Shown: positions 1 through 64,000 of the stretch, piece by piece | Numbering within the stretch: the first letter of the stretch is position 1 | How the letters are laid out: the number at the start of each line of letters is the position of its first letter | NCBI RefSeq assembly: GCF_019703305.1 | Contig: NZ_AP024814.1 | Location: 992,001 to 1,056,000 of the forward strand | Reading direction: 5' to 3' | Length of the DNA: 64,000 bases | Source of the DNA: Helicobacter sp. NHP19-003 | GTDB lineage: Bacteria; Campylobacterota; Campylobacteria; Campylobacterales; Helicobacteraceae | Notes under the pieces: model-generated | Databases searched by the model: none | What the model saw: only the letters and a program-made list of their open reading frames with translations | Told to the model about the DNA's origin: nothing | Made by a program: the position numbers and the translations under genes

Positions 1-71
1 GCAATTTTAAGGGCTTTATTCACCCGTGATTGGGCTAAGTTGGGATGGGCTAAGATGACTAAAAGGGACAT
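1..71 (-). CDS. NAD(P)H oxidoreductase, flavodoxin-like fold (N-terminal fragment)
   Basis: Only the first 23 codons are in the window; the gene runs leftwards off the edge. It starts at the ATG at 71 and reads MSLLVILAHPNLAQSR, then VNKALKI. The 'LVxLAHPNLxxSRVNKAL' start is typical of the KefF/YwrO/MdaB-type flavin-dependent NAD(P)H oxidoreductases, whose first beta strand and FMN phosphate loop lie here. The start is one base beyond the likely stop of the upstream hydrolase gene, so the two are probably co-transcribed. The family reduces quinones and other electrophiles in the cytoplasm. The exact subfamily cannot be set from this fragment. Confidence 0.7.
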   Translation of the reverse strand, partial: MSLLVILAHPNLAQSRVNKALKI

Positions 72-72
72 G

Positions 73-1134
73 TTAATCCTTTACATGGAGATTTTTTTGG
101 AAAAATTGCGTGATTTTGTCAAGGGGGATGTGCTTGGCGTGGTCGTGTAAATCCACAGCCCTGCTCCCTTGACATAGTAAAGCTCTTTGGGCTTGAGCGG
201 CCTTGGCGTAGGCTTTTTGGCTAAACCCCCTAGAGTGCGCCTCATCGCCCGTGATGGAAAAATAAGGCGGGGCGAAATGCTGTCTAAGTCCTCAAAGGGG
301 TAGAAGTTGATGAACTTGACACCGCTAGAGAACATGGACATGGCATCTAGCTTGGGGTCTTGGCTCTGTGGGGTGTATGTGCCCCCCTTGGTGTGGTAAA
401 AATCGTAAAACTCTTTGGCAATGGGGCTTGAATTTGCGTCAATCTTTGTGGGCGTGCCGACTGCGTAACGGGTGATTTGATGCGTGCCAAACTCTTTAAT
501 AGCGTTCATTGGCTGTCTCTTTTAAGAACGCTTCCCGTTGTACCTTGTTGATAGAATCACGCACCCCATGTCTTGTGGTATCGTCCATGGCATACATGCC
601 CACCATAGTGATGGCTTTCATGCATGGGTTGATCTTAGCGGCTGCCAAAGCAAAGTCTCCACTCGTGCACACCCCCACAACCACGATTTTTTCTCGATTA
701 ATAAAATTTCTCGTGTCTCGACCATCTATGGTCGCGCCAAAGCCCTCCACATGCGTGTCGGGCAAAACAGCGTGGCGTGGAGTGCCCGCACACTGCCCCC
801 AAAAATTCAAATCAAAGCTTGGAGCAACAAAGCCCCTTTTGATCAACTTCGTGGCGTAAATTTGGCTCACCTGTTTTTTCAGCACTCCCATGGGGTGTCC
901 CACAATCCACGCAGGGTATTTTTTACCCTTTTGCATGGATTTTGGGGTGCATAATTGCGCTCCCGTATCCAAACCATACTGGTTTTTAAAGCACACTTCT
1001 TGGATATTGACCTTGGGGCTTACATAAATATCCCCCTGTGTGTGGCTTGGGGTGCGGCTTGTGCTTTGGAAGGGCTGGGCTTGCACGCCTAAAGTTAGGG
1101 CTGATGCTAGGATCAAGGATCGCAAAAAAATCAA
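73..1134 (-). pseudogene. Secreted alpha/beta hydrolase, broken by several frameshifts
   Basis: The first part (1134 to about 500) encodes a signal peptide (LILASALTLGVQAQ) and an alpha/beta-hydrolase core with the oxyanion-side motif WIVGHPMG and the nucleophile elbow VGVCTSGD, in which Cys sits at the nucleophile position as in dienelactone hydrolases. Reading then jumps frame near 500 (into KEFGTHQITRYAVGTP) and again near 253, where another frame gives the expected FSITGDEAHSRG. Further shifts near 190 and 165 are needed to keep YYVKGAG and VDLHDHAKHIPL together; the last holds the likely catalytic His. The last frame stops at 73-75. With at least four shifts in about 1 kb no full protein can be made as written. 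The start may be TTG at 1134 or a TTG 12 bases further in, behind GAGGAG. Confidence 0.75.
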
Positions 1135-1162
1135 AACTCCTCAAAATTTTTAGGTATTTAGT

Positions 1163-1193
1163 ATTATAAAACCTAACACCTAGTGTTTGTCAA
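1163..1193 (-). promoter_or_regulatory. Promoter of the hydrolase gene with a dyad in a 19-bp spacer
   Basis: Reading leftwards, a perfect TTGACA (1193-1188) and a perfect TATAAT (1168-1163) are separated by 19 bp. The spacer holds AACAC-TAG-GTGTT (1187-1175), two perfect 5-bp arms around 3 bp. The start codon follows about 30 bases downstream. A consensus promoter with a long 19-bp spacer and a dyad inside it is the classic layout of promoters activated by MerR-family regulators. No MerR gene is in the window, so the regulator is inferred from layout only. Confidence 0.6.
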
Positions 1194-1262
1194 GGGGGTT
1201 ATATGTCCGTGGGTGTGGGCTTAGACCAACGCCCCTCGTTGTGGACTTTTGGGGCCAGATGT

Positions 1263-2321
1263 CTAACTAGAAAACGACCTTTTCATGTCAATGACATGGC
1301 GGAACTTAGCGTTGGAATGGGTGAGGTCATGATACACTCTGTCGATGTCTTTGCCCGTAACCAGCTCAATTTCGGGGTAAATGTTGTGTAGAATCGAAAA
1401 ATCTAGCATTTCTTGGGTTTCCTTAATCCCCCCGATTAAAGAGCCGTAGACCTTTTTATTGGCGTGCCACACAAAGTTAGCGGCACTGAGGGTGATGGGG
1501 TTGTCCCTTGGGGGCAAGCCCACAATGGCAAAAACTCACCCCCATAGGCAAGCACATCCAAGTAGTCTGCCATGTTGTAGGGGTGGGGATGGTGGAGATG
1601 ATGAGATCTAAATTTGCCCCTTTTGCGTCTTTGACATCGCTGTAATAGTGTTTTGCGCCCATGCTAAGTGCCATTTCCCTTTTGGCGTTGCTGCGCCCGA
1701 TCACGCTCACCTCTGCACCCATCGCTAGAGCGTATTTTAAGCCCATGTGCCCCAACCCGCCAAAGCCCGCGATGCCCACTTTTGAGCCTGCTTTGATGTT
1801 AGAGAATTTTAGGGGCGAGTAAGTGGTGATGCCGGCACAAAGCAGGGGGCGATTTTCTCTAGAGGGGCATCGTGGGGGACACGGATGATGTAGTCTTCGT
1901 CCACCACAATGCAATTTGAATAACCCCCCATGTGGGGTTCATCGTTGTGGAAGTGATCCTTGCAATCGTAGGTGAACACCGCTTTTTTGCAAAATTGTTC
2001 GTGGTGATCGTGGCAAGGGGTGCACTCTTTGCAAGAGTTGACAAAACAACCCACGCCCACTTTATCCCCGACTTTGAATTTGCGCGCCTGTGCGCCCACT
2101 TCTTGAACGACCCCTGCAATTTCGTGTCCGGGGATCATGGGATAAATGCCATCATGCCACTCGCTGTAGGCAGAGTGGATGTCGCTGTGGCAAATCCCGC
2201 AATAGTGGATGTCAATCAAAACATCTTTTTCGCCTAAAGCGTGGCGGGTGAAGTGGTGCTCGGCAAATTTGCCGTCTTTAGAATGAATCGCAAAACCTTT
2301 AGCTTCGATGCGTGCAGACAT
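1263..2321 (-). pseudogene. Zinc-dependent alcohol dehydrogenase (HP1104/CAD type), three frameshifts
   Basis: The product would be a roughly 350-residue medium-chain NADP-dependent alcohol (cinnamyl-type) dehydrogenase. The N-terminal piece from the ATG at 2321 has the catalytic zinc motifs CGICHSDIH and GHEIAGVV and the structural zinc Cys cluster CKECTPCHDHHEQFC. The middle piece holds the Rossmann motif GFGGLGHMG, and the last piece ends NAKFRHVIDMKRSF. The pieces lie in different frames. The family sequence is restored by adding one base at each of three homopolymers: G5 at 1845-1849, G4 at 1580-1583 and A5 at 1530-1534. This is either real decay or three homopolymer deletions in the sequence. 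The start lies 133 bp from the divergent rpsP. Confidence 0.85.
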
Positions 2322-2416
2322 GAAAAACCTTTGTGCTGGAATAAGTGCCCATTGTAGCAAATAAAAGACAATGTGGGGCATTTGCTTAAACAAAGCTTGT
2401 TTTTAGAAAAGTTCAC

Positions 2417-2422
2417 TATAAT
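2417..2422 (+). promoter_or_regulatory. -10 box for rpsP operon
   Basis: A perfect TATAAT sits 32 bases before the rpsP ATG, in the AT-rich stretch separating rpsP from the divergent alcohol dehydrogenase gene. Helicobacter sigma-80 promoters often have a good -10 box and a poor -35, as here. A ribosome binding site AAGGA precedes the ATG at 2455. An AACAA-AGC-TTGTT dyad lies just upstream, at about 2389-2402. Confidence 0.6.
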
Positions 2423-2454
2423 GAAAAATTTGCAATAAAATGATAAGGAACACC

Positions 2455-2688
2455 ATGACAATCGTACGACTTACCCGCAGTGGGCGCAAGAAAAAGCCCT
2501 TTTACCGCATTGTGGTTACAGATTCGCGCAAACGCCGCGATGGGGGCTGGATCGAATCTATCGGGTATTACAACCCCTTGACCACCCCCAAAGTGGTGCA
2601 GATCGACCACGCAAGGCTGGACTATTGGAAAAGCGTGGGGGCGAAAATGAGCGAGAGGGTGGAAAAACTCTCTAAACAACAAGCCTAA
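2455..2688 (+). CDS. rpsP: 30S ribosomal protein bS16
   Basis: The 77-residue product starts [20 protein letters not shown] and has the conserved [19 protein letters not shown] segment, the normal length and signature for bS16. This protein binds 16S rRNA in the 5' domain during small-subunit assembly. The ATG at 2455 is chosen over a start five codons earlier because the family begins at MT(I/V)(V/I)RL and AAGGA lies just before it. It is the first gene of the conserved rpsP-KH-rimM-trmD-rplS operon, which couples ribosomal proteins with 16S and tRNA maturation factors. Confidence 0.98.
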
Positions 2689-2711
2689 GCCTGGAGGGAG
2701 GGGAGTTTAGT

Positions 2712-3133
2712 ATGCGAGAGCCAAACCTGCAAGAACAAGAAAACTCATGGGGGTTACACCCAAAGCCAAGCCTCTCAAGCGGATTTTAAGCAAGCTTCTG
2801 TAAAAGCAACCCTCCCCACGCAAACCCCCACACAAGAAACCCCAGAGCCCCCTGTAAGAAGAAAATCAAGGCTACCCCATTGAAATTTTTGTCGCCGAGT
2901 ACTGCAAAAAGATTGTGGCTTATCCGCAGGTCTTACAGGTGCATGTGCGCTTATTAGAGCCGGGGGTTAAGGAGGTTTGCATTTACGCCAACCCGCTAGA
3001 CATGGGGCGGGTGATTGGCAAGGATGGCAAAATGGTGAGCGCGCTTAAAGCCTTCATCTCTGGGGTCAAGGCAAAGGACGGCTTTAGTTATAAAATCGTG
3101 GTCGTGGCTGCTAAAAACCCCTATGTGCTCTAA
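2712..3133 (+). pseudogene. KH-domain RNA-binding protein (HP1150/KhpA type), frameshifted
   Basis: The 3' part is a clear small KH domain: YPIEIFVAEYCKKIVAYPQ, then the RNA-binding loop MGRVIGKDGKMVSALKAF, placed exactly where epsilonproteobacteria carry the KhpA-like gene. The 5' part starts at ATG 2712 behind a strong GGAG site but reads into a stop. Dropping one G from G5 at 2749-2753 opens a Gln/Thr/Pro-rich linker, and dropping one A near 2856-2864 joins that linker to the KH domain through EENQGYPIEI. An internal start before 2915 could still give a bare KH domain. KhpA family proteins bind mRNA and sRNA. The stop overlaps the rimM start. Confidence 0.7.
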
Positions 3134-3641
3134 TCTCTTGGTCGTGGGGCTGCTTGGGAGAGCTGTGGGCTTGAGGGGGGGTCTAAAACTAAACCTACAG
3201 AGCAATTGTTTGGAATGTTTAACTTCAGGTGCGTGCGTGCAGGTTTCTAGCCCCCTAAAACCCGCCCAAACCTACACGATCCACGCTTACGAACCTAAAA
3301 GTTCCCTGCTTTTCTTAGAAGGGGTCAGCACAAGAGAGCAAGCCCAAGGGCTAGTGGGCAGCACCTTAAGCATGAGCACAGAGGAAACGCTGAGGCTTTG
3401 TAACCTACAAGAGGGGGAGTTTTTGGCATTTCAGTTAATGGGGCTAGAGGTCATAGAGGGGGGCGAGGTGCTAGGGGTGGTGCTAGGGATAGAAAGTTTA
3501 GCCGGGGTGGATTATTTGCAGGTGCAAGCCCCCGCCAAAAAGTTTCTCATCCCCTATATCCCCCGCTACATTGTCCATACAGACTTAAAAAACAAGCGCA
3601 TCGCCACTAAGGACGCTTTGGGGCTGTTGGAGGAAAGTTAA
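3123..3641 (+). CDS. rimM: Ribosome maturation factor RimM
   Basis: The 172-residue product matches RimM in length and layout. The N-terminal RimM barrel holds VGLLGRAVGLRGGLKLNL and the C-terminal PRC-barrel holds the FLIPYIPRYIVHTDLKNKRI segment. RimM binds ribosomal protein S19 and helps mature the 3' head of the 30S subunit. The ATG at 3123 lies inside the end of the KH gene and the TAA shares a base with the trmD ATG, so translation is coupled on both sides. A G7 run at 3175-3181 lies in the coding sequence without breaking it. Confidence 0.95.
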   Translation: MCSNLLVVGLLGRAVGLRGGLKLNLQSNCLECLTSGACVQVSSPLKPAQTYTIHAYEPKSSLLFLEGVSTREQAQGLVGSTLSMSTEETLRLCNLQEGEFLAFQLMGLEVIEGGEVLGVVLGIESLAGVDYLQVQAPAKKFLIPYIPRYIVHTDLKNKRIATKDALGLLEES

Positions 3642-4375
3642 TGCGCTTTAGCGTCCTTAGCTTGTTTCCTAATCTCCTGTCTTTTTACTTTGAGGACTCC
3701 ATTTTAAAAAGGGCCTTAGCGCAGGGCATTTTTAGCCTTGATTTAATAGACATGCGCCCCTTTTCGCCCCATAAGTTCAAAAGAGCGGACTTCCCCTTAG
3801 TGGGCGGGGGAGCTGGGCAAATCTTAGACCCCTACATGGTAGAAAACGCCCTAGAGAGCCTAGAGAAAGGGCATGTCCTTTTCTTAAGTCCCGTGGGTAA
3901 GCCCTACACCCAACAAGACGCTAAGAGATTATCCACCTACGAGCATTTGATCCTCGTCTGTGGGCGTTACGATGGCTTTGATGAACGATTGATCGAAACG
4001 CACGCCGATGAAGTCTTTAGCGTGGGCGACTTCGTGCTGACAGGCGGGGAGTTGCCCGCTTTATGTGTGTGCGACAGCGTGGCGCGGCTCTTAAAGGGGA
4101 CTTTGGGCAACGCTGGCTCGCTAGACAATGAAAGTTTTAGCCACCATCTCTTAGAAGCCCCCAACTTTGCCAACACCTACAACCTAGCCAAAAAGCCCAG
4201 CTGTACGCAACTTGCGCCCACTTCAGCGTATTCAAAGGGTAACCATGCTAGAATAGAGGGGATTATGCACGATTTATCTATCCAGAGGACTAAATATTTT
4301 CGTCCCCCCCTTTATTGCTTAGATAGGTCTTTGCAGAAGTTCTGCCAAAACAACAAGAAAGGTTCATCCAAATGA
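3641..4375 (+). CDS. trmD: tRNA (guanine-37-N1)-methyltransferase
   Basis: The 244-residue product shows the TrmD SPOUT signatures: [18 protein letters not shown], the S-adenosylmethionine knot [17 protein letters not shown], and [15 protein letters not shown]. TrmD methylates G37 next to the anticodon of several tRNAs and so prevents +1 frameshifting; it is essential. It lies between rimM and rplS as in most bacteria, and its end overlaps the rplS start by 4 bases. Confidence 0.98.
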
Positions 4376-4746
4376 AAAACCGCTATTTGCAATCCTTTGA
4401 GGATGCCCAAATCAAGGCACAACCCCCTCGCTTTAAAGCTGGCGACACTTTGCGCCTAGGCATCCGCATTCAAGAGGGCGACAAAATGCGTACCCAAAAC
4501 TTTGAGGGCGTTTGCATCGCTTTAAGGGGCCATGGGGTCGGCAAAACTTTTTGCGTCCGTAAAATCGGTGCAAATGGTGTGGGTGTGGAGCGGATTTTCC
4601 CCCTTTATTCGGCAAGTTTAGCGAGCATTGAGGTTTTAAGAGTGGGGCGGGTACGCCGTGCCAAGCTCTACTACTTGCGCCACAGAAAAGGCAAAGCCAC
4701 CCGTATCAAAGAAGTGCGTAAGTTTGAAAAGAGCAAAGAGGCTTGA
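4372..4746 (+). CDS. rplS: 50S ribosomal protein bL19
   Basis: The 124-residue product has the bL19 hallmarks: [36 protein letters not shown], the [21 protein letters not shown] core and the [22 protein letters not shown] tail region. It sits at the 30S-50S interface. It is the last gene of the operon, overlaps trmD by ATGA, and is followed by a stem-loop terminator. Length is normal. Confidence 0.98.
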
Positions 4747-4787
4747 GGCTTCCAGGGGCACATCTGCTCCCCTTAAACCTCTTTTCT

Positions 4788-4807
4788 AGCCCTAAGGGGC
4801 TCTTTTT
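4788..4807 (+). terminator. Rho-independent terminator after rplS
   Basis: AGCCC (4788-4792) and GGGCT (4797-4801) form a 5-bp GC-rich stem with a TAAG loop, followed by C and five T. It lies 42 bases after the rplS stop, where the operon should end. A second stem, AGGGG/CCCCT around 4753-4773, lies just upstream and may add to it. Confidence 0.7.
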
Positions 4808-5576
4808 GGGTTGCATCTGACACAGCTTTCTCGCACAGCCCTTTTGGAATTAGCTCCTTTTGGTCTTTGTGTGGGCTTGATCCCCCTTATGCTTTTGGAT
4901 GAGTGTTTTTAGGCGTGGCTTAGAGCCTAACCTCCTATTTGTGGATTTTTCGCCTTAAACGATTAAGAATCTTATGCCTCAACTCTGTGGGTTAAAACCC
5001 CGTAAAAAACCTTTGGTTGTATTTTTAGGGGGCTAGCGACAACAAGACAAAATCTATAAAAACTATACATATGGGTTTTTATAGGGTTGTTTTTGCCACA
5101 AAAGCTTTAAATTTTGCAAAAATAGATGTTGCTCTTAGTGGGCCTGCCACATTAACGCTTAAAGCTGTAAGCTTTGCTTGTCTCCCCAAAACCAAGGAGC
5201 AAAAGCGGGGCTTTTGATGAGAGTGGGCATGGTTAAAGCAAGAAGTAAAAATCCCAGCCTTGTAGAATTTCATAAGGTTTGATGGGCTTTGATCGGTCTG
5301 TAAGAGGGAAGTGTTTTTTGGGGCAATTACACTAAAAATTAAAGTGTGTGGCCCATCCACTGATGCTTTTGCCACATGGTTTTTCAAAAGAGTGTTTGAT
5401 TGCCTTTTTTAGGTGTGGCAAGGTCAACCTTTGGGCGCAATGATTTTAAGGCATTGCCCTTGTGGCTGTGGACTTTTGCCCCTTAAGGTTTTGTTTCAAC
5501 TTTGCCACTCTGCGTTCGAGCGTGGCCACCACCTCATGGATACGCGCTACGATTTGCAAGCGATGGTGTCTCACGC
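4808..5576. other. Gene-poor stretch between rplS and the MscS-type gene
   Basis: About 770 bases hold no convincing full gene and no tRNA or rRNA. Two coding-like scraps face each other. On the plus strand, 5071-5217 reads a 48-residue frame containing KIDVALSGPATLTLKAVSF. On the minus strand, 5387-5079 contains AKASVDGPHTLIFSVIAPKN, which resembles the first at the protein level. They may be remains of an inverted duplicate. A minus-strand frame at 5643-5446 overlaps the end of the MscS-type gene and contains a heptad-like stretch, VVATLERRVAKLKQNL. None has a clear ribosome binding site. Confidence 0.4.
5054..5084. repeat. AT-rich inverted repeat
   Basis: CTATAAAAAC (5054-5063) and GTTTTTATAG (5075-5084) form a perfect 10-bp stem around an 11-base loop containing CATATG. 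A T-rich run (TTGTTTTT) follows on the plus strand. It could be a weak terminator or an operator; nothing nearby decides this. Confidence 0.5.
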
Positions 5577-7460
5577 TTAAGATTGGTGTGGCATGCTCTC
5601 GATATAAACACTTTGAGAAGGGAAGGCAAAGCTCAGCCCACACTCTTCCACGACTTGCATGATTTTAAGGATGACATCTTCCTTAGTTGCGAGCCACTCC
5701 TCCCAGGCAATGCTTTTAGAAAAGCAATAAATGAAAATATTAATGGAGCTGTCCCCAAAACTATCCACATGTACAAACAGATCCGCCTTATAGCCCATGA
5801 GATCATTGACAGAGACGATGTTTTGGCGGTCCATGAGGTATTCGTGGTGTTCGCTAAGTTGTTGTTTGGCGATGTTGTCTAAATCATCGCCCTTAGCAAT
5901 GCGGGGGTGTTCTAAAAGCATGTTTCTAATCCCCAAAACACATTTTTGTAAGGCTTCTCGTGAAGAACTATAAGTGAGCCCCACAATCATTTTAATGCGC
6001 CGTCCCATTTTACGGCGACTCCAATTGCGCACAAATTTGCCGGCCAATTCGGAGTTGGGCACAAAGAAAAGGGCGTTGTCCCACCCACGGATGGTGGTGC
6101 GTCTAAGCCCCATCTCCACCACAAGACCCTCTACATCGCCGCATACAATCCAGTCGCCCTGATTAAAAGAATTGTCTAAGAGCAAGATCACAGAGGCAAA
6201 GAAATTAGCCAACATGTCTTTAACCGCCAAAGCCACCGCCAAGCCTCCAATGCCTAGAGAGGCAATGATGGTTGAAATGTTAAAACCTAATTGTTTGAGC
6301 ACCCCTAAAATGGTGAGAACAAAAATAAAGAAGTAGGCGATCTTTAAAACTAAGTTGATGACTTCTTTGCGGAAGCCACTTTTCTTGGAAGCCAAAGTGG
6401 CTAAGATTACTGCTCCATAGGCTTTAAACAGCGCCATCACCAACCACGCCACGAGCAAAATGTAAATCACGCCCAAATACATGTCAAATTTAGCAGGGGC
6501 GGGGTGGGGGTAGTAGAGGATGTCTATAGAAATGTCAAAGCTGTAAATGAGTAAAAAAGTGGAGATGGGGGACAAAATGCTGTTGCGGATTTTTGCTTGG
6601 ATATTGATGTCGGCACTTTTGCGGGTAAAACGCACACAATAATCGAGAGCTTTGACAAAGAGGGCGGTGACAACTTGGCGCAAAGCCAGCAGAAACACCA
6701 AAAGCCCCAAAGAGAGCAAGATTTTGGCGTTTTGCAAGCCATTCAGGTTAGGAAAAATATGGTTGATGGCCCCGGCGATACGCTCTAAAACCCATTGCAT
6801 GTTGATGCTGAAAACAATATTTTTGGCCAAAACTTCCTTGGGATTCTTTTGGATATAGCGCAATACATCGGTGTAGGTTTGTAATTTGATTTGGTATTGA
6901 TCTAGGGCAGCTTGCAACTCGTGTTTTTTGACATCTTCTAAGTGCTCTGGGATGGTGTAGGTTTTAGTTGTGTAAGTTTCCAACTTAATTAAATAAGAGG
7001 CGCTGATGGATTTAATGTCTTTTTCTTGACTAAAAAAGTCAGTGGAGGTGCGGATTTTTTTTAAAAAGCCGTACATGTCCGCCTCGACTTCTAGGTTTTT
7101 AAGCTGGAGCGTGTCTGTAAAGTAAGTGTAAATGTCGTTATTCCTGCTGCTTTTTAAAAGTGCCTTTTGCAAAGCCTGCTGCTGTTTTTCGTTTTCCTCA
7201 ATATTGATGCCAATCCGCTCCCGGGTGTTTAAAAGTTGCAAGGCGAAAGTGTGCATCAACTCATTTCTTTGATCGCTGTATAAAGAAACTTCGGTACGCT
7301 TAGTGGGGTCTTTTTGATAGCGGGTGATGACCTGGTTTAATTGGTTGATCTGCTTGAGCAATAAATGCAAGTCAATTAAGTCTAAATCCCCACTTTCATG
7401 CGTCTCAGCCCGCCCCAAACCCACGAAAATAACCAAAAAAAGTAAAATGATCAAACGCAT
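5577..7460 (-). CDS. Large MscS-type mechanosensitive channel (HP0415-like)
   Basis: The 627-residue product starts with a signal peptide (LIILLFLVIFVGLGRAET), then a helical periplasmic region to about residue 220, several membrane segments at about 240-400, and the MscS pore and beta domain. The pore helix is visible as GIGGLAVALAVKDMLANFFAS, followed by IVCGDVEGLVVEMGLRRTTIR and FVPNSELAGKFVRNWS. MscS channels open under membrane tension and release solutes on hypo-osmotic shock. The ATG at 7460 is chosen because it has GGAG before it and begins the signal peptide; it lies 2 bases past the murD stop, so the genes are coupled. Length is close to H. pylori HP0415. Confidence 0.9.
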   Translation of the reverse strand: MRLIILLFLVIFVGLGRAETHESGDLDLIDLHLLLKQINQLNQVITRYQKDPTKRTEVSLYSDQRNELMHTFALQLLNTRERIGINIEENEKQQQALQKALLKSSRNNDIYTYFTDTLQLKNLEVEADMYGFLKKIRTSTDFFSQEKDIKSISASYLIKLETYTTKTYTIPEHLEDVKKHELQAALDQYQIKLQTYTDVLRYIQKNPKEVLAKNIVFSINMQWVLERIAGAINHIFPNLNGLQNAKILLSLGLLVFLLALRQVVTALFVKALDYCVRFTRKSADINIQAKIRNSILSPISTFLLIYSFDISIDILYYPHPAPAKFDMYLGVIYILLVAWLVMALFKAYGAVILATLASKKSGFRKEVINLVLKIAYFFIFVLTILGVLKQLGFNISTIIASLGIGGLAVALAVKDMLANFFASVILLLDNSFNQGDWIVCGDVEGLVVEMGLRRTTIRGWDNALFFVPNSELAGKFVRNWSRRKMGRRIKMIVGLTYSSSREALQKCVLGIRNMLLEHPRIAKGDDLDNIAKQQLSEHHEYLMDRQNIVSVNDLMGYKADLFVHVDSFGDSSINIFIYCFSKSIAWEEWLATKEDVILKIMQVVEECGLSFAFPSQSVYIESMPHQS

Positions 7461-7462
7461 GT

Positions 7463-8713
7463 TTACTCCAAAACACATTCTTTAAAAGCCACCCCTCGGT
7501 GTTTGTAAGAGGCAAATTGGTCCAAACTTGCCGCGCTGGGCGAAAGCATGCCCACATCACCCTGTTTTAAATTTTTCTTGATCTCTTGCACGGCCACTTC
7601 AATTTTGCGGCACAAGTGGGCGGGGATTTTATGCTCCTGCGCCATTTGCACGATTGCATGCGCACTCACCCCGATCGCATACACTTCGGCTTGTAGGTGT
7701 GTGAGGGTTTCAAACAAGGGCTTCAAGTCCACACCCTTTGTGTCTCCACCTAAGATCAAATGTATGTAGTTGTCTTGAAAACGCTCTAGGGCTTTCAAGG
7801 TTGCGTCCACATTCGTCGCCTTGCTGTCATCCACCCATGTATAGCCTTTTTTGTCTGTAAAAACTTCAATGCGGTGGGGCTGGATCACATAGCTGTTGAG
7901 CAGGTCGTAGTCAACCACACCGGTGTGTAACTTCGCCGCACTCAAGGCCAAGAGCGCGTCCAGCAAGAAGGGTTCTTTAAAGCGCAACTTAGAGATGTCG
8001 AGCCCCATTTTTGAGGCTAGGTTTTGGGAGTTTTCGTAAAAGATGACTTGTGCCTTTGTGGCCTGCACGAGGGGGTGGTCTTTGAGGGCGGTGTGGATGA
8101 AAGCGTGGGTGTGTGCACCCATTAAACTTAGGGGCTTTAACTTCGCCACGACATAGTTGTCATAACTGCCATGCCAACTTAAATGGTCCTCGGCTAGGGG
8201 CAACAAGATGTAAACTTGGGGGCTCAAGTGGTTGGTATAGTGCAAGGTGAACGAACTTGTTTCCAGAACCCAAGTGTAGGGGGGGTTTTTTTCTAAACTT
8301 TGGGTGTAGAGTTGGATTAAGGGCGTGCCGATATTGCCCCCCACTTGTGCCCCCTTAAACAACAGACCTAACATTTCTGTGGTGGTGGTTTTGCCATTGG
8401 TACCACTGATAAAAATCGTGGTCGGCAGGGGTTCTTTGCGGTTGCTCTCCCACAGCCGCTTGATGTAGTCGTATTCGCTGCAAAGGTGTTTGCTAGCGAC
8501 CACTAGGGGGTGGTTAAAGGGGATGCCTGGGCTCACCAATTCCAGCTTAGAGGCGTAGGGGTTAAACATCTTAGAGGGCAACCATTTTTGCTGGTTTGTG
8601 TCTAAAGAGGGGGTGAGCACATGGTCATCGTAGACGCAATAAGGGATGTTCTTGCGGTGCAAATAGGTGGCAAAAGCCTTGTTGGTTTGTCCATATCCAA
8701 GTAAAGAGATCAT
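7463..8713 (-). CDS. murD: UDP-N-acetylmuramoylalanine--D-glutamate ligase
   Basis: The 416-residue product is MurD, which adds D-glutamate to UDP-MurNAc-L-Ala in the cytoplasm. It has the Mur ligase ATP loop FISGTNGKTTTTEML at about residue 105, the WVLETSSFTL segment, the AEDHLSWHG motif and the C-terminal WVDDSKATNVDATLKAL. It lies directly after mraY, as in the H. pylori HP0493-HP0494 pair, and is followed at once by the MscS-type gene. Length is usual for Helicobacter MurD. Confidence 0.96.
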   Translation of the reverse strand: MISLLGYGQTNKAFATYLHRKNIPYCVYDDHVLTPSLDTNQQKWLPSKMFNPYASKLELVSPGIPFNHPLVVASKHLCSEYDYIKRLWESNRKEPLPTTIFISGTNGKTTTTEMLGLLFKGAQVGGNIGTPLIQLYTQSLEKNPPYTWVLETSSFTLHYTNHLSPQVYILLPLAEDHLSWHGSYDNYVVAKLKPLSLMGAHTHAFIHTALKDHPLVQATKAQVIFYENSQNLASKMGLDISKLRFKEPFLLDALLALSAAKLHTGVVDYDLLNSYVIQPHRIEVFTDKKGYTWVDDSKATNVDATLKALERFQDNYIHLILGGDTKGVDLKPLFETLTHLQAEVYAIGVSAHAIVQMAQEHKIPAHLCRKIEVAVQEIKKNLKQGDVGMLSPSAASLDQFASYKHRGVAFKECVLE

Positions 8714-8780
8714 AAAAAGCCTTCTTTAAACAAAGTCGATAAAGGCCAGGATAGCACACTTAGATAACCCACACGCTAAC

Positions 8781-9842
8781 CTAGCGTACTTTTAGACTGA
8801 GTAAAGCCACAATATTACTCAAAAGCGCAATGATCCAAAAACGCAAGATGATTTTATTCTCTGGCCAACCTTTAGATTCAAAATGGTGGTGCAGGGGTGC
8901 CATGCGAAAAATGCGCTTTTTGCGGGTTTTGTAGCTTGTTACTTGCAAGATCACCGACCCGGCCTCAAGCACAAACACAGAGCCCATCAAAACGAGTAGA
9001 ATCTCATTATTTGTGATGATCGCCATGTAGGCGATGAAGCCCCCGATGCTAAGACTCCCACTATCCCCCATAAACACCTCAGCCGGAAAAGAATTGAACC
9101 ACAAAAACCCCAAAAGCGCACCCACCAACGCCATTGCCACGACCATGACCTCCCCGCTGTGGCTCACCTTTGGATAAAGTAAGTATTTGCTAAACTCAGC
9201 ATTGCCCACGACATAAATGAACACACTCAGGCTTACAAGCACACAAATGCTAGGCACGGTTGCCAGCCCATCTAACCCGTCTGTCAAATTCACGGCGTTA
9301 GAAGTGGAGAGGAACACAAGCATCCAAAAACCAATCAATAAAAAGGCGTGTCCTTCGAAAGAGAAAATGGGGTGTTTTAAAAAAGGGAAGTAAAGGTTTT
9401 TAACTTGCATAAGCCCTGCTAAGGCTAGGACGATCAAAAAAGAGAGCAGGGCGAGCATGCCAAATTTATAGCGCGAAGTAACGCCGGCGTTACTCTTGCG
9501 GCTGATTTTGGTGTAATCGTCTTGCATCCCGATGAGCCCAAAGCCCACGAGGGTAACTAGCCCTAAGAGTACAAAGAGATTGTCTAGTCTAGCGCTTAAG
9601 AGGGAGGCGGCTAAGGTCGTGGCGATGAAGACCACCCCGCCCATGGTGGGGGTGTCTTTCTTGTTTTGGTGGGGAATATAAACCGAGATGGGTTGGTTTG
9701 CCTTCTTTGCCTTAGCCCATGCAATGAATTTGGGCATCACCAAAACACAGCCAAAGAAACTCAAGAAAAACGCTAGCCCCGAGCGGAAAGTGATATATTG
9801 AAACAAGTTGATGTGCAGGAGGGGGTAGAGGTAGTAGAGCAT
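8781..9842 (-). CDS. mraY: Phospho-N-acetylmuramoyl-pentapeptide transferase
   Basis: The 353-residue polytopic membrane enzyme moves phospho-MurNAc-pentapeptide to undecaprenyl phosphate, making lipid I. Signatures include the Asp pair in [43 protein letters not shown], and the late cytoplasmic loop [13 protein letters not shown]. About ten hydrophobic segments are evident. The ATG at 9842 is preferred to a TTG two codons upstream because the family begins MLYYL...INLFQY. It precedes murD by 67 bases. Confidence 0.96.
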
Positions 9843-9918
9843 TGCCAAACTTTAGGGTGGATTAGGGCGTAATTATAGCATAAAGGCACTTTTACGCCAA
9901 AGTTAAAGGAAATCAAGT

Positions 9919-9924
9919 TAGAAT
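9919..9924 (+). promoter_or_regulatory. -10 box for the long rightward operon
   Basis: TAGAAT lies 34 bases before the GTG start at 9958, in the 115-bp gap between divergent mraY and the lipoprotein gene. An AAGGAG ribosome site at 9945-9950 precedes the GTG. All genes from here to tmk are on the same strand with little or no spacing, so this may drive an operon of up to eleven genes. Confidence 0.45.
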
Positions 9925-9957
9925 AGGGGTTTTACAACCCTTTTAAGGAGTTTTGGT

Positions 9958-10633
9958 GTGCGGTTTGTGAGGGGCTTTAAAACACATTTTTTAGCATCCA
10001 TGGCGGGGCTGGGGGTTTTTCTGAGTGGGTGCGTACTGGTGCGCTTTTTCAATAAGGACTTTAGCCACAGCCAGTACCAAATCGTGCGGGTGATCTTAGA
10101 TGGGCAAACTTTTGACTTTAAGGATCTGATAGAGGAGGCACAGCGTCCCCAAACCCAAGAGACTCCCACACAAACCCCCAAAACCCCCAAACCCCCCTAA
10201 AGACAAGTTAGAACTCTTGCAAGCCGAGCTAGAGCAGCGCATCAACAACCTAGACACAAAAGATGTCCCTCCCGATGCGTCTATGATCAAAAGCGACATG
10301 AAACACTTAGAGAGCGACATTAAAAATAACCAAACCCAAAAGCCCCCCATTTTAATCAAAAGCCCGATGGGGTATATAGAATTTGACCAAAGACAGCTAA
10401 GAGCCTATGGCATGGTTTACTGCAATAAGTACTTTTTTAGCTATAACTTTAGAGACGATGATCATCTTGTTCTAGACGATAAAGGCATCGCTAGAAAGGT
10501 TTGTGGGAATGAGAAGTTAATGGCGTTTGAGCTGGCGTTTTACAACCATTTGAAAGGCGTTTTCAACATCACCAGGGGCAAGAACACGCTTGTGTTAGAA
10601 AACCCCAAATTGAAAATCTATATGCAGCACTGA
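9958..10633 (+). pseudogene. META-domain lipoprotein, split at a C-tract (possibly phase variable)
   Basis: The first frame starts at GTG 9958 behind AAGGAG and encodes a lipoprotein signal ending in LSGC and a stretch up to LDGQTFDFKDLIEEA, then a Thr/Pro/Lys/Gln linker ending at a TAA at 10198-10200. The second frame continues with DKLELLQAELEQR and, after a spacer, a META/HslJ-like domain: IEFDQRQLRAYGMVYCNKYF, CGNEKLMAFELAFYNHL, LVLENPKLKIYMQ. Removing one C from the C6 run at 10192-10197 joins the frames as PKPPKDKLELL. Two further C5 runs (10175-10179, 10184-10188) lie just before. So the META domain is off as written. HslJ-type domains are envelope stress proteins. Confidence 0.75.
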
Positions 10634-11178
10634 TGCAAACCTTATTGAACACCCCCACTTCTAGGCACCAAGTCAAAGGTTCGGTTTTCTTAGGTTTTCT
10701 TGTGCCCATGTTGGAGTTTAGCGCCACTTTAAAGCGCTTGCAAAAAGAGCACTCCAAAGCCCGCCACATTGTCTACGCCTACCGCCACTTAAAAGACAAC
10801 ACGATTGAAGAAGCCCTGCACGAGGATAGAGAACCAAGAAACAGCACCAAGCCTTTAATAGATATATTGCGCCGTGAGGATTTAATCAATGTGGCTATTT
10901 TCGTGGTGCGCTACTTTGGGGGGGTGCTTTTGGGCGTGGGCGGTTTGATGAAAGCCTATGGATTGGCCTTGCAACTTTGTTTAGAGCAAGCCCAGCTAGA
11001 ACCCTTTGTTGTGCCGATGCAAATTTGCGAGTGGGTGGGGCTAGGCGCTTTGGAGGCTCTCAAGGCAAGGGGGCTCAAGTATGGTGTGCAAGTGGTGGTG
11101 AAAGAAACCCAAAGCACAGGGGCGTGGGTGGATTTGATCGGCGCGCCCCATCTTTTAGAAAAAGCGTTAGGACATTGA
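10633..11178 (+). CDS. IMPACT/YigZ family protein
   Basis: The 181-residue product belongs to the UPF0029/YigZ family, related to eukaryotic IMPACT. The N-terminal domain shows the family pattern FLVPMLEFSATLKRLQKEHSKARH, broken here as FLGFLVP and SKARHIVYAYR, then EPRNSTKPLIDILRR and the glycine-rich VVRYFGGVLLGVGGLMKAYG. Function in bacteria is uncertain; a link to translation or nucleic-acid binding has been proposed. Its ATG shares one base with the upstream TGA. It precedes hemJ as in the H. pylori HP1485-HP1484 pair. Confidence 0.88.
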   Translation: MQTLLNTPTSRHQVKGSVFLGFLVPMLEFSATLKRLQKEHSKARHIVYAYRHLKDNTIEEALHEDREPRNSTKPLIDILRREDLINVAIFVVRYFGGVLLGVGGLMKAYGLALQLCLEQAQLEPFVVPMQICEWVGLGALEALKARGLKYGVQVVVKETQSTGAWVDLIGAPHLLEKALGH

Positions 11179-11179
11179 C

Positions 11180-11620
11180 ATGCAAACTCTGTATTTATGG
11201 CTTAAAATTGTGCATATTTTAGCTGTCATCTCGTGGATGGCCGCCCTTTTATACCTGCCCCGTTTATTTGTCTATCACAGAGAAAACCACGACAAGCCCG
11301 AGTTTGTGGCGGTGGTGCGGGTGCAAGAGGGGCGCTTGTTCAACGCCATTGCCATGCCCGCGATGGTGCTGAGTGTTCTTAGTGGTTTAGGGTTGTTTTA
11401 TATTTTGGGCGGTTTGGATTTGTTTCATTATGGTTGGGTGCATTTAAAGCTGCTCTTTGTGTTGTTGCTCCTGCATTTTCACTTTATGTGCCGTAAGTGG
11501 ATGCGTGCGCTCAAAAATGAGGGGACTTATAAAAGCTCGCGTTTTTTTAGGGTGATGAATGAAGTGCCTACAGCGTGCATGGCGGTGATTGTGTTTGCGG
11601 TGGTGGGGAAATTCTTTTAA
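11180..11620 (+). CDS. hemJ: Protoporphyrinogen IX oxidase, HemJ type
   Basis: The 146-residue protein has about four membrane helices and the HemJ signature: WLKIVHILAVISWMAALLYLPRLFVYH near the N-terminus (His15 and the Trp/Tyr/Arg cluster) and WVHLKLLFVLLL in the third helix. HemJ oxidises protoporphyrinogen IX to protoporphyrin IX in the membrane, the step before ferrochelatase, in bacteria lacking HemY and HemG. It starts one base after the YigZ-like stop and shares a base with ubiE (TAATG). Confidence 0.88.
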   Translation: MQTLYLWLKIVHILAVISWMAALLYLPRLFVYHRENHDKPEFVAVVRVQEGRLFNAIAMPAMVLSVLSGLGLFYILGGLDLFHYGWVHLKLLFVLLLLHFHFMCRKWMRALKNEGTYKSSRFFRVMNEVPTACMAVIVFAVVGKFF

Positions 11621-12381
11621 TGGCAAAACCCACAGACAAGCAACAGCAAATCATCGGCATGTTCGACTCCATCGCCAAGACCTACGACACGGCGAATAAG
11701 GTCGTCAGTTTCAAGCAAGACCACAAATGGCGCAAAGAGAGCGTACAAGAAGCCCTGCGCCATGTTTACGCCTTTAGAGGGGATTTAAAGGACTTAAGCA
11801 TCGCAGACATTGCGTGTGGGACGGCGGACATGCTCTTGTGCATGCTAGAAAACATTACGCAGTTTAAAGGGAATGTGGCGCGTGTATGTGGGGTGGACCC
11901 CTCGGCAGAAATGCTGCGCTTAGCCGAGCAAAAAATCGCCGCAAGCCCCTTTAGCCAAAACACCCGCATCCGCCTAGACTGCTTGGAGGCGAAGAATTTA
12001 CGCACCCTAGAAGACAACAGCGTGGATTTGCTCTCCATCGCCTATGGACTGCGCAATGTCATTGAGCGCAAAGAGGCGTTAAAAGAGTTTGCAAGGGTGC
12101 TGAAAAAAGGAGGCGTGTTGTTGGTGTTAGAGTTCATGCGTCAAGATAAAAAGGGGATTTTAGGCTATTTAGCACACATCTACACTTCCAAGATTTTGCC
12201 CTTTGTGGGGATGCTTATTAGTTGTAACTACAAAGCCTACGCCTATTTGCCAAAATCCATTGAGAAGTTCATCAGCGTGGATGAGTTAGAAGAAGAGTTA
12301 AGCGCGGTGGGCTTAGAGGTTGTGGAGAAAAGCCACTACATGTATAAAAGTGTGTCGGGCATTTTTGCGGTGAAACTCTAA
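11620..12381 (+). CDS. ubiE: Demethylmenaquinone methyltransferase
   Basis: The 253-residue product is a class I S-adenosylmethionine methyltransferase of the UbiE/MenG family. It has FDSIAKTYDTANKVVSF at the N-terminus, the binding motif IADIACGTADMLLCML, and the family markers LSIAYGLRNVIERKEALKE and VLEFM. It methylates demethylmenaquinone, the last step to menaquinone, the respiratory quinone of Helicobacter. The ATG at 11620 is chosen because MAKPTDKQ precedes the family core and overlaps the hemJ stop. Confidence 0.95.
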   Translation: MAKPTDKQQQIIGMFDSIAKTYDTANKVVSFKQDHKWRKESVQEALRHVYAFRGDLKDLSIADIACGTADMLLCMLENITQFKGNVARVCGVDPSAEMLRLAEQKIAASPFSQNTRIRLDCLEAKNLRTLEDNSVDLLSIAYGLRNVIERKEALKEFARVLKKGGVLLVLEFMRQDKKGILGYLAHIYTSKILPFVGMLISCNYKAYAYLPKSIEKFISVDELEEELSAVGLEVVEKSHYMYKSVSGIFAVKL

Positions 12382-13154
12382 TGCATTTGTTCTTGCTACA
12401 AATGGCGCGTTTTGAGTGGGAGTTCATCCAAAAGAGCGCCAAGCAAATGCCCGCTAACGCGGTGGTGGTCTTACCCGAGTATGCCGCAACTCCCTTTTTC
12501 TTAGAGCTTTTAAGCCTCGAGCCCGAGAAAATAGACAGCCAGAGCCAAGCCCGCCTAGAGCAGTTACAAGTCTTAAGTGCCAAACACCAAATCATTTTCA
12601 GCGTCCCCCTTGTGTTTTTAAAAGAGCAAGGGCTGGTGAAACAAATCGCTTTCATCAGTCCACAGGACACGCAATTTTACAGCCAGCAAAGGCTAGTGAA
12701 CTTTGAGCACTGGGGGGAGGCTAGCTTTTTTGCAAACGCCCAGCCTGCGTGCTTGAAAACCCCCCCGACTTTAGAGATTGAGGGGATCAAAATCGCTCCC
12801 CTCTTTGGGTATGAACTGCACTTTGATGGACTTTGGATGGCGTTGCAAGAGGTGGGGGTTGAGGTGGTGCTCATCAGCACCGCCAGCACCTTTGAGTCGT
12901 TTGAGCGGTGGCGGTGTGTCTTGCGCTCAAGGGCGTTTTGTAATTCTATGCTCGTGGCAAGGGCTAATCGCATCGGTATGGTGCGTAAAGACCAAAACAT
13001 TCCGTGGCGTTTCTATGGCGATAGTTTGATCGCTCTGCCAAATGGCAACATCGCCAGCAGTTTAGAGGGGGACATGGGGGCGTTGCATTTAGAGGTGCAC
13101 AAGGCGTATTTGCAGGCATGGGCCAAAGAATGGGACTTTCGCCCCCCAAATTAA
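12381..13154 (+). CDS. Nitrilase-superfamily protein without catalytic Cys and Lys
   Basis: The 257-residue product has the carbon-nitrogen hydrolase fold: the Glu motif VVVLPEYAATPF near residue 32, the second Glu in HWGEASFF, and the tail motif STFESFERWRCVLRSRAFCNSMLVARANRIG. The usual nucleophile motif IxxCY(D/E)xRFP reads here as IAPLFGYELHFD, with Gly for Cys at about residue 141. The usual YxKxxL Lys position reads YSQQRLVNF, with Gln for Lys. Two of the four catalytic residues are missing, so it is probably not an amidase; it may be structural or regulatory. It matches the position of H. pylori HP1481 between ubiE and serS. Confidence 0.8.
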   Translation: MHLFLLQMARFEWEFIQKSAKQMPANAVVVLPEYAATPFFLELLSLEPEKIDSQSQARLEQLQVLSAKHQIIFSVPLVFLKEQGLVKQIAFISPQDTQFYSQQRLVNFEHWGEASFFANAQPACLKTPPTLEIEGIKIAPLFGYELHFDGLWMALQEVGVEVVLISTASTFESFERWRCVLRSRAFCNSMLVARANRIGMVRKDQNIPWRFYGDSLIALPNGNIASSLEGDMGALHLEVHKAYLQAWAKEWDFRPPN

Positions 13155-13160
13155 GGAGAG

Positions 13161-14420
13161 ATGATGATCGACAAAAAACGGCTACTCAGCGACTTTGAAG
13201 GCGTGCAAGAAAATTTAGCCAAACGCTTTTTAGACCCCGCCCTGTTAGAAATCTTAAAAACCAAACTCATCGCCTATAAGGCTAAAAAGCAAGAGTTGGA
13301 ACAAGCCCAAGAGTTTCAAAACAAAAGCTCTAAACTCTTTTTTAGCTACAAAAACGACCCCACGAAGGCACAAGAATTGAAAAACGCCCTAGAGGCGAAT
13401 AAAGCCAAAATCGCCACGCTCACCACCCACACAAACACGCTAGAAGAAGATTTGGACGCACTTCTACACACCATCCCCAATCTGCTGGACCCCATCACAC
13501 CCTTTGGCAAAGACGAAACCCAAAATGTGGAGATTAAAAGGGTGCTCACGCCTAAAACCTTTGACTTCAAGCCTAGGGAACACCACGAACTCGCCCAAGA
13601 AAATGGCTGGATTGAGTTTGAAAGGGGGGTGAAAATCGCCCAAAGCCGTTTTAGTGTGCTAAGAAAAGAGGGGGCACTTTTAAGCCGTGCGCTCCTGAAT
13701 TTTATGCTGGACTATAACTACAAGGCGGGCTTTGAGATTGTGAGCCCCCCTATTTTAGTGAACAGCAAAACTCTCTTTGGCACGGGGCAATTACCCAAGT
13801 TTCAAGAGGATTTATTTAAGGTGCAAGAGGAGGATTTGTTTTTGATCCCCACTTCTGAGGTGAGCCTTACAAATTTATACGCCGATGAGATTTTGAGCGT
13901 GGAGGAGTTGCCCATTTTGATGACCGCTTGCACCCCGTGTTTTCGCAAAGAGGCGGGCAGTGCAGGCAAGGACACAAGGGGCATTATCCGCCAACACCAG
14001 TTTGACAAAGTGGAGTTGGTGGCGATCACGCACCCCAAAGAGAGCGATGCCATCCAAGCTAAAATGTTAGAAACCGCTAGTGGGATTTTAAGTGCCCTGG
14101 GCTTGCCCCATAGATTCGTGCAACTTTGTGGTGGGGACATCGGTTTTAGCGCAAGCAACACAGTGGACATTGAGGTGTGGTTGCCCGGGCAAAATTGTTA
14201 TAGAGAGATCAGCTCGGTCAGCAACACGCGGGACTTTCAAGCCAGACGCGCCAAAATCCGCTACAAAGAGAACAAAAAGAACGCCTTCGTGCACACTTTA
14301 AATGGCTCCTCTTTGGCAGTGGGGCGCACGCTCGTGGCTCTCATGGAGAACCACCAAGAGAAAGACGGGAGCATTAAAATCCCCGAAGTGCTCTTGCCCT
14401 ACTTGCCCCGCAAGCTCTAA
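13161..14420 (+). CDS. serS: Seryl-tRNA synthetase
   Basis: The 419-residue class II synthetase charges tRNA-Ser. It has an N-terminal coiled-coil tRNA arm (about residues 30-105), then motif 2 as [20 protein letters not shown], the ATP site [21 protein letters not shown], and motif 3 as [19 protein letters not shown]. Two in-frame ATGs stand at 13161 and 13164; the family starts MIDxKxLLxDF, which favours the second, but both share the AAGGAGAG site. It follows the nitrilase-like gene by 6 bases. Confidence 0.97.
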
Positions 14421-14429
14421 AGGTTTGGC

Positions 14430-16970
14430 ATGGTCGATGAGAATCAAGAGCAAGAAAGCAAAGCAACCAACCAACCAACAGGGCAATCAGAGCCCGCAGA
14501 GCAAAAGCAAGCTGACAAACCCACGCTAAGGGAGAGGGCTTTAGTTTTTACCAACAAGGCGAAAAACTTCTTCAGCAAGGACAACCCCCTATTTGGCAGT
14601 GCAAACCCTAAAGAGTTTTTAAGCAATTTACGCAACCGCCCTAGATTGTATTTCTCTGTTTTAGGGGGAACAGGGATTGTGGTCTTGATCGCCATAGGTG
14701 CGCTTATCGCAAGTTTCATCGCCCATGAGGAACACTATCAGGAGAAAATGAGCCAAAGTACCCAGCAACAACTCGGTAAACTTGCCCAAATGGAGAAAAG
14801 CGAAGGCTCTATTTTGGAAAACTTGCCCACTCTAAGGGATAAAAACAGCAGCATCCCCCTAAGCAATGAAGAACAAATCAACGCCCTGATCCAAAAGGCA
14901 GACATTCTCTACGCCCAAGGGCAAACCGATGAGGCTCTGCAAATTTTTGGCGACATCTCCCACACCTCTAGCAGCATCGCAAACCACAACTTAGGTGTGA
15001 TTAAACTACGCAAATACGACTACACCGGTGCGCTGCGGGCCTTTGACAATGCCCTAGCCGCAAAAAATGACATGAGCGTGAACGCCATTGATGCCATGGT
15101 CGCTGCCTTTTATCTTAACAATTTTGACCTCTACACCCGTTATTTGAAAATCGCCGAAGAAAACATTCAAGAGCTAGAAAAACAGCCCATTTACTCCTAT
15201 GTTTACGCCCTCACTCTCTACTATGGAGGGCATTACTTTGAAACCTTAAGTACTCTCACAAACCCCAACTCCAAGCTATTTGACGCGGATAGGCAACACT
15301 TGGCGGCTAAAATGTATTTGCTCTTTGGAGATGAAAACAACGCCATTGAGCATTTAAGTGTGGCCGCCACCCCCAAGGACGACAAAGCCCTAGGCTTGCT
15401 CTACGCGCGCAGAGGCGATTACAAACAAGCCATTGACCACTTGCAAAGTTACAACGAGCTCTATCCTGAAGATAAAGACACCTTAGTGGCTTTAGAGCTC
15501 ATCGCACTTAAAATAGGAGATTTTGATGGTGTACACGACATCTTAAGTGTCTTGTTGCACGACATCCATAAGAATAAACACAGGGAAAAGATTCTCACGG
15601 ACACTTACCCAATTGAGACACTACCAAATGGGCATTTCTTTGACATCAACACCATCCGCAAGGGCTTTTGGAGTACAAATTTTAGAGATGGGATAGGCTT
15701 GCCTATAGACCGGGTGCTCTTTTACTACGCCCCTTATAAATTGGTGGACATCAAGGATGCGCTAGGCTCGATTCAAGAGGGGGTGTTCTTTGTGGATAGC
15801 AGCGGGAGTCAGGATTTGATGGGGGCGCTCGATTCTTTAGAAAGGGGCAAAAAGGGCAGCCTTGCCGACCAACACATGCTTGCAGGACTAAAACACTTGA
15901 GCCAAGCCCACTTGCGCCTCGCCTTAAAAGAGTTTAAACTCTCTTTAAAAGCCAATCCTAACAGCTCTATAGCGCACTACGACACGGGTTTGATCTACGC
16001 CCAACTAGAGAACTTCCACGAAGCCAGCTTCCACTTCAAAAAAGCCTACCACCTCAACACCTACAATGTGCTGGCTGGTATTTTTGGGGTCATCACCACA
16101 CGCTTAGACTATCGCGACCCTAGCCACTTGCTCAAACAACTCACTTCAGACTTCCAAACCTTGCAGTTTAACAACCCCGTTAAACGCGCTTTTTTGAACT
16201 CCTTCATCGCCTATTTAAACGGCGCAAGCAACGATGATTTGAGCTGGATGCAAAAAGTCAAACAACCCTTAAGCATTTACTACGCTTTGGGCGTGGCTTA
16301 TGCCAACCGCGCCCAAGACAAAACGAGACTCGTGGAAAATTTTGCCACCCTCAAGAAAATGCACCCCTACAACATGCTCACCGCTGTGTTTTACGAGATG
16401 ATGTTAAGATACCACGCCGACATCCGCCAAATGCTGGGTGCTTACGCTTTGCTCACAAACAAAAAGACCAACTTAGAGGAACTGATCCACGGGCCCCTCT
16501 TGGCGCGCAAAATGTACATTTACATGGGTTTCATCACAGGGCTTTTAAACCACGAGGAGGAGGAGCTCAACGCCCGCTTAAGTGCTTCAAACAACCAAGA
16601 GATGAGCACAGATTTACTGCGCATGCTTGGCTTGATCCATATTTTCCAAAAACAATATGAAAAGTCTGTTGGGATTTATAACTTCCTCATTGACAAAATA
16701 GGGGACCACGAAATGGAGGTTTACGAGTTGGCGAGTGTGGCTTATATTGGTTTAGGGCGCTACGACAACGCTGCACTGCTCTTAGAAATTGGCAAAACGA
16801 TGGATCCGGGCAATTACGATGTGCGCTATGGTTTGGGGTTGCTCTACCAGCAGACAGGCAATTTGGAGGCGAGTCTCAATAATTTCGGCGCGATCAAAAC
16901 CCGTAATTTCCAATCTTCCTACTTTGATTTTAGACTCAAAGAACCCACAAATAAACAGGACTTGCGATGA
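14430..16970 (+). CDS. Membrane-anchored TPR protein (HP1479-like)
   Basis: The 846-residue protein has a Gln/Glu/Lys-rich cytoplasmic N-terminus, one membrane helix at about residues 71-95 (VLGGTGIVVLIAIGALIASFI), and a long periplasmic region of tetratricopeptide repeats. TPR-like units are clear around ADILYAQGQTDEALQIFGDI, LKEFKLSLKANPNSSIAHYD and GRYDNAALLLEIGKTMDPGN. Such repeats form protein-binding solenoids. The function is unknown; the position upstream of uvrD and flgA matches H. pylori HP1479. Its end overlaps the uvrD ATG (ATGA). Confidence 0.85.
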   Translation: MVDENQEQESKATNQPTGQSEPAEQKQADKPTLRERALVFTNKAKNFFSKDNPLFGSANPKEFLSNLRNRPRLYFSVLGGTGIVVLIAIGALIASFIAHEEHYQEKMSQSTQQQLGKLAQMEKSEGSILENLPTLRDKNSSIPLSNEEQINALIQKADILYAQGQTDEALQIFGDISHTSSSIANHNLGVIKLRKYDYTGALRAFDNALAAKNDMSVNAIDAMVAAFYLNNFDLYTRYLKIAEENIQELEKQPIYSYVYALTLYYGGHYFETLSTLTNPNSKLFDADRQHLAAKMYLLFGDENNAIEHLSVAATPKDDKALGLLYARRGDYKQAIDHLQSYNELYPEDKDTLVALELIALKIGDFDGVHDILSVLLHDIHKNKHREKILTDTYPIETLPNGHFFDINTIRKGFWSTNFRDGIGLPIDRVLFYYAPYKLVDIKDALGSIQEGVFFVDSSGSQDLMGALDSLERGKKGSLADQHMLAGLKHLSQAHLRLALKEFKLSLKANPNSSIAHYDTGLIYAQLENFHEASFHFKKAYHLNTYNVLAGIFGVITTRLDYRDPSHLLKQLTSDFQTLQFNNPVKRAFLNSFIAYLNGASNDDLSWMQKVKQPLSIYYALGVAYANRAQDKTRLVENFATLKKMHPYNMLTAVFYEMMLRYHADIRQMLGAYALLTNKKTNLEELIHGPLLARKMYIYMGFITGLLNHEEEELNARLSASNNQEMSTDLLRMLGLIHIFQKQYEKSVGIYNFLIDKIGDHEMEVYELASVAYIGLGRYDNAALLLEIGKTMDPGNYDVRYGLGLLYQQTGNLEASLNNFGAIKTRNFQSSYFDFRLKEPTNKQDLR

Positions 16971-19009
16971 ATCTTGCAAACCTTTTGATCGGTTTAAACC
17001 CCGCCCAGCAAGAAGCCGTGCGCCACACCAAAGGACCTTTATTGATTTTAGCCGGGGCGGGCAGTGGCAAGACCAAGACCTTAACCACCCGCCTAGCCTA
17101 CTTGATCGGCTATCAAGGTGTGCCCGCCGAGCAAACCTTGACTTTGACCTTCACCAACAAAGCCGCGCAAGAAATGCGCCAAAGGGCAATGGCTTTACTC
17201 GGCAAACGGCCTACCTTTGCTAGACCTAGTCTAACCACTTTCCATGGCTTTGGGTATTTCTTTCTTAAAGAGCGCATGGGTCTTTTGGGGCGAGGAACAG
17301 ACTTCAGTTTAAAAAAACCTAAAGAGCTTAAAAAAGAGCTCAAACCCCTCTTGCTCTCTTGCAAGAATAAAAACAACCCCCTAGAGGATGCCGTCTTTCT
17401 CAACTACCTGTTTAAACAGTTTGGTCAGATTAAAAACCACCTCATTGACCTTAAAAATTGCCGCTCTGATGTGCAAAGAGCGTTTAGAGTGTATACACAG
17501 CGCCTAGAACAGGAAAATTGGGTGGACTTTGACGATCTCATCTTTTTGCCCCACCTCATCTTAGAGGAAACTCCCGCACTAGCTAGGCAAATGAGCGCAT
17601 TTTACCAATACATTTCTGTGGACGAATACCAAGACACCAACCCTTTGCAATTCAAACTTTTAAAACAGCTTTGCAGCACCCATGAAAACCTCTGTGTGGT
17701 GGGCGATGACGACCAAAGCATTTACGGCTTTAGGGGAGCGGACATCAACAATATTTTAGAGTTTCAAGACCGCTTCCCCAAAAGCAAGATCATCAAATTA
17801 GAGCAAAATTACCGCTCCACCCCAGAAATCCTTGGTTATGCGAACCGACTCATCGCCCACAACCAACACCGCCACGAAAAAACACTCATCAGTCAAAAAA
17901 ACCATGGGGTCGCCAAAACCCTAGAAGACAAACACTTTTGCAACACTCTAGAGGAACACGGCTTTATCCTTAAAAAAATCGCTGAGTGTAGGGCTAAAGA
18001 CATCCCCTATGAGGAAATCGCGATCCTTTACCGCCTTAATGACCTTGCCAAAGAGCTGGAAAAAACCTTGCGCCAAGCCAACATCCCCTACACCATTGTG
18101 GGGCAAATAGGCTTTTTTGAACGCGCCGAGATCAAGGACCGCTTGGCTTATTTGCGTGCGCTGGCTAACCGCCATGATGATGAGGCCCTTTTGCGCTTGT
18201 TTGGCAAGCTTGAGGGGCTTGGCAAGACCAGTGTAGAGAAAATCCAAATCATAGCCGCCAGGCATGGCTACAGCATCGCTCAGGCCCACCAAGCCGGCCT
18301 GCTTAAAGACCTCCCAAGCAAAGCCCGCCAAAGCTTGCAAGAGTTTTTCGCCCTTTTAGACAGTTTATCCATTCAAGCCATGCAGTTTAAAACCCCCGAG
18401 CAAGCCCTAGAGTTGCTTGCCAATTATGCCCAAATCGACAACAACACAAAGATAGACGCAGAGGGGTTAGAGTGCTTGGGCACTTTTGCAACCATGCTGG
18501 TAGACTCCATAAGCGAATCCCTAGAATTCAAAGCCCATGCCTGTTTACAAGATTTTTTAGACCAAATTGCTCTAGAATCCATCCCCCTCGATTCCAAAAA
18601 TTCTAAGGGGGTTAGGTGCATGACCGTGCACGCCTCTAAGGGGCTAGAGTTTAGCGTGGTGTTTGTCGTGGGCTTTGAGGAGGGGTTCTTCCCCTACATC
18701 AATGCCGAAAATGTAGAGGAAGAGCGGCGTTTGGGCTATGTCGCCATCACAAGAGCCAAAGAAGAGCTCTACCTTTGCAGTGCCAGCGAACGGCTTTATT
18801 ACGGGCAAATACACACCAAGCTGTCTCCCTCTTGTTTTATACAAGAAGCTAAGGGACTCGTCCAAACCTTGTGTGTAGGCGATTGTGTGCACCACCCCCA
18901 CTATGGCTTTGGCTTGATCAAACACATCCAAGAAAAGCATTTGGAAGTCTTCTTCACACACGGGCTTGTGTGTCTGTTGCCAAACTCTGTTAAAAAGATG
19001 GGGCTTTGA
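16967..19009 (+). CDS. uvrD: DNA helicase UvrD/Rep family
   Basis: The 680-residue superfamily 1A helicase carries the full motif set: Walker A LAGAGSGKTKTL (residues 28-40), motif II ISVDEYQDTNPLQF, motif III VGDDDQSIYGFRGADI, motif IV LEQNYRSTPEILGYAN, motif V VRCMTVHASKGLEFSVVFVVG and motif VI YVAITRAKEELYL. It unwinds DNA 3'-5' in mismatch-type and nucleotide excision repair and clears stalled forks. It is annotated as uvrD in the equivalent H. pylori position (HP1478). Both ends overlap the neighbours by 4 bases. Confidence 0.95.
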   Translation: MNLANLLIGLNPAQQEAVRHTKGPLLILAGAGSGKTKTLTTRLAYLIGYQGVPAEQTLTLTFTNKAAQEMRQRAMALLGKRPTFARPSLTTFHGFGYFFLKERMGLLGRGTDFSLKKPKELKKELKPLLLSCKNKNNPLEDAVFLNYLFKQFGQIKNHLIDLKNCRSDVQRAFRVYTQRLEQENWVDFDDLIFLPHLILEETPALARQMSAFYQYISVDEYQDTNPLQFKLLKQLCSTHENLCVVGDDDQSIYGFRGADINNILEFQDRFPKSKIIKLEQNYRSTPEILGYANRLIAHNQHRHEKTLISQKNHGVAKTLEDKHFCNTLEEHGFILKKIAECRAKDIPYEEIAILYRLNDLAKELEKTLRQANIPYTIVGQIGFFERAEIKDRLAYLRALANRHDDEALLRLFGKLEGLGKTSVEKIQIIAARHGYSIAQAHQAGLLKDLPSKARQSLQEFFALLDSLSIQAMQFKTPEQALELLANYAQIDNNTKIDAEGLECLGTFATMLVDSISESLEFKAHACLQDFLDQIALESIPLDSKNSKGVRCMTVHASKGLEFSVVFVVGFEEGFFPYINAENVEEERRLGYVAITRAKEELYLCSASERLYYGQIHTKLSPSCFIQEAKGLVQTLCVGDCVHHPHYGFGLIKHIQEKHLEVFFTHGLVCLLPNSVKKMGL

Positions 19010-19680
19010 GGCTTTTACTCTTCATCCTGCTTAGTTTGCCTCTAATCGCTGAGAGTCTTTTAGAGCAAGCGATCAAACAGGCCTACACAGAGTTTTACGC
19101 CAAATATCCGCTTAAAGTCCAAGCCGTGCAGGTGAACCTAGCCAGCGGCAACCCCGCCACTTTAGAGCAAATTTTAAAGCACGCCAAAACCCCACAGGAT
19201 TTAAACCTGCAGCTAGGCCCCCAGCAATTCTTAAATCAAGAGGGGTTGTTGCACTTGAGCCTAGAAAACAACAGCGTGTGGGTACACTATAAAATCAAAG
19301 GCACGATCCAAGTCTATAAGAGCAAGAGCATGCTAAGAAAGGATCAAAACCTAGATGCCAGCAACACCTACCAAGTGAGCGTGCCTTTCACCCGTTTTTT
19401 CGCCATGCCTATTGACACATCCTACATCAATAACTCGAGCGCACGAAGTTTCTTAGCCGCCAACACGCTTTTAAGCATCGACAAGGTCGGGGCGCAGATT
19501 TTGGTTTATAAGCACGAGATTTTCCACGCCACGCTCAAAGAGGGCCCCATTTCTTTAGAAACTTCCCTGCAAGCCTTAGAAAATGGCGGATTAGGTCAAG
19601 TGATCCAAGCCTTGAATGTGGAGAGTAAAAAAGTCGTGCAAGTGAAAATCACGGGGTTTTTAAAGGGAGAGGTGCTGTGA
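19006..19680 (+). CDS. flgA: Flagellar P-ring assembly chaperone FlgA
   Basis: The 224-residue product has a short signal peptide (LLLFILLSLPLIAES) and a C-terminal SAF-type domain (VWVHYKIKGTIQVYKSKSM, then LRKDQNLDASNTYQVSVPF) ending in [15 protein letters not shown]. FlgA is a periplasmic chaperone that helps FlgI form the P ring. The start is TTG at 19006, overlapping the uvrD stop; no better ATG precedes the signal peptide. Sequence similarity is low outside the SAF domain, but it matches HP1477 in position between uvrD and ubiX. Confidence 0.75.
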   Translation: MRLLLFILLSLPLIAESLLEQAIKQAYTEFYAKYPLKVQAVQVNLASGNPATLEQILKHAKTPQDLNLQLGPQQFLNQEGLLHLSLENNSVWVHYKIKGTIQVYKSKSMLRKDQNLDASNTYQVSVPFTRFFAMPIDTSYINNSSARSFLAANTLLSIDKVGAQILVYKHEIFHATLKEGPISLETSLQALENGGLGQVIQALNVESKKVVQVKITGFLKGEVL

Positions 19681-20237
19681 AGTTAGTCTTAGGCGTGAGT
19701 GGGGCGAGTGGGGTCAATTTGGCGTGGCGCTTTGTAGAAAACTTACCGCTTGAAGTGGAGCTATTTGTTGTGTTGAGCGCACACGCTAAAAAAGTCGCCC
19801 TATCCGAAATGGGGCTAAACTTTAGCAAAAAATTAAAAGAGCTCAAACGCCCCTACACCCTTTACAAGCCACACGAAATAGACGCGCCCATCTCTTCGGG
19901 CAGTTTCAACATAGATGCCATGGCGGTGATCCCAGCTAGCCTCAACACCTTTAGCAAAATCGCCCATGGCATTTGCGATGATTTACTCACACGCGCGGCT
20001 TGTGTGGCTTTAAAAGAGCAAAAAAAGCTTTTAATCGCCCCAAGAGAGTTGCCCCTGCATTCCATCGCCCTTGAAAACCTTTTAAAACTAGCACAAGCCG
20101 GGGCGATCATCTCCCCCCCTTTACTCACCTACTACACCAAACCCAAGGACCTAGAGAGCATGGAATTGTTTTTAGTGGGTAAGTGGTTTGACTCTCTAGG
20201 GATTGCCAACGACTTGTACTCAAGGTGGGGGGTTTAA
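19677..20237 (+). CDS. ubiX: Flavin prenyltransferase UbiX
   Basis: The 186-residue product begins at GTG 19677 with [18 protein letters not shown], the FMN/phosphate-binding start of UbiX/Pad1, and has [25 protein letters not shown], the [14 protein letters not shown] segment and [22 protein letters not shown]. UbiX prenylates FMN to make the cofactor of UbiD-type decarboxylases, which act in quinone synthesis; in Helicobacter this would serve the futalosine menaquinone route. It overlaps flgA and coaD. Confidence 0.94.
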
Positions 20238-20710
20238 TGCATACAGCCATTTATCCCGGGACTTTTGATCCCATCACTAACGGGCATTTAGACATCATTA
20301 AAAAGGGGGCGGGTTTGTTTAACCCCCTCATTGTGGCAGTGGCTAAGTCGCACGCCAAAAACCCCATGTTTAGCCTAAATGAACGCCTAGAAATGTTGCA
20401 ACTTGCCACAAAGTCTTTAGACAATGTGAAATGCCTCGCCTTTGAGGGGCTTTTATGCGATTTGGCAAAATCCTATGATTGTAAATGGATCATTCGGGGG
20501 CTTAGGGCGGTGAGCGATTTTGAATTTGAGTTCCAAATGGGCTATGCCAATAAATCCTTGCACCCCGAGCTAGAAACGCTCTACTTCATGCCCGCCTTGC
20601 AAAACGCTTTCATCAGCGCGTCTGTGGTGCGCTCCATTTTAAGCCACAAGGGGCAAATCGCCCACCTAGTCCCCCCCCTTGTGCTCGAATTCATCAACCA
20701 AAGGTTTTGA
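20237..20710 (+). CDS. coaD: Phosphopantetheine adenylyltransferase
   Basis: The 157-residue product starts at ATG 20237 with [18 protein letters not shown], the adenylyltransferase nucleotide site (GTFDPxxxGH), then [18 protein letters not shown], and [12 protein letters not shown] in place of the usual ISSTLVRE. It makes dephospho-CoA from 4'-phosphopantetheine and ATP, the fourth step of CoA synthesis. The ATG overlaps the ubiX TAA. A C8 run at 20671-20678 is in frame. Confidence 0.96.
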
Positions 20711-21286
20711 ATGTTTGTCGCCTTAGAAGGGGTGGATACCAGCGGTAAAAGTACGCAGATTGCCCTATTAAAAGAAGCCTACCCCAATGCGCTTTTCACC
20801 AAAGAACCGGGGGGCACAAGTCTAGGACAAGCCTTGCGCCAAAAGGTCTTGCACGAGCACTTAAGCCCTGCCACGCAATTTTTATTGTTTTTAGCCGACA
20901 GAGCTTTGCACTTAGAAGAGGTGTTAAAGCCCAACGCCCACAAGCTCATTTTTAGCGACCGCTCGTTGATCTCGGGGCTCGCCTATGCCCCCTACCCCCT
21001 AGAGCAAGCCCTAGAATTACACAGGGCGCATGGCTTGTTAGACATGTTGCCCGGTTGCGTCTTTTTGTTAAAACTACAGCCTAAAGCCTTGAAAGAGCGG
21101 TTGCACGCCAAAACCCACGACTTTATCGAATCTCGGGGGCTAGAGTTTTTAGAGCGCACCCAAGAGCGCTGTGAACAAGCCTGCCAACTCTTGGGGGTTT
21201 ACACTTACATCCTAGATGCAAGTCAACCCCCCAAAAATCTCCAGCAAGAAATTCTAGACAGGCTTAGGGCAACGCCCGGTTTTTAA
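20711..21286 (+). CDS. tmk: Thymidylate kinase
   Basis: The 191-residue product has the P-loop FVALEGVDTSGKSTQIALL (residues 2-20), the TKEPGGTSLGQALRQ segment and the DR(S) motif in LIFSDRSLISGLAYA. It phosphorylates dTMP to dTDP in the cytoplasm. It is the last gene of the rightward run and overlaps the 3' end of cusA tail to tail by 23 bases, so there is no room for a private terminator. Confidence 0.96.
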   Translation: MFVALEGVDTSGKSTQIALLKEAYPNALFTKEPGGTSLGQALRQKVLHEHLSPATQFLLFLADRALHLEEVLKPNAHKLIFSDRSLISGLAYAPYPLEQALELHRAHGLLDMLPGCVFLLKLQPKALKERLHAKTHDFIESRGLEFLERTQERCEQACQLLGVYTYILDASQPPKNLQQEILDRLRATPGF

Positions 21287-24200
21287 TCACAAAATACGCC
21301 GTGGGGATGATAAAGAGGGTCAAGATCACGCTGGTGATCATCCCGCCGAGCATGGGTGCGGCGATGGAGTGCATGATCTCTGAGCCCACGCCATGCGAAT
21401 ACATGATGGGCACTAAAGAAACCAAGATGCTAAAGAAAGTCATCAGTTTTGGGCGCACCCTTTGCACCGCTCCGTGCATGATCGCCTCTTTGAGTTTAAC
21501 GCTGGTCTGCTCGGCTTCTTTGAGGAAGTTTTGGTAAGCGTCCTCTAGGTAGATGATCATCACAATCGCTGTTTCGCTCGCCACACCTAAAAGAGCCAAA
21601 AAGCCCACAAGGGCAGCGATGCTTAAGTTCAAACCCCAAAGTTTCATGAAGACAAGCCCGCCTAAAAAGGCAAAGGGCAAGCTGAAGAAACATAAAAGCG
21701 AGTTTATGGGGCTTTTGAGCGCAAACACGATTAAGAGAAAGATGATGAAAATACTCATCGGCACAATGTATTTTAAGGTCGCAAAGGCTTCATCTAGGTA
21801 TTGGCTCTCGCCTGAAAACTCGTAGTAATACCCGCTAGGCAGGCGCAAACTCTCCAGGGCTTTGATCGCCGCCTCGCGGTAACTTTCAGAGCTGACCCCA
21901 TTTTTGGGTACAATGTAAATGAAGTGCACATTCAGGCCCTTTTCGCTCTTAAGCACCGCTGGGGCGTTTTCATAATAGACATTAGCAAACTCCCTTAAAG
22001 GCACATAGCTAGAGGGGGTTTTGATATAGAGGTTTTGCAGGGCTTCTATATTGTTGCGCTGTGTGTCTTTGAGCCGCACAGAGATCGGGTAACTCTCCAC
22101 ACCATCAATCAAGGTTGTGATGTTCGCCCCCCCCATGCCAAAACTCACCATGTTTAAAACCGCCTCTTTGGTGAGGTTGTATTGCGCTAGTTTTTCGGGG
22201 CGTAGATCCACATTTAAGTAATAGCCATTGTTGGACTTTTCAGCAAAGACGGACAGACTTTGGGGTAAAGTCTTTAATTTCTGTTCCATTTTGATCGCCA
22301 ACTCTTGGAGCAAATAGGGGTCTTTGCCATAAAGTTTAATGCCAAGGGGGGTGCGAATCCCCGTTAAGAGCATGTCAATACGCCCTCTAATGGGGTAGGT
22401 CCAAGAGTTCACCAAGCCCTTGAGTTGTAAGGTTTTTTCTAATTGATCCCTGAGTTTTTTATAAGTCATGCCCGGCCGCCACTGAGATTTGGGCTTGAGC
22501 TCAATGTAGGTTTCTAGCATGGACAAGGCAGCGCTGTCTGTACTGCTGTTGGCGCGCCCGGCCTTGCCAAAGACTTGTTTGACTTCAGGGATCGCCTTGA
22601 TGTGCTTGTTGGTTTCTTCTAAATACTTCTTAGCCGTGTCTATGCCCACAGCGTTGGTCGTTACGGGCATATACATCACCACGCCCTCATTGATGGCGGG
22701 GATAAACTCCCAGTTGAGTCTTTTATACACGAAGTAAAGCCCTCCCAATCCCACCACGCTAAGGGCCAAGAACACCCACCTAAAGCGCAAAACAAAGGTC
22801 AAACACACCCCATAAACCTTGATGAAAAAGGCGTTGATGGGGTTTTTGGATTCCTCGATGATTTTGCCCTTGATGAAAAAGAGCATCAAAATCGGCACGA
22901 CACTGATGGAAAGCAGAGCCCCCACAAGCATGGCAAAAGTCTTGGTGTAAGCTAGGGGCGAGAAGAGGCGTTTTTCTTGCCCACTCAAGTCAAAAATAGG
23001 CAAGAAAGACACCACAATGATCATGAGAGCAAAGAAAATCGCCGGGCCCACTTGCTTCACCCCAGCGATGATCGCCTCTTGGCGTTCTTGGTCGTTCTCT
23101 ATGTTGGCGTGGCTTAGGTGTTTGTGGGCGTTTTCCACCATCACAATCGCCGCGTCCACCATCGCCCCGATGGCAATGGCAATCCCCCCTAAACTCATGA
23201 TGCTCGCCTCAATGTTGAAAAAGTGCATCAGCAAGAAGCTTAGGCACACGCAAAGGGGTAAAGTGATGATAACCACTAAGGCACTTCTAAAGTGCAGGAG
23301 AAAGAGCGCGATCACCACTAGCACAATCACACTCTCTTCTATCAAGGTGTGTATGAGATTGTCCACGCCCTTTTCAATCAGCTCGCTTCTGTCATAAACG
23401 GGCACGATTTTCACATCGGGGTTGCCCTCTTGCAAGCGGGCAATCTTGGCTTTAATGCGTTCTAAAATGCGGTAGGTGTCGGCGTGGTAGCGCACCATCA
23501 CAATCCCGCCCACGACCTCTTGCTTGCCATTCAAGTTTGCCACTGAGCGGCGGGGTTTGGGGGTTAAATTCAGCGTGGCGACATCTTTAAGCTTAATGGG
23601 GGTGAGATTGGGGGTTTTGAGTACGATTTCGCCCAAATCTTTTAAGCTCTTGGTGTAGCCTTGCGCATGGATGATTTTCTCAAACCCATTTTCTAGGATA
23701 ATCCCTCCGCCCGTGTCCTCGTTGGATTTTTTAATGGCATTCACCACATCTTGTACGCTTAGATCGTATTTGACGAGTGCATCGTTGTCTAGGGTAACTT
23801 CATAGTTTTTCTCAAAGCCGCCCACGCTCGCCACTTCGCTCACCCCATCCACACCCAAAAGCGCATAGCGGTAGTAAAAATCTTGCAAAGTCTTTAACTC
23901 GGCTAGGCTCTTGGTTTTGCTCACCAAAGCGTATTGATAAGCCCAGCCAATGGAGGTCGAGTCGCTGCCCATCTCCACTTTCACGCCAGCGGGCAACTTC
24001 ACCCGTGCCATCTGTTCACTCACTCGATCGCGGGCAAAATACAAATCCACACCATCTTTAAAAATGATGTACACCAGCCCCGTTTCATAGCTAGAGATTC
24101 CTCGCACGGTGTCGATGTCGGCAATCCCCATGAAGTTTGCCACTAAGGGATAGACCGCCTGTTCTTGCACCACCTGCGGGCTTTGATTGGGGTAGCTCAC

Positions 24201-24350
24201 CTGCACCACCACCTGCGTGGGCGAGAGATCAGGCAGAGCGTCTAACCGGGTGTTTTGGATCGCCCATAAAGAGATCAAAAAAAGCAAGAAAGTGCCCATC
24301 AAAACGATCAATTTATTTTTCAGGCAGAGCGAGATGATCGCGTTAATCAT
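21264..24350 (-). CDS. cusA: Heavy-metal RND efflux pump, copper type (CusA/CzcA; HP1329-like)
   Basis: The 1028-residue inner-membrane transporter has the HME-RND layout: an N-terminal helix, a large periplasmic domain, a helix bundle with GGIAIAIGAMVDAAIVMVEN, a second periplasmic domain, and a final helix bundle with ASETAIVMIIYLEDAY and SHGVGSEIMHSIAAPMLGGM. It exports metal cations with proton drive through the CusB-type adaptor and CrdB-type channel. It is the last gene of crdA-crdB-cusB-cusA, known in H. pylori as the copper-resistance determinant. The ATG at 24350 overlaps the cusB stop. Confidence 0.92.
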   Translation of the reverse strand: MINAIISLCLKNKLIVLMGTFLLFLISLWAIQNTRLDALPDLSPTQVVVQVSYPNQSPQVVQEQAVYPLVANFMGIADIDTVRGISSYETGLVYIIFKDGVDLYFARDRVSEQMARVKLPAGVKVEMGSDSTSIGWAYQYALVSKTKSLAELKTLQDFYYRYALLGVDGVSEVASVGGFEKNYEVTLDNDALVKYDLSVQDVVNAIKKSNEDTGGGIILENGFEKIIHAQGYTKSLKDLGEIVLKTPNLTPIKLKDVATLNLTPKPRRSVANLNGKQEVVGGIVMVRYHADTYRILERIKAKIARLQEGNPDVKIVPVYDRSELIEKGVDNLIHTLIEESVIVLVVIALFLLHFRSALVVIITLPLCVCLSFLLMHFFNIEASIMSLGGIAIAIGAMVDAAIVMVENAHKHLSHANIENDQERQEAIIAGVKQVGPAIFFALMIIVVSFLPIFDLSGQEKRLFSPLAYTKTFAMLVGALLSISVVPILMLFFIKGKIIEESKNPINAFFIKVYGVCLTFVLRFRWVFLALSVVGLGGLYFVYKRLNWEFIPAINEGVVMYMPVTTNAVGIDTAKKYLEETNKHIKAIPEVKQVFGKAGRANSSTDSAALSMLETYIELKPKSQWRPGMTYKKLRDQLEKTLQLKGLVNSWTYPIRGRIDMLLTGIRTPLGIKLYGKDPYLLQELAIKMEQKLKTLPQSLSVFAEKSNNGYYLNVDLRPEKLAQYNLTKEAVLNMVSFGMGGANITTLIDGVESYPISVRLKDTQRNNIEALQNLYIKTPSSYVPLREFANVYYENAPAVLKSEKGLNVHFIYIVPKNGVSSESYREAAIKALESLRLPSGYYYEFSGESQYLDEAFATLKYIVPMSIFIIFLLIVFALKSPINSLLCFFSLPFAFLGGLVFMKLWGLNLSIAALVGFLALLGVASETAIVMIIYLEDAYQNFLKEAEQTSVKLKEAIMHGAVQRVRPKLMTFFSILVSLVPIMYSHGVGSEIMHSIAAPMLGGMITSVILTLFIIPTAYFVIKNRALP

Positions 24351-25294
24351 CACTCATCTCCATTGTTGATCGCATCGGCATCTAAAATAAAGAGCGCGTT
24401 TTTGGCGACCTCATCGCCGGCTTTGAGTCCCTCTAGGACTTGGTAACTCCCATCACTCAAGCGCTTGGCCTTAATGGGGGTGAAGTCAAAGGAGTCGTCG
24501 TCTTTTTTAAACACGATCGCTTGCCCGTTTTTGATCAACACCGCCTCTTTAGGCAAGATGAGTATTTTTTGGGCGGGCTGATAAATGGTAACTTTGGCGA
24601 ACATATTAGGGAAAAAAAGTTGCTTGGGGTTTTTCAAAATGAAGCGGGCCTCAAGCATTTTATCTTGTGCGCCCACAAGGGGGTTGATGTTGGCAAACTC
24701 CAAGCTAAACACCCCCGGCACGCCCTCGATCTTGATCTGTGCCTTAGACAAGTGGCGCACGAAGTCCAAATCCTCTTGATTGACCCTAACCAGCACATAC
24801 AACGCCTTCAAGTCAACGATCTGAAACACCACCGCTCCGCTTTTGATAAACCCCCCCTCATTGACATTTTTGGCAAAAACCACCCCACTAAAGGGGCTTA
24901 GCATTTCCACGCTATTTTGCACCTTTTTGGTCTGCATGATTTTAGCGATCTGCGCAGATCCCACGCCTAGTAAGCGCAATTTCTCCTGCATTTGGGCGAC
25001 TTGGCGGTTGAAGTGCAGGGAGGAAAGCAACTCGCTTTGCACCGAGATCAGCGCAGGGGAGTAAATGCTAAAGAGTTTATCCCCTGCTTTCACACTTTGG
25101 TAGGTGCGATTCACATAGAGTTTTTCCACAAAGCCATCAAAGCGCAAATTGTAGGTGTAGGTCTTGCGCTCATCGGCTTGCAAAGTGGCGTAATACTGCC
25201 TAAAGGGGGCGAACTCTTTAAGTTGTACCGCCACACTCCCCACCGCCTGCACCTGCACTAAACTCAATAAAAGCCCAAAAATCCACTTTTTCAT
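24350..25294 (-). CDS. cusB: RND efflux adaptor (CusB/CzcB; HP1328-like)
   Basis: The 314-residue periplasmic membrane-fusion protein has a signal peptide (KKWIFGLLLSLVQVQAVGS), a beta-barrel start (FDGFVEKLYVNRTYQSVKAGD), a short alpha hairpin (SVQSELLSSLHFNRQVAQMQ), a second lipoyl half (MLSPFSGVVFAKNVNEGGFI) and a C-terminal membrane-proximal domain ending in GLKAGDEVAKNALFILDAD. It joins the CusA pump to the outer-membrane channel. Starts and stops overlap by ATGA with both neighbours. Confidence 0.9.
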   Translation of the reverse strand: MKKWIFGLLLSLVQVQAVGSVAVQLKEFAPFRQYYATLQADERKTYTYNLRFDGFVEKLYVNRTYQSVKAGDKLFSIYSPALISVQSELLSSLHFNRQVAQMQEKLRLLGVGSAQIAKIMQTKKVQNSVEMLSPFSGVVFAKNVNEGGFIKSGAVVFQIVDLKALYVLVRVNQEDLDFVRHLSKAQIKIEGVPGVFSLEFANINPLVGAQDKMLEARFILKNPKQLFFPNMFAKVTIYQPAQKILILPKEAVLIKNGQAIVFKKDDDSFDFTPIKAKRLSDGSYQVLEGLKAGDEVAKNALFILDADAINNGDE

Positions 25295-26484
25295 TTCAGC
25301 CCTTTGAGGTTTTCTAGCGCAAGGTAGGTTGTGGCTAAGATGCTTTTGGTTTCTAATTGCAGTAATTTTGTGTTGATGGTGTCGTTGAAGGCGTTGTAAT
25401 AGCTGTTGTAATCGCCCTGCGATGAAGGCAGATTGTCTTTATAGATTTTCACAATGTGCTCGCTGGCCTGCAGGATTTGGTCAATGTTGCTGAGGTTCTT
25501 TTGCAGTTGTGTGAGTTTTTTAATCAATTTACGGGCGTTGTGTTGCACGCTGTTTTTGGTATTCTCTAGAGCGTTTAGAGCGGCCAAATGCTCTTGTTTG
25601 CGTTGCTGCAAAGTGTTGCTTTGTTTGCCATAGAGAGGCAGAGGGATTGCCACTCCGATGGTGAACATGTCAAAGATTTTAGAACGGAAGAGGTAGTTGG
25701 CGGTTACATTGATGTCTTCTAAAAAGCTTTTCTTGGCTAGGGTGATGTTTTTTAAAGCTTGGCTGTCTTGCAAACTTGCGATTTTAATCGTGCGGTTTGT
25801 CTCCATGATTTCCTTCATTTCATGCTCGGGCTTGAACGCCACGGGGCTAGGCGCAAGGCTTAAAAGTTCGCTTTGGTTAAAGGTCAGCTCGCTGATGTTG
25901 ATTTTATTGTCGGCTAGGGTGTCTTGCAAGTCGTTTTGCTTGATTTCCCATTGCGCTTTGATGACCTCTAGTTTGGCGATGGCGATTTGATCGGGGCTGC
26001 TGGAGTGCTCGGCTCTATAAAGCAAATTTTCTAAATTGCTTAAAGCGTCTTTAAGCAAAGCGAGTTTTTGGGTGTTTTTATAGACATTGACGGCGTTGGT
26101 CAAAATATTGATGGCAATTTGTTGCTTGAGTTGTTCTAATTCTAAAATCTTTTTTTGGCGCTCGATCTGCACCACTTGCTTTTGCGTGTGTCTTTTGCCG
26201 GTGACATCAAACTTTTGGCTAAGCCCTACACTGATGCTTTGCATGAAGCTGGAGTCTAAGATGAAAAAGTTATTGACATCGGCGTTGTTGTAGCCCACAT
26301 ACAAGATGGGGTTATCCCAACGACTCACCGCCTGCGCCTGCGCCTGTAGGCTGTCTATCTGTGCTTGTAAACTTGCGATTTTAGCGTTTTTAACCAAGTA
26401 TTTTGTATACACCACCTGCAAGTTTAAAGGGCCTGCTTGCAGAGCGAGCGTGACAAAGATCAGACCAAGCACAAGCGCACGCAT
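25291..26484 (-). CDS. crdB: TolC-like outer-membrane channel CrdB
   Basis: The 397-residue product starts with a signal peptide (MRALVLGLIFVTLALQAGP) and is almost all alpha-helical heptads, with paired halves typical of the outer-membrane factor family (SKIFDMFTIGVAIPLPLYGKQS is the second beta-strand region). It forms the outer-membrane exit duct of the Crd/Cus metal pump. It lies between crdA and cusB, as in H. pylori HP1327. Confidence 0.88.
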   Translation of the reverse strand: MRALVLGLIFVTLALQAGPLNLQVVYTKYLVKNAKIASLQAQIDSLQAQAQAVSRWDNPILYVGYNNADVNNFFILDSSFMQSISVGLSQKFDVTGKRHTQKQVVQIERQKKILELEQLKQQIAINILTNAVNVYKNTQKLALLKDALSNLENLLYRAEHSSSPDQIAIAKLEVIKAQWEIKQNDLQDTLADNKINISELTFNQSELLSLAPSPVAFKPEHEMKEIMETNRTIKIASLQDSQALKNITLAKKSFLEDINVTANYLFRSKIFDMFTIGVAIPLPLYGKQSNTLQQRKQEHLAALNALENTKNSVQHNARKLIKKLTQLQKNLSNIDQILQASEHIVKIYKDNLPSSQGDYNSYYNAFNDTINTKLLQLETKSILATTYLALENLKGLK

Positions 26485-26859
26485 TTAAATATCCACGCTG
26501 CTTTTGCCTTTGTAAACATGCCCATCTTTGCTCTTGATCTCCACTTTGATTTGCCAAGTCCCGTTCATGGGTAGGTTCACAGAGCCTTCATACACCCCAT
26601 CTTTTTCCTCCAACTTTGCGCTTTCGTGCATCGCGGGCATGCCCGGCATTTCAGGCATGAAGAACTTGACTTTCACCTGCGCGCCTTTGATCGCCTTGCC
26701 GTGCAAGGTGGGGGCAATGCTGAACTTGTTGTTCCCATTGATAAACTTATTTGAAGACTTTAAAGAGATGTCGGTCTCGCTGGCTTTAAACTTCAGTTCA
26801 TAAGCGTTTAGGCTAAAGGCCAAAGCTCCTGCTAGAAAAATGAGAGCGGATTTTTTCAT
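26485..26859 (-). CDS. crdA: Periplasmic copper-resistance protein CrdA
   Basis: The 124-residue secreted protein has a signal peptide (KKSALIFLAGALAFSLNAYE) and a FixH/YtkA-like beta-sandwich. A Met-rich stretch, FFMPEMPGMPAMHESAK at about residues 65-81, would bind Cu(I) through Met and His. The ATG at 26859 with GGAGAA before it is chosen over an upstream start because the signal peptide begins there. It is the first gene of the operon; H. pylori crdA is induced by copper through the CrdRS two-component system. Confidence 0.9.
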   Translation of the reverse strand: MKKSALIFLAGALAFSLNAYELKFKASETDISLKSSNKFINGNNKFSIAPTLHGKAIKGAQVKVKFFMPEMPGMPAMHESAKLEEKDGVYEGSVNLPMNGTWQIKVEIKSKDGHVYKGKSSVDI

Positions 26860-26885
26860 GGTTTCTCCTTGATTGAAATGCCCCA

Positions 26886-26930
26886 ATTCTAGGCAAAGAT
26901 TGTGTAAAAATTGTGTAAAAATGTGTTAAA
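26886..26930. promoter_or_regulatory. crdA promoter with three 11-bp tandem repeats (candidate CrdR site)
   Basis: Two perfect copies of ATTGTGTAAAA (26899-26909, 26910-26920) and a weaker third, ATGTGTTAAA, follow one another with an 11-bp period. On the crdA strand a TAGAAT -10 box lies at 26891-26886, 7 bases downstream of the nearest repeat, so the repeats cover the -35 region and above. OmpR/PhoB-type regulators bind direct repeats of this period, often in place of a -35 box. CrdR is of this type, so it is the likely ligand; this is inference. The same region lies just before fumC. Confidence 0.6.
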
Positions 26931-26958
26931 GTTTGGGAAATTTTTTAAAAGGAAGCGC

Positions 26959-28350
26959 ATGCATTATAGAGTAGAACATGACACCATGGGCGAGGTCAAA
27001 GTAGAGGACAACAAATACTGGGGCGCGCAAACCCAAAGGAGTTTTGAGAACTTCAAAATCGGGGTGGAGAAAATGCCCCCTGAACTGATCAATGCCTTTG
27101 CCAAACTCAAACGCTCTTTAGCCAAGGTCAACCAAGACTTAGGCAAGCTAGACACGAAAAAAGCGGGCGCGATCATGCAGGCTTGTGAAGACATTTTAGC
27201 CGGCAAGTTAGAGGGCATGTTCCCTTTAGCCATTTGGCAAACCGGCAGCGGGACACAAACCAACATGAACATGAACGAAGTCATCGCCAACAGAGCGACT
27301 GAGATTTTAGGGGCAGACTTTAGAAAAGAAAAATTAGTCCACCCCAATGACCATGTGAACATGTCCCAAAGCTCGAACGACACCTTCCCCACGGCCATGC
27401 ACATTGTGGCGGTGTTGGAACTGACCGGCACGCTCTTGCCCGCGCTAGACACCTTGCACGCCACCTTGCATGCCAAAAGTGAAGCATTTAAGGACATCAT
27501 CAAAATCGGGCGCACCCATCTACAAGACGCCACCCCTTTAACTTTGGGCCAAGAGTTTAGTGGCTATGCGAGCATGCTAGAGCACTCTAGGGTGCAGATT
27601 TTAGAGAGTTTAGAGGGCTTAAGGGAGCTTGCCATCGGGGGCACAGCGGTAGGCACAGGCCTTAACGCCCACCCGCAGTTGTCCCAAAAGGTCGCCGAAG
27701 AGCTCACCCACTTTACAGGGCAAGCGTTTAAAAGCGCGCCCAACAAATTCCACGCCTTAACCAGCCACGATGCCATCACTTTCGCCCACGGCGCGTTAAA
27801 AGGATTGGCGGCAAACTTAATGAAAATCGCCAACGACATTCGATGGCTTGCCAGCGGTCCACGCTGTGGTTTGGGTGAATTACACATTCCCGAAAATGAA
27901 CCGGGCAGTTCTATTATGCCGGGCAAAGTCAACCCCACCCAATGCGAAGCCTTGACCATGGTTGCCGTACAAGTGATGGGCAATGATGTGGCGATCGGCT
28001 TTGCCGCTTCACAGGGCAATTTTGAGCTCAATGTTTTTAAACCTGTCATCATCTACAACTTCTTGCAAAGCGTGAAACTCCTAGCCGATGGGATGTTGAG
28101 CTTCAACGAACATTGCGCCAGCGGCATTGAGCCCAACAAGGACAAGATCGACTACTATTTGCACCACTCTTTAATGCTCGTTACCGCTTTAAACCCACAC
28201 ATCGGCTATGAAAATGCCGCCAAAGTCGCCAAAAACGCCCATAAAAAGGGCATCAGCCTTAAAGAATCTGCCCTAGAACTCGGGCTTTTGAGTGAAAAAG
28301 ACTTTGACGCATGGGTCGTCCCCGCCCACATGATTGCCCCAAAGGCGTAG
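26959..28350 (+). CDS. fumC: Fumarate hydratase class II
   Basis: The 463-residue product begins [15 protein letters not shown] and shows [46 protein letters not shown] and the superfamily signature [17 protein letters not shown]. It interconverts fumarate and malate without iron-sulphur clusters. The ATG at 26959 behind AAGGAAG is chosen because the family starts there. It is divergent from crdA with about 100 bases between, as HP1325 and HP1326 are in H. pylori. Confidence 0.97.
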
Positions 28351-28366
28351 AGGACTTGGCCTTTAA

Positions 28367-28390
28367 GCCCTTGCAAGTGCTGACAAGGGC
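28367..28390 (+). terminator. Possible stem-loop after fumC
   Basis: GCCCTTG (28367-28373) and CAAGGGC (28384-28390) form a perfect 7-bp stem with a 10-base loop, 17 bases past the fumC stop. There is no T-run, so it would need Rho or act as a 3' RNA stabiliser. The rest of the gap to 28478 holds nothing recognisable. Confidence 0.4.
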
Positions 28391-28478
28391 AAGAACACAA
28401 CCAAAAGCTCTGTTTTGGCAATTCAAAAACAGCGCGGCGTGCTTTGAAAAACCTAAAAGAGTCGCTCAAGTCTCGTTT

Positions 28479-29480
28479 TTAAGGAGATGGTGTGGCTGTT
28501 AAAACCTCATTAAACTCCAATCTAAAGCGATCCGCCTTAAAGTCATCTTGTTTAATCGCCTCTTGGCCTTCTGGACTTTTAAAGTATTGGTTTAAGAGTA
28601 GAAAATAAGCGTTTTTATGGATTCCCATCAAACCGGGCTGGTAGTAGGGAAAACTTGTAGGATCAAGCACCCACTGAGCAGCCTTATCATAGGCCTTAAA
28701 GAGCTTTTGCGCCGCAGAGGTGTGCCATAAATCAAAGCCGTTTTCGGCGAGCAGTTGCCCGGCCACACTGATGGGAGTGAGGGCAAAATGGGTGTAGGCA
28801 ATGCCCTTGATGCCCTTAGTCGGACCGCCATTGTAGTTGGCCGTGTTGCTGCGCACAATCTCTTTAGCCATCACACCATTGTCATCGATGGCGTTTAAAA
28901 GCCAGCCCTGCCATTGATGTGCCATTTTTAGCAAGAGGGCGTGGTCGTTTAGCACCAGCGCACCGCTCACAACAAAAAGCACGCTCCACGCTCCGATGTT
29001 ATTGTCTTTGTTGAGGCGTGCATACTCTAGCATGCGGCGCACAAAGTGCTCAAAGGCGGGGCTAGGAAACTTAGTGCGGATAAAAAGATAGGCCATGTCC
29101 ATGTAGGGCATGGTGAAGTTGATGAGGTTTGTCGCTTCTTTAGAGTCCACACCCTTAAGGTTTTGCGCCCATTGATTCAAAATCTCTCTAGCCCTCTTGG
29201 CGTATATCGTTTTGCCACTTGTATGAAAACCCAAAGCCAAATCATAGGCCAAGTTAGCCGATCGCTTAAACTCTTTAGTGCAAAAATCCGCCTTTCTTTC
29301 GCCCGTTTCTGTGTAGTGAGGCAAAGTGTCGAGCTCTGGGCAGGTTTGGATTTGCTTTTTTAGTTTTCTTTTCAAATGGATTGCATGCTCCAAATCGTGG
29401 GCGTAAAAGCCTTTAAAAATAGAGGGTGTGGCTGAAAGCGTGCTCAAGACACACAGCCCCAAAAGCATGGTTTTTTTCAT
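28479..29480 (-). CDS. Secreted alginate-lyase-family protein
   Basis: The 333-residue product has a signal peptide (KKTMLLGLCVLSTLSATPS) and an alpha/alpha-toroid of the alginate lyase (PL5/AlgL) superfamily. Visible family features are YAKRAREILNQWAQNL, DMAYLFIRTK, NNIGAWSVLFVVSGALVLND at about residues 160-180 with the NN-x-x-AWS active-site strip, and YTHFALTPISVAGQLLAENG with the conserved Tyr/His. The family cleaves uronic-acid polymers by beta-elimination in the periplasm. No alginate synthesis gene is nearby, so the substrate is unknown. It is convergent with fumC. Confidence 0.7.
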   Translation of the reverse strand: MKKTMLLGLCVLSTLSATPSIFKGFYAHDLEHAIHLKRKLKKQIQTCPELDTLPHYTETGERKADFCTKEFKRSANLAYDLALGFHTSGKTIYAKRAREILNQWAQNLKGVDSKEATNLINFTMPYMDMAYLFIRTKFPSPAFEHFVRRMLEYARLNKDNNIGAWSVLFVVSGALVLNDHALLLKMAHQWQGWLLNAIDDNGVMAKEIVRSNTANYNGGPTKGIKGIAYTHFALTPISVAGQLLAENGFDLWHTSAAQKLFKAYDKAAQWVLDPTSFPYYQPGLMGIHKNAYFLLLNQYFKSPEGQEAIKQDDFKADRFRLEFNEVLTATPSP

Positions 29481-30150
29481 CGCATACCTTTTAAAATGAC
29501 CACTTTAACCCCAGCGCCCCTTCTCTATATTAAGCGATCTCTTTTAATGGGGCAACCCCAACCTTGCAGGACACAATGCCGCACCGCTTTGGGTTTGGTT
29601 TTTATCCCCATAAGTGCTTGTGGCACTTTTGACTTTGTTTAGCACCACACCATCGCCCTCAATCGCTAAAAGTCTACAATCGCAAAAACCCCATTGAAGG
29701 CAAAAATGACTCCATAAACGAGTTTGATGCCCTGTTCTATCAGCTCTTTAGTGCGCTCAAAGCACGCCCTCCAACTGCCCCTCTCCTTGCCCCACTGCGT
29801 CTTTTTTAAAAACTCTTGATCGGGTTGGAGTGTGTCTTTTTGTGTTCTCTAGCCAAAGGGTTTTGAGGCACTGCACACCCCTTAGAAATTTGGATTTGGA
29901 TAGGCGTACACGGAGATCCTTGATCACAACGGCCGATTCTAAGCTGTTTATTTAAACAAAAAATAAATCCAGCGCATTGGGGCATTGTTGCAAAAAATAG
30001 GGGTTGAACCGTGCTCAAGCCTCAAGTTTTGTCTAGAGTGTTACCACTTTACTGCCTTTGAGGGGTTTAAAGTGAGGGTTTTAGAGTTTATTAATTTTTG
30101 GGGATGAAACTGCGCTATGCTGTGAATCTAGTTCGCTTGAAAGGATTTTT
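29481..30150. other. Gene-poor stretch before the carbonic anhydrase gene
   Basis: About 670 bases contain no convincing gene. A plus-strand frame at about 29670-29809 reads KNDSINEFDALFYQLFSALK, which looks like coding remains, and a 70-residue minus-strand frame at 30018-29806 has no recognisable features. The start regions of the alginate-lyase-like gene (left) and carbonic anhydrase gene (right) must lie here; a weak -10-like TATGCT is at 30116-30121. No tRNA was seen. Confidence 0.4.
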
Positions 30151-30900
30151 ATGAAAAAAAGCGTGTTGCTTTTTGGTTTATCTTTAAGTCTGCTTGGGGC
30201 TTCGGGGGCTGAGAATTGGGGCTATGAAAACCACACAGGAGCTAAACACTGGGATAAGTTACACAGAGATTATGCGGTCTGCAAGGCTGGTAAAACCCAA
30301 TCGCCCTTCAACATCGAGCATTACTACCACTCCCCCGACAAAGAAGATTTTAGCTTTGATTACAAAAGTACGGTGCCCACTTCGATTGAGTATTCCCACT
30401 ACACTTTTGTGGCCAAGTTTGCCCACCCTAGCGATTCTGTAACTTATAGGGATCACGAGTACCAGTTGGTGAATTTACACTTCCATATCCCCATGGAATT
30501 TGCCATCCATGGCAAACGCCAGCCCTTGAGCATGCACTTGGTCCACAAGGATGCCCAAGGGCGTTTATTGGTGGTGGGGATTGGGTTTACAATTGGACAT
30601 AAAAACCCCTTTTTAACGCCTCTCTTAAACGCCTATAAATACAAGACATCCCCAAAACCTTTGGTTTTAAACAAGCTCTTGCCAGACACGATCCACTACT
30701 ACCACTTCAACGGCTCGCTCACCACCCCACCCTGCACAGAGGGCGTTACATGGTTTGTTCTTGAAGAAACCCTAAGCCTCTCGCCCCAACAATTTGAAGA
30801 CATTAAAAAAATCATGCACAACAAGTCTAACCAACGCCCCCTGCAAAAGGATTATAACCGCGTGATTGTCAAAAGTTCCGCCACGCTCAGAGAGCATTGA
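30151..30900 (+). CDS. Periplasmic alpha-carbonic anhydrase
   Basis: The 249-residue product has a signal peptide (KKSVLLFGLSLSLLGASGA) and then WGYENHTGAKHWDKL. Zinc ligands are His110 and His112 (NLHFH) and His129 (MHLVH), with C44 and C195 (TTPPCTEG) placed to form the usual disulphide. It hydrates CO2 in the periplasm; in H. pylori the homologue (HP1186) works with urease in acid acclimation by buffering with bicarbonate. The ATG has AAAGGA before it. It converges on miaA with a 14-base overlap. Confidence 0.95.
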   Translation: MKKSVLLFGLSLSLLGASGAENWGYENHTGAKHWDKLHRDYAVCKAGKTQSPFNIEHYYHSPDKEDFSFDYKSTVPTSIEYSHYTFVAKFAHPSDSVTYRDHEYQLVNLHFHIPMEFAIHGKRQPLSMHLVHKDAQGRLLVVGIGFTIGHKNPFLTPLLNAYKYKTSPKPLVLNKLLPDTIHYYHFNGSLTTPPCTEGVTWFVLEETLSLSPQQFEDIKKIMHNKSNQRPLQKDYNRVIVKSSATLREH

Positions 30901-31762
30901 GGTCTAAAACCGCCTTTTTAAGTTCAAGGGGGTTTAAAAAACGGGCGTTTTTAAATGTTTTGTTGAAGGTTGTTTGGCGTTTGGCAAGTTGGCAGGTGTG
31001 GGTGGTGATCAAGACTTCTAATTCGTTATAGTCAATCTCGTGATTGAGATGTTGCAAGCACTCTTTAGGGCCTATCGCTTTAAAAGGTTGGCAATGTGTG
31101 CCGTATTTTTGGGCTAGGGTGTCAATCTCTTGCACCATGCCCAGCTTGAGCATGTGCTGTGTGCGCTTGGCAATTTGGGCGTGCAAAGTGGGCTTGTCTA
31201 GCGTTAGAGCAAAAATTTCGATGGGGTGGTTAAAGGGTTTTTTGGGGTGCTTTTGAAAATAAAGGCTTGGGGGAGTGTTGGTGGCAAAATAGAGTTTGAG
31301 CCCTTGTGTGGTGCGGTAGGGGTCTGTGGCTGTGTGGGCGTAAGTGGGGTCTATTTTAGCCAAAAAGGCGTGGGGGTCTTTTAAGGCATTGATTTTTTCT
31401 AAAATCTCTAGCTCTTGTTCTGTTGTGAGTGTGGGCTGTGGGCTTAAGCCCTCAATCACGGATTTTAAATAAAACCCACTCCCCCCCACGATCAAGACAT
31501 TTTCGTGTTCCAACATAGCCCGCTCAAGCTCAGCTTTAAAAACCTGGGCGTTGTTTTTTTGGGGGATGTCTAAGACATCCACGCCATAGTGTGGTACTTG
31601 CGCTAACTCTTGTGGGCTGGGCTTTGCGCTTGCGATGTCTAGCTCTTTATAGACACTCAGCGAATCTAAGGACACAATGGGAGCACTCAAGGCTAGCGCA
31701 AGTTCAAGTCCTAATGCGCTTTTCCCGCTCCCACTAGGACCGATGATGGCGATTAAACTCAA
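30887..31762 (-). CDS. miaA: tRNA dimethylallyltransferase
   Basis: The 291-residue product starts at TTG 31762 (overlapping the rsfS stop) with LIAIIGPSGSGKSALGLELA, the P-loop of MiaA, and shows ISLDS-like PIVSLDSLSVYKELDIASAKP and HYGVDVLD, VLIVGGSGFYLKSVIEGL. It adds an isoprenyl group to A37 of tRNAs reading UNN codons. Length is slightly short but normal for Helicobacter. The TTG start is supported by the coupled TTGA overlap and the immediate P-loop. Confidence 0.94.
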   Translation of the reverse strand: MSLIAIIGPSGSGKSALGLELALALSAPIVSLDSLSVYKELDIASAKPSPQELAQVPHYGVDVLDIPQKNNAQVFKAELERAMLEHENVLIVGGSGFYLKSVIEGLSPQPTLTTEQELEILEKINALKDPHAFLAKIDPTYAHTATDPYRTTQGLKLYFATNTPPSLYFQKHPKKPFNHPIEIFALTLDKPTLHAQIAKRTQHMLKLGMVQEIDTLAQKYGTHCQPFKAIGPKECLQHLNHEIDYNELEVLITTHTCQLAKRQTTFNKTFKNARFLNPLELKKAVLDLNAL

Positions 31763-32082
31763 TGCGGTTTGTTGTAGGTTTTTAAAAACCCGTCTAGATC
31801 AAAGTGGTCTCTATAACTTTGGGTGAAAAGGTGGATCATGATGTCGCCTAAATCTATGATGATCCACTCTTCATTGCTCTCATCTGTGGCGTAAAACTCT
31901 TCGCCTAGAGGTTTGAGCGTGGTTTTTAAATGATCGAGCAAAGATAGGGCGTGTTTGCTGGCTAGGGTGGTGGCGATCACCACATGTGCGGTGATGTAGT
32001 CTTGCTCTCTTAAGTCAAAGGTGGTGATGTTTTCCGCCTTTTTTTCCTCGAGCAGGGCAACGATTCTAGCAATTCTTGGCAT
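31759..32082 (-). CDS. rsfS: Ribosomal silencing factor RsfS
   Basis: The 107-residue product matches the RsfS/Iojap family: ITTFDLREQDYITAHVVIATTLASKHA, broken here for length into ITTFDLREQDYITAH and VVIATTLASKHALSL, then EEWIIIDLGDIMIHLFTQSYRDHF. It binds ribosomal protein uL14 and blocks subunit joining when nutrients are short. It has an ATG with AGGAGAACC before it and overlaps miaA, as HP1414 and HP1415 do. Confidence 0.93.
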   Translation of the reverse strand: MPRIARIVALLEEKKAENITTFDLREQDYITAHVVIATTLASKHALSLLDHLKTTLKPLGEEFYATDESNEEWIIIDLGDIMIHLFTQSYRDHFDLDGFLKTYNKPH

Positions 32083-32090
32083 GGTTCTCC

Positions 32091-32663
32091 TTAAAGGTTG
32101 TCAACACCCCGCTTTGCACTAGGGGGCAGGTGGGGGGATTTGGTGTTTTGCGAGCAGGGCCTGATCTGTGTAGATGAAATGGGGCATTTGATGTTCTCAA
32201 GAGATAAAAACGAGTGGTTGAAACTCGGAGGCGTGTCTAGGGGGTAGCCCTGTCGTTGTACCAAAATAAAATGCGCCAGCTGTGTGAGTTCGTCATAGCC
32301 CTCCCAGTCTTTTAAACCCGCCACATTGTCTGTGCCCATGATAAAGTAGAGTTTTTGGGGGTGGTAGGTTTGGTTAAAGTGGCGCACGCTCTCAATGGTC
32401 GGCACGGGGCGCTTTTGCTGTGTCTCGTAGTCGCTAACGATGACCTTGTCCATGCCCCTTAAGAGTTCTTGCATCCACAGCAGGCGTTGCTCTGGGGTGA
32501 AAGCAGGGGGGGTTTTAAAGGGGTTTTGGTGGGCGACTAGGATGAAAAACTTGTCTAGGGCAAAGCTCGCTAGGGTTTGGTAAATCACTTCTAAATGGGC
32601 GACGTGCGGGGGGTCAAAGCTGCCCCCATAAAGCGCAATGGTGGGCTTAGGTGTTAGACTCAA
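32091..32663 (-). CDS. nadD: Nicotinate-nucleotide adenylyltransferase
   Basis: The 190-residue product has the nucleotidyltransferase site [20 protein letters not shown], the [11 protein letters not shown] segment and the ISSTQIR motif. It adenylates nicotinate mononucleotide in NAD synthesis. The start is TTG at 32663, inside the end of nikR; no ATG lies before the GGSFDPPH site. After ISSTQIR the frame reads PCSQNTKSP, while the next frame reads ALLAKHQIP before the first resumes with HLPPSAKRG. Two compensating one-base shifts (a G-pair near 32157-32158 and a C6 near 32131-32136 on the coding strand) may therefore lie in the tail. Confidence 0.88.
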
Positions 32664-33093
32664 AACTCGATGCTTTGGTGAGCTTGGAAAACTTCACGCC
32701 CTTAAGCCCCCCGATTTCTAGGTGCAGGTGCATGATGTCGGCGGGCTTGCCCTTTAAGATGATGGTTTCTAGGCAGTTGTGGGCGTTTAGATGGACATGC
32801 GTGGTACATAAAATGCTGATGTGGCTCTCGTGCTGTATGTCGATCATGCGCTGGTTGAGCTCCCTCTGGTGGTGGTCGTAAATGAGCACCACCACCGCCA
32901 CAATCAAGCCACAATTATCCTCCGCGTCCGCCCGACTCCAGCTGTCCTCCACTAAACGCTCTCGTATCATGTCCCGTACCAGTTCAGAGCGGGACGAATA
33001 GCCGTTTTTAATGATGCGGTTGTCTAGCTCATCTAAAAGATTTTGTTGTAAGGACACCGAAAACCTAATGATGGCATCTTCTTTGTTTTCCAT
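32647..33093 (-). CDS. nikR: Nickel-responsive regulator NikR
   Basis: The 148-residue product is a ribbon-helix-helix and ACT-type regulator almost identical in layout to H. pylori Nik[21 protein letters not shown] at the DNA-binding end and high-affinity nickel ligands His88, His99, His101 and Cys107 at the same numbers. In H. pylori NikR represses nickel uptake genes and activates urease when nickel is plentiful. It precedes nadD with a 17-base overlap. It lies 23 bases after lgt, so any own promoter would be inside lgt. Confidence 0.97.
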
Positions 33094-33116
33094 TGCACTC
33101 CCTAAAAAGTGCCATT

Positions 33117-33962
33117 TTAGCGCATTTGGGCAGATTTATCAAGTTTGATAAATCCCCACAGCCCCAAGGAAATTAGCACCATACAAAAGCTCAAAATCTG
33201 CCCCATGCTCAAATGCCCCACATAGTAACCCAGCTGTGCATCCGCCTCTCTAAAATACTCTGCCACAAACCGCGCACACGCATAAGAAAAGCCATACACC
33301 ACCATGAGCATGCCATGCGCCTTGGTGTAACGCCTTGCCACGCAAATCACGACAAACACGCAAAGACCTTCCAAAAACGCCTCTATGAGCTGGCTAGGGT
33401 AGCGTAACACCCCATTCACCAAAATGCCTATTTTCTCCCCGAAAAGATCGCCCTGTGGCACCACCCGCCCAAACAGCTCTTGGTTTAAGAAGTTGCCGAT
33501 CCGCCCAAAGACATAGGCTAAAGGCAAACTCACGGCGATCAAGTCCAAATACACCAAGAAATTTTGCTTTTTCACCTTGCTAAAGACCCACGAAGCCACC
33601 AAAAAGCCCACAAGCCCGCCGTGATAGCTCATGCCCCTAATGCCGATAAACTGCCCCTCGTAAAAGGGGTTGAAGATTTGCCACGGGGCTTTGAGATAAT
33701 AAAGCGTGTTTGGGTCGTAAATGAGAATATAGCCCAGCCTTGCGCCCAAAACCACCCCCACCTCAGCGTATAAAAAATAACTCTCAAAATGGGCTTGGCT
33801 GATGGGAAAGCGTTTAGGGTCTGTCTTCAACGCCCTCTTGGCTAGAAAAAAGGCGATTAAAAGGGCACTCACATAGGCAAGCCCATACCAATGCACGGGA
33901 ATGCCAAAGAGAGTAAAAGCGATGGGGGTAAAATGGCTATAAATCGTGTTCCAGTAACTCAC
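33117..33962 (-). CDS. lgt: Prolipoprotein diacylglyceryl transferase
   Basis: The 281-residue polytopic enzyme moves diacylglycerol to the lipobox Cys of prelipoproteins. It has [44 protein letters not shown] and the Lgt signature [16 protein letters not shown]. The start is GTG at 33962, inside the 3' end of the upstream pseudouridine synthase gene (26-base overlap). It acts on the lipoproteins of this bacterium, such as the META-domain protein here. Confidence 0.95.
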
Positions 33963-34695
33963 AAAAATCCTTGAAGTAAGGGGGTAGGGGGGCTTGGAAT
34001 TGATGCCCGAGCAACTCTAATTTAAAAGCGTGTAAGAAAAAATGCTTATGGGGCTTTGCCCCGTAGAAAATGTCGCCCACAATGGGGTGCTTGATATGGC
34101 TTAAATGTGCCCTAATTTGGTGTGTTACCCCCGTTTCAATCACCACTTTGGCTAAGGTCGTCTGCTTAAAGCTCTTAAGGGGGGTGATGTGCGTTATCGC
34201 CCTCTTGCCCTTGCTATGCACAAACGCTTTGACAAAACCCTTTTTATCCTCTGTGTGGCTTTTTTGTACGCTTAAGGGCTGTGTTAAAGTCAAGGGCTTG
34301 TCTAGCACCCCTTGCACCAAAGCAAGATACTCTTTATAGACTTGGCGTTCTTTAAACGCCTCTAGGGCTTCTTGGTAAAACGCGCCTAAAGCTAGCAAGA
34401 GTACCCCGCTTGTGCTTTGGTCCAAGCGGTGGCAAAGCTGGTAGGGCTTGTGGGTGCGCTCTAGCTCAAAGCTCGACACATTGGGGGCTTTATCTAGGGC
34501 TAAAAACTTAGCCCCTTTAGCTAAAACCCCACTCTTGCACTCCAGCACACTTAAAAAGGCGTGCGGGTCTATCAACTCTCTAGCCAGCTTGAGCCTTTGC
34601 CCCTTTAAGCTCACCAGCCCCCGATCGATCAGCCTTTTAGCCTCTTTGTGCGAAATTTGGCACTGCTTTGCCAAAACCTTATACGCCTGCAACAT
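33937..34695 (-). CDS. RluA-family pseudouridine synthase
   Basis: The 252-residue product has an S4-like N-terminus (CQISHKEAKRLIDRGLVSLKGQRL) and the catalytic motif CHRLDQSTSGVLLLAL, in which the Asp of RLD is the nucleophile, plus HQIRAHLSHIKHPIVGDIFYG. It converts uridine to pseudouridine in rRNA or tRNA; the site cannot be told from sequence. It corresponds to H. pylori HP0956 in position between waaA and lgt. Confidence 0.9.
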   Translation of the reverse strand: MLQAYKVLAKQCQISHKEAKRLIDRGLVSLKGQRLKLARELIDPHAFLSVLECKSGVLAKGAKFLALDKAPNVSSFELERTHKPYQLCHRLDQSTSGVLLLALGAFYQEALEAFKERQVYKEYLALVQGVLDKPLTLTQPLSVQKSHTEDKKGFVKAFVHSKGKRAITHITPLKSFKQTTLAKVVIETGVTHQIRAHLSHIKHPIVGDIFYGAKPHKHFFLHAFKLELLGHQFQAPLPPYFKDFCELLEHDL

Positions 34696-35863
34696 GGATT
34701 GCCTCCACTAAAGTTTGTAATTCTTGGTTTTGGGTGTTGATTTTACTTGTTTTGAGCGTGGCGTGCTTGGCTAAAGTTTGGGCGAGCGCGTCTCCTTGCA
34801 CCAAATAGAAATTTTGCACACAGGCAAACAACGCCTCTTGGTTAAAAATATGCGTCCCACTAATGAGCTTAACCCCAAAATAGGCGGGCTCTAGGGGGTT
34901 GTGTCCGCCAATGGGGGCAAACGCCCCCCCTAAAATGACAATGTCGGCGATCGCATAAAAATTAACCAGCTCCCCCAGCGTGTCTATCAAAAGCACTTTA
35001 CTATCCCACTTCAAGCCCTTAGAGAAACAGCTAAAATCCCCTTGGAGTGTGGGGTGTTTTTCTAGGTAGTTTTGCACCTCTTTAAAGCGCTCAGGGTGGC
35101 GGGGGACTAAGATGAGTTGTGCCGGCTCTTGTAGCCTCAAAAACGCCTCTAAAATCAACGCTTCTTCGCTCGGGTGGGTGCTTGCCCCCACAATGCTTAA
35201 GTGTTTGAGTTTGGGGTGGTTCTTGGTGCAAAGGGGGGGGTTGAATAATTTGGTGTGGGGAAAAACGCAAAGCGTTTTTGCCCCTAAGCTTTCTAACCTC
35301 TCTTTATCGAGCACACTTTGGGCATAGATAAAATCAATCTGTTTAAAAAGGGCAGTGTAAAAGGGTTTTAGGCGTTGATACTTGGGGTAAGAGCGGCGAG
35401 AAATGCGGGCGTTGATTAAAAAAGTCTTTGCCCCCACAGACTTAGCCAGCGCAAAGAGATGAAACCACAGCTCCGCCTCTGTAACGACAAGGGCTTTTAA
35501 CTCGCTCAAGTCTTGACGCCACAAGAACAAAAGGGTTTCAAAGAGCAGAAAACGCACTTGGAGTTTGGGGTGGGTCTTGGCTAATTTTTTGGCGTGGTTA
35601 TAGCCCGTCTGTGTGGTTGTACTTAAAAGCGTGGGCGTGTCTTTAAAGGCGTTTAGCAAGCACTCCAAAGATTTCACTTCGCCTAAAGAGCAAGCGTGCA
35701 ACCACAAGCGGGGCTTAAACTCAAGGGCATGCCTTTTGGCAAAAAAGCGCCCTTTCAAAGAATGGCGGTACTTCGCCTTGAGGCTAAAAAGGGCTAAAAA
35801 GGGCGTGGCACAAAGGTGCGCTAAGGCCAAAAGCACTAAATACACAAACTTGAAAAAAGCCAA
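34679..35863 (-). CDS. waaA: 3-deoxy-D-manno-octulosonic acid transferase
   Basis: The 394-residue product is the Kdo transferase of lipid A-core synthesis, on the inner membrane through an N-terminal helix. It has KYRHSLKGRFF, LWLHACSLGEVKSL, VTEAELWFHLF, FLINARISRRSY, the SIVGASTHPSEEALIL donor-site region and GGAFAPIGGHNPLEPA. The start may be TTG at 35863 or GTG at 35845; neither has an ideal ribosome site. A C8 run (35233-35240 on the plus strand as G8) lies in frame in LFNPPLC and would switch the gene off if it slipped. Confidence 0.93.
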   Translation of the reverse strand: MAFFKFVYLVLLALAHLCATPFLALFSLKAKYRHSLKGRFFAKRHALEFKPRLWLHACSLGEVKSLECLLNAFKDTPTLLSTTTQTGYNHAKKLAKTHPKLQVRFLLFETLLFLWRQDLSELKALVVTEAELWFHLFALAKSVGAKTFLINARISRRSYPKYQRLKPFYTALFKQIDFIYAQSVLDKERLESLGAKTLCVFPHTKLFNPPLCTKNHPKLKHLSIVGASTHPSEEALILEAFLRLQEPAQLILVPRHPERFKEVQNYLEKHPTLQGDFSCFSKGLKWDSKVLLIDTLGELVNFYAIADIVILGGAFAPIGGHNPLEPAYFGVKLISGTHIFNQEALFACVQNFYLVQGDALAQTLAKHATLKTSKINTQNQELQTLVEAIHVAGV

Positions 35864-35866
35864 ACC

Positions 35867-36583
35867 TTAGGCGGATTGTGCGGTGTCTATGTATAAAATC
35901 CGCCCACAATGCGGACAAGTCAAAATGTCGCTGCTGCTCAAAACCTCCGCATAGGTGCGGTCGTTGATGCGGATAAAGCACCCCCCACAGGCTTGCTTTT
36001 TCACGCTCACCACGCAGGTGTTGCCCGCCCAGCGGCGGATTTTCTCATAGAAGGCGATGAGCTTATGGTCCATTTTCAAGGTCAAATCTTGTTTTTCTTG
36101 AAAAATGGCTTGTTGTTTTTCCTTGATTTGGGCGGTGTCTGCCTCCACCTTTTCCTCTAAAGCGGCGATCTCTTGCGTTAAACTCTCCAGCGTACTTTGC
36201 AATTCCTCTTGCAATTTGCTTTTATGCGCGCTTTCATTTTGTAGGCGCTCAATCTCTTTGTTGGCTTGGTTCGCCCGCTCTTTGGTGATGTCCTCTTCAA
36301 TGCCTAGAGAGCGTAGCTCCCGCTCGCTCTTCACTTGAGAAATCTTTTTTTGGATGCCATCGACTTTGGCGTTCGTTTCGTGCAAAGCTTGCTCGTTCTT
36401 TTGGATTTGTAGGTGCAAGCTCGCCTTTTCTTCCTCAAGGAGGGTGTATTCTGCCTGCTTTTTCTGTCTTGTGGCTAGGGCTTTGTTTAAGTCGGCTCTC
36501 TTTGCCTTAATCAAAGGCTCTAGGGCTTCGATGTCTTTATCTAACTTGGCAATTTGGATCAACTGCACTAAGTGGGCGTTCAT
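35867..36583 (-). CDS. flgZ: Flagellar regulator FlgZ (HP0958-like coiled-coil zinc-ribbon protein)
   Basis: The 238-residue product is a long antiparallel coiled coil (about residues 5-175) followed by a zinc ribbon with CGGCFI and CPHCGRI. It closely matches H. pylori HP0958, which protects the flagellar sigma factor RpoN and binds flaA mRNA. The ATG at 36583 (MNAHLVQLIQ) is chosen over an upstream start because HP0958 begins in the same way. It lies 1 base from the upstream Nif3-like gene. Confidence 0.93.
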   Translation of the reverse strand: MNAHLVQLIQIAKLDKDIEALEPLIKAKRADLNKALATRQKKQAEYTLLEEEKASLHLQIQKNEQALHETNAKVDGIQKKISQVKSERELRSLGIEEDITKERANQANKEIERLQNESAHKSKLQEELQSTLESLTQEIAALEEKVEADTAQIKEKQQAIFQEKQDLTLKMDHKLIAFYEKIRRWAGNTCVVSVKKQACGGCFIRINDRTYAEVLSSSDILTCPHCGRILYIDTAQSA

Positions 36584-36584
36584 G

Positions 36585-37340
36585 TCAAACCTTAAGCATA
36601 AATGGATTTTTACAATCGAGTAGTTTAACACACTTTACTTGAGATTGCAAAATGTAGGGCTCTAGCAAGCCTTTCAGCAAGGGCACAAAAAACTTTTCAC
36701 TCTCATAATGGGGGACTTCTACAAGCGAAACCCCCACACTCAAAGCCTGCATGGCATCGTGGTGCTTGATGTCGCCCGTGATTAAGCAAAGATTTTTAGG
36801 GACTTGCTTAAGCTCGTGTAAATATCCACAGCCCGCCCCACACACCACAGCCACACGCTCAATCGGGGTTTTAGCGTCTGCTAGACGCACATAGGGCAGG
36901 TTTAAACGCTCTTGCACTTGCGTGGCTAGGTGGTCCAAACTTGTAGGCGCGGTGTCTGCCACCAACGCCATGCCCTCTTCTTGGGTGTGGCTAAAGCCCA
37001 AAATTTTAGCAAAGTGGGGGTTTAAATGGGTCTTGTCAAAATTCGTGTGCAAAGCGATTAAGGCGCAAGATTTTTGTAGCAGCAAGGCGGCAATGTTGGC
37101 AGGATAAAGGCTTGGATTGAAGTTTTTAAAGGGTCTAAAAAATAGGGGGTGGTGGGTGAGCACCACGCTTTTAGGGGGCAACTCTTGAGCCAGCTCTAAA
37201 GTGATCTCTAGGGCGACGGCAATGTTTTCATACTCTGCGTTGTTACTGCCTAAATTCAGCCCACAATTATCCCAGCTCTCTTGCAAAGAAAAGGGGCTTA
37301 AGCCCTCTAAAAAGGCGACAAGCTCGTTTAGCTTAAGCAT
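36585..37340 (-). CDS. Nif3-like dinuclear metal-centre protein
   Basis: The 251-residue product belongs to the Nif3/YqfO (GTP cyclohydrolase I type 2) family: [27 protein letters not shown] with paired metal-binding His, [15 protein letters not shown], and the C-terminal [14 protein letters not shown] with [12 protein letters not shown]. The family binds two metal ions; its cell role is unsettled. The ATG at 37340 lies inside the end of glyQ. It matches H. pylori HP0959. Confidence 0.9.
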
Positions 37341-38214
37341 TGAGCCGTTTGAGCCGCTCGGGCTCTTGCTCTTTGTAAAGCAGGGCACAGGCTTTGGCAA
37401 GTTCTCTAATTTTTAAAATGCACTCTTGGCGTTTAGCCACCGATAGGGCTTTTCTGGCATCTAGGACATTGAAAAAATGGCTAGAGAGCATCACAAAGTC
37501 GTAAGCCACGAGGGGCAAACCCTGCTCTAAGCACCGCTTGGCTTCGGCTTGGTTGGCCTCAAAACTTGTTTGCAAAAAGTCCAAATTGGCATGCGTGAAA
37601 TGGTAATGGCTAAACTCAACCTCGCCCTCCAAATGCACCTCTTTATAATACACGGGCTTGTTGTCTTTAAGCGTCCATACAATGTCGAGCACCGAATCGA
37701 CTTGCTGGATATAAGTCGCTAACCTCTCCACGCCATAGGTGATCTCAATGGGCGTGGGGCTGCACGCGATCGAGCCCACTTGCTGGAAGTAGGTGAATTG
37801 CGTGATCTCCATGCCATCCAGCCACACCTCCCAGCCTAGCCCCCACGCCCCCAAAGTGGGCGACTCCCAATTGTCCTCCACAAAGCGGATGTCGTGCTTG
37901 GCAAAATCAATGCCTAAGGCCTGCAAACTTTGCAAATACAATTCTTGGATATTTAAGGGGCTCGGCTTGATTAAAACCTGAAATTGGTAGTAACTGCCTA
38001 AGCGGTTGGGGTTTTCTCCATACCGCCCGTCTGTGGGGCGGCGTGAGGGAGCGACATACGCCACGCTCCATGGGGTGGAGTCCAAACTTCTTAGCAAAGT
38101 GGCGGGGTGGAAGGTCCCCGCCCCCGCCGGGATGTCATAGGGCTGTAACAAGGTACAACCTTGCTTTGCCCAAAATTCTTGCAATTTTAATAAGATATTG
38201 GAAAAGGTCAGCAT
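37333..38214 (-). CDS. glyQ: Glycyl-tRNA synthetase alpha subunit
   Basis: The 293-residue product has the class II catalytic features of Gly[60 protein letters not shown] and [22 protein letters not shown]. It forms the alpha2beta2 glycyl-tRNA synthetase with GlyS, encoded 7 kb away at 44875-46944. Length is normal. It follows gpsA by 10 bases. Confidence 0.97.
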
Positions 38215-38224
38215 GGCGTTATCC

Positions 38225-39156
38225 TTAGCGTTTGATCAAAGCGGTCATGCTCTCTAGGGGGTTTTTGCCCTCTAAAAGCAGGTCTAATTCTTTGGCAATG
38301 GGGGCGTGGATGTTCTCCCTTGTGGCGATTTGCACGATGGCTTTTGTGGTTTTGATTCCCTCGGCGACTTCTTGCAATTCCTCAATGATCGTGGCTAGGG
38401 GTTTGCACTGCGCAAGCCCGATGCCCACCCTGTAATTTCTCGAGAGCAAAGAGTTTGCCGTCAAAAACAAATCCCCTGCCCCAGACAAGCCCAAAAAGGT
38501 TTCCATTTTGCCCCCAAAATGCACCCCAAAACGGCTCATTTCCACAAGCCCGCGCGAGAGCAAACTTGCCTTAGCCCCCTGCCCTAATTCTAGCCCATCG
38601 CACACCCCAGCGGCGATGGCGATGACATTTTTATACGCCCCGGCGATCTCTCCCCCCCTGATGTCGTCTTGGATATAAGAGCGGATGAAAGCGGGTAAAC
38701 AGCCCGCATACACGCTTGCTAACTCGGGGTTTTGAGAGTGAATCGCCAACGCACAGGGCAAGCTGGCCACAATCTCTTTAGCAAAGCTGGGCCCGGCTAA
38801 AAAACAGACATTGTTGCTGTCTAAAAACTCTTTAACAATCCCACTCACAAAATGCCCCCCGATCTCAATCCCCTTAGCCGCGATCAAAACTTTAGAGTGG
38901 GCGGGTAGGTGCGCCTCTTCAAACCACGCCCTCAAATGCTGTACACTGATGGCAATGACAAATAAATCCGCCCCCAAAGCCTCTTGCAGGGCACATTGCG
39001 TGATCGGTTCATGCCCCTTGAGTACGAGGTCTTTGTTTAAGGGCATGAGTAGGGGCGTTAAATCTTGCCGTGAAACAATCTTAATGGAGTTTTTATGCCC
39101 CAGAGCAAAGGCCAACGCCCGCCCCCAAGCCCCCCACCAAAAATAGCAACCAGCAT
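38225..39156 (-). pseudogene. gpsA: Glycerol-3-phosphate dehydrogenase, one frameshift near the N-terminus
   Basis: From about 39130 downwards the frame reads a full GpsA ([53 protein letters not shown] split by family spacing, [10 protein letters not shown]). The true start is ATG 39156 behind AAAGGA, reading MLVAIFGGG. The NAD-binding loop [14 protein letters not shown] is cut: the coding strand has G6 (plus-strand C6 at 39130-39135) where G7 is needed. The enzyme makes glycerol-3-phosphate for phospholipids and has no obvious replacement here, so a missing base in the sequence is more likely than real loss. A rare in-phase start further in would lack the dinucleotide site. Confidence 0.85.
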
Positions 39157-39192
39157 AGCCATCCTTTCATAAAACTTCTATTCTAGCATGTT

Positions 39193-39486
39193 CTAAGCTA
39201 GGGGCGTAGAGATCGCTCCCAGCGGGATTAAATAGATCGTGGCTTCCTTGTTTAGGTCGTGGATTTGCTTGGCTAAAATCTGCGCCCGCTCCTCCTCTAA
39301 GTAGAGTTTAAACAGCCCGTAGTCCTTGCGCCCGCTCACCTGCTCTTTTTCGCTTTTTAAAAGCGTGGAAGTGGCGTACTCAAAGCACTCCCCAAAGTAA
39401 AAATCTTCATGCCCATGGGCAAATAAGTGATCCACGATCATGTCCTTAATCGCTAAATCCGCGTAAATCTCCACTAAAACCATCAT
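39193..39486 (-). CDS. DUF3240 family small protein (HP0968-like)
   Basis: The 97-residue product is a ferredoxin-like fold protein of the DUF3240 type: VEIYADLAIKDMIVDHLFAH, then FGECFEYATSTLLKSEKEQVSGRKDYGLF, cut here as ATSTLLKSEKEQVSGRKDY, and LYLEEERAQILAKQIHDLN. It overlaps the cznA stop (ATGA) and is the last gene of the czn operon. Such proteins often end RND metal-pump operons; a PII-like metal-sensing role has been suggested but not shown. Confidence 0.8.
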   Translation of the reverse strand: MMVLVEIYADLAIKDMIVDHLFAHGHEDFYFGECFEYATSTLLKSEKEQVSGRKDYGLFKLYLEEERAQILAKQIHDLNKEATIYLIPLGAISTPLA

Positions 39487-42400
39487 ACCACTTTAATTTT
39501 TTTAGCTAAGAGCATAAACATCGGGGGCAGGAGCAAGAGCGTTAAAATGCTGGATGTGGCTAGTCCACCCAACACCACAATCGCCAAGGGCTTTTGCACC
39601 TCTGAGCCCACGCCATGCGAGAGAAGTAAGGGGATTAGCCCTAAACCTGCAATGCAAGCGGTCATCAACACGGGGCGCAAACGCCTTTTAGCCCCCACAA
39701 ACACGACCTCATCCACGCTTTTGCCCTGCCTTAAGAGCTCCCTAAAATACCCCACCATCACCACGCCGTTTAAGACCGCGATCCCAAAGAGCGCGATGAA
39801 GCCCACACTCGCCGGCACCGAGATGTACTCGTGGCTGGCAAAAAGGGCGATGAGACCGCCCGTGATCGCAAAGGGCACATTTAACAAAATGAGCAGCGAT
39901 AAGGGTACGCTTTTAAATGTGAAAAACAAAATAAAGAAAATCACCAAAATGCTTAAGGGGATCACGGTGGCTAGGCGTTTGTTCGCCCGCTCTTGGTTTT
40001 CAAACTGCCCGCCGTAGGTGATGTAGTAGTTGGGGGGCAGTTGCACCTTAGCCGCGATCTTCTCCCTAGCCTCTTGCACGAAACCGCCCAAATCCCGCCC
40101 CACGACATTGCTTCTCACCACGCTCACCCTCTTGCTATTTTCCCTCACAATCGCCACGGGGCCATCAACCTCTGCAATGTTGGCAATGGAAGTGATGGGC
40201 ACGGCAAAGCCCCGATTAGAGGTCATCTCCAGGCTTTTGAGCAAGGTGGCGTTGGCGGCGATGTCCTTGTTTTGGCGGATAATGACCGGGGTGCGCGAGA
40301 TGCCTGTAGGGATGTATTCCACCACAATGCCCTCTAGGGCGGATTTTAAGAACTTGGCAAACTCATCGCTGGTGATGCCGACATTTGCCATCGCATCCCG
40401 ATCGGGCGTTACATACAGATAATTCACGCCCCTATTTAGGGTCGTAAACACCTCATCCGAGCCCTTGATGCTTTTAATCACTTCTACAATTTGGGCACTA
40501 AGGTCATTGAGCTTTTCGATGTCGTTGCCAAAGACCTTAATCGCCAAATCCCCCCGAACCCCTGTCAACATTTCCGACACACGCATTTCAATGGGCTGGG
40601 TGAAGGCGAAGTTGATCCCCTTGTAATCCGCTAAACTTGCCAAAATTTTATCCAACAACTCTTGCTTGGTTTTCACGCTCCATTGTTCTTTGGGGATGTA
40701 GGAGATGAACATGTCGGTGTGATTGAGCCCGTCTAAATCCAGCCCCAGCTCGTCTGAGCCCGTGCGCGCCACGATCATTTTCACCTCTTTGACATGCTCT
40801 TTGATGGTCTTTTCAATGCGTAAGATCAAGTCCTTAGATTGGTCGAGTGAGATGGAGGGCACCGTGTCCACACTTAAAACACTGCTGCCCTCATCTAAGT
40901 TTGGCATAAAAGTTTTACCCACAAAGGGGAAAAGGGACAGACTAGACCCTAAAAAAATGAGCGCACCGATGAGTGTGGTTTTGGGATTTTTGAGTGCAAA
41001 TTGCAGGGCGGGGGTGTAAAGCCGGTGGAACAACCGCATTAAGGGGGTTTCTTTATGTGTCTGTACTTTTAACACCATGGAGCTGATCACGGGCACGACA
41101 GTGATCGCCAAGATCAAAGTCCCTAAGAGCGCAAAGACGATGCTGGTTGCCAAAGGTACGAACATTTTGCCCTCAATGCCTTCTAAGGACATGATGGGCA
41201 CAAAGAACACAATGATGATGATGACCCCGCTCACCACAGACACGGCGATCTCTTTAGACGAGCGGTAAATGGCGTGTAACTTCGTGGTGCTTGTGTGGGT
41301 GCTTAATTTTTCAAAGCCGTTTTCCACCACCACCACCGCCGAGTCGATGAGCATACCTATAGCGATGATGAGCCCGCCCAAACTCATTAAATTTAGGGTC
41401 ATGTGGTTGAGCTTGATGAGGATGAATGCCACGCTAAGGCTCAAGGGCAAGATCACACCCACCGCAATGCTTGCACGGAAATTGCCTAAGAACAAAAACA
41501 GCGTGATGATGATGAGCACGATGGCTTCAATCAAGGTTTTTGTAACGGTGTTGATCGCTTTCTTGGTGAATTCCGAGCGGTCGTAAAAGATGTGTGTGTG
41601 CACGCCGGCGGGCAGTAAGGGCTTGATTTCATTGTCTAGTTTGGCACGCACGGCCTTAATGATGGTGCTTGAGTTTGCCCCTTTGAGCGAAAGCACCAAC
41701 CCCTCTGTGGTTTCATCGATCCCGTTTTTCGTAACAAAGCCCAGCCTTGTGCGTGAAGACACGATGACTTTAGCAAAATCCCTGATGTGTAAAAAGCCCT
41801 TTTTGGTGGAGATGGTGATGTCGCCGATCTCTTCAGGGGTCAGGGCGATGGTTTGGATTTTGACTAAATAGGTTTCGCCATCGCGATCCACGCGCCCTGC
41901 CCCGCTGTTGCTTAAATTTACTTTCAGTGTCTTTTCTAAATCGCTGATAGAAATGCCCAGCCTTGCCATGTCGTTGAAGTCGGGCACCACCACGAAGGCG
42001 CGGCTAAAACCCCCGATGGAGTTGACATCGGCGATCCCGGGAATGGTGCGCAGCATGGGCTTGATGAGAAAGTCTAATAATTGCCTTTTGTCCGTGTCGT
42101 CCAAATTGCCATCGATGGTGAACATCAAAATGTCGGATAAGGGGGTAACAATGGGCTCCATCCCCCCTTCTAAATCAGGAGACAAGTCTGGCAACACCAA
42201 AGAAAGTTTTTCATTCACAATGTTGCGGGCTAAATAAATGTCCATGCCATCGGCAAAGTCAATGGTGATGTCGCACACCGAGTATTTAGAAGTGCTCCGT
42301 AAAGACTTTTCGCCCTTTAAGCCCAGCAACTCTAACTCTAGGGGGCGGACAACATTGTTCTCCATTTCTTCGGGCGAACTGCCCGGCAGTTTTAAGACGA

Positions 42401-42545
42401 TTTTTACCTGCGTGGGGGACATGTCGGGGAAGGCGTCTATGGGGGTGGTGAAAAAGCTGTAAAACCCAAAGAGCAAGAGCAAAAAGGCACAAATGATGAC
42501 AATGATGCGCTGTCTTAGGGAAAACTCAATGAGAGAGGCTAGCAT
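39483..42545 (-). CDS. cznA: Heavy-metal RND efflux pump CznA
   Basis: The 1020-residue HME-RND transporter has GGLIIAIGMLIDSAVVVVEN in the proton-relay helix, GVRGDLAIKVFGND in the porter domain and SHGVGSEVQKPLAIVVLGGLA near the C-terminus. H. pylori CznABC exports cadmium, zinc and nickel and is needed for gastric colonisation and urease control. The gene order cznC-cznB-cznA-DUF3240 next to glyS equals HP0971-HP0968. The ATG at 42545 overlaps the cznB stop. Confidence 0.94.
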   Translation of the reverse strand: MLASLIEFSLRQRIIVIICAFLLLLFGFYSFFTTPIDAFPDMSPTQVKIVLKLPGSSPEEMENNVVRPLELELLGLKGEKSLRSTSKYSVCDITIDFADGMDIYLARNIVNEKLSLVLPDLSPDLEGGMEPIVTPLSDILMFTIDGNLDDTDKRQLLDFLIKPMLRTIPGIADVNSIGGFSRAFVVVPDFNDMARLGISISDLEKTLKVNLSNSGAGRVDRDGETYLVKIQTIALTPEEIGDITISTKKGFLHIRDFAKVIVSSRTRLGFVTKNGIDETTEGLVLSLKGANSSTIIKAVRAKLDNEIKPLLPAGVHTHIFYDRSEFTKKAINTVTKTLIEAIVLIIITLFLFLGNFRASIAVGVILPLSLSVAFILIKLNHMTLNLMSLGGLIIAIGMLIDSAVVVVENGFEKLSTHTSTTKLHAIYRSSKEIAVSVVSGVIIIIVFFVPIMSLEGIEGKMFVPLATSIVFALLGTLILAITVVPVISSMVLKVQTHKETPLMRLFHRLYTPALQFALKNPKTTLIGALIFLGSSLSLFPFVGKTFMPNLDEGSSVLSVDTVPSISLDQSKDLILRIEKTIKEHVKEVKMIVARTGSDELGLDLDGLNHTDMFISYIPKEQWSVKTKQELLDKILASLADYKGINFAFTQPIEMRVSEMLTGVRGDLAIKVFGNDIEKLNDLSAQIVEVIKSIKGSDEVFTTLNRGVNYLYVTPDRDAMANVGITSDEFAKFLKSALEGIVVEYIPTGISRTPVIIRQNKDIAANATLLKSLEMTSNRGFAVPITSIANIAEVDGPVAIVRENSKRVSVVRSNVVGRDLGGFVQEAREKIAAKVQLPPNYYITYGGQFENQERANKRLATVIPLSILVIFFILFFTFKSVPLSLLILLNVPFAITGGLIALFASHEYISVPASVGFIALFGIAVLNGVVMVGYFRELLRQGKSVDEVVFVGAKRRLRPVLMTACIAGLGLIPLLLSHGVGSEVQKPLAIVVLGGLATSSILTLLLLPPMFMLLAKKIKVV

Positions 42546-43615
42546 CACTCGTCCCCTAAATTATTGACAATGCCCTTTAAGCTCACCAACGCCCCCGTGG
42601 CGACTTTGGCATGCGGGTTGATATTTTCGCTGCTAATGACAAACACATGGTTGCGCTCTTCAATGACTTTCACGGGGGTGGGCATGAAGCCCTTCTTGGT
42701 GCGTACAAAGATCAAATAATCTTGGTCGTTTTTAATCACGGCATCGGAGGGGACGAGCAAGGAGTGCTTGGGTTTTGCGCCTTCAATATAGACATCGATC
42801 ATTTCGCCCACATGGAAATTGCCCGCTTCAATACGGGCGGTGGCTAAAATGGTGTTGGAGCTTTTGTCTAACACCACGGAGATGCTCTGAATCGCCCCGA
42901 TGGCATTGCCCATTTGGTCAAACACCTTTGAGCCCCGTCTGATGTAGCGCGAGAGGCTTACAGGCAATTTGATGCGGGCGATGAGGTCGTTGTTTTCAGA
43001 AATGCGGATATAGGTCGTGAAGGGCAAAATCTTTTCCCCCAGCACTTTGGGGGCAATGGAGAGGATTCCGCTATTGCGTGCGATGATGCGAAAGCCATAC
43101 AACCCCAAAGGGTCTTTAGGGTCGATGCCAAAATTCGCAAAAGTGGTTTCCAGTTGACGCACTTTAAGGCTCATCTCTTGGCTGATCAAAAAGCTGTTTT
43201 GGTACTCCCTTTTGGCGATCACGCCTTGTTTGTAGAGCTCGTGATCTTTGGTGCTGACATCGAGGGCGACTTTTAATTTATTTTGGTTGTTTTGTAGCTC
43301 AAAGTAAAGATTGCTTAAATCAATGGAGCTGATCTCGCAGATGAGATCGCCCTTGTGTACAAACTCACCCTCATTCTTGTAAATCGCCACCACCGTGGCG
43401 TTAAAACTCAGGCTTTGGATCACCGTGTGTTTGAGATTGAAGTTGTTAAAATCAATGGAGGCGCTAAAGGGCAGACCCCGTGTGGCGAATTTTTGGTCCA
43501 AAGACACCACTTTCAGCCCCAAACCTTCAATTTGTTTAGGGGTCAGCGCAATTTCCTCATAGGCTTGGGCTTGCAACCCTAAGAACAAACACACAAAAAT
43601 AATGAGCGTTTTCAA
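42545..43615 (-). CDS. cznB: RND efflux adaptor CznB
   Basis: The 356-residue membrane-fusion protein has a signal peptide (IIFVCLFLGLQAQAYE), the start motif EIALTPKQIEGLGLKVV, a lipoyl half (VVAIYKNEGEFVHKGDLICE), a helical hairpin, and a barrel domain ending in LVSLKGIVNNLGDE. It joins CznA to CznC. The start is TTG at 43615, overlapping the cznC stop as TTGA; there is no ATG before the signal peptide. Confidence 0.9.
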   Translation of the reverse strand: MKTLIIFVCLFLGLQAQAYEEIALTPKQIEGLGLKVVSLDQKFATRGLPFSASIDFNNFNLKHTVIQSLSFNATVVAIYKNEGEFVHKGDLICEISSIDLSNLYFELQNNQNKLKVALDVSTKDHELYKQGVIAKREYQNSFLISQEMSLKVRQLETTFANFGIDPKDPLGLYGFRIIARNSGILSIAPKVLGEKILPFTTYIRISENNDLIARIKLPVSLSRYIRRGSKVFDQMGNAIGAIQSISVVLDKSSNTILATARIEAGNFHVGEMIDVYIEGAKPKHSLLVPSDAVIKNDQDYLIFVRTKKGFMPTPVKVIEERNHVFVISSENINPHAKVATGALVSLKGIVNNLGDE

Positions 43616-44871
43616 TACACGCTCCCGATGTGCGTTAAGGTTTGCCCGAGCGTTTCTTCTAATAGGGCGGTGATGTTGACATATTCAATCCGTGCTTCAG
43701 CTAGAGCAATCAAAGCGTCCATGTAGGCGTTTTGGTAAAACAAGTATTCAAACAGCCCGATCTTTTGCGCTTCGTAAGCCACCCGTCCCATCTCCATGAG
43801 CTTGGCCTTGTTGTCGATCGCATCGATTTGGATTTGGATGTAGCGCTCTTTGGTTTGTAGTTGGTCCAAATAGGCAAGAGCGTTGATGTGGATGTTGCGC
43901 TTCATCACGACATTTTGGGCGCGTGTACCATTTTCTAGGGCTAAGTATTTGCGCTTTAGGTGGATGTTCTTGGGCGTTATGGGCAGAGGAATGTAAAACT
44001 CCATAGATAAATTTGTGGCGGAGTTGTAGCTCTCTGTACCCAAGCCAAATTCAAAGTTTTGGAAGATATTGCGGTTAGCTAGATTGGCATTGACTCGGTA
44101 ATCTCTAGCGGTCAAATCCAGCACTTCTACATACAGCGAATGTTCTAAAACCCTATTCAAGGCTTGTTCACCCAAATGTACATATTCAAACTTCAGTTCG
44201 GGGATTTTGATTTGGTGTTCTTTATCCACAAAGCTCGAAAAGCGCGCGTTCTGCCCGATCGGATCGACAATGGCGAGCATGGTGTTTAGGGTGCGTTCTT
44301 GGTTGATGATGAGTGTTTCCATATTGATTTTGGCAAGTTTGGATTCTAAATAAGAGTTTTTAAAGTTGATGTAGTCTTTTTTGGACATGCTCCCTGCAGC
44401 GACTTTCTCCTTAGCGGCGTTGAGTTGGGAGTAAAAGATTTGTTCGCGCCGGGCGTAAATATTGTGTTTTTCAATGTTTAAGATGTAATTGAGATAAAGT
44501 CTTTTTGCCCCGATAAACGCCAAATTGCGACTCAGTTCATAACTCTTACGGTATTGCACATTTTTAATGGAAAGGCTGCGGGCTAAAAGACGGCTCACCC
44601 AAGGAAGCTTGGGTTTAATCATTAAAACCGTGCGGGGTTGGGGCTCGGCGATGCCCTGGTAGTTGCGCACGATGGAAGTTTCATTGGAGATGTAAGGAAA
44701 ATCCCAAGAGTTTGTGGCCTTTTGGTCTTCTAAAAGGCTGATGAAGTTTGCCTTTTTTTGGATGAGCTCCATAGAATTGTGCTCAACCCGTTTAAAAAAC
44801 TCGGCTAAAGTGAAACTACGCCCACTTAAGCTAGTGAGCAACAAGCCCCAAAACAATAAAATGAAGCGCAT
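43612..44871 (-). CDS. cznC: TolC-like outer-membrane channel CznC
   Basis: The 419-residue product has a signal peptide (MRFILLFWGLLLTSLSGRS), then outer-membrane-factor features: FTLAEFFKRVEHNSMEL, long helical runs (YSQLNAAKEKVAAGSMSKKD), and NLSMEFYIPLPITPKNIHLK as the second barrel strand. It forms the exit duct for CznAB. The ATG at 44871 lies 3 bases past glyS, so glyS and czn are one transcription unit or close to it. Confidence 0.9.
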   Translation of the reverse strand: MRFILLFWGLLLTSLSGRSFTLAEFFKRVEHNSMELIQKKANFISLLEDQKATNSWDFPYISNETSIVRNYQGIAEPQPRTVLMIKPKLPWVSRLLARSLSIKNVQYRKSYELSRNLAFIGAKRLYLNYILNIEKHNIYARREQIFYSQLNAAKEKVAAGSMSKKDYINFKNSYLESKLAKINMETLIINQERTLNTMLAIVDPIGQNARFSSFVDKEHQIKIPELKFEYVHLGEQALNRVLEHSLYVEVLDLTARDYRVNANLANRNIFQNFEFGLGTESYNSATNLSMEFYIPLPITPKNIHLKRKYLALENGTRAQNVVMKRNIHINALAYLDQLQTKERYIQIQIDAIDNKAKLMEMGRVAYEAQKIGLFEYLFYQNAYMDALIALAEARIEYVNITALLEETLGQTLTHIGSVY

Positions 44872-44874
44872 GCC

Positions 44875-46944
44875 CTACAATTCTTTGGCTTCTGCCATGT
44901 CCAAAAACGCAAGGTAAATCGCCATGAGTAAGCCTTTGCGGTTGTTTTGTATCTGTACATTTGGATCGTTGACAAAGACATGATCAAAGAACACTTCTAG
45001 GGGCTCTTTGAGGGCAAAAAGGGCGTGCAACTGCTCTAGGTGGCTTTTAAAGGGTGTGGCTTGTAAAGCCGTGTAGGCGTTGTAAAGAGCGTGTTCGCTT
45101 TCATGGGTGAAGAGCTTGGGGTTTGGGGCGGTGTCTAATTTACAATCTTGATGATCTTGCGTGATGTTGGCGACTCGTTTAAACACCGCCACAAAGTCTT
45201 TAGTCTGTGTGCCTTCTAAAAACGCCCCCAATGCCTGCACTTTTTGGGCGATTTGGCAGACTTCATACGCCCCCTTGCTTCGCGCGATGCCTGAGATCAC
45301 GGCTTTGTAGATGTTGGGGCTGTAATTTGGCGTGTCTTCTAAAATGTGGCTCAGCCGTTCTAGGGCAAAATCTCTTAAAAGGGCGCAATCAAAGTTTTGG
45401 TAATTTTTGACGAGTTTTTCAAAGTCTGTTTGCAAGTCAAAGGGCAAGTTAAAATGCAGACAAATGCGCAAAAACGCATTGCACGCACGGCGCAAAGCAA
45501 AGGGGTCTTTGGAGCCGGTGGGGATTTTCCCCACGCTAAAGAGGGCGAGTAGGCTGTCTAATTTATGACTCAAACTCAGCAACGCACCTAAAAGCGTGGA
45601 GGGCAGGGGGGCGTTTTCGCTATTTGGAAGGTATTGCTCTTTAAGGGCGGTGCAAACGCTTTCGTCATAGCCCTTGGCTTTGGCGTAATAGGCCCCCATC
45701 ACCCCTTGCAGTTCGGGGAACTCATAGACGACTTCGCTTAAAAGGTCGCATTTAGAGAGGCTGATGGCTTGCTCTAAGTCCTCTTGTAAATGTGGGGCGT
45801 ATTTTTGCGCCAAAACTTGCCCGATGACCTGCTCTCTTTGGACCTTGTCAGCAAGAGTGCCTAAGCCCTGCATGAAAGCGATTTGGGCTAGGGCGTTAGG
45901 ATTGGGGGCAAAGGGGGCCCTTAAATCGTTTTCATAAAAAAACATGGCATCGCTCAGGCGCGCCCTCAGTACCTTTTCATTGCCCGCCACAATGTCCTTA
46001 AAGTCGGTGGGGTTGTCTAGGGGGGTGTTGCCCACCACGACAAAGCCGGCGTGCAGTTTTCCGTCTTTGAAAGTGGCAAAGTAGCGTTGGTGTTCTTGCA
46101 TGGAGGTCGTGGTGATTTCAGGAGGCAGGTGCAAGAACTTGGACTCAAAAGTGCCATAAAGCGCGGTGGGGTAGCTTGTGATCGCCACCACTTCGGCTAA
46201 AAGCTCTCCATCCACCTGCACCTTTAGCCCATGCTCTTGCTCTAGAGTGTGGATTTCTTTTAAAATTTTCACTTCTCTAGCTTTAGGGTCTAGAAGGACT
46301 TTGCCCTTTTCTAGGGTGTTAAAGTAGGTGTCGATGTCAGGGGTTTCGTGCCAGCCAAAGCCCATAGAAAAGTGCAATTTTGTGGCTTGTTTGGTGGTGC
46401 ATAAAAAGGTTTCCTCGCACAGGGGTAGGGGGATTTTTTCACCGCCAAAGAGCACACAAATATTATGGATGGGGCGGATAAAGCGGGCTTTGACATTGCC
46501 CCATGCCATGCTCTTGCCAAAGTTTAAGCTTTGCAAGAAGTCAAAGATGAGCGAGTCTAAAAGGGGGGCTGTGGGTTTAGGCTCTGTTTGTACGCAGGCG
46601 TATAGGACTTCTTTATGGTTTTTAGTGGCGCTCTGCCACACGCTCGGTACTTTTAAATTTAACTTCTCATAAAACTTGCGCCCAATGGCATTTAGAGCGT
46701 TGTTGCTAACGCCCACAGACAAGGGTGGGCCAAAGTGCTCTTGTGTGCTTATGGATGTGTGCGTGGGGAAGTCTTTGGCGTGCAACACGAGCCTTGTGGG
46801 TGTGTAGCTAAACTCTGTGGGGGCACTTAAGCCTTGCGCACCTAAAAGGGCTTGCCACTTTTCTGACATGTGCGGGAACTCTTGCAAAAGGGGTTTTGCG
46901 GGCAACTCTTCTAACAAGATTTCAACGAGGAAGGCTTGGTTCAA
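44875..46944 (-). CDS. glyS: Glycyl-tRNA synthetase beta subunit
   Basis: The 689-residue product starts LVEILLEELPAKPL, has FGPPLSVGVSNNALNAIGRKF, RPIHNICVLFGG, QEHQRYFATFKDGKL and KIPTGSKDPFALRRACNAFLRI near the anticodon-binding end. With GlyQ it makes the heterotetrameric enzyme. The start is TTG at 46944, about 5 bases behind AGGAG; no ATG fits the conserved N-terminus. Confidence 0.96.
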   Translation of the reverse strand: MNQAFLVEILLEELPAKPLLQEFPHMSEKWQALLGAQGLSAPTEFSYTPTRLVLHAKDFPTHTSISTQEHFGPPLSVGVSNNALNAIGRKFYEKLNLKVPSVWQSATKNHKEVLYACVQTEPKPTAPLLDSLIFDFLQSLNFGKSMAWGNVKARFIRPIHNICVLFGGEKIPLPLCEETFLCTTKQATKLHFSMGFGWHETPDIDTYFNTLEKGKVLLDPKAREVKILKEIHTLEQEHGLKVQVDGELLAEVVAITSYPTALYGTFESKFLHLPPEITTTSMQEHQRYFATFKDGKLHAGFVVVGNTPLDNPTDFKDIVAGNEKVLRARLSDAMFFYENDLRAPFAPNPNALAQIAFMQGLGTLADKVQREQVIGQVLAQKYAPHLQEDLEQAISLSKCDLLSEVVYEFPELQGVMGAYYAKAKGYDESVCTALKEQYLPNSENAPLPSTLLGALLSLSHKLDSLLALFSVGKIPTGSKDPFALRRACNAFLRICLHFNLPFDLQTDFEKLVKNYQNFDCALLRDFALERLSHILEDTPNYSPNIYKAVISGIARSKGAYEVCQIAQKVQALGAFLEGTQTKDFVAVFKRVANITQDHQDCKLDTAPNPKLFTHESEHALYNAYTALQATPFKSHLEQLHALFALKEPLEVFFDHVFVNDPNVQIQNNRKGLLMAIYLAFLDMAEAKEL

Positions 46945-47043
46945 GTAAGCTCCTGTGGCTTTAATCGGGTTTTATGGTGTTTCAAGGGTTACTTTCGCTA
47001 CAATTATAACAAAAAGTGATTAAAAACTCTTAAGGGGTTTGTT

Positions 47044-47964
47044 ATGCATTGTGCGCATCGGGCGGTTTTTAGAATTTTGCGGTCTTTTTCGTCGGCTTTT
47101 TTAGCTTTTCTTTGTTTATCTAACCCTTTAAGCGCAAACCACATTAAAAAGGCAACTCTAGCCGAGTGCATAGATCCCCGCCACTTTAACCCCGATCAAA
47201 AGCGCATCTTGGTCTATGCCTACCGCTACGGCTTCAAAGAAAATTTGGGTTACGAGTTGGCCGCCATTGCGTGGAAAGAATCTTGTGCGGGCATGTACCG
47301 CGTGGATTTTAACGACCCAAGTGCAGGCATTTACCACGCCTATATCCCCGGTGTGTTGAAGCTCTACAATGAGCGCGACACCCGTTTTATGCAAAGCGTG
47401 TATGGCGACTTGTTGATTAAAGACGAAAACTTCGCTTCAAAGGTCGCCCTAGACACCTTGATCAGTTGGAAGCGCACGCACAAGGGGGATTTAAAGGACA
47501 TGATTAAATCCTACCGTAAGGGCTTGCGCTGGCAAAAAAATGAGCACATAAACCAAATCGCCAACGAGTATTACCAAGACATCGTGGCTAAAATCAAAAC
47601 TTTGCAAGGCTTGATGCCCGCCCTAGAAAAAAGCGTGGATGAAGCCCAAGCACAGCCCCTACAAGCCGTTGTCAAACACGCACATGAACACGAGGAGAGT
47701 GCCCAAGCTTCAGCCCAACCTGAATTAGAACCCCAAATTGCTCCACCCTCCCTGCCTGCCCCAAAGCCCCACCACAGCACGCACCGCAAAACCACTAGCC
47801 ACCACAGCACAAGCCGCCATAAAAGCACGAAAAGTACCCCAAAGCCCCACCACTCTGCGCCCAACCACGATGCATCTAAAAACAAAACCCACACGGGCAA
47901 GACCCCACAAAACAGCAAGGATGCCAATAAAATCATCCTCATGCAAGAAGCACCGGTGTTTTAA
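47044..47964 (+). CDS. Secreted lysozyme-like protein with a Ser/Thr/His/Lys-rich tail (HP0973-like)
   Basis: The 306-residue product has a signal sequence (SSAFLAFLCLSNPLSANH), then a compact domain at about 38-195 with LGYELAAIAWKESCAGMYRVD, a pattern like the catalytic Glu region of lytic transglycosylases (A-x-x-x-x-ES-x-x), and ALDTLISWKRTHKGDLKDMIKSYRKG. After about residue 200 the chain is low complexity, rich in Pro, Ala, Ser, Thr, His and Lys, and ends KIILMQEAPVF. Catalysis is unproven. It is divergent from glyS and 1 base from gpmI, as HP0973 is. Confidence 0.75.
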   Translation: MHCAHRAVFRILRSFSSAFLAFLCLSNPLSANHIKKATLAECIDPRHFNPDQKRILVYAYRYGFKENLGYELAAIAWKESCAGMYRVDFNDPSAGIYHAYIPGVLKLYNERDTRFMQSVYGDLLIKDENFASKVALDTLISWKRTHKGDLKDMIKSYRKGLRWQKNEHINQIANEYYQDIVAKIKTLQGLMPALEKSVDEAQAQPLQAVVKHAHEHEESAQASAQPELEPQIAPPSLPAPKPHHSTHRKTTSHHSTSRHKSTKSTPKPHHSAPNHDASKNKTHTGKTPQNSKDANKIILMQEAPVF

Positions 47965-49434
47965 ATGCAAAAGACCATCTTGATCATCACGGACGGGATC
48001 GGACATAACCCCAACGCGGAGGGCAACGCCTTTATGGCGGCCAAAAAACCCACCTACGATTGGCTCTTTAACCATGTCCCCCACAGTTTACTCAAGACAC
48101 ATGGTTTGAGTGTGGGGTTACCCGAAGAACAAATGGGTAACTCCGAAGTGGGGCACATGTGCATGGGGGCAGGGCGGGTGCTGTATCAAGATTTGGTGCG
48201 CATTTCTAAAGCGTTTGCTGAAGGGGCAATTGAGGACAACCCCGCCCTAAAGAGCATCGCCGAGCATGCCAAAGTGGTGCATGTCATCGGGCTGATGAGC
48301 GATGGGGGGGTGCACGCACACATCCAGCACTTCACCAGCATGGCCTTGATCTTAGAGAGGCTGGGTAAAAAGGTGTGGCTGCACCTCATCACCGATGGGC
48401 GCGACACTCTACCCCAAAGTGCCCTAGGCTATTTAGAGCACATCAACTCTATTTGCAATGAAAATATCCAGATCGCCAGCGTGTCGGGGCGTTTCTTTGC
48501 CATGGATCGGGACAAACGCTACGAGCGGTTGTTGAAAGCCTACAATTGCATGGTGCATGCTGAAAACAAAACAGACTTCACCCCAGAGCGCTACATTAAA
48601 GAGATGTATTTTCAAGGCATCAGCGATGAGTTCATCGAACCGACAAGCTTTGTCCATTATCCTGGCATGTTTGATGGCGAGGGGGTGGTCTGCATTAACT
48701 TTAGAAGCGATCGCATGCGCCAGCTTGCCCAAGCTTTAGGCAGGTGTGGGGACCTTGAGGGTTTTAAACCATCCCCCGAGCTTTACATCGTTACCATGAC
48801 AAATTACAGCCCCGAGTTTGCCTACCCCGTGCTGTTTGAAAAACCCAACATCACCCACACCCTAGCCCAAGTGGTGGCTGAGGCGGGCTTGAGTCAAACC
48901 CACATCGCCGAAACCGAGAAATACGCCCATGTGAGCTTTTTCATCAATGGTGGCGTGGAAGAACCCTTTAAAAACGAAGAGCGGGTTTTGATCGAAAGCC
49001 CTAAAGTCAAGACCTACGACTTGTGCCCCGAGATGAGCGCCTTTGGCGTGGCGGATGCTGTCTGCGCGCACATGCAAAAGGGCAAGGATTTAATCATTGT
49101 CAATTTTGCCAATGGGGACATGGTCGGGCACACGGGCAATTTCAAGGCAGCCATGCTCGCTGTGGAGGCGGTGGATAAAGCCCTGGGGCAAATCGTGCAA
49201 CTTGCCAAAGAGTTAGATTACGCTTTGTTGCTCACCAGCGACCATGGCAACTGTGAGCACATGCAAGAGGGTGAGCAGGTACTCACCAACCACACCACCT
49301 ATGAGGTCTATTGTTTTGTGATGGGGCATGGGGTTAAACGCCTGAAAAACGGCGGGTTGAATAATGTCGCCGCCAGCGTGCTAAAACTCATGGGGCTTGC
49401 TGTGCCCAGCAGCATGGACCCGGCCCTATTTTAA
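47965..49434 (+). CDS. gpmI: Phosphoglycerate mutase, cofactor-independent
   Basis: The 489-residue alkaline-phosphatase-fold enzyme interconverts 3- and 2-phosphoglycerate using two Mn ions. It has [19 protein letters not shown], the catalytic Ser in [47 protein letters not shown] and [13 protein letters not shown]. An in-frame G7 run at 48304-48310 falls in SDGGVHAH. Its stop overlaps the convergent pxpC by 9 bases. Confidence 0.97.
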
Positions 49435-50364
49435 AACCTCTTGCAAGTGTGCGAGATTTTCATAAAAACCCTTGTATCTCTCTTGTGCTTGCTCTAGCTT
49501 TAGAGGGATGAAATGCACTTTTTGCCCGGGCAACATTTGCGCTAAGGCAATGACACTCTCTTTAAGAAGTGTGGCGATTTTAGGATAGCCCCCCAAAGTC
49601 TGTCTATCTGCCATCAACACGATGGGTTGCCCGTTGTTTGGCACTTGCACGCTGCCTAGCACCAAAGGATTAGACACCAGCTCGGTTTGCAAACGCCGCT
49701 CTAACACTGCCCCTTCTAGGCAAATTCCCATGCGATCGGCCCTTGGACTGATGATGTAGGCGGAGTGGAAAAAGCGGCGCACACTCTGCAGGCTGAAATA
49801 ATGGACTTCTGGACCTAAAAGGGCAGGCAGACTCGTTTCTTTGGCATAAAGGGGGCGGTGCTTTTGGGGCAAAAGGCGTTTTTTCTGTGGAGGGCTTGGG
49901 GCGATAAAGAGTTCATCGCCCTTTTGCAGTGCCCGCCCCAAAAAACCCCCGATTTTAGCACGCACATAAGTTGCCCTGCTGCCCTGCACTAAGGGCACTT
50001 GCACCCCCCCAGAAAAAGCCAAATACGCCCGAGCCCCATCAACAAGCCGTCCAAATTCTAAAATGTCGCCCGCTTCCACGCCATAGGACTCCCAATTACT
50101 AATCGCTACCCCACTCAGCTTTGGGCTTAAATTTGCCCCCGTGATGGCGATTTGCATGGGCTTTAAAAACTCTAGCGAGTCGCCCGTGTAGGTCATCTCT
50201 AAGAGGGCTTGTTCTTTGGCGTTGCCGACTAAAAAATTTGCCACACAGGCACTAAAGGTGTCCATCACACCGCTCACGGGGATTCCAAAGGCTTGATACC
50301 CCACCCGTCCTAAATCTTGGATGGTGGTGCATAACCCGGCCTTTAACACCCGTATGCTAGGCAT
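49426..50364 (-). CDS. pxpC: 5-oxoprolinase subunit C
   Basis: The 312-residue product is the KipA/allophanate-hydrolase-subunit-2 type: [67 protein letters not shown] and [20 protein letters not shown]. With PxpA and PxpB it opens 5-oxoproline to L-glutamate using ATP. The ATG at 50364 with GGAG before it is preferred to the TTG at 50385. It overlaps pxpB by 8 bases. Confidence 0.93.
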
Positions 50365-51061
50365 GTAAACTCCATTTAGGTACAAGGGTGCGCTTCAAGC
50401 TGTGGGGGATGTCTTTAAACTCTTGTAGACTAATGGGCTTGTAGCGGATATAGTCGCCGGCAAAAATAGACACAGGGGGCTCTTTAGTGGGGTTATAAAG
50501 GCTGATGGGGGTTTGTGCGAGGATATGCCAGCCGGCCGGGCTAGCGATGGGGTAAATGCCCGTTTGATCGTTAGCGATGCCGATGGAGCCGGGGGCGACT
50601 TCTAATCTAGGGGTGGCGAGGCGGGGTAATCTTAGCGCCGGATCCAATCCGCCCAGATAGACAAAGCCGGGCAAAAAGCCTAAACAATAAACCAAGTAAT
50701 CCACGCCGCTGTGTTTCTCCACCACTTGCGCCGGGCTTAGTCTTGTTTGTGCAGCGACACTCTCTAAATCCAATCCCAGCTCATAGCACGCCGGCACTTC
50801 CGCCAAATAGACTTCTTGTGGTTCTGTGGGCGTGTCTAGGCTTAGGGTTTTGATGCACTCCACCAAGTGGGTGTAAGTTTGGATCAAGGGGTCATAGACC
50901 ACCAGCAAAGAGGCGTAAGCGACCACCAGCTCCAGCACGCCCTTTAAGTTTTGTGCCCTTAAGGTTTCGCACAAAAGGCGCACTTTGGCGTTACAACTAG
51001 GCTCAATAGAGTCGCCCAAAGTGATCATTAGGGCGTTTTCAGCGCAAGGTTTAAACTGCAT
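50357..51061 (-). CDS. pxpB: 5-oxoprolinase subunit B
   Basis: The 234-residue product is the KipI/subunit-1 type: NALMITLGDSIEPSCNAKV, VPACYELGLDLESVAAQT, the signature YLVYCLGFLPGFVYLGGLD, RLATPRLEVAPGSIGIANDQTGIYP (core GSIGIANDQTGIYP) and SPAGWHILAQTPISLY. It acts with PxpC in the ATP-dependent 5-oxoprolinase. It starts 1 base past the transporter stop. Confidence 0.94.
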   Translation of the reverse strand: MQFKPCAENALMITLGDSIEPSCNAKVRLLCETLRAQNLKGVLELVVAYASLLVVYDPLIQTYTHLVECIKTLSLDTPTEPQEVYLAEVPACYELGLDLESVAAQTRLSPAQVVEKHSGVDYLVYCLGFLPGFVYLGGLDPALRLPRLATPRLEVAPGSIGIANDQTGIYPIASPAGWHILAQTPISLYNPTKEPPVSIFAGDYIRYKPISLQEFKDIPHSLKRTLVPKWSLHA

Positions 51062-52225
51062 TTAAACCCCCGATAGTTCTAAAAGTGGTTTTAAAGAGAG
51101 CAACCCCCAATAAGTACTAAGCCCCACCACCACCCAGCCCGAAAGGCTCAAAATGAGAGGGTGTTTGTAAGCCCCCACGATTCTAGGGCTTTTGGCGGCG
51201 ATGAGCATGAGGGCTAAAGTTAAGGGTAAAATCAGTCCATTGAGTGCCCCGGCGGCGATCAAGAGCGTGGCGGGCTTACCCACACCCAGAAAAATGAGAG
51301 CCGACACACCGATAAAACCGATGACCCACGCGTTTTCACGCCGGCGCACCCCGCTAAAATTTCTTAAAAAAGACACGCTCGTGTAAGCCGCCCCGATGGT
51401 AGAAGTCAAGCTCGCAGCCACAAACACCACGCCAAAGACAAGCCGCCCCCACTCCCCAAAGGATTCAAAGGCGCTAAGGGCGGGGTTCGCAGGATTTAGC
51501 ACCGCCCCCCCTTCCACCACCCCCAAAATCACCAAGAACAACAACCCCCTGACCAAAGTCGCCACAAAGATCCCCAAATACGCTGCCAAATCCACATCCT
51601 TTAAACGCTTGAGTCCTGAAACTTTGGCATCTAAAAGCCGATGCCCCCCTGAGAAAATGATGTACCCGCCCACCGTGCCCCCGATTAAAGTCAGCACCGC
51701 CACCATAGAGAAATGGCTTGGATACAAGGCTTCTTTAGCCACTTGCGCTAGAGGGACTCTGACATGCAAAGCCACAAAGCCCATCAAAACCACCATCAAC
51801 ACCCCCAAAATTTGTGTCAATTTATCCATGAACACCATAGCCCGTTTAAAGAGAAACACAAAGATCGCCAAGCACGCCCCAAGCCCCGCCCCCGTGTTGA
51901 GGTCGAGTCCCCCAGCACTTGTAAGCCCAAAGCTATGCCCCCACATTGCCGATGTTAAAAACCAACCCCCTAGACAAATTAAAAAAGTCAGCAGAGCACC
52001 CAGCCCGGGCAAAAGCGTGTTGGCGATCTCTTGCCCCCTTTGATTTGCCACCGCCAGCACGCGCCACACATTGAGCTGAGCGATGAGAGAGGCTAAAGTG
52101 GCGATGAGAATGGCGCAAGCGAAGGCACTTCTTAATTCCTGTGTGAATTGTGCGCTTTGGGTGAGAAAGCCCGGGCCCACGGCGGAGGTTGCCATTAAAA
52201 ACGCCGCCCCGAGTAAGTGGCTAAT
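51062..52225 (-). CDS. NRAMP-family transporter of the 5-oxoprolinase operon (YcsG-like)
   Basis: The product is an 11-helix NRAMP-superfamily protein: GAAFLMATSAVGPGFLTQSA in the first helix, GGTVGGYIIFSGGHRLLDAK in the sixth, and repeated hydrophobic segments. The first ATG (52195) would cut the conserved LLGAAFLM start. The frame stays open upstream to an ATT at 52225 which overlaps the pxpA TAG and lies 5 bases behind AAAGGGGG, so a rare ATT start is annotated. In Bacillus the YcsG homologue sits between YcsF (PxpA) and KipI (PxpB), as here. The substrate is unproven; the classic NRAMP DPGN metal motif is replaced by AVGPGF. Confidence 0.85.
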   Translation of the reverse strand: MSHLLGAAFLMATSAVGPGFLTQSAQFTQELRSAFACAILIATLASLIAQLNVWRVLAVANQRGQEIANTLLPGLGALLTFLICLGGWFLTSAMWGHSFGLTSAGGLDLNTGAGLGACLAIFVFLFKRAMVFMDKLTQILGVLMVVLMGFVALHVRVPLAQVAKEALYPSHFSMVAVLTLIGGTVGGYIIFSGGHRLLDAKVSGLKRLKDVDLAAYLGIFVATLVRGLLFLVILGVVEGGAVLNPANPALSAFESFGEWGRLVFGVVFVAASLTSTIGAAYTSVSFLRNFSGVRRRENAWVIGFIGVSALIFLGVGKPATLLIAAGALNGLILPLTLALMLIAAKSPRIVGAYKHPLILSLSGWVVVGLSTYWGLLSLKPLLELSGV

Positions 52226-53003
52226 GTGTGCCCCCTTTAAGAAACGCCCTTAAGGGTTTGATTTGCACCCCATTGTGCAGCAAGGCTTCTTTGATTTGCA
52301 TGGCCAGCCACACGGCTTGGGGGTTGTCGCCATGCACGCAGATGGTGTCGGCTTTGATCTCTATCTCTTTGCCGCTGATGGCTTGCACTTTATGCTCTTT
52401 GACCATGAGCACCACCCGTATTAAGGCTTCTTGCAAGTCGGTTACAAAGGCTTGGGGGTGGCTTCTTGGCACGAGTCGTCCATCGTCTAAATAATGCCTG
52501 TCGGCAAACACTTCGTGGGCGATTTTTAAGCCCAGCTCTTGTCCTAACTTTGCCATAGGGCTTAAGCTAGGGGCCAGCACGATTAAATCTGGGTCAAACT
52601 CTTGCACCCCTTCTAACACAGCCCTAGCCAGCTTCAAATCGTAGCCGGCTTGGTTGTAAAAACTCCCGTGTAATTTGACATGCTCTAGGGGGGTTTGTGC
52701 CGCCTTAGCAAAGGCAAAAAGAGCCCCCACTTGATAAAGGGTGTAGGTTTTGGCTTCTTTGGGGCTGATGTTTAAAGCACGCCTTCCAAAGCCCAGCAAG
52801 TCGGGGTATCCCGGGTGTGCGCCCAGCCCTAAATTTAATTTTTTGGCCAGACTCACCCGCTCTTGCATGATTAAAGGGTCGCTTGCATGCCAGCCGCAAG
52901 CCAAATTGACGCTACTCACACACTCCATGATGGCGGTGTCATCACCCAAAGAATACACACCAAAACCTTCGCCCATGTCGCTGTTTAAATCCACACAATC
53001 CAT
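52221..53003 (-). CDS. pxpA: 5-oxoprolinase subunit A
   Basis: The 260-residue product is of the LamB/YcsF type: VDLNSDMGEGFGVYSLGDD, the VNLACGWHASDPLIM metal-site region, LGAHPGYPDLLGFGRR, HVKLHGSFYN and ICVHGDNPQAV. It is the subunit needed with PxpBC for 5-oxoproline cleavage. The ATG at 53003 is chosen because the family begins DLNxDxGE. It is divergent from fbp, 37 bases apart. Confidence 0.95.
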   Translation of the reverse strand: MDCVDLNSDMGEGFGVYSLGDDTAIMECVSSVNLACGWHASDPLIMQERVSLAKKLNLGLGAHPGYPDLLGFGRRALNISPKEAKTYTLYQVGALFAFAKAAQTPLEHVKLHGSFYNQAGYDLKLARAVLEGVQEFDPDLIVLAPSLSPMAKLGQELGLKIAHEVFADRHYLDDGRLVPRSHPQAFVTDLQEALIRVVLMVKEHKVQAISGKEIEIKADTICVHGDNPQAVWLAMQIKEALLHNGVQIKPLRAFLKGGTH

Positions 53004-53040
53004 GTTAAAATGGTAGCACGAAATTCTAAAGGACAAGAAA

Positions 53041-53916
53041 ATGCTAGCCCCCATTGTGCAAGCCTTGCAAGCCCTAGCCCCTAAAGTCTATCATGCCATT
53101 AAACAAGGCGACACCCACTACACCGCCCACAAAAACCCCACCGCAGATTTACAATTAGCCGTGGATGTGGCGGTGGATCATTTGATCTTTGGAGAGTTGA
53201 TGCAAACGCCCAGCGTGGGGGGCGTGATGAGCGAAGAGAGGGAGGAGGCGCATTACAAAGAAAAGGGGGATTTTTTAATCGCCTTTGACCCCTTGGATGG
53301 GTCTAGCGTGGTGGGGGCGAATTTTCTAGTGGGGAGCATTTTTGGGGTGTATGCCCGCCCGCCTTTGGGCTTTGCTGAACCGCAAATGGCTCGCCACATT
53401 AAAATGGGGGCGTATCTTCTCTATGGGGCGAAGTTAGAATTAGTCGTGGCAAATGAGGCAGGGGTGAAACACTATGTCTTTAATGAAGACAAGCAAGAGT
53501 GGCACAGCAAAAAGGATTTAACGCTTAAAGACAAGGGCAAGAACATAGCCCCCGGGGGCAGCTGGCAACACTTTAACTCCGAGTATGTGGCGTTTTTGAT
53601 GTCGTTTTTCAAGCAAGGTTACCGCTTGCGTTACAGCGGAAGCATGGTGGCCGACATACACCACTTACTCAGCAAAGAGGGGGGGTTGTTTTGCTACCCT
53701 GCCACACAAGATGCCCCTTTAGGCAAATTGCGTAAACTCTTTGAGGTCTATCCCCTAGCCTTTGTTGTAGAAAAAGCCGGGGGTCTAGGCTTTGAGGGCA
53801 CACAAGAGATTTTAAACACCCCTTTAAACAGCCTACACGATAAAAGCCCGTGTTTTCTAGGCTCAAAAGTGGAAATGGAGGCTCTCAAGCAATGGATGCT
53901 TACGAACAAAAACTAG
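53041..53916 (+). CDS. fbp: Fructose-1,6-bisphosphatase class I
   Basis: The 291-residue product has LQLAVDVAVDHLIF, the metal-site pattern MSEERE and FLIAFDPLDGSSVVGANFLVGSIFG (core FDPLDGSSVV), and RYSGSMVADIHHLLSKEGGLF. It removes the 1-phosphate in gluconeogenesis, which this amino-acid-using genus depends on. An in-frame G7 run lies at about 53679-53685. Its end overlaps the next small gene by 25 bases, as at H. pylori HP1385/HP1384. Confidence 0.96.
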   Translation: MLAPIVQALQALAPKVYHAIKQGDTHYTAHKNPTADLQLAVDVAVDHLIFGELMQTPSVGGVMSEEREEAHYKEKGDFLIAFDPLDGSSVVGANFLVGSIFGVYARPPLGFAEPQMARHIKMGAYLLYGAKLELVVANEAGVKHYVFNEDKQEWHSKKDLTLKDKGKNIAPGGSWQHFNSEYVAFLMSFFKQGYRLRYSGSMVADIHHLLSKEGGLFCYPATQDAPLGKLRKLFEVYPLAFVVEKAGGLGFEGTQEILNTPLNSLHDKSPCFLGSKVEMEALKQWMLTNKN

Positions 53917-54074
53917 ATGAATTGAAACAAAAGGTGCAGGCCTGCCAAGAACGCAAGGGCGTGGGCTCTTGCCTGCGTTGCAGTTTGACCTTAGAGTGTG
54001 TGGACAGAAAAGCCTATGTCGCCAGCGTGTATGCGAGCATGAACAAGGGAAAACAAGGCAATTTTGATTTTTAG
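53892..54074 (+). CDS. Small four-cysteine protein (HP1384-like)
   Basis: The 60-residue product MDAYEQKLDELKQKVQACQ continues with four Cys in the pattern C-x8-C-x2-C-x6-C, which could hold a metal ion, and ends SMNKGKQGNFDF. The ATG at 53892 is inside the fbp end. Conservation of the fbp neighbour in H. pylori supports it as a real gene. Function is unknown. Confidence 0.75.
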   Translation: MDAYEQKLDELKQKVQACQERKGVGSCLRCSLTLECVDRKAYVASVYASMNKGKQGNFDF

Positions 54075-54089
54075 CTAAAAGGATTTTTG

Positions 54090-54773
54090 ATGTATTTTAA
54101 GAGATTTGGGCTTGGTGTGTGGGGTTTGTGTGCGCTGGTGAGTGTGGCTGTTGCCGAGAAAAATGGCGTGTATGTGTCGGGCGGTTTACAATACACCTTA
54201 GTGAAAACCACGATTTCTAGGGGGATGTATGCCAATGAGGCACAACCTTTTGCCTTAAGCGGTTACACCCCAGGGATGAGCAACATGTATGGCTTTAGCC
54301 TCAATGCCGGCTATAAAATGTTCTTTGGCAAGCTGGAGAGGCGCAATGGGGTGCGTGTCTATGCCTTTTACGACTACGGCTACGACAACCCCAGCTTTAA
54401 TGGCCCCCGCTTGAACGACAATGTCTATGGCGTGGGGGCGGACTATCTCTTTGACTTCATAGACAAACGCCAAATGCAAGTGGGCTTTTTCATGGGATTT
54501 GCCTTTGCCGGGAGTTCGTGGAGCAACTCGGGGGCTTCTTATGTCAAAAGCCTAGCCAAATACCCCGGGGTGAGCGAGAATTTCAGCTATTTTCAAATCC
54601 CCGTCAATGTGGGCGTACGGGCAAATGTCAGCAAGCACCAAGGCTTTGAATTTGGGCTAAAGATCCCTTTAGTGCGTAATTACTACTTCCGCTCCACAGC
54701 CCCCGGGGGCATTTATGGCCTGACCTTCCAAAGAAGTGTCGTGCTGTATGGCAATTATGTTTATAATTTTTAA
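54090..54773 (+). CDS. Helicobacter outer-membrane protein (Hop/Hof-type barrel)
   Basis: The 227-residue product has a signal peptide (LGVWGLCALVSVAVAEKNG) and then the typical Helicobacter pattern GVYVSGGLQYTLVKTT, GFSLNAGYKMFFG, VRVYAFYDYGYDN, YGVGADYLFDFI, FQIPVNVGVRANVSKHQGFEFGLKIPL, shown here in pieces, with a terminal Phe (YGNYVYNF) as in barrels assembled by the Bam machine. It is short and probably an eight- to ten-stranded barrel without a large exposed domain. ATG 54090 follows AAAGGA. Confidence 0.85.
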   Translation: MYFKRFGLGVWGLCALVSVAVAEKNGVYVSGGLQYTLVKTTISRGMYANEAQPFALSGYTPGMSNMYGFSLNAGYKMFFGKLERRNGVRVYAFYDYGYDNPSFNGPRLNDNVYGVGADYLFDFIDKRQMQVGFFMGFAFAGSSWSNSGASYVKSLAKYPGVSENFSYFQIPVNVGVRANVSKHQGFEFGLKIPLVRNYYFRSTAPGGIYGLTFQRSVVLYGNYVYNF

Positions 54774-54780
54774 AAGATGC

Positions 54781-56835
54781 TTAAAATGTGGGCACATCCA
54801 CTTGTTGTTTAATGACAAGCCCCTCTCTCATGGCATTCTCATAAAGCTCATAAAGGATTTTTGCTTGTTTTTCAGAGGGAGGGTTTAAAACCCCTGTAGC
54901 CATCTTAGACAAAATATCCATTTGTTGCGTAGAAAGTTGCCCCGCCAAATCCTCTCTTTGGTAGTATGCCAAAACTTGAGGCCAATACTTGAAACCAGTA
55001 ACAAATATCCATTTTTCCATGTCTGTTGTGCGCTTTTTATCCTTTTTTGCCTCTTTGTTGATATATTTTTGCTCCTCTGCACTGGTTAAAATGCCTTCAT
55101 CGATCTCTAAATTGAAATCTATTTTTTCAATGTGCTCCCAACACAGCTTGGTTCTACACCATTGCAAGGCATTTGTGTTGCCTACTGGGGGATTTGTGAT
55201 GTGGGTATAGACATTTGGGGCGATATGGGCTAATATTTTTTGAAGGGGAGCGGACACCTTCTGCTCTTCCCAAATCTTCATAAAATTTAGAAATGATGAT
55301 CGTTGCTCCAAATAATGCGAGAGGTAGGCAAGGGTGTAAGCCACACATGGCGTTCTATACCCACTCGCATACCAGTTTGCCTGAGAAACAATTTTTTCTG
55401 TTTGTCTAAACATGATGATGCGGGCAATCGCTTCTTTAAAGTAATTTCCTGTGATGCTGAACTCATCTTTTTCGAGTGTTTCGGTGATGTGTTTTGCAAA
55501 CTTCTTAAAGCTATCTTGTGCCCCGTTAGACACAACATAGGGTGCTTGTAGCCACGCCACTTCGCTTTTAGCCAAGAGCGACTTATCCACGAGCTGAGAT
55601 TTGGGGCGTTTTTTTAAGAATTGATTTTTTTCTTTAGAGGTCAAATACATTTGTTCGGTTAAATATTCACCCCGTACGCGTTCGTAAAACCAATATGTTT
55701 TGATTTGTACGCCATCTCGAGCTGGAGCTAAAATGTTCTTAGAATACTCTTTAAAATCTCTATGAAAGGGGCTGTTTGAAAAGAAGTCGGATTTATTGAC
55801 CTTGTTTTGCGTGTTGGCGCATTCACTGACCTTAGCAACAAACGCATCTTGTTTAGACTCATTGGCAACCACAGAGAGTTTCATTTGGACATAAACTTTA
55901 GAAACATCATTTTTCTTGTTCTTGCTGGTTGCATAGATGGAGGCTATGGTTTGCCCTCCATTGACGATTTGAAAATTTGAAATCTTTTTAATCTTGCCAT
56001 TTTCCACAACAACGCCACTTGCGGTTGCCGTGATGCCATTATTGTAAGCAAAAAACATTTCAGGCTCGTATTCTATGGTGTTTCTAATCCCCTTATTAAC
56101 ATTGCCCTTAAACTGCAAAAATGTACGGATGTTCTGCTCCAAAAGCCGTGATCCGTAATCCCCGTAGATTTTTGCAAGGGTTGTGCCATCCACCACACTG
56201 AGATATGCGTTATATTCCTCTGTGGGGGTTTTGACAACCAAAACGGGTAAATTCACCTCAACTTCAAAGCCATTGCTTGAATCGTCCAGTTTATACATCC
56301 TGTATAAATACTCCATATCCCTAATGCAATGCTCGATTTCTATAGAAGACTTGGTTTCATTGGGGATCACAAGCAAGTTTTTAGTCGCTTTGCCATCGGT
56401 GATGAGGATGAGGCGCACTTTTTCAACCATGTTTTTAGAGAGGTAGGTGTAGATATTATATGCCATAGAGTGGTGCGTAAAACCCTCTTCCATAGATTCA
56501 TAAAGCTTGTTAGCCGTTTCTTTGAAAAATGTTTTGAGTTTTTTAAATTTGGAGTCGATTTGGGCTTTTGTGAGCGTTTGGAGCGTGTCGCTTTGAAAAA
56601 AACAAGACACCAGCAGACTCAGTTCTCCCCTCTCTTCATCAAACGCATAGCCACAAACCTCCATGTCTTTTTTGTTGTACTCGGCTAGCTCGCAAGATTC
56701 AGAGAGTTCGCCGTCCTTTACAAGCTCATCGCGAATCGATTCAATAAATGCTTCGTGCTTACTCATCCCACGGCTTTGGGTTTCAACCGCAACCCTTTGC
56801 ATAAAATCTTGATGAAACTCTTCTAAACTAAACAT
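54781..56835 (-). CDS. AIPR-family (abortive infection phage resistance) protein
   Basis: The 684-residue product has the AIPR core: FFAYNNGITATASG (about residues 260-273), ISNFQIVNGGQTIASIYA (about 286-303) and ECANTQNKVNKSDFFSNSPF. The N-terminal 200 residues and the C-terminal tail are family-typical but without known motifs. AIPR proteins are named for a lactococcal abortive-infection protein and recur as the last member of MORC/Z1 restriction-like operons. Its ATG (56835) overlaps the nuclease gene stop by 8 bases. It is the last gene of the cassette and meets the outer-membrane gene tail to tail with 7 bases between. Confidence 0.88.
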   Translation of the reverse strand: MFSLEEFHQDFMQRVAVETQSRGMSKHEAFIESIRDELVKDGELSESCELAEYNKKDMEVCGYAFDEERGELSLLVSCFFQSDTLQTLTKAQIDSKFKKLKTFFKETANKLYESMEEGFTHHSMAYNIYTYLSKNMVEKVRLILITDGKATKNLLVIPNETKSSIEIEHCIRDMEYLYRMYKLDDSSNGFEVEVNLPVLVVKTPTEEYNAYLSVVDGTTLAKIYGDYGSRLLEQNIRTFLQFKGNVNKGIRNTIEYEPEMFFAYNNGITATASGVVVENGKIKKISNFQIVNGGQTIASIYATSKNKKNDVSKVYVQMKLSVVANESKQDAFVAKVSECANTQNKVNKSDFFSNSPFHRDFKEYSKNILAPARDGVQIKTYWFYERVRGEYLTEQMYLTSKEKNQFLKKRPKSQLVDKSLLAKSEVAWLQAPYVVSNGAQDSFKKFAKHITETLEKDEFSITGNYFKEAIARIIMFRQTEKIVSQANWYASGYRTPCVAYTLAYLSHYLEQRSSFLNFMKIWEEQKVSAPLQKILAHIAPNVYTHITNPPVGNTNALQWCRTKLCWEHIEKIDFNLEIDEGILTSAEEQKYINKEAKKDKKRTTDMEKWIFVTGFKYWPQVLAYYQREDLAGQLSTQQMDILSKMATGVLNPPSEKQAKILYELYENAMREGLVIKQQVDVPTF

Positions 56836-57745
56836 GATTTGCCTTAAATGTGAGATCAGCCACCAAAAACTCCGTGCATTGGAGCAAATCAATGGTGTAT
56901 TTGACATTCATGATCCTTGGGTCTATGCTTGCCCTTGTGATTTTAGGAAAGGTCTCTACCACTTCATAGATAGACTTTTGCTCCACTTTAAAGCGGTGCA
57001 TTTGATCGGGGTTTGGTTGATAGCCCCACTCAAATAGTTTCGTATAGAACAATTCAACATCTGTTTTATCCTCTATACATCCCTCAATGTCTTTTGCTAA
57101 GTCTTCCACGCTGTCTCCATAGGTGCTTTGTGTAAGTGCATAGGTGGCTAAATACAATTTTTCTTTCTTGTTCTCCAATTGTTCTGCAGAAGAGATGGTC
57201 ACTTTTGGGGGTTTTGAAGAGGGGTGTGTTTTGATCTCCACAGCAAAGTGATTGAATAAGAAATCTTGTGTGTCAAATACCCAAGCATCAAGAGCCTCTT
57301 TAACCCCTAAGTATTTTACCGCTTCTTTTAAGAAGTGCAGTTCTCCAAATAAACCCATTTGTTTTTCTAATCCAAAGTCCTCTTTGCTTGCAAATAATTT
57401 TTTCCACTTTAAGAGCCGTTGCGTGATCTGTGGGGCGATATTTTGAGTGATGGCGTTGTCATCTAAAAGGACGATCAAGTCCTCACAAACAAGTTTAAAG
57501 AGCTGCCAATTCGTGTGGTTGCTAAGAGCCACATAAAATTGTGTAGAATGTTCTTGATTAACCACCTGAAAACTTAACCCCTCAAATGCAACGCTCTTAC
57601 TGGACTTTGTTTTGACAGGCACACCAATGCTTAAGAGATACCGTCCACTCTCATCCACCATCCAAAAGAGGTCGTGCGGACAATCGCTCTCAACCCGTCT
57701 TTTAGTGTTCTTTGCCATGTTCTGCCAAGGGTTATTCATCCTCAT
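56828..57745 (-). CDS. PD-(D/E)XK-motif protein (DUF4420 type)
   Basis: The 305-residue product has a nuclease-like core: GLFGELHFLKEA with Glu135, then AWVFDTQDFLFNHFAVEIKT, in which Asp161 and Glu170-x-Lys172 give the PD-(D/E)XK active-site spacing, followed by KVTISSAEQL. The family is the presumed DNA-cutting unit of Z1/MORC restriction-like systems. Its start lies inside the end of the Z1 gene (14-base overlap; a second ATG is at 57739). All catalytic residues appear intact. Confidence 0.85.
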   Translation of the reverse strand: MRMNNPWQNMAKNTKRRVESDCPHDLFWMVDESGRYLLSIGVPVKTKSSKSVAFEGLSFQVVNQEHSTQFYVALSNHTNWQLFKLVCEDLIVLLDDNAITQNIAPQITQRLLKWKKLFASKEDFGLEKQMGLFGELHFLKEAVKYLGVKEALDAWVFDTQDFLFNHFAVEIKTHPSSKPPKVTISSAEQLENKKEKLYLATYALTQSTYGDSVEDLAKDIEGCIEDKTDVELFYTKLFEWGYQPNPDQMHRFKVEQKSIYEVVETFPKITRASIDPRIMNVKYTIDLLQCTEFLVADLTFKANHV

Positions 57746-60464
57746 CCCCTCGAATGTCTTCTTCTCGTAGTGCTTGAGCCACCGTGTTAAGGGCGACTTT
57801 TTTAACTAGTTGCGATTGATCCTTAACACCTCTATAAGGAAAGCACACACCATAGGCAGGAACCAAGACTTCTTGATTGCCAAAAGGGTTTGTTTCTAAA
57901 TCGCCCTCCAATATATACATTGTAGAGATCGAGAGCATCAACACGGGATTTTCTAATTCCGCCCTTAAAGATAGGTGGTGTATGCCCCGCTGTCCTGTTT
58001 TTGTAGTTTTGGCTTGCTCTACAATCGCCCCATATTTTTCTTTATCCAATAAAATTTCTTCAGGGTCCTTTGAAATCAGTTTTCTGCGTCCGGATTTTTG
58101 TAGATGGAGGCGATTATTTTGCTTGATAACTTTGCGTTTTCCCGCTTGGATATTTATATTAAACTCTTTGAGTTTCTCTATGGGTGTGCCCCTACCGCCG
58201 TATAAGATCACATCCCAAACTTGATCTTTCTCTTCAAGATATTTTTGGATCGGCTCAATAAGTTGCCACATGCTCTCGCCATAAACAGACTTATGGGACA
58301 TTTTAAAGCAATTTACAAATTCTAAAATGCGCTGCCGATCTACACCTTTATAAAGAACTGCCTGATCTTTTCCATGGCGTTCAGTACGCAAAGAGCTAAT
58401 GGAGCGGATGAGATCAAGCAAACACTTGAGATTGTCTTCATGCTCTTGTGGTTGGTGGCTGAAATCTGCTTGCTCTCTTGAAACACCGTTTAAGTTTAGG
58501 TCTAGGGTGATGGATTTAACCTTTTTCATCTTGTTTCTAGCTGTGATTTGCAAGATATTGTTTGGATCTTGCCTAACAGCAAGTCCAAAATCTGAGGGTG
58601 TCGATCCATCTTGGGACATCTCTATAAATTTTTGCATGAGTTCATCCACGCACTCAACAATGAAGGCAAAGTTCTCCCGAGTCTCTTGGGGCATGTAAAT
58701 CTTACATAAGTCTTTATAGCCCTCTCTATAACCAAACCAACGCCCCATTTGCATGAGGGTGTCGTAACAAGTGGAGTTGCGGACAAAATAACTCACACTC
58801 AAACCCTCTAGGGTGAATCCACGCGCTAAGCTTAAACCCCCCACAGCAATAATATTCTTATCTTCTTTGTAGTTGATGGGGTGTTTAGTTTTTTGATGGA
58901 TGGCTTTAACAATAAGAGCGGAACCCTCGCTAATGGTGCAAGACAACTTTTCTAAAACTTCTTGCCAAGAGTATCTAATCTTAGGATTATGTTTTTTGAT
59001 TTGGCTAAACACTTCTTGCATAGTGGCGATCAAAACACTCTGTCTTTCGGGGTTTTGGAGCTTAGCATAAGCTAAGATATCCTGCTTAAGCCCATCAATA
59101 TGATCTGCGATCCGGGCATCTATGCGTTTATGCATGTCTGTAAAACGACTCACATTGACTAGCATGCTATTGCACTTATTTTCATATCCACTCAAATGTC
59201 TAATGGCAATATTGATACAGAAAACATGGATTGCTTCTAATAAACTTTTTGGCAATGCTTCAACTTGATGTTCTTTATTGTGTTTTAGGGGAAACGCCTC
59301 GTCATGGTCTTGGATATCCACTAGATATTGTTCTGGATTGTCTATAAAGATTTCTTGCGCTCCGCAATAATTGCTAGGGGTATCGAGAGCATAGATAAAA
59401 TCATTGGGGAATAAATCCCCTTCCACCCTATGATCAATAAAGATATTGGCAAAAGGTGTGGCGGTGTAGGCAACATAAGTACTTTTTTCAAAGAGTTTTA
59501 AAAGATCCCTAATTTCTTTATTGATAGTGGTCGGATCTTCATCGGTCTTTGTGTTGATCGATCCCCAATCCGATTCATCGTCAATGAGTAACATGGCATG
59601 TTTGGCGATGCTATTCTTATAATGGCTTTTGAGCCATTGAATAACGCTAGAAATTGTAGTCGTATTCTTTTTGATCACTAAAAGAAAAGAGGTGTTTGTG
59701 TTGTCTAAATTAAGTCCTTGGGAATTCTTTTGGGCATCTTTTTGTTTAAAATCATCCTTTTCTGTTGTAAGACTAATGGGTTGTTTTTCTCGACTTGGAG
59801 CGATCAAGCCCACCCCCACATCTTCCCCCCTATCGTTTTTGCCAACAAACATCTCATTGATCCGCACCTGTGTTTGGTTTCTCAATATATTTGTATTGCC
59901 TGCCATGACAACAATGAACTTATAGCCTGCATCCACCGCCTTTGTGATTAAAGAGCCGTAGTTTGTGGTTTTACCCGATTGCACATGCCCGACCACCATG
60001 CCAAAAATGCTAAACCTCTCCTCTTGTTTAGGATTGCCAAGCTGGTTTAAAATTGAATCTGTATCTTCACCAACTGCTCTAATCACTTCTAGGGGAAACC
60101 CTTTCTTTTCTCCCAAAAACTTTCTTAATCTATTCCAATAAAATCGATCGGGATTGCCTTTTAAACTCTTACGATACCACTCTGTATCGCGTTCTTGTTG
60201 TTCTTTCCCTTGGATGACTGAGCCTAAATCCATTTTGACATCAAAATGTTTTTCTAGTTCTTTTTCCAACTTGTCGTAGTCCTCTTCTGTAAAATCCCCA
60301 CTGCAACCAAATACTTGTTCTTTAACAGGTGAATCAATGATTGCTTTTGCCTTCTGCACGGCACTAGGAATGTCTGTCTTTTCAAGCATTCCACCATGCT
60401 CTTCATAGATTTCAGCAAGTCCCCTTCTTGCAAATTCAAAAACATTTTCGTAAAAACTTTTCAT
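57732..60464 (-). CDS. Z1-domain superfamily 2 ATPase
   Basis: The 910-residue product has a Walker A loop VVGHVQSGKTTNYGS (residues 157-171), Walker B LLIDDESDWGSINT (292-305), a motif III AYTATPFANIFID (332-344), GGLSLARGFTLEGLSVSYF (552-570) and the arginine-finger motif MQMGRWFGYREGY (571-583), the layout of the Z1 family of restriction-like helicases. It would use ATP to move on or remodel DNA for the neighbouring nuclease. It is 10 bases downstream of the GHKL ATPase gene and overlaps the nuclease gene. Confidence 0.92.
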   Translation of the reverse strand: MKSFYENVFEFARRGLAEIYEEHGGMLEKTDIPSAVQKAKAIIDSPVKEQVFGCSGDFTEEDYDKLEKELEKHFDVKMDLGSVIQGKEQQERDTEWYRKSLKGNPDRFYWNRLRKFLGEKKGFPLEVIRAVGEDTDSILNQLGNPKQEERFSIFGMVVGHVQSGKTTNYGSLITKAVDAGYKFIVVMAGNTNILRNQTQVRINEMFVGKNDRGEDVGVGLIAPSREKQPISLTTEKDDFKQKDAQKNSQGLNLDNTNTSFLLVIKKNTTTISSVIQWLKSHYKNSIAKHAMLLIDDESDWGSINTKTDEDPTTINKEIRDLLKLFEKSTYVAYTATPFANIFIDHRVEGDLFPNDFIYALDTPSNYCGAQEIFIDNPEQYLVDIQDHDEAFPLKHNKEHQVEALPKSLLEAIHVFCINIAIRHLSGYENKCNSMLVNVSRFTDMHKRIDARIADHIDGLKQDILAYAKLQNPERQSVLIATMQEVFSQIKKHNPKIRYSWQEVLEKLSCTISEGSALIVKAIHQKTKHPINYKEDKNIIAVGGLSLARGFTLEGLSVSYFVRNSTCYDTLMQMGRWFGYREGYKDLCKIYMPQETRENFAFIVECVDELMQKFIEMSQDGSTPSDFGLAVRQDPNNILQITARNKMKKVKSITLDLNLNGVSREQADFSHQPQEHEDNLKCLLDLIRSISSLRTERHGKDQAVLYKGVDRQRILEFVNCFKMSHKSVYGESMWQLIEPIQKYLEEKDQVWDVILYGGRGTPIEKLKEFNINIQAGKRKVIKQNNRLHLQKSGRRKLISKDPEEILLDKEKYGAIVEQAKTTKTGQRGIHHLSLRAELENPVLMLSISTMYILEGDLETNPFGNQEVLVPAYGVCFPYRGVKDQSQLVKKVALNTVAQALREEDIRGDEDE

Positions 60465-60474
60465 AATAACTCCT

Positions 60475-61869
60475 TTATTTTCGTTTTTTAAAGCCCTCGA
60501 TGTGGGCGATTTCCTCTGGGCTCAACCCCAATTTTTCAGCCCATTCTAGCATTTCTTTTCTTTCAGTTTCAGAAATAGTGTCTTCTTGCAAAAAAGCGTG
60601 GGGGTTTTGTTGTACTTGGATTTGGATCGCCTCTATGGGGAGATAGGCTTGGAGCGATTTGAGATAGAGATTTAAAAGTTTCTTTTGCGAATCGTCCAAT
60701 GCATCTATGAGGTTTTTATAAAAAGGATGATCTTTGTTGATCGCAAAGTGCATTGGAGGATTTGCACGCATAAGGTCCCAAAATCTCACCACATTTTTAT
60801 CCCCAATCTTGCGCCCACGCACAGAAAAAGGCTTTTTGCCATCTTCCATAGCTTTTGATGCGATCCGCTTGAGTTGTTCCTTGATCCCTGCAAGCGGATT
60901 TGCCATAGACTTTTTAACATCTATCCTCCAAAGCGCGTCTTGATCGTTCGAGATTTCAATTTTAATGCGCACAAGTTTAGTTGCCTCGCTTGCCTTAAAA
61001 AGCCCCCACCATTTCCCATAAACGAGCAATCTATGTGCCCGATACAAATAAAACCCTTGGGATTTGACATAGCCATCTCTGCCCCCATACTTCTCCCACT
61101 CCACTTGAGAAACCTTAGAATGGTGGGGTAGAATAAAGGGGGTAACCTCGATCCGCTTTCCATTGTAGGGAATGATCTCTGGCCCTTTATCAAAGGTCGC
61201 TGGGTGATCGGGGTTAAACGGGTTAAAGGGTTTTATGGGGGTGTTGTTGATAAATATTTTGAGTTTCTTTGGGAGGCAAGTCCCCTCTAAGAATTGGTGA
61301 AATACAAGGGATAAATGTTCTCTTAATGTTTGCAAATGGCTAGTGATTTGATCGACTTTGTCTATCTCTTCCCAAATGACAAGAGTAGCAGTTGCATATT
61401 GGTTGAAGTCGTGGAAAATCTCTAGTTGTTTGTAGTCCTCTAAATCAGGGGTGAGTAAATACCAGTCATTGCGCCGACACATATAATCCAAATCCCATTG
61501 CTTGGCATAAATGTTGTCATCTTGCTTGGATAGAACTGTGAGCTTTTTGCATTGCGAAAAAGAAGCTGACTTTAAACCAAGTCCAAATTTACCAAGTGCC
61601 GTCGGTTCTCTTAGCATGTTTGGATCTTTTGATCCCATCCGCATAGCTTCTTTAAGCTCGTTTTCGCTCATCCCCGAGCCATTGTCTAAAACACAAAATA
61701 AGGGTTTGGGGTTTTGAATCGCATAAATCTTGACAACATCTGCCCCTGCCGAAATGCTATTGTCTATAATGTCCGCAACCGCCACCTCAAACGAATAGCC
61801 GATCTCACGAAAGGACTTGATGTAATTCACGAAATTGGGTTCTAAAATTTCTGCCTTAGGCTCTTGCAT
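60475..61869 (-). CDS. GHKL ATPase, MutL/MORC-like
   Basis: The 464-residue product has the Bergerat ATP fold: N-box VADIIDNSISAGA (residues 31-43), G1 LDNGSGMSE (61-69), and G2 LGKFGLGLKSASFS (92-105), followed by an S5-like middle domain and a C-terminal tail ending EIAHIEGFKKRK. No MutL-type endonuclease motif or HATPase kinase partner domain is seen. The family acts as an ATP-driven clamp; MORC-like members head prokaryotic restriction-like operons. The ATG at 61869 is preferred to a TTG at 61884 because it follows AGGGG. It is the first gene of the cassette. Confidence 0.9.
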   Translation of the reverse strand: MQEPKAEILEPNFVNYIKSFREIGYSFEVAVADIIDNSISAGADVVKIYAIQNPKPLFCVLDNGSGMSENELKEAMRMGSKDPNMLREPTALGKFGLGLKSASFSQCKKLTVLSKQDDNIYAKQWDLDYMCRRNDWYLLTPDLEDYKQLEIFHDFNQYATATLVIWEEIDKVDQITSHLQTLREHLSLVFHQFLEGTCLPKKLKIFINNTPIKPFNPFNPDHPATFDKGPEIIPYNGKRIEVTPFILPHHSKVSQVEWEKYGGRDGYVKSQGFYLYRAHRLLVYGKWWGLFKASEATKLVRIKIEISNDQDALWRIDVKKSMANPLAGIKEQLKRIASKAMEDGKKPFSVRGRKIGDKNVVRFWDLMRANPPMHFAINKDHPFYKNLIDALDDSQKKLLNLYLKSLQAYLPIEAIQIQVQQNPHAFLQEDTISETERKEMLEWAEKLGLSPEEIAHIEGFKKRK

Positions 61870-62130
61870 GAAACCCCTAACCAAGCATATTTGTCATCAA
61901 AACGCCCAATGGTAGCTGGCTTTCACTTGAAAACAAATAAAAATAAAAGAGGGCTTATAGGTTACTACATATTATTAAGCACCACTAGGGTAAAACTTCA
62001 TAAGATTTCAAAACTAAAATAGCCTAAAGCAAGAAACGCAAAGCGTTTTATTGGGATTTCTTAGCGCAAATCCCGCGGATCAAACAAATCTTATAGATCG
62101 ATTAAATCCCGTGGATTTGCCTTTAAAAAA
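61870..62130. other. Non-coding boundary between nrdA and the defence cassette
   Basis: About 260 bases hold no gene and, in particular, no trace of a methyltransferase. The cassette-proximal half is AT-rich and carries a -10-like TATAAG on the cassette strand (61959-61954), about 85 bases before the first start. The nrdA-proximal half holds several dyads, listed separately. Confidence 0.5.
62034..62118. repeat. Cluster of short inverted and direct repeats downstream of nrdA
   Basis: AAACGC-AAA-GCGTTT (62034-62048), GGGATTT/AAATCCC (62053-62074), and AAATCC-CGT-GGATTT (62104-62118) form three hairpins. AAATCCCG(C/T)GGAT occurs twice in direct order (62068-62080, 62104-62116). They follow the nrdA stop and may end its transcript, though none has a T-run, or mark the edge of the inserted cassette. 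Confidence 0.55.
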
Positions 62131-64000
62131 TCACTGGCAATGGTGGCATTCGATGGAGCGGTCGAAAACGCCTTTTTCTTCTAAGTGGGGGCTTTGGGTG
62201 CGTAGGTAGTAGGTGGATTTTAGCCCAAGCTTCCACGCTAGATGGTAGATTTCGTGCAAGAGTTTGCCATTGGCTTTATCGGGGCGTAAAAAGAGATTTA
62301 AACTCTGCCCTTGGTCGATCCACTTTTGGCGTACGGCGGCTAGGCGGACAATGTTTTTAGGGTCAATGTCGTAAGCAGAAGTGTAGTAATTCCAAGTCTC
62401 AAGGCTCAAGTTTGGCACGACTACGGGGATCATGCCGCTTAAATTCTCTTCAAACCATTTCTTTTGGTAAATGGGCTCAATGGTTTGGGTCGTGCCGACT
62501 AAAATAGAGATCGAGCTGGTGGGCGCAACCGCCATTAAATAGCCATTTCTAAGACCCTGTTTTTGCACCTGTGCTTTGAGGCCATCCCAATCGCAAGTGG
62601 GCTGACGGGGGGCGATCTCTAGGGCTTCTTTTTTGGCTCTATCCACGGGGAAAACGCCCTTGCTCCACGCCGAGCCTGCAAAGTGGGCGTAGCTGCCCCG
62701 CTCTTTAGCTAGATCACTGCTTGCCTTGATCGTTTCAAAACTGATTTTCTCCATTAAAGCGTCTATTTTAATGGCGTGCTCCACGCTCCCCCATACAATT
62801 TGGGCTTGGGCGAGCATTTGCGCCTCGCCCATCACACCTAGCCCGATCGCCCGACTTTTTAGGTTTGTCTTTTTAGCTTTAGCGGTGGGGTAGAAGTTTA
62901 GATCGATCACATTATCCAGCATACGCACGGCAATGGGCACGACCCGCTCAATGTCTGCTGGGGTGTGGATTTTGCTTAAATTCAAGCTGGCTAGATTACA
63001 CACGGCAAGCGTGCCCTCTTCGGGGACTTTGGTCGCCATGAAGATTTTTTGCCCGTTGATCGAGTCGTTGCTGGTGAGTTTGTTTGCCCTCTTTTCAATG
63101 CCCGCATCGGTGCAAATACGCTCTTCTTCCTCAAAATACGCCCTCTTGCCATCGACAAAATCCACTTGCATTTTGTAGTGGCTGGAGCGGGTGTTTTGGT
63201 AAATCTCGGTGCAAAGGTTAGACGAGCGGATCATGCCGGCGTGGGCGTTGGGGTTGGCGTGGTTGGCGTTGTCCTTAAAGCCTAAAAAGGGCAAACCGCT
63301 CTCAAAGTAGTTGGTTAAAATCTTTTTCCACAGCGTACGGGCACTGACTTTTTCTTTGCTGATATGGGGGTTTTGCTCGTAGGCAAGGTAACGTTTTTTA
63401 AACTCTTCTCCATAGTGTTCGGTCAAATCTTTGCACACATAGGGGTCAAAGAGCGTCCAAACTTCGTCCTTTTCCACCCGCTCCATAAATAGATCGCAAA
63501 TCCACAGGGCTGGGAAGAGATCGTGGGCACGGCGGCGTTCATCGCCGCTGTTTTTGCGTAAGTCAATGAACTCCAAAACATCCATGTGCCAAATCTCTAA
63601 ATACACAGAGATCGCCCCCTTACGGGTGCCGAGTTGATCTACGGCGATCGCCACATCATTGACGATCTTTAAGAAAGGGATCACCCCTGCACTGGCACTT
63701 TTATGCCCGTCAATGTAACTGCCTAAACAACGCACTTGGCTAAAGTCCCAGCCGATCCCCCCGCCATATTTGGAGAGTAAAGCCATGTCCTTGTAGCTGT
63801 CAAAAATCCCCTCTATGTTGTCAGGGGTCGAGCCCACATAGCAAGAGCTGAGTTGGTGGTTTGGGGTGCGTGCATTGGAGAGTGTGGGTGTGGCACACAT
63901 CATTTCAAAGCGGCTTAAAACCCCGTAAAACTCTAGGGCTTTGGCATTGGGATCGCTCTCATTTTGTGCCAAGAACATGGCGATTGCCATGAACATGTGC
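62131..64000 (-). CDS. nrdA: Ribonucleoside-diphosphate reductase alpha subunit (C-terminal part)
   Basis: About 620 C-terminal residues are in the window; the start lies beyond the right edge. It has ATPTLSNARTPNHQLSSCYV, LLSKYGGGIGWDFSQVR, SNLCTEIYQNTRSSHYK, LAVCNLASLNLSKI and APTSSISILVGTTQTIEPI, the conserved barrel and radical-site motifs of class Ia enzymes. It ends SIECHHCQ, whose Cys pair would be the swinging thiols that re-reduce the active site. It makes deoxyribonucleotides with NrdB. It corresponds to H. pylori HP0680. Confidence 0.96.
   Translation of the reverse strand, partial: HMFMAIAMFLAQNESDPNAKALEFYGVLSRFEMMCATPTLSNARTPNHQLSSCYVGSTPDNIEGIFDSYKDMALLSKYGGGIGWDFSQVRCLGSYIDGHKSASAGVIPFLKIVNDVAIAVDQLGTRKGAISVYLEIWHMDVLEFIDLRKNSGDERRRAHDLFPALWICDLFMERVEKDEVWTLFDPYVCKDLTEHYGEEFKKRYLAYEQNPHISKEKVSARTLWKKILTNYFESGLPFLGFKDNANHANPNAHAGMIRSSNLCTEIYQNTRSSHYKMQVDFVDGKRAYFEEEERICTDAGIEKRANKLTSNDSINGQKIFMATKVPEEGTLAVCNLASLNLSKIHTPADIERVVPIAVRMLDNVIDLNFYPTAKAKKTNLKSRAIGLGVMGEAQMLAQAQIVWGSVEHAIKIDALMEKISFETIKASSDLAKERGSYAHFAGSAWSKGVFPVDRAKKEALEIAPRQPTCDWDGLKAQVQKQGLRNGYLMAVAPTSSISILVGTTQTIEPIYQKKWFEENLSGMIPVVVPNLSLETWNYYTSAYDIDPKNIVRLAAVRQKWIDQGQSLNLFLRPDKANGKLLHEIYHLAWKLGLKSTYYLRTQSPHLEEKGVFDRSIECHHCQ

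Follow-up and report, generated by a model that had tools for sequence, protein, structure and literature searches.

How a restriction-like operon can be carried without a methylase beside it is the question raised by positions 54781-61869 of the window, the whole stretch of 64,000 nucleotides of Helicobacter sp. NHP19-003 DNA that was analysed. The answer favoured here, with moderate confidence, is that the window carries an MZA-like ('type II') operon, of the kind composed of C5 methylase, GHKL, Z1, DUF4420 and AIPR genes, in which the methylase is missing either by loss or by incomplete transfer.

Reading of the open frames identified four intact minus-strand genes, running leftward in the order MzaB-, MzaC-, MzaD- and MzaE-like (Table 1). 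The first two are separated by a 10-bp gap, and the following junctions are overlaps of 14 and 8 bp. For mzaB an alternative start is possible at TTG 61884, and the frame of mzaE is open from ATG 56907, the start conserved in the alignment being 56835. The 5' neighbour of mzaB is nrdA (Ribonuc_red_lgC 3.8e-174), 261 bp away, and the 3' neighbour of mzaE is an HP_OMP (outer-membrane protein) gene, 7 bp away; both distances are as given in the first-pass annotation. Because these two flanks leave no space for it, the sigma factor gene mzaA is absent from the operon at this locus. Open reading frames, Pfam and alignments also agree with the earlier description of four overlapping or nearly touching leftward genes with intact ATPase, helicase-like and nuclease motifs. 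Its assignment to the GHKL/Z1/PD-(D/E)XK/AIPR restriction-like family of Iyer, with the methylase missing, was correct, the modern name being MZA-like.

Table 1. Genes of the operon and the gap upstream of it, in positions of the window.
Feature	Position	Strand	Length	Family match or remark
MzaB-like GHKL (MORC/MutL-type) ATPase	60475..61869	-	464 aa	HATPase_c_3 4.4e-36
MzaC-like Z1-domain SF2 motor	57732..60464	-	910 aa	Z1 1.6e-69
MzaD-like DUF4420 PD-(D/E)XK nuclease	56828..57745	-	305 aa	DUF4420 3.9e-60
MzaE-like AIPR protein	54781..56835	-	684 aa	AIPR 1.4e-95, AIPR_N 3.7e-33
Gap mzaB-nrdA	61870..62130	-	261 bp	C5 methylase site in nearest relatives

Domains were assigned by Pfam and system names by PADLOC and NCBIfam. 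PADLOC, which had been proposed as a check, names the four products MzaB, MzaC, MzaD and MzaE (2.1e-72 for MzaB), and so does NCBIfam. None of the four reached the NCBIfam equivalog cut-off, the scores being all well under it (bits/cut-off: MzaB 296/850, MzaC 431/1500, MzaD 88.5/420, MzaE 266/1050). In alignments of 9 to 11 sequences the GHKL motifs of MzaB (DNS, DNGxGM and GxGLK) are intact, as are the motifs of MzaC (Walker A GKT 164-166, DDE 295-297, TATP 334-337 and QMGRWFGYR 572-580). Residues D161, E170 and K172 of MzaD are present and invariant in all ten aligned sequences. The MzaB profile matches the solved ATPase domains of MORC2 and MORC3, and the best PDB match of the MzaC AlphaFold model was the HsdR motor of EcoR124I (E 2.7e-7). 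The model of MzaE (AIPR) found nothing better than E 0.5 in the PDB, where the sequence profiles of MzaC, MzaD and MzaE had no matches. By homology, MzaB would act as an ATP-gated clamp that gates the complex, MzaC as a DNA translocase like those of type I restriction, MzaD as the nuclease making the cut, and MzaE as an auxiliary or abortive effector, assisting or halting the cell. We infer these biochemical roles, as well as the present activity of the operon, from the sequence.

Outside the genus, the closest intact relatives, with 60-66% identity in MzaB and MzaE, all carry a C5 methylase (PF00145, 4.7e-86) that overlaps or touches the start of mzaB. In the order-level relatives L045-L050 it lies directly upstream of mzaB and overlaps its start, and the arrangement is alike in a Campylobacter MAG (L058). 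In more distant operons the methylase is found either upstream or downstream, and some of them include Vsr. Among the 58 related operons flanked by 3 kb or more on each side, a C5 methylase is present within 3 kb in 54 and within 300 bp in 45. The four exceptions are L053, with a C5 methylase about 4 kb off (L162), and L064, L088 and L099, which have none linked.

No methylase gene is present among the four frames of the window operon. In the 261-bp gap that precedes mzaB, too, tblastn detected no methylase remnant, and at the nucleotide level the gap aligned no better than shuffled sequences did. Around the mzaB start codon the gap shows a short likeness to L058, which is too weak to use, and a terminator-like stem at 62048-62034 is at chance level. 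Because no upstream remnant was found, deletion and a transfer that left the methylase behind are equally possible.

In genomes G002, G011 and G012, the FBP-OMP block (window 53041-54773) and the nrdA side (62131-63996) are not neighbours, being far apart or on different contigs, and the operon therefore lies at a rearrangement joint. A single empty site between the OMP gene and nrdA was dismissed, as both flanks are separated in these three genomes.

In the ancestral operon the methylase would have marked host sites as self, and it presumably does so in the related operons, because the methylase of a Prevotella AIPR/Z1 operon is active at GCWGC. The cell lives although its nuclease looks intact and the methylase is absent, which leaves three states for the remaining core: inactivity, activity only upon infection, or a need for the subunit that was lost. 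The first-pass annotation had named, as evidence against an independent methylase-free system, a cognate methylase linked in other strains and deleted here together with loss of activity. The linkage was borne out, in relatives of other genera; loss of activity would make the operon a relic, in which activity required the methylase (e.g. for recognition, as a subunit) or its loss went along with silencing of the core, and which is decaying like the other Helicobacter copies. This is a possible outcome, and a less probable one than the reading favoured here.

The proposed comparison with other Helicobacter genomes did yield homologous operons, but where the full operon occurs in them it has decayed. 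Frameshifts or truncations mark the copies of G002 and G013, G010 (Helicobacter sp. NHP21005, from cat) retains only mzaC plus scraps, and the 5' part of mzaB is gone from the decayed copies. In the window operon, departures from near-invariant positions number 9 of 133 in MzaC and 5 of 89 in MzaE, which is above most relatives and could be early relaxation. Both the decay of the other copies and these raised departures agree with a relic; against it speak the four open frames, the intact motifs, the mostly conservative nature of the departures, and dN/dS values well below one. In comparisons with the decayed G013 and G002 copies, dN/dS was 0.09-0.35 for mzaB, mzaD and mzaE (dS 0.31-0.88) and 0.21-0.23 for mzaC, while the yardstick genes FBP and OMP gave about 0.10 against G002. 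Purifying selection has thus acted on the operon genes at some point within the genus, and the loss of the methylase may postdate it, as dN/dS gives no date. Open mzaC genes without intact partners were also observed in three Helicobacter genomes (L015:2093-4717, L017:8505-10586 and L018:9817-12090), and G030 has a second, decayed mzaC copy (L021:8760-10795).

The mzaC gene of G013 (L016:8127-10793) is only 45% identical to that of the window, whereas the flanking mzaB, mzaD and mzaE stretches are ca. 77-94% identical. At the DNA level the identity is approximately 0.8-0.97 over the end of mzaB, mzaD and most of mzaE and approximately 0.6 over mzaC, with the switch near the gene ends, and the protein path lengths are in line with this (MzaE 0.21, MzaC 1.44). 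The pattern is best explained by exchange of mzaC as a whole gene between the two Helicobacter copies. Such a replacement suggests that changing selection acts on the Z1 protein in particular. An mzaC allele of the G013 type is located on plasmid pNHP21005_2 of G010, where it adjoins a HaeIII-type restriction-modification pair.

For the core itself we slightly favour limitation to an infection-specific DNA state: it would act only on DNA in that state and so tolerate unmethylated host DNA. That the complex has indeed stayed active by this means after the loss of the methylase, MzaC serving as a swappable module for recognition, is a speculative extension that we consider rather unlikely.

The MzaE tree comprised 83 rows, the window among them, and the three loci without a linked methylase require three separate changes on it. 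The window was left unlabelled in this count, its right flank being shorter than 3 kb; by inspection of the tree it is a fourth separate methylase-less tip. Together with the decayed G013 copy it clusters with the methylase-linked L045-L047 and L058 with full support. Since the methylase-less copies are scattered tips and the nearest intact kin are methylase-linked, the window is read as gene loss on a recent branch and not as a methylase-free lineage. An independent lineage that never used a methylase, the methylase-free branch of the first-pass annotation, would find some support in L064, L088 and L099 and in the published MZA system, for which the description consulted gives a sigma factor and no methylase; it is largely refuted by the nesting of the window among methylase-linked operons, by the absence of any methylase-less clade and by the 54 of 58 loci with a C5 methylase, and retains very little probability. 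Intact copies with no methylase offer a natural test of what the methylase is for: protecting self, recognising the target, or neither.

The assembly of the genome is 99.9% complete and consists of 5 contigs. The search for an orphan C5 methylase and a Vsr gene, also proposed earlier, detected neither a Vsr gene nor an intact C5 methylase anywhere in the genome, the sole C5 match being a C-terminal fragment of 95 positions and of another type (region C1:398034-400524; L022:8035-10525). The methylases of the nearest relatives, used as queries, had no match in the genome; as they do not match this fragment either, it was excluded as the cognate methylase. Near the fragment lies a gene whose domains are EcoRI-type adenine methylase, T5orf172 and MUG113. 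Protection of self by an unlinked methylase, i.e. the distant methylase suggested earlier, could draw on the several N6/N4-type methylase genes of the genome, but nothing links these to the operon and the linked partner in the relatives is of the C5 type, so that this explanation is highly improbable.

Several known systems resemble the preferred reading of an MZA-like operon with a missing methylase. Restriction-like operons of MORC and paraMORC proteins (Iyer 2008, PMC2292703) likewise join a GHKL ATPase to genes for a helicase and a nuclease of the restriction fold, and AIPR is common in them, but their neighbourhoods frequently include DNA methylase and Vsr genes, both missing in the window. 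The operon of M.Pin25611FIII in Prevotella intermedia (PMC5608340) shares the AIPR and Z1 genes, and differs in having its own C5 methylase, active at GCWGC, and a control protein. The MZA system (Gao 2020), mzaABCDE, is described in PMC9523054 with a sigma factor and without a methylase being listed there. Homologues of its MzaB-C-D-E are adjacent in identical order in the window, with NCBIfam matches of 88 to 431 bits that are far under the equivalog cut-offs; the window operon differs in that the mzaA sigma factor is not beside it and in that its close kin carry a C5 methylase. The putative 'type II' Z1/DUF4420/C5-methylase/AIPR/MORC defence system of the same paper has the C5 methylase as a core gene. 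The Z1, DUF4420, AIPR and MORC-type genes are common to it and the window, and the nearest kin have the identical gene set, whereas the linked core methylase is missing in the window. Judged by sequence, the gene set is thus an already known one, the MZA or 'type II' set minus mzaA and minus the methylase.
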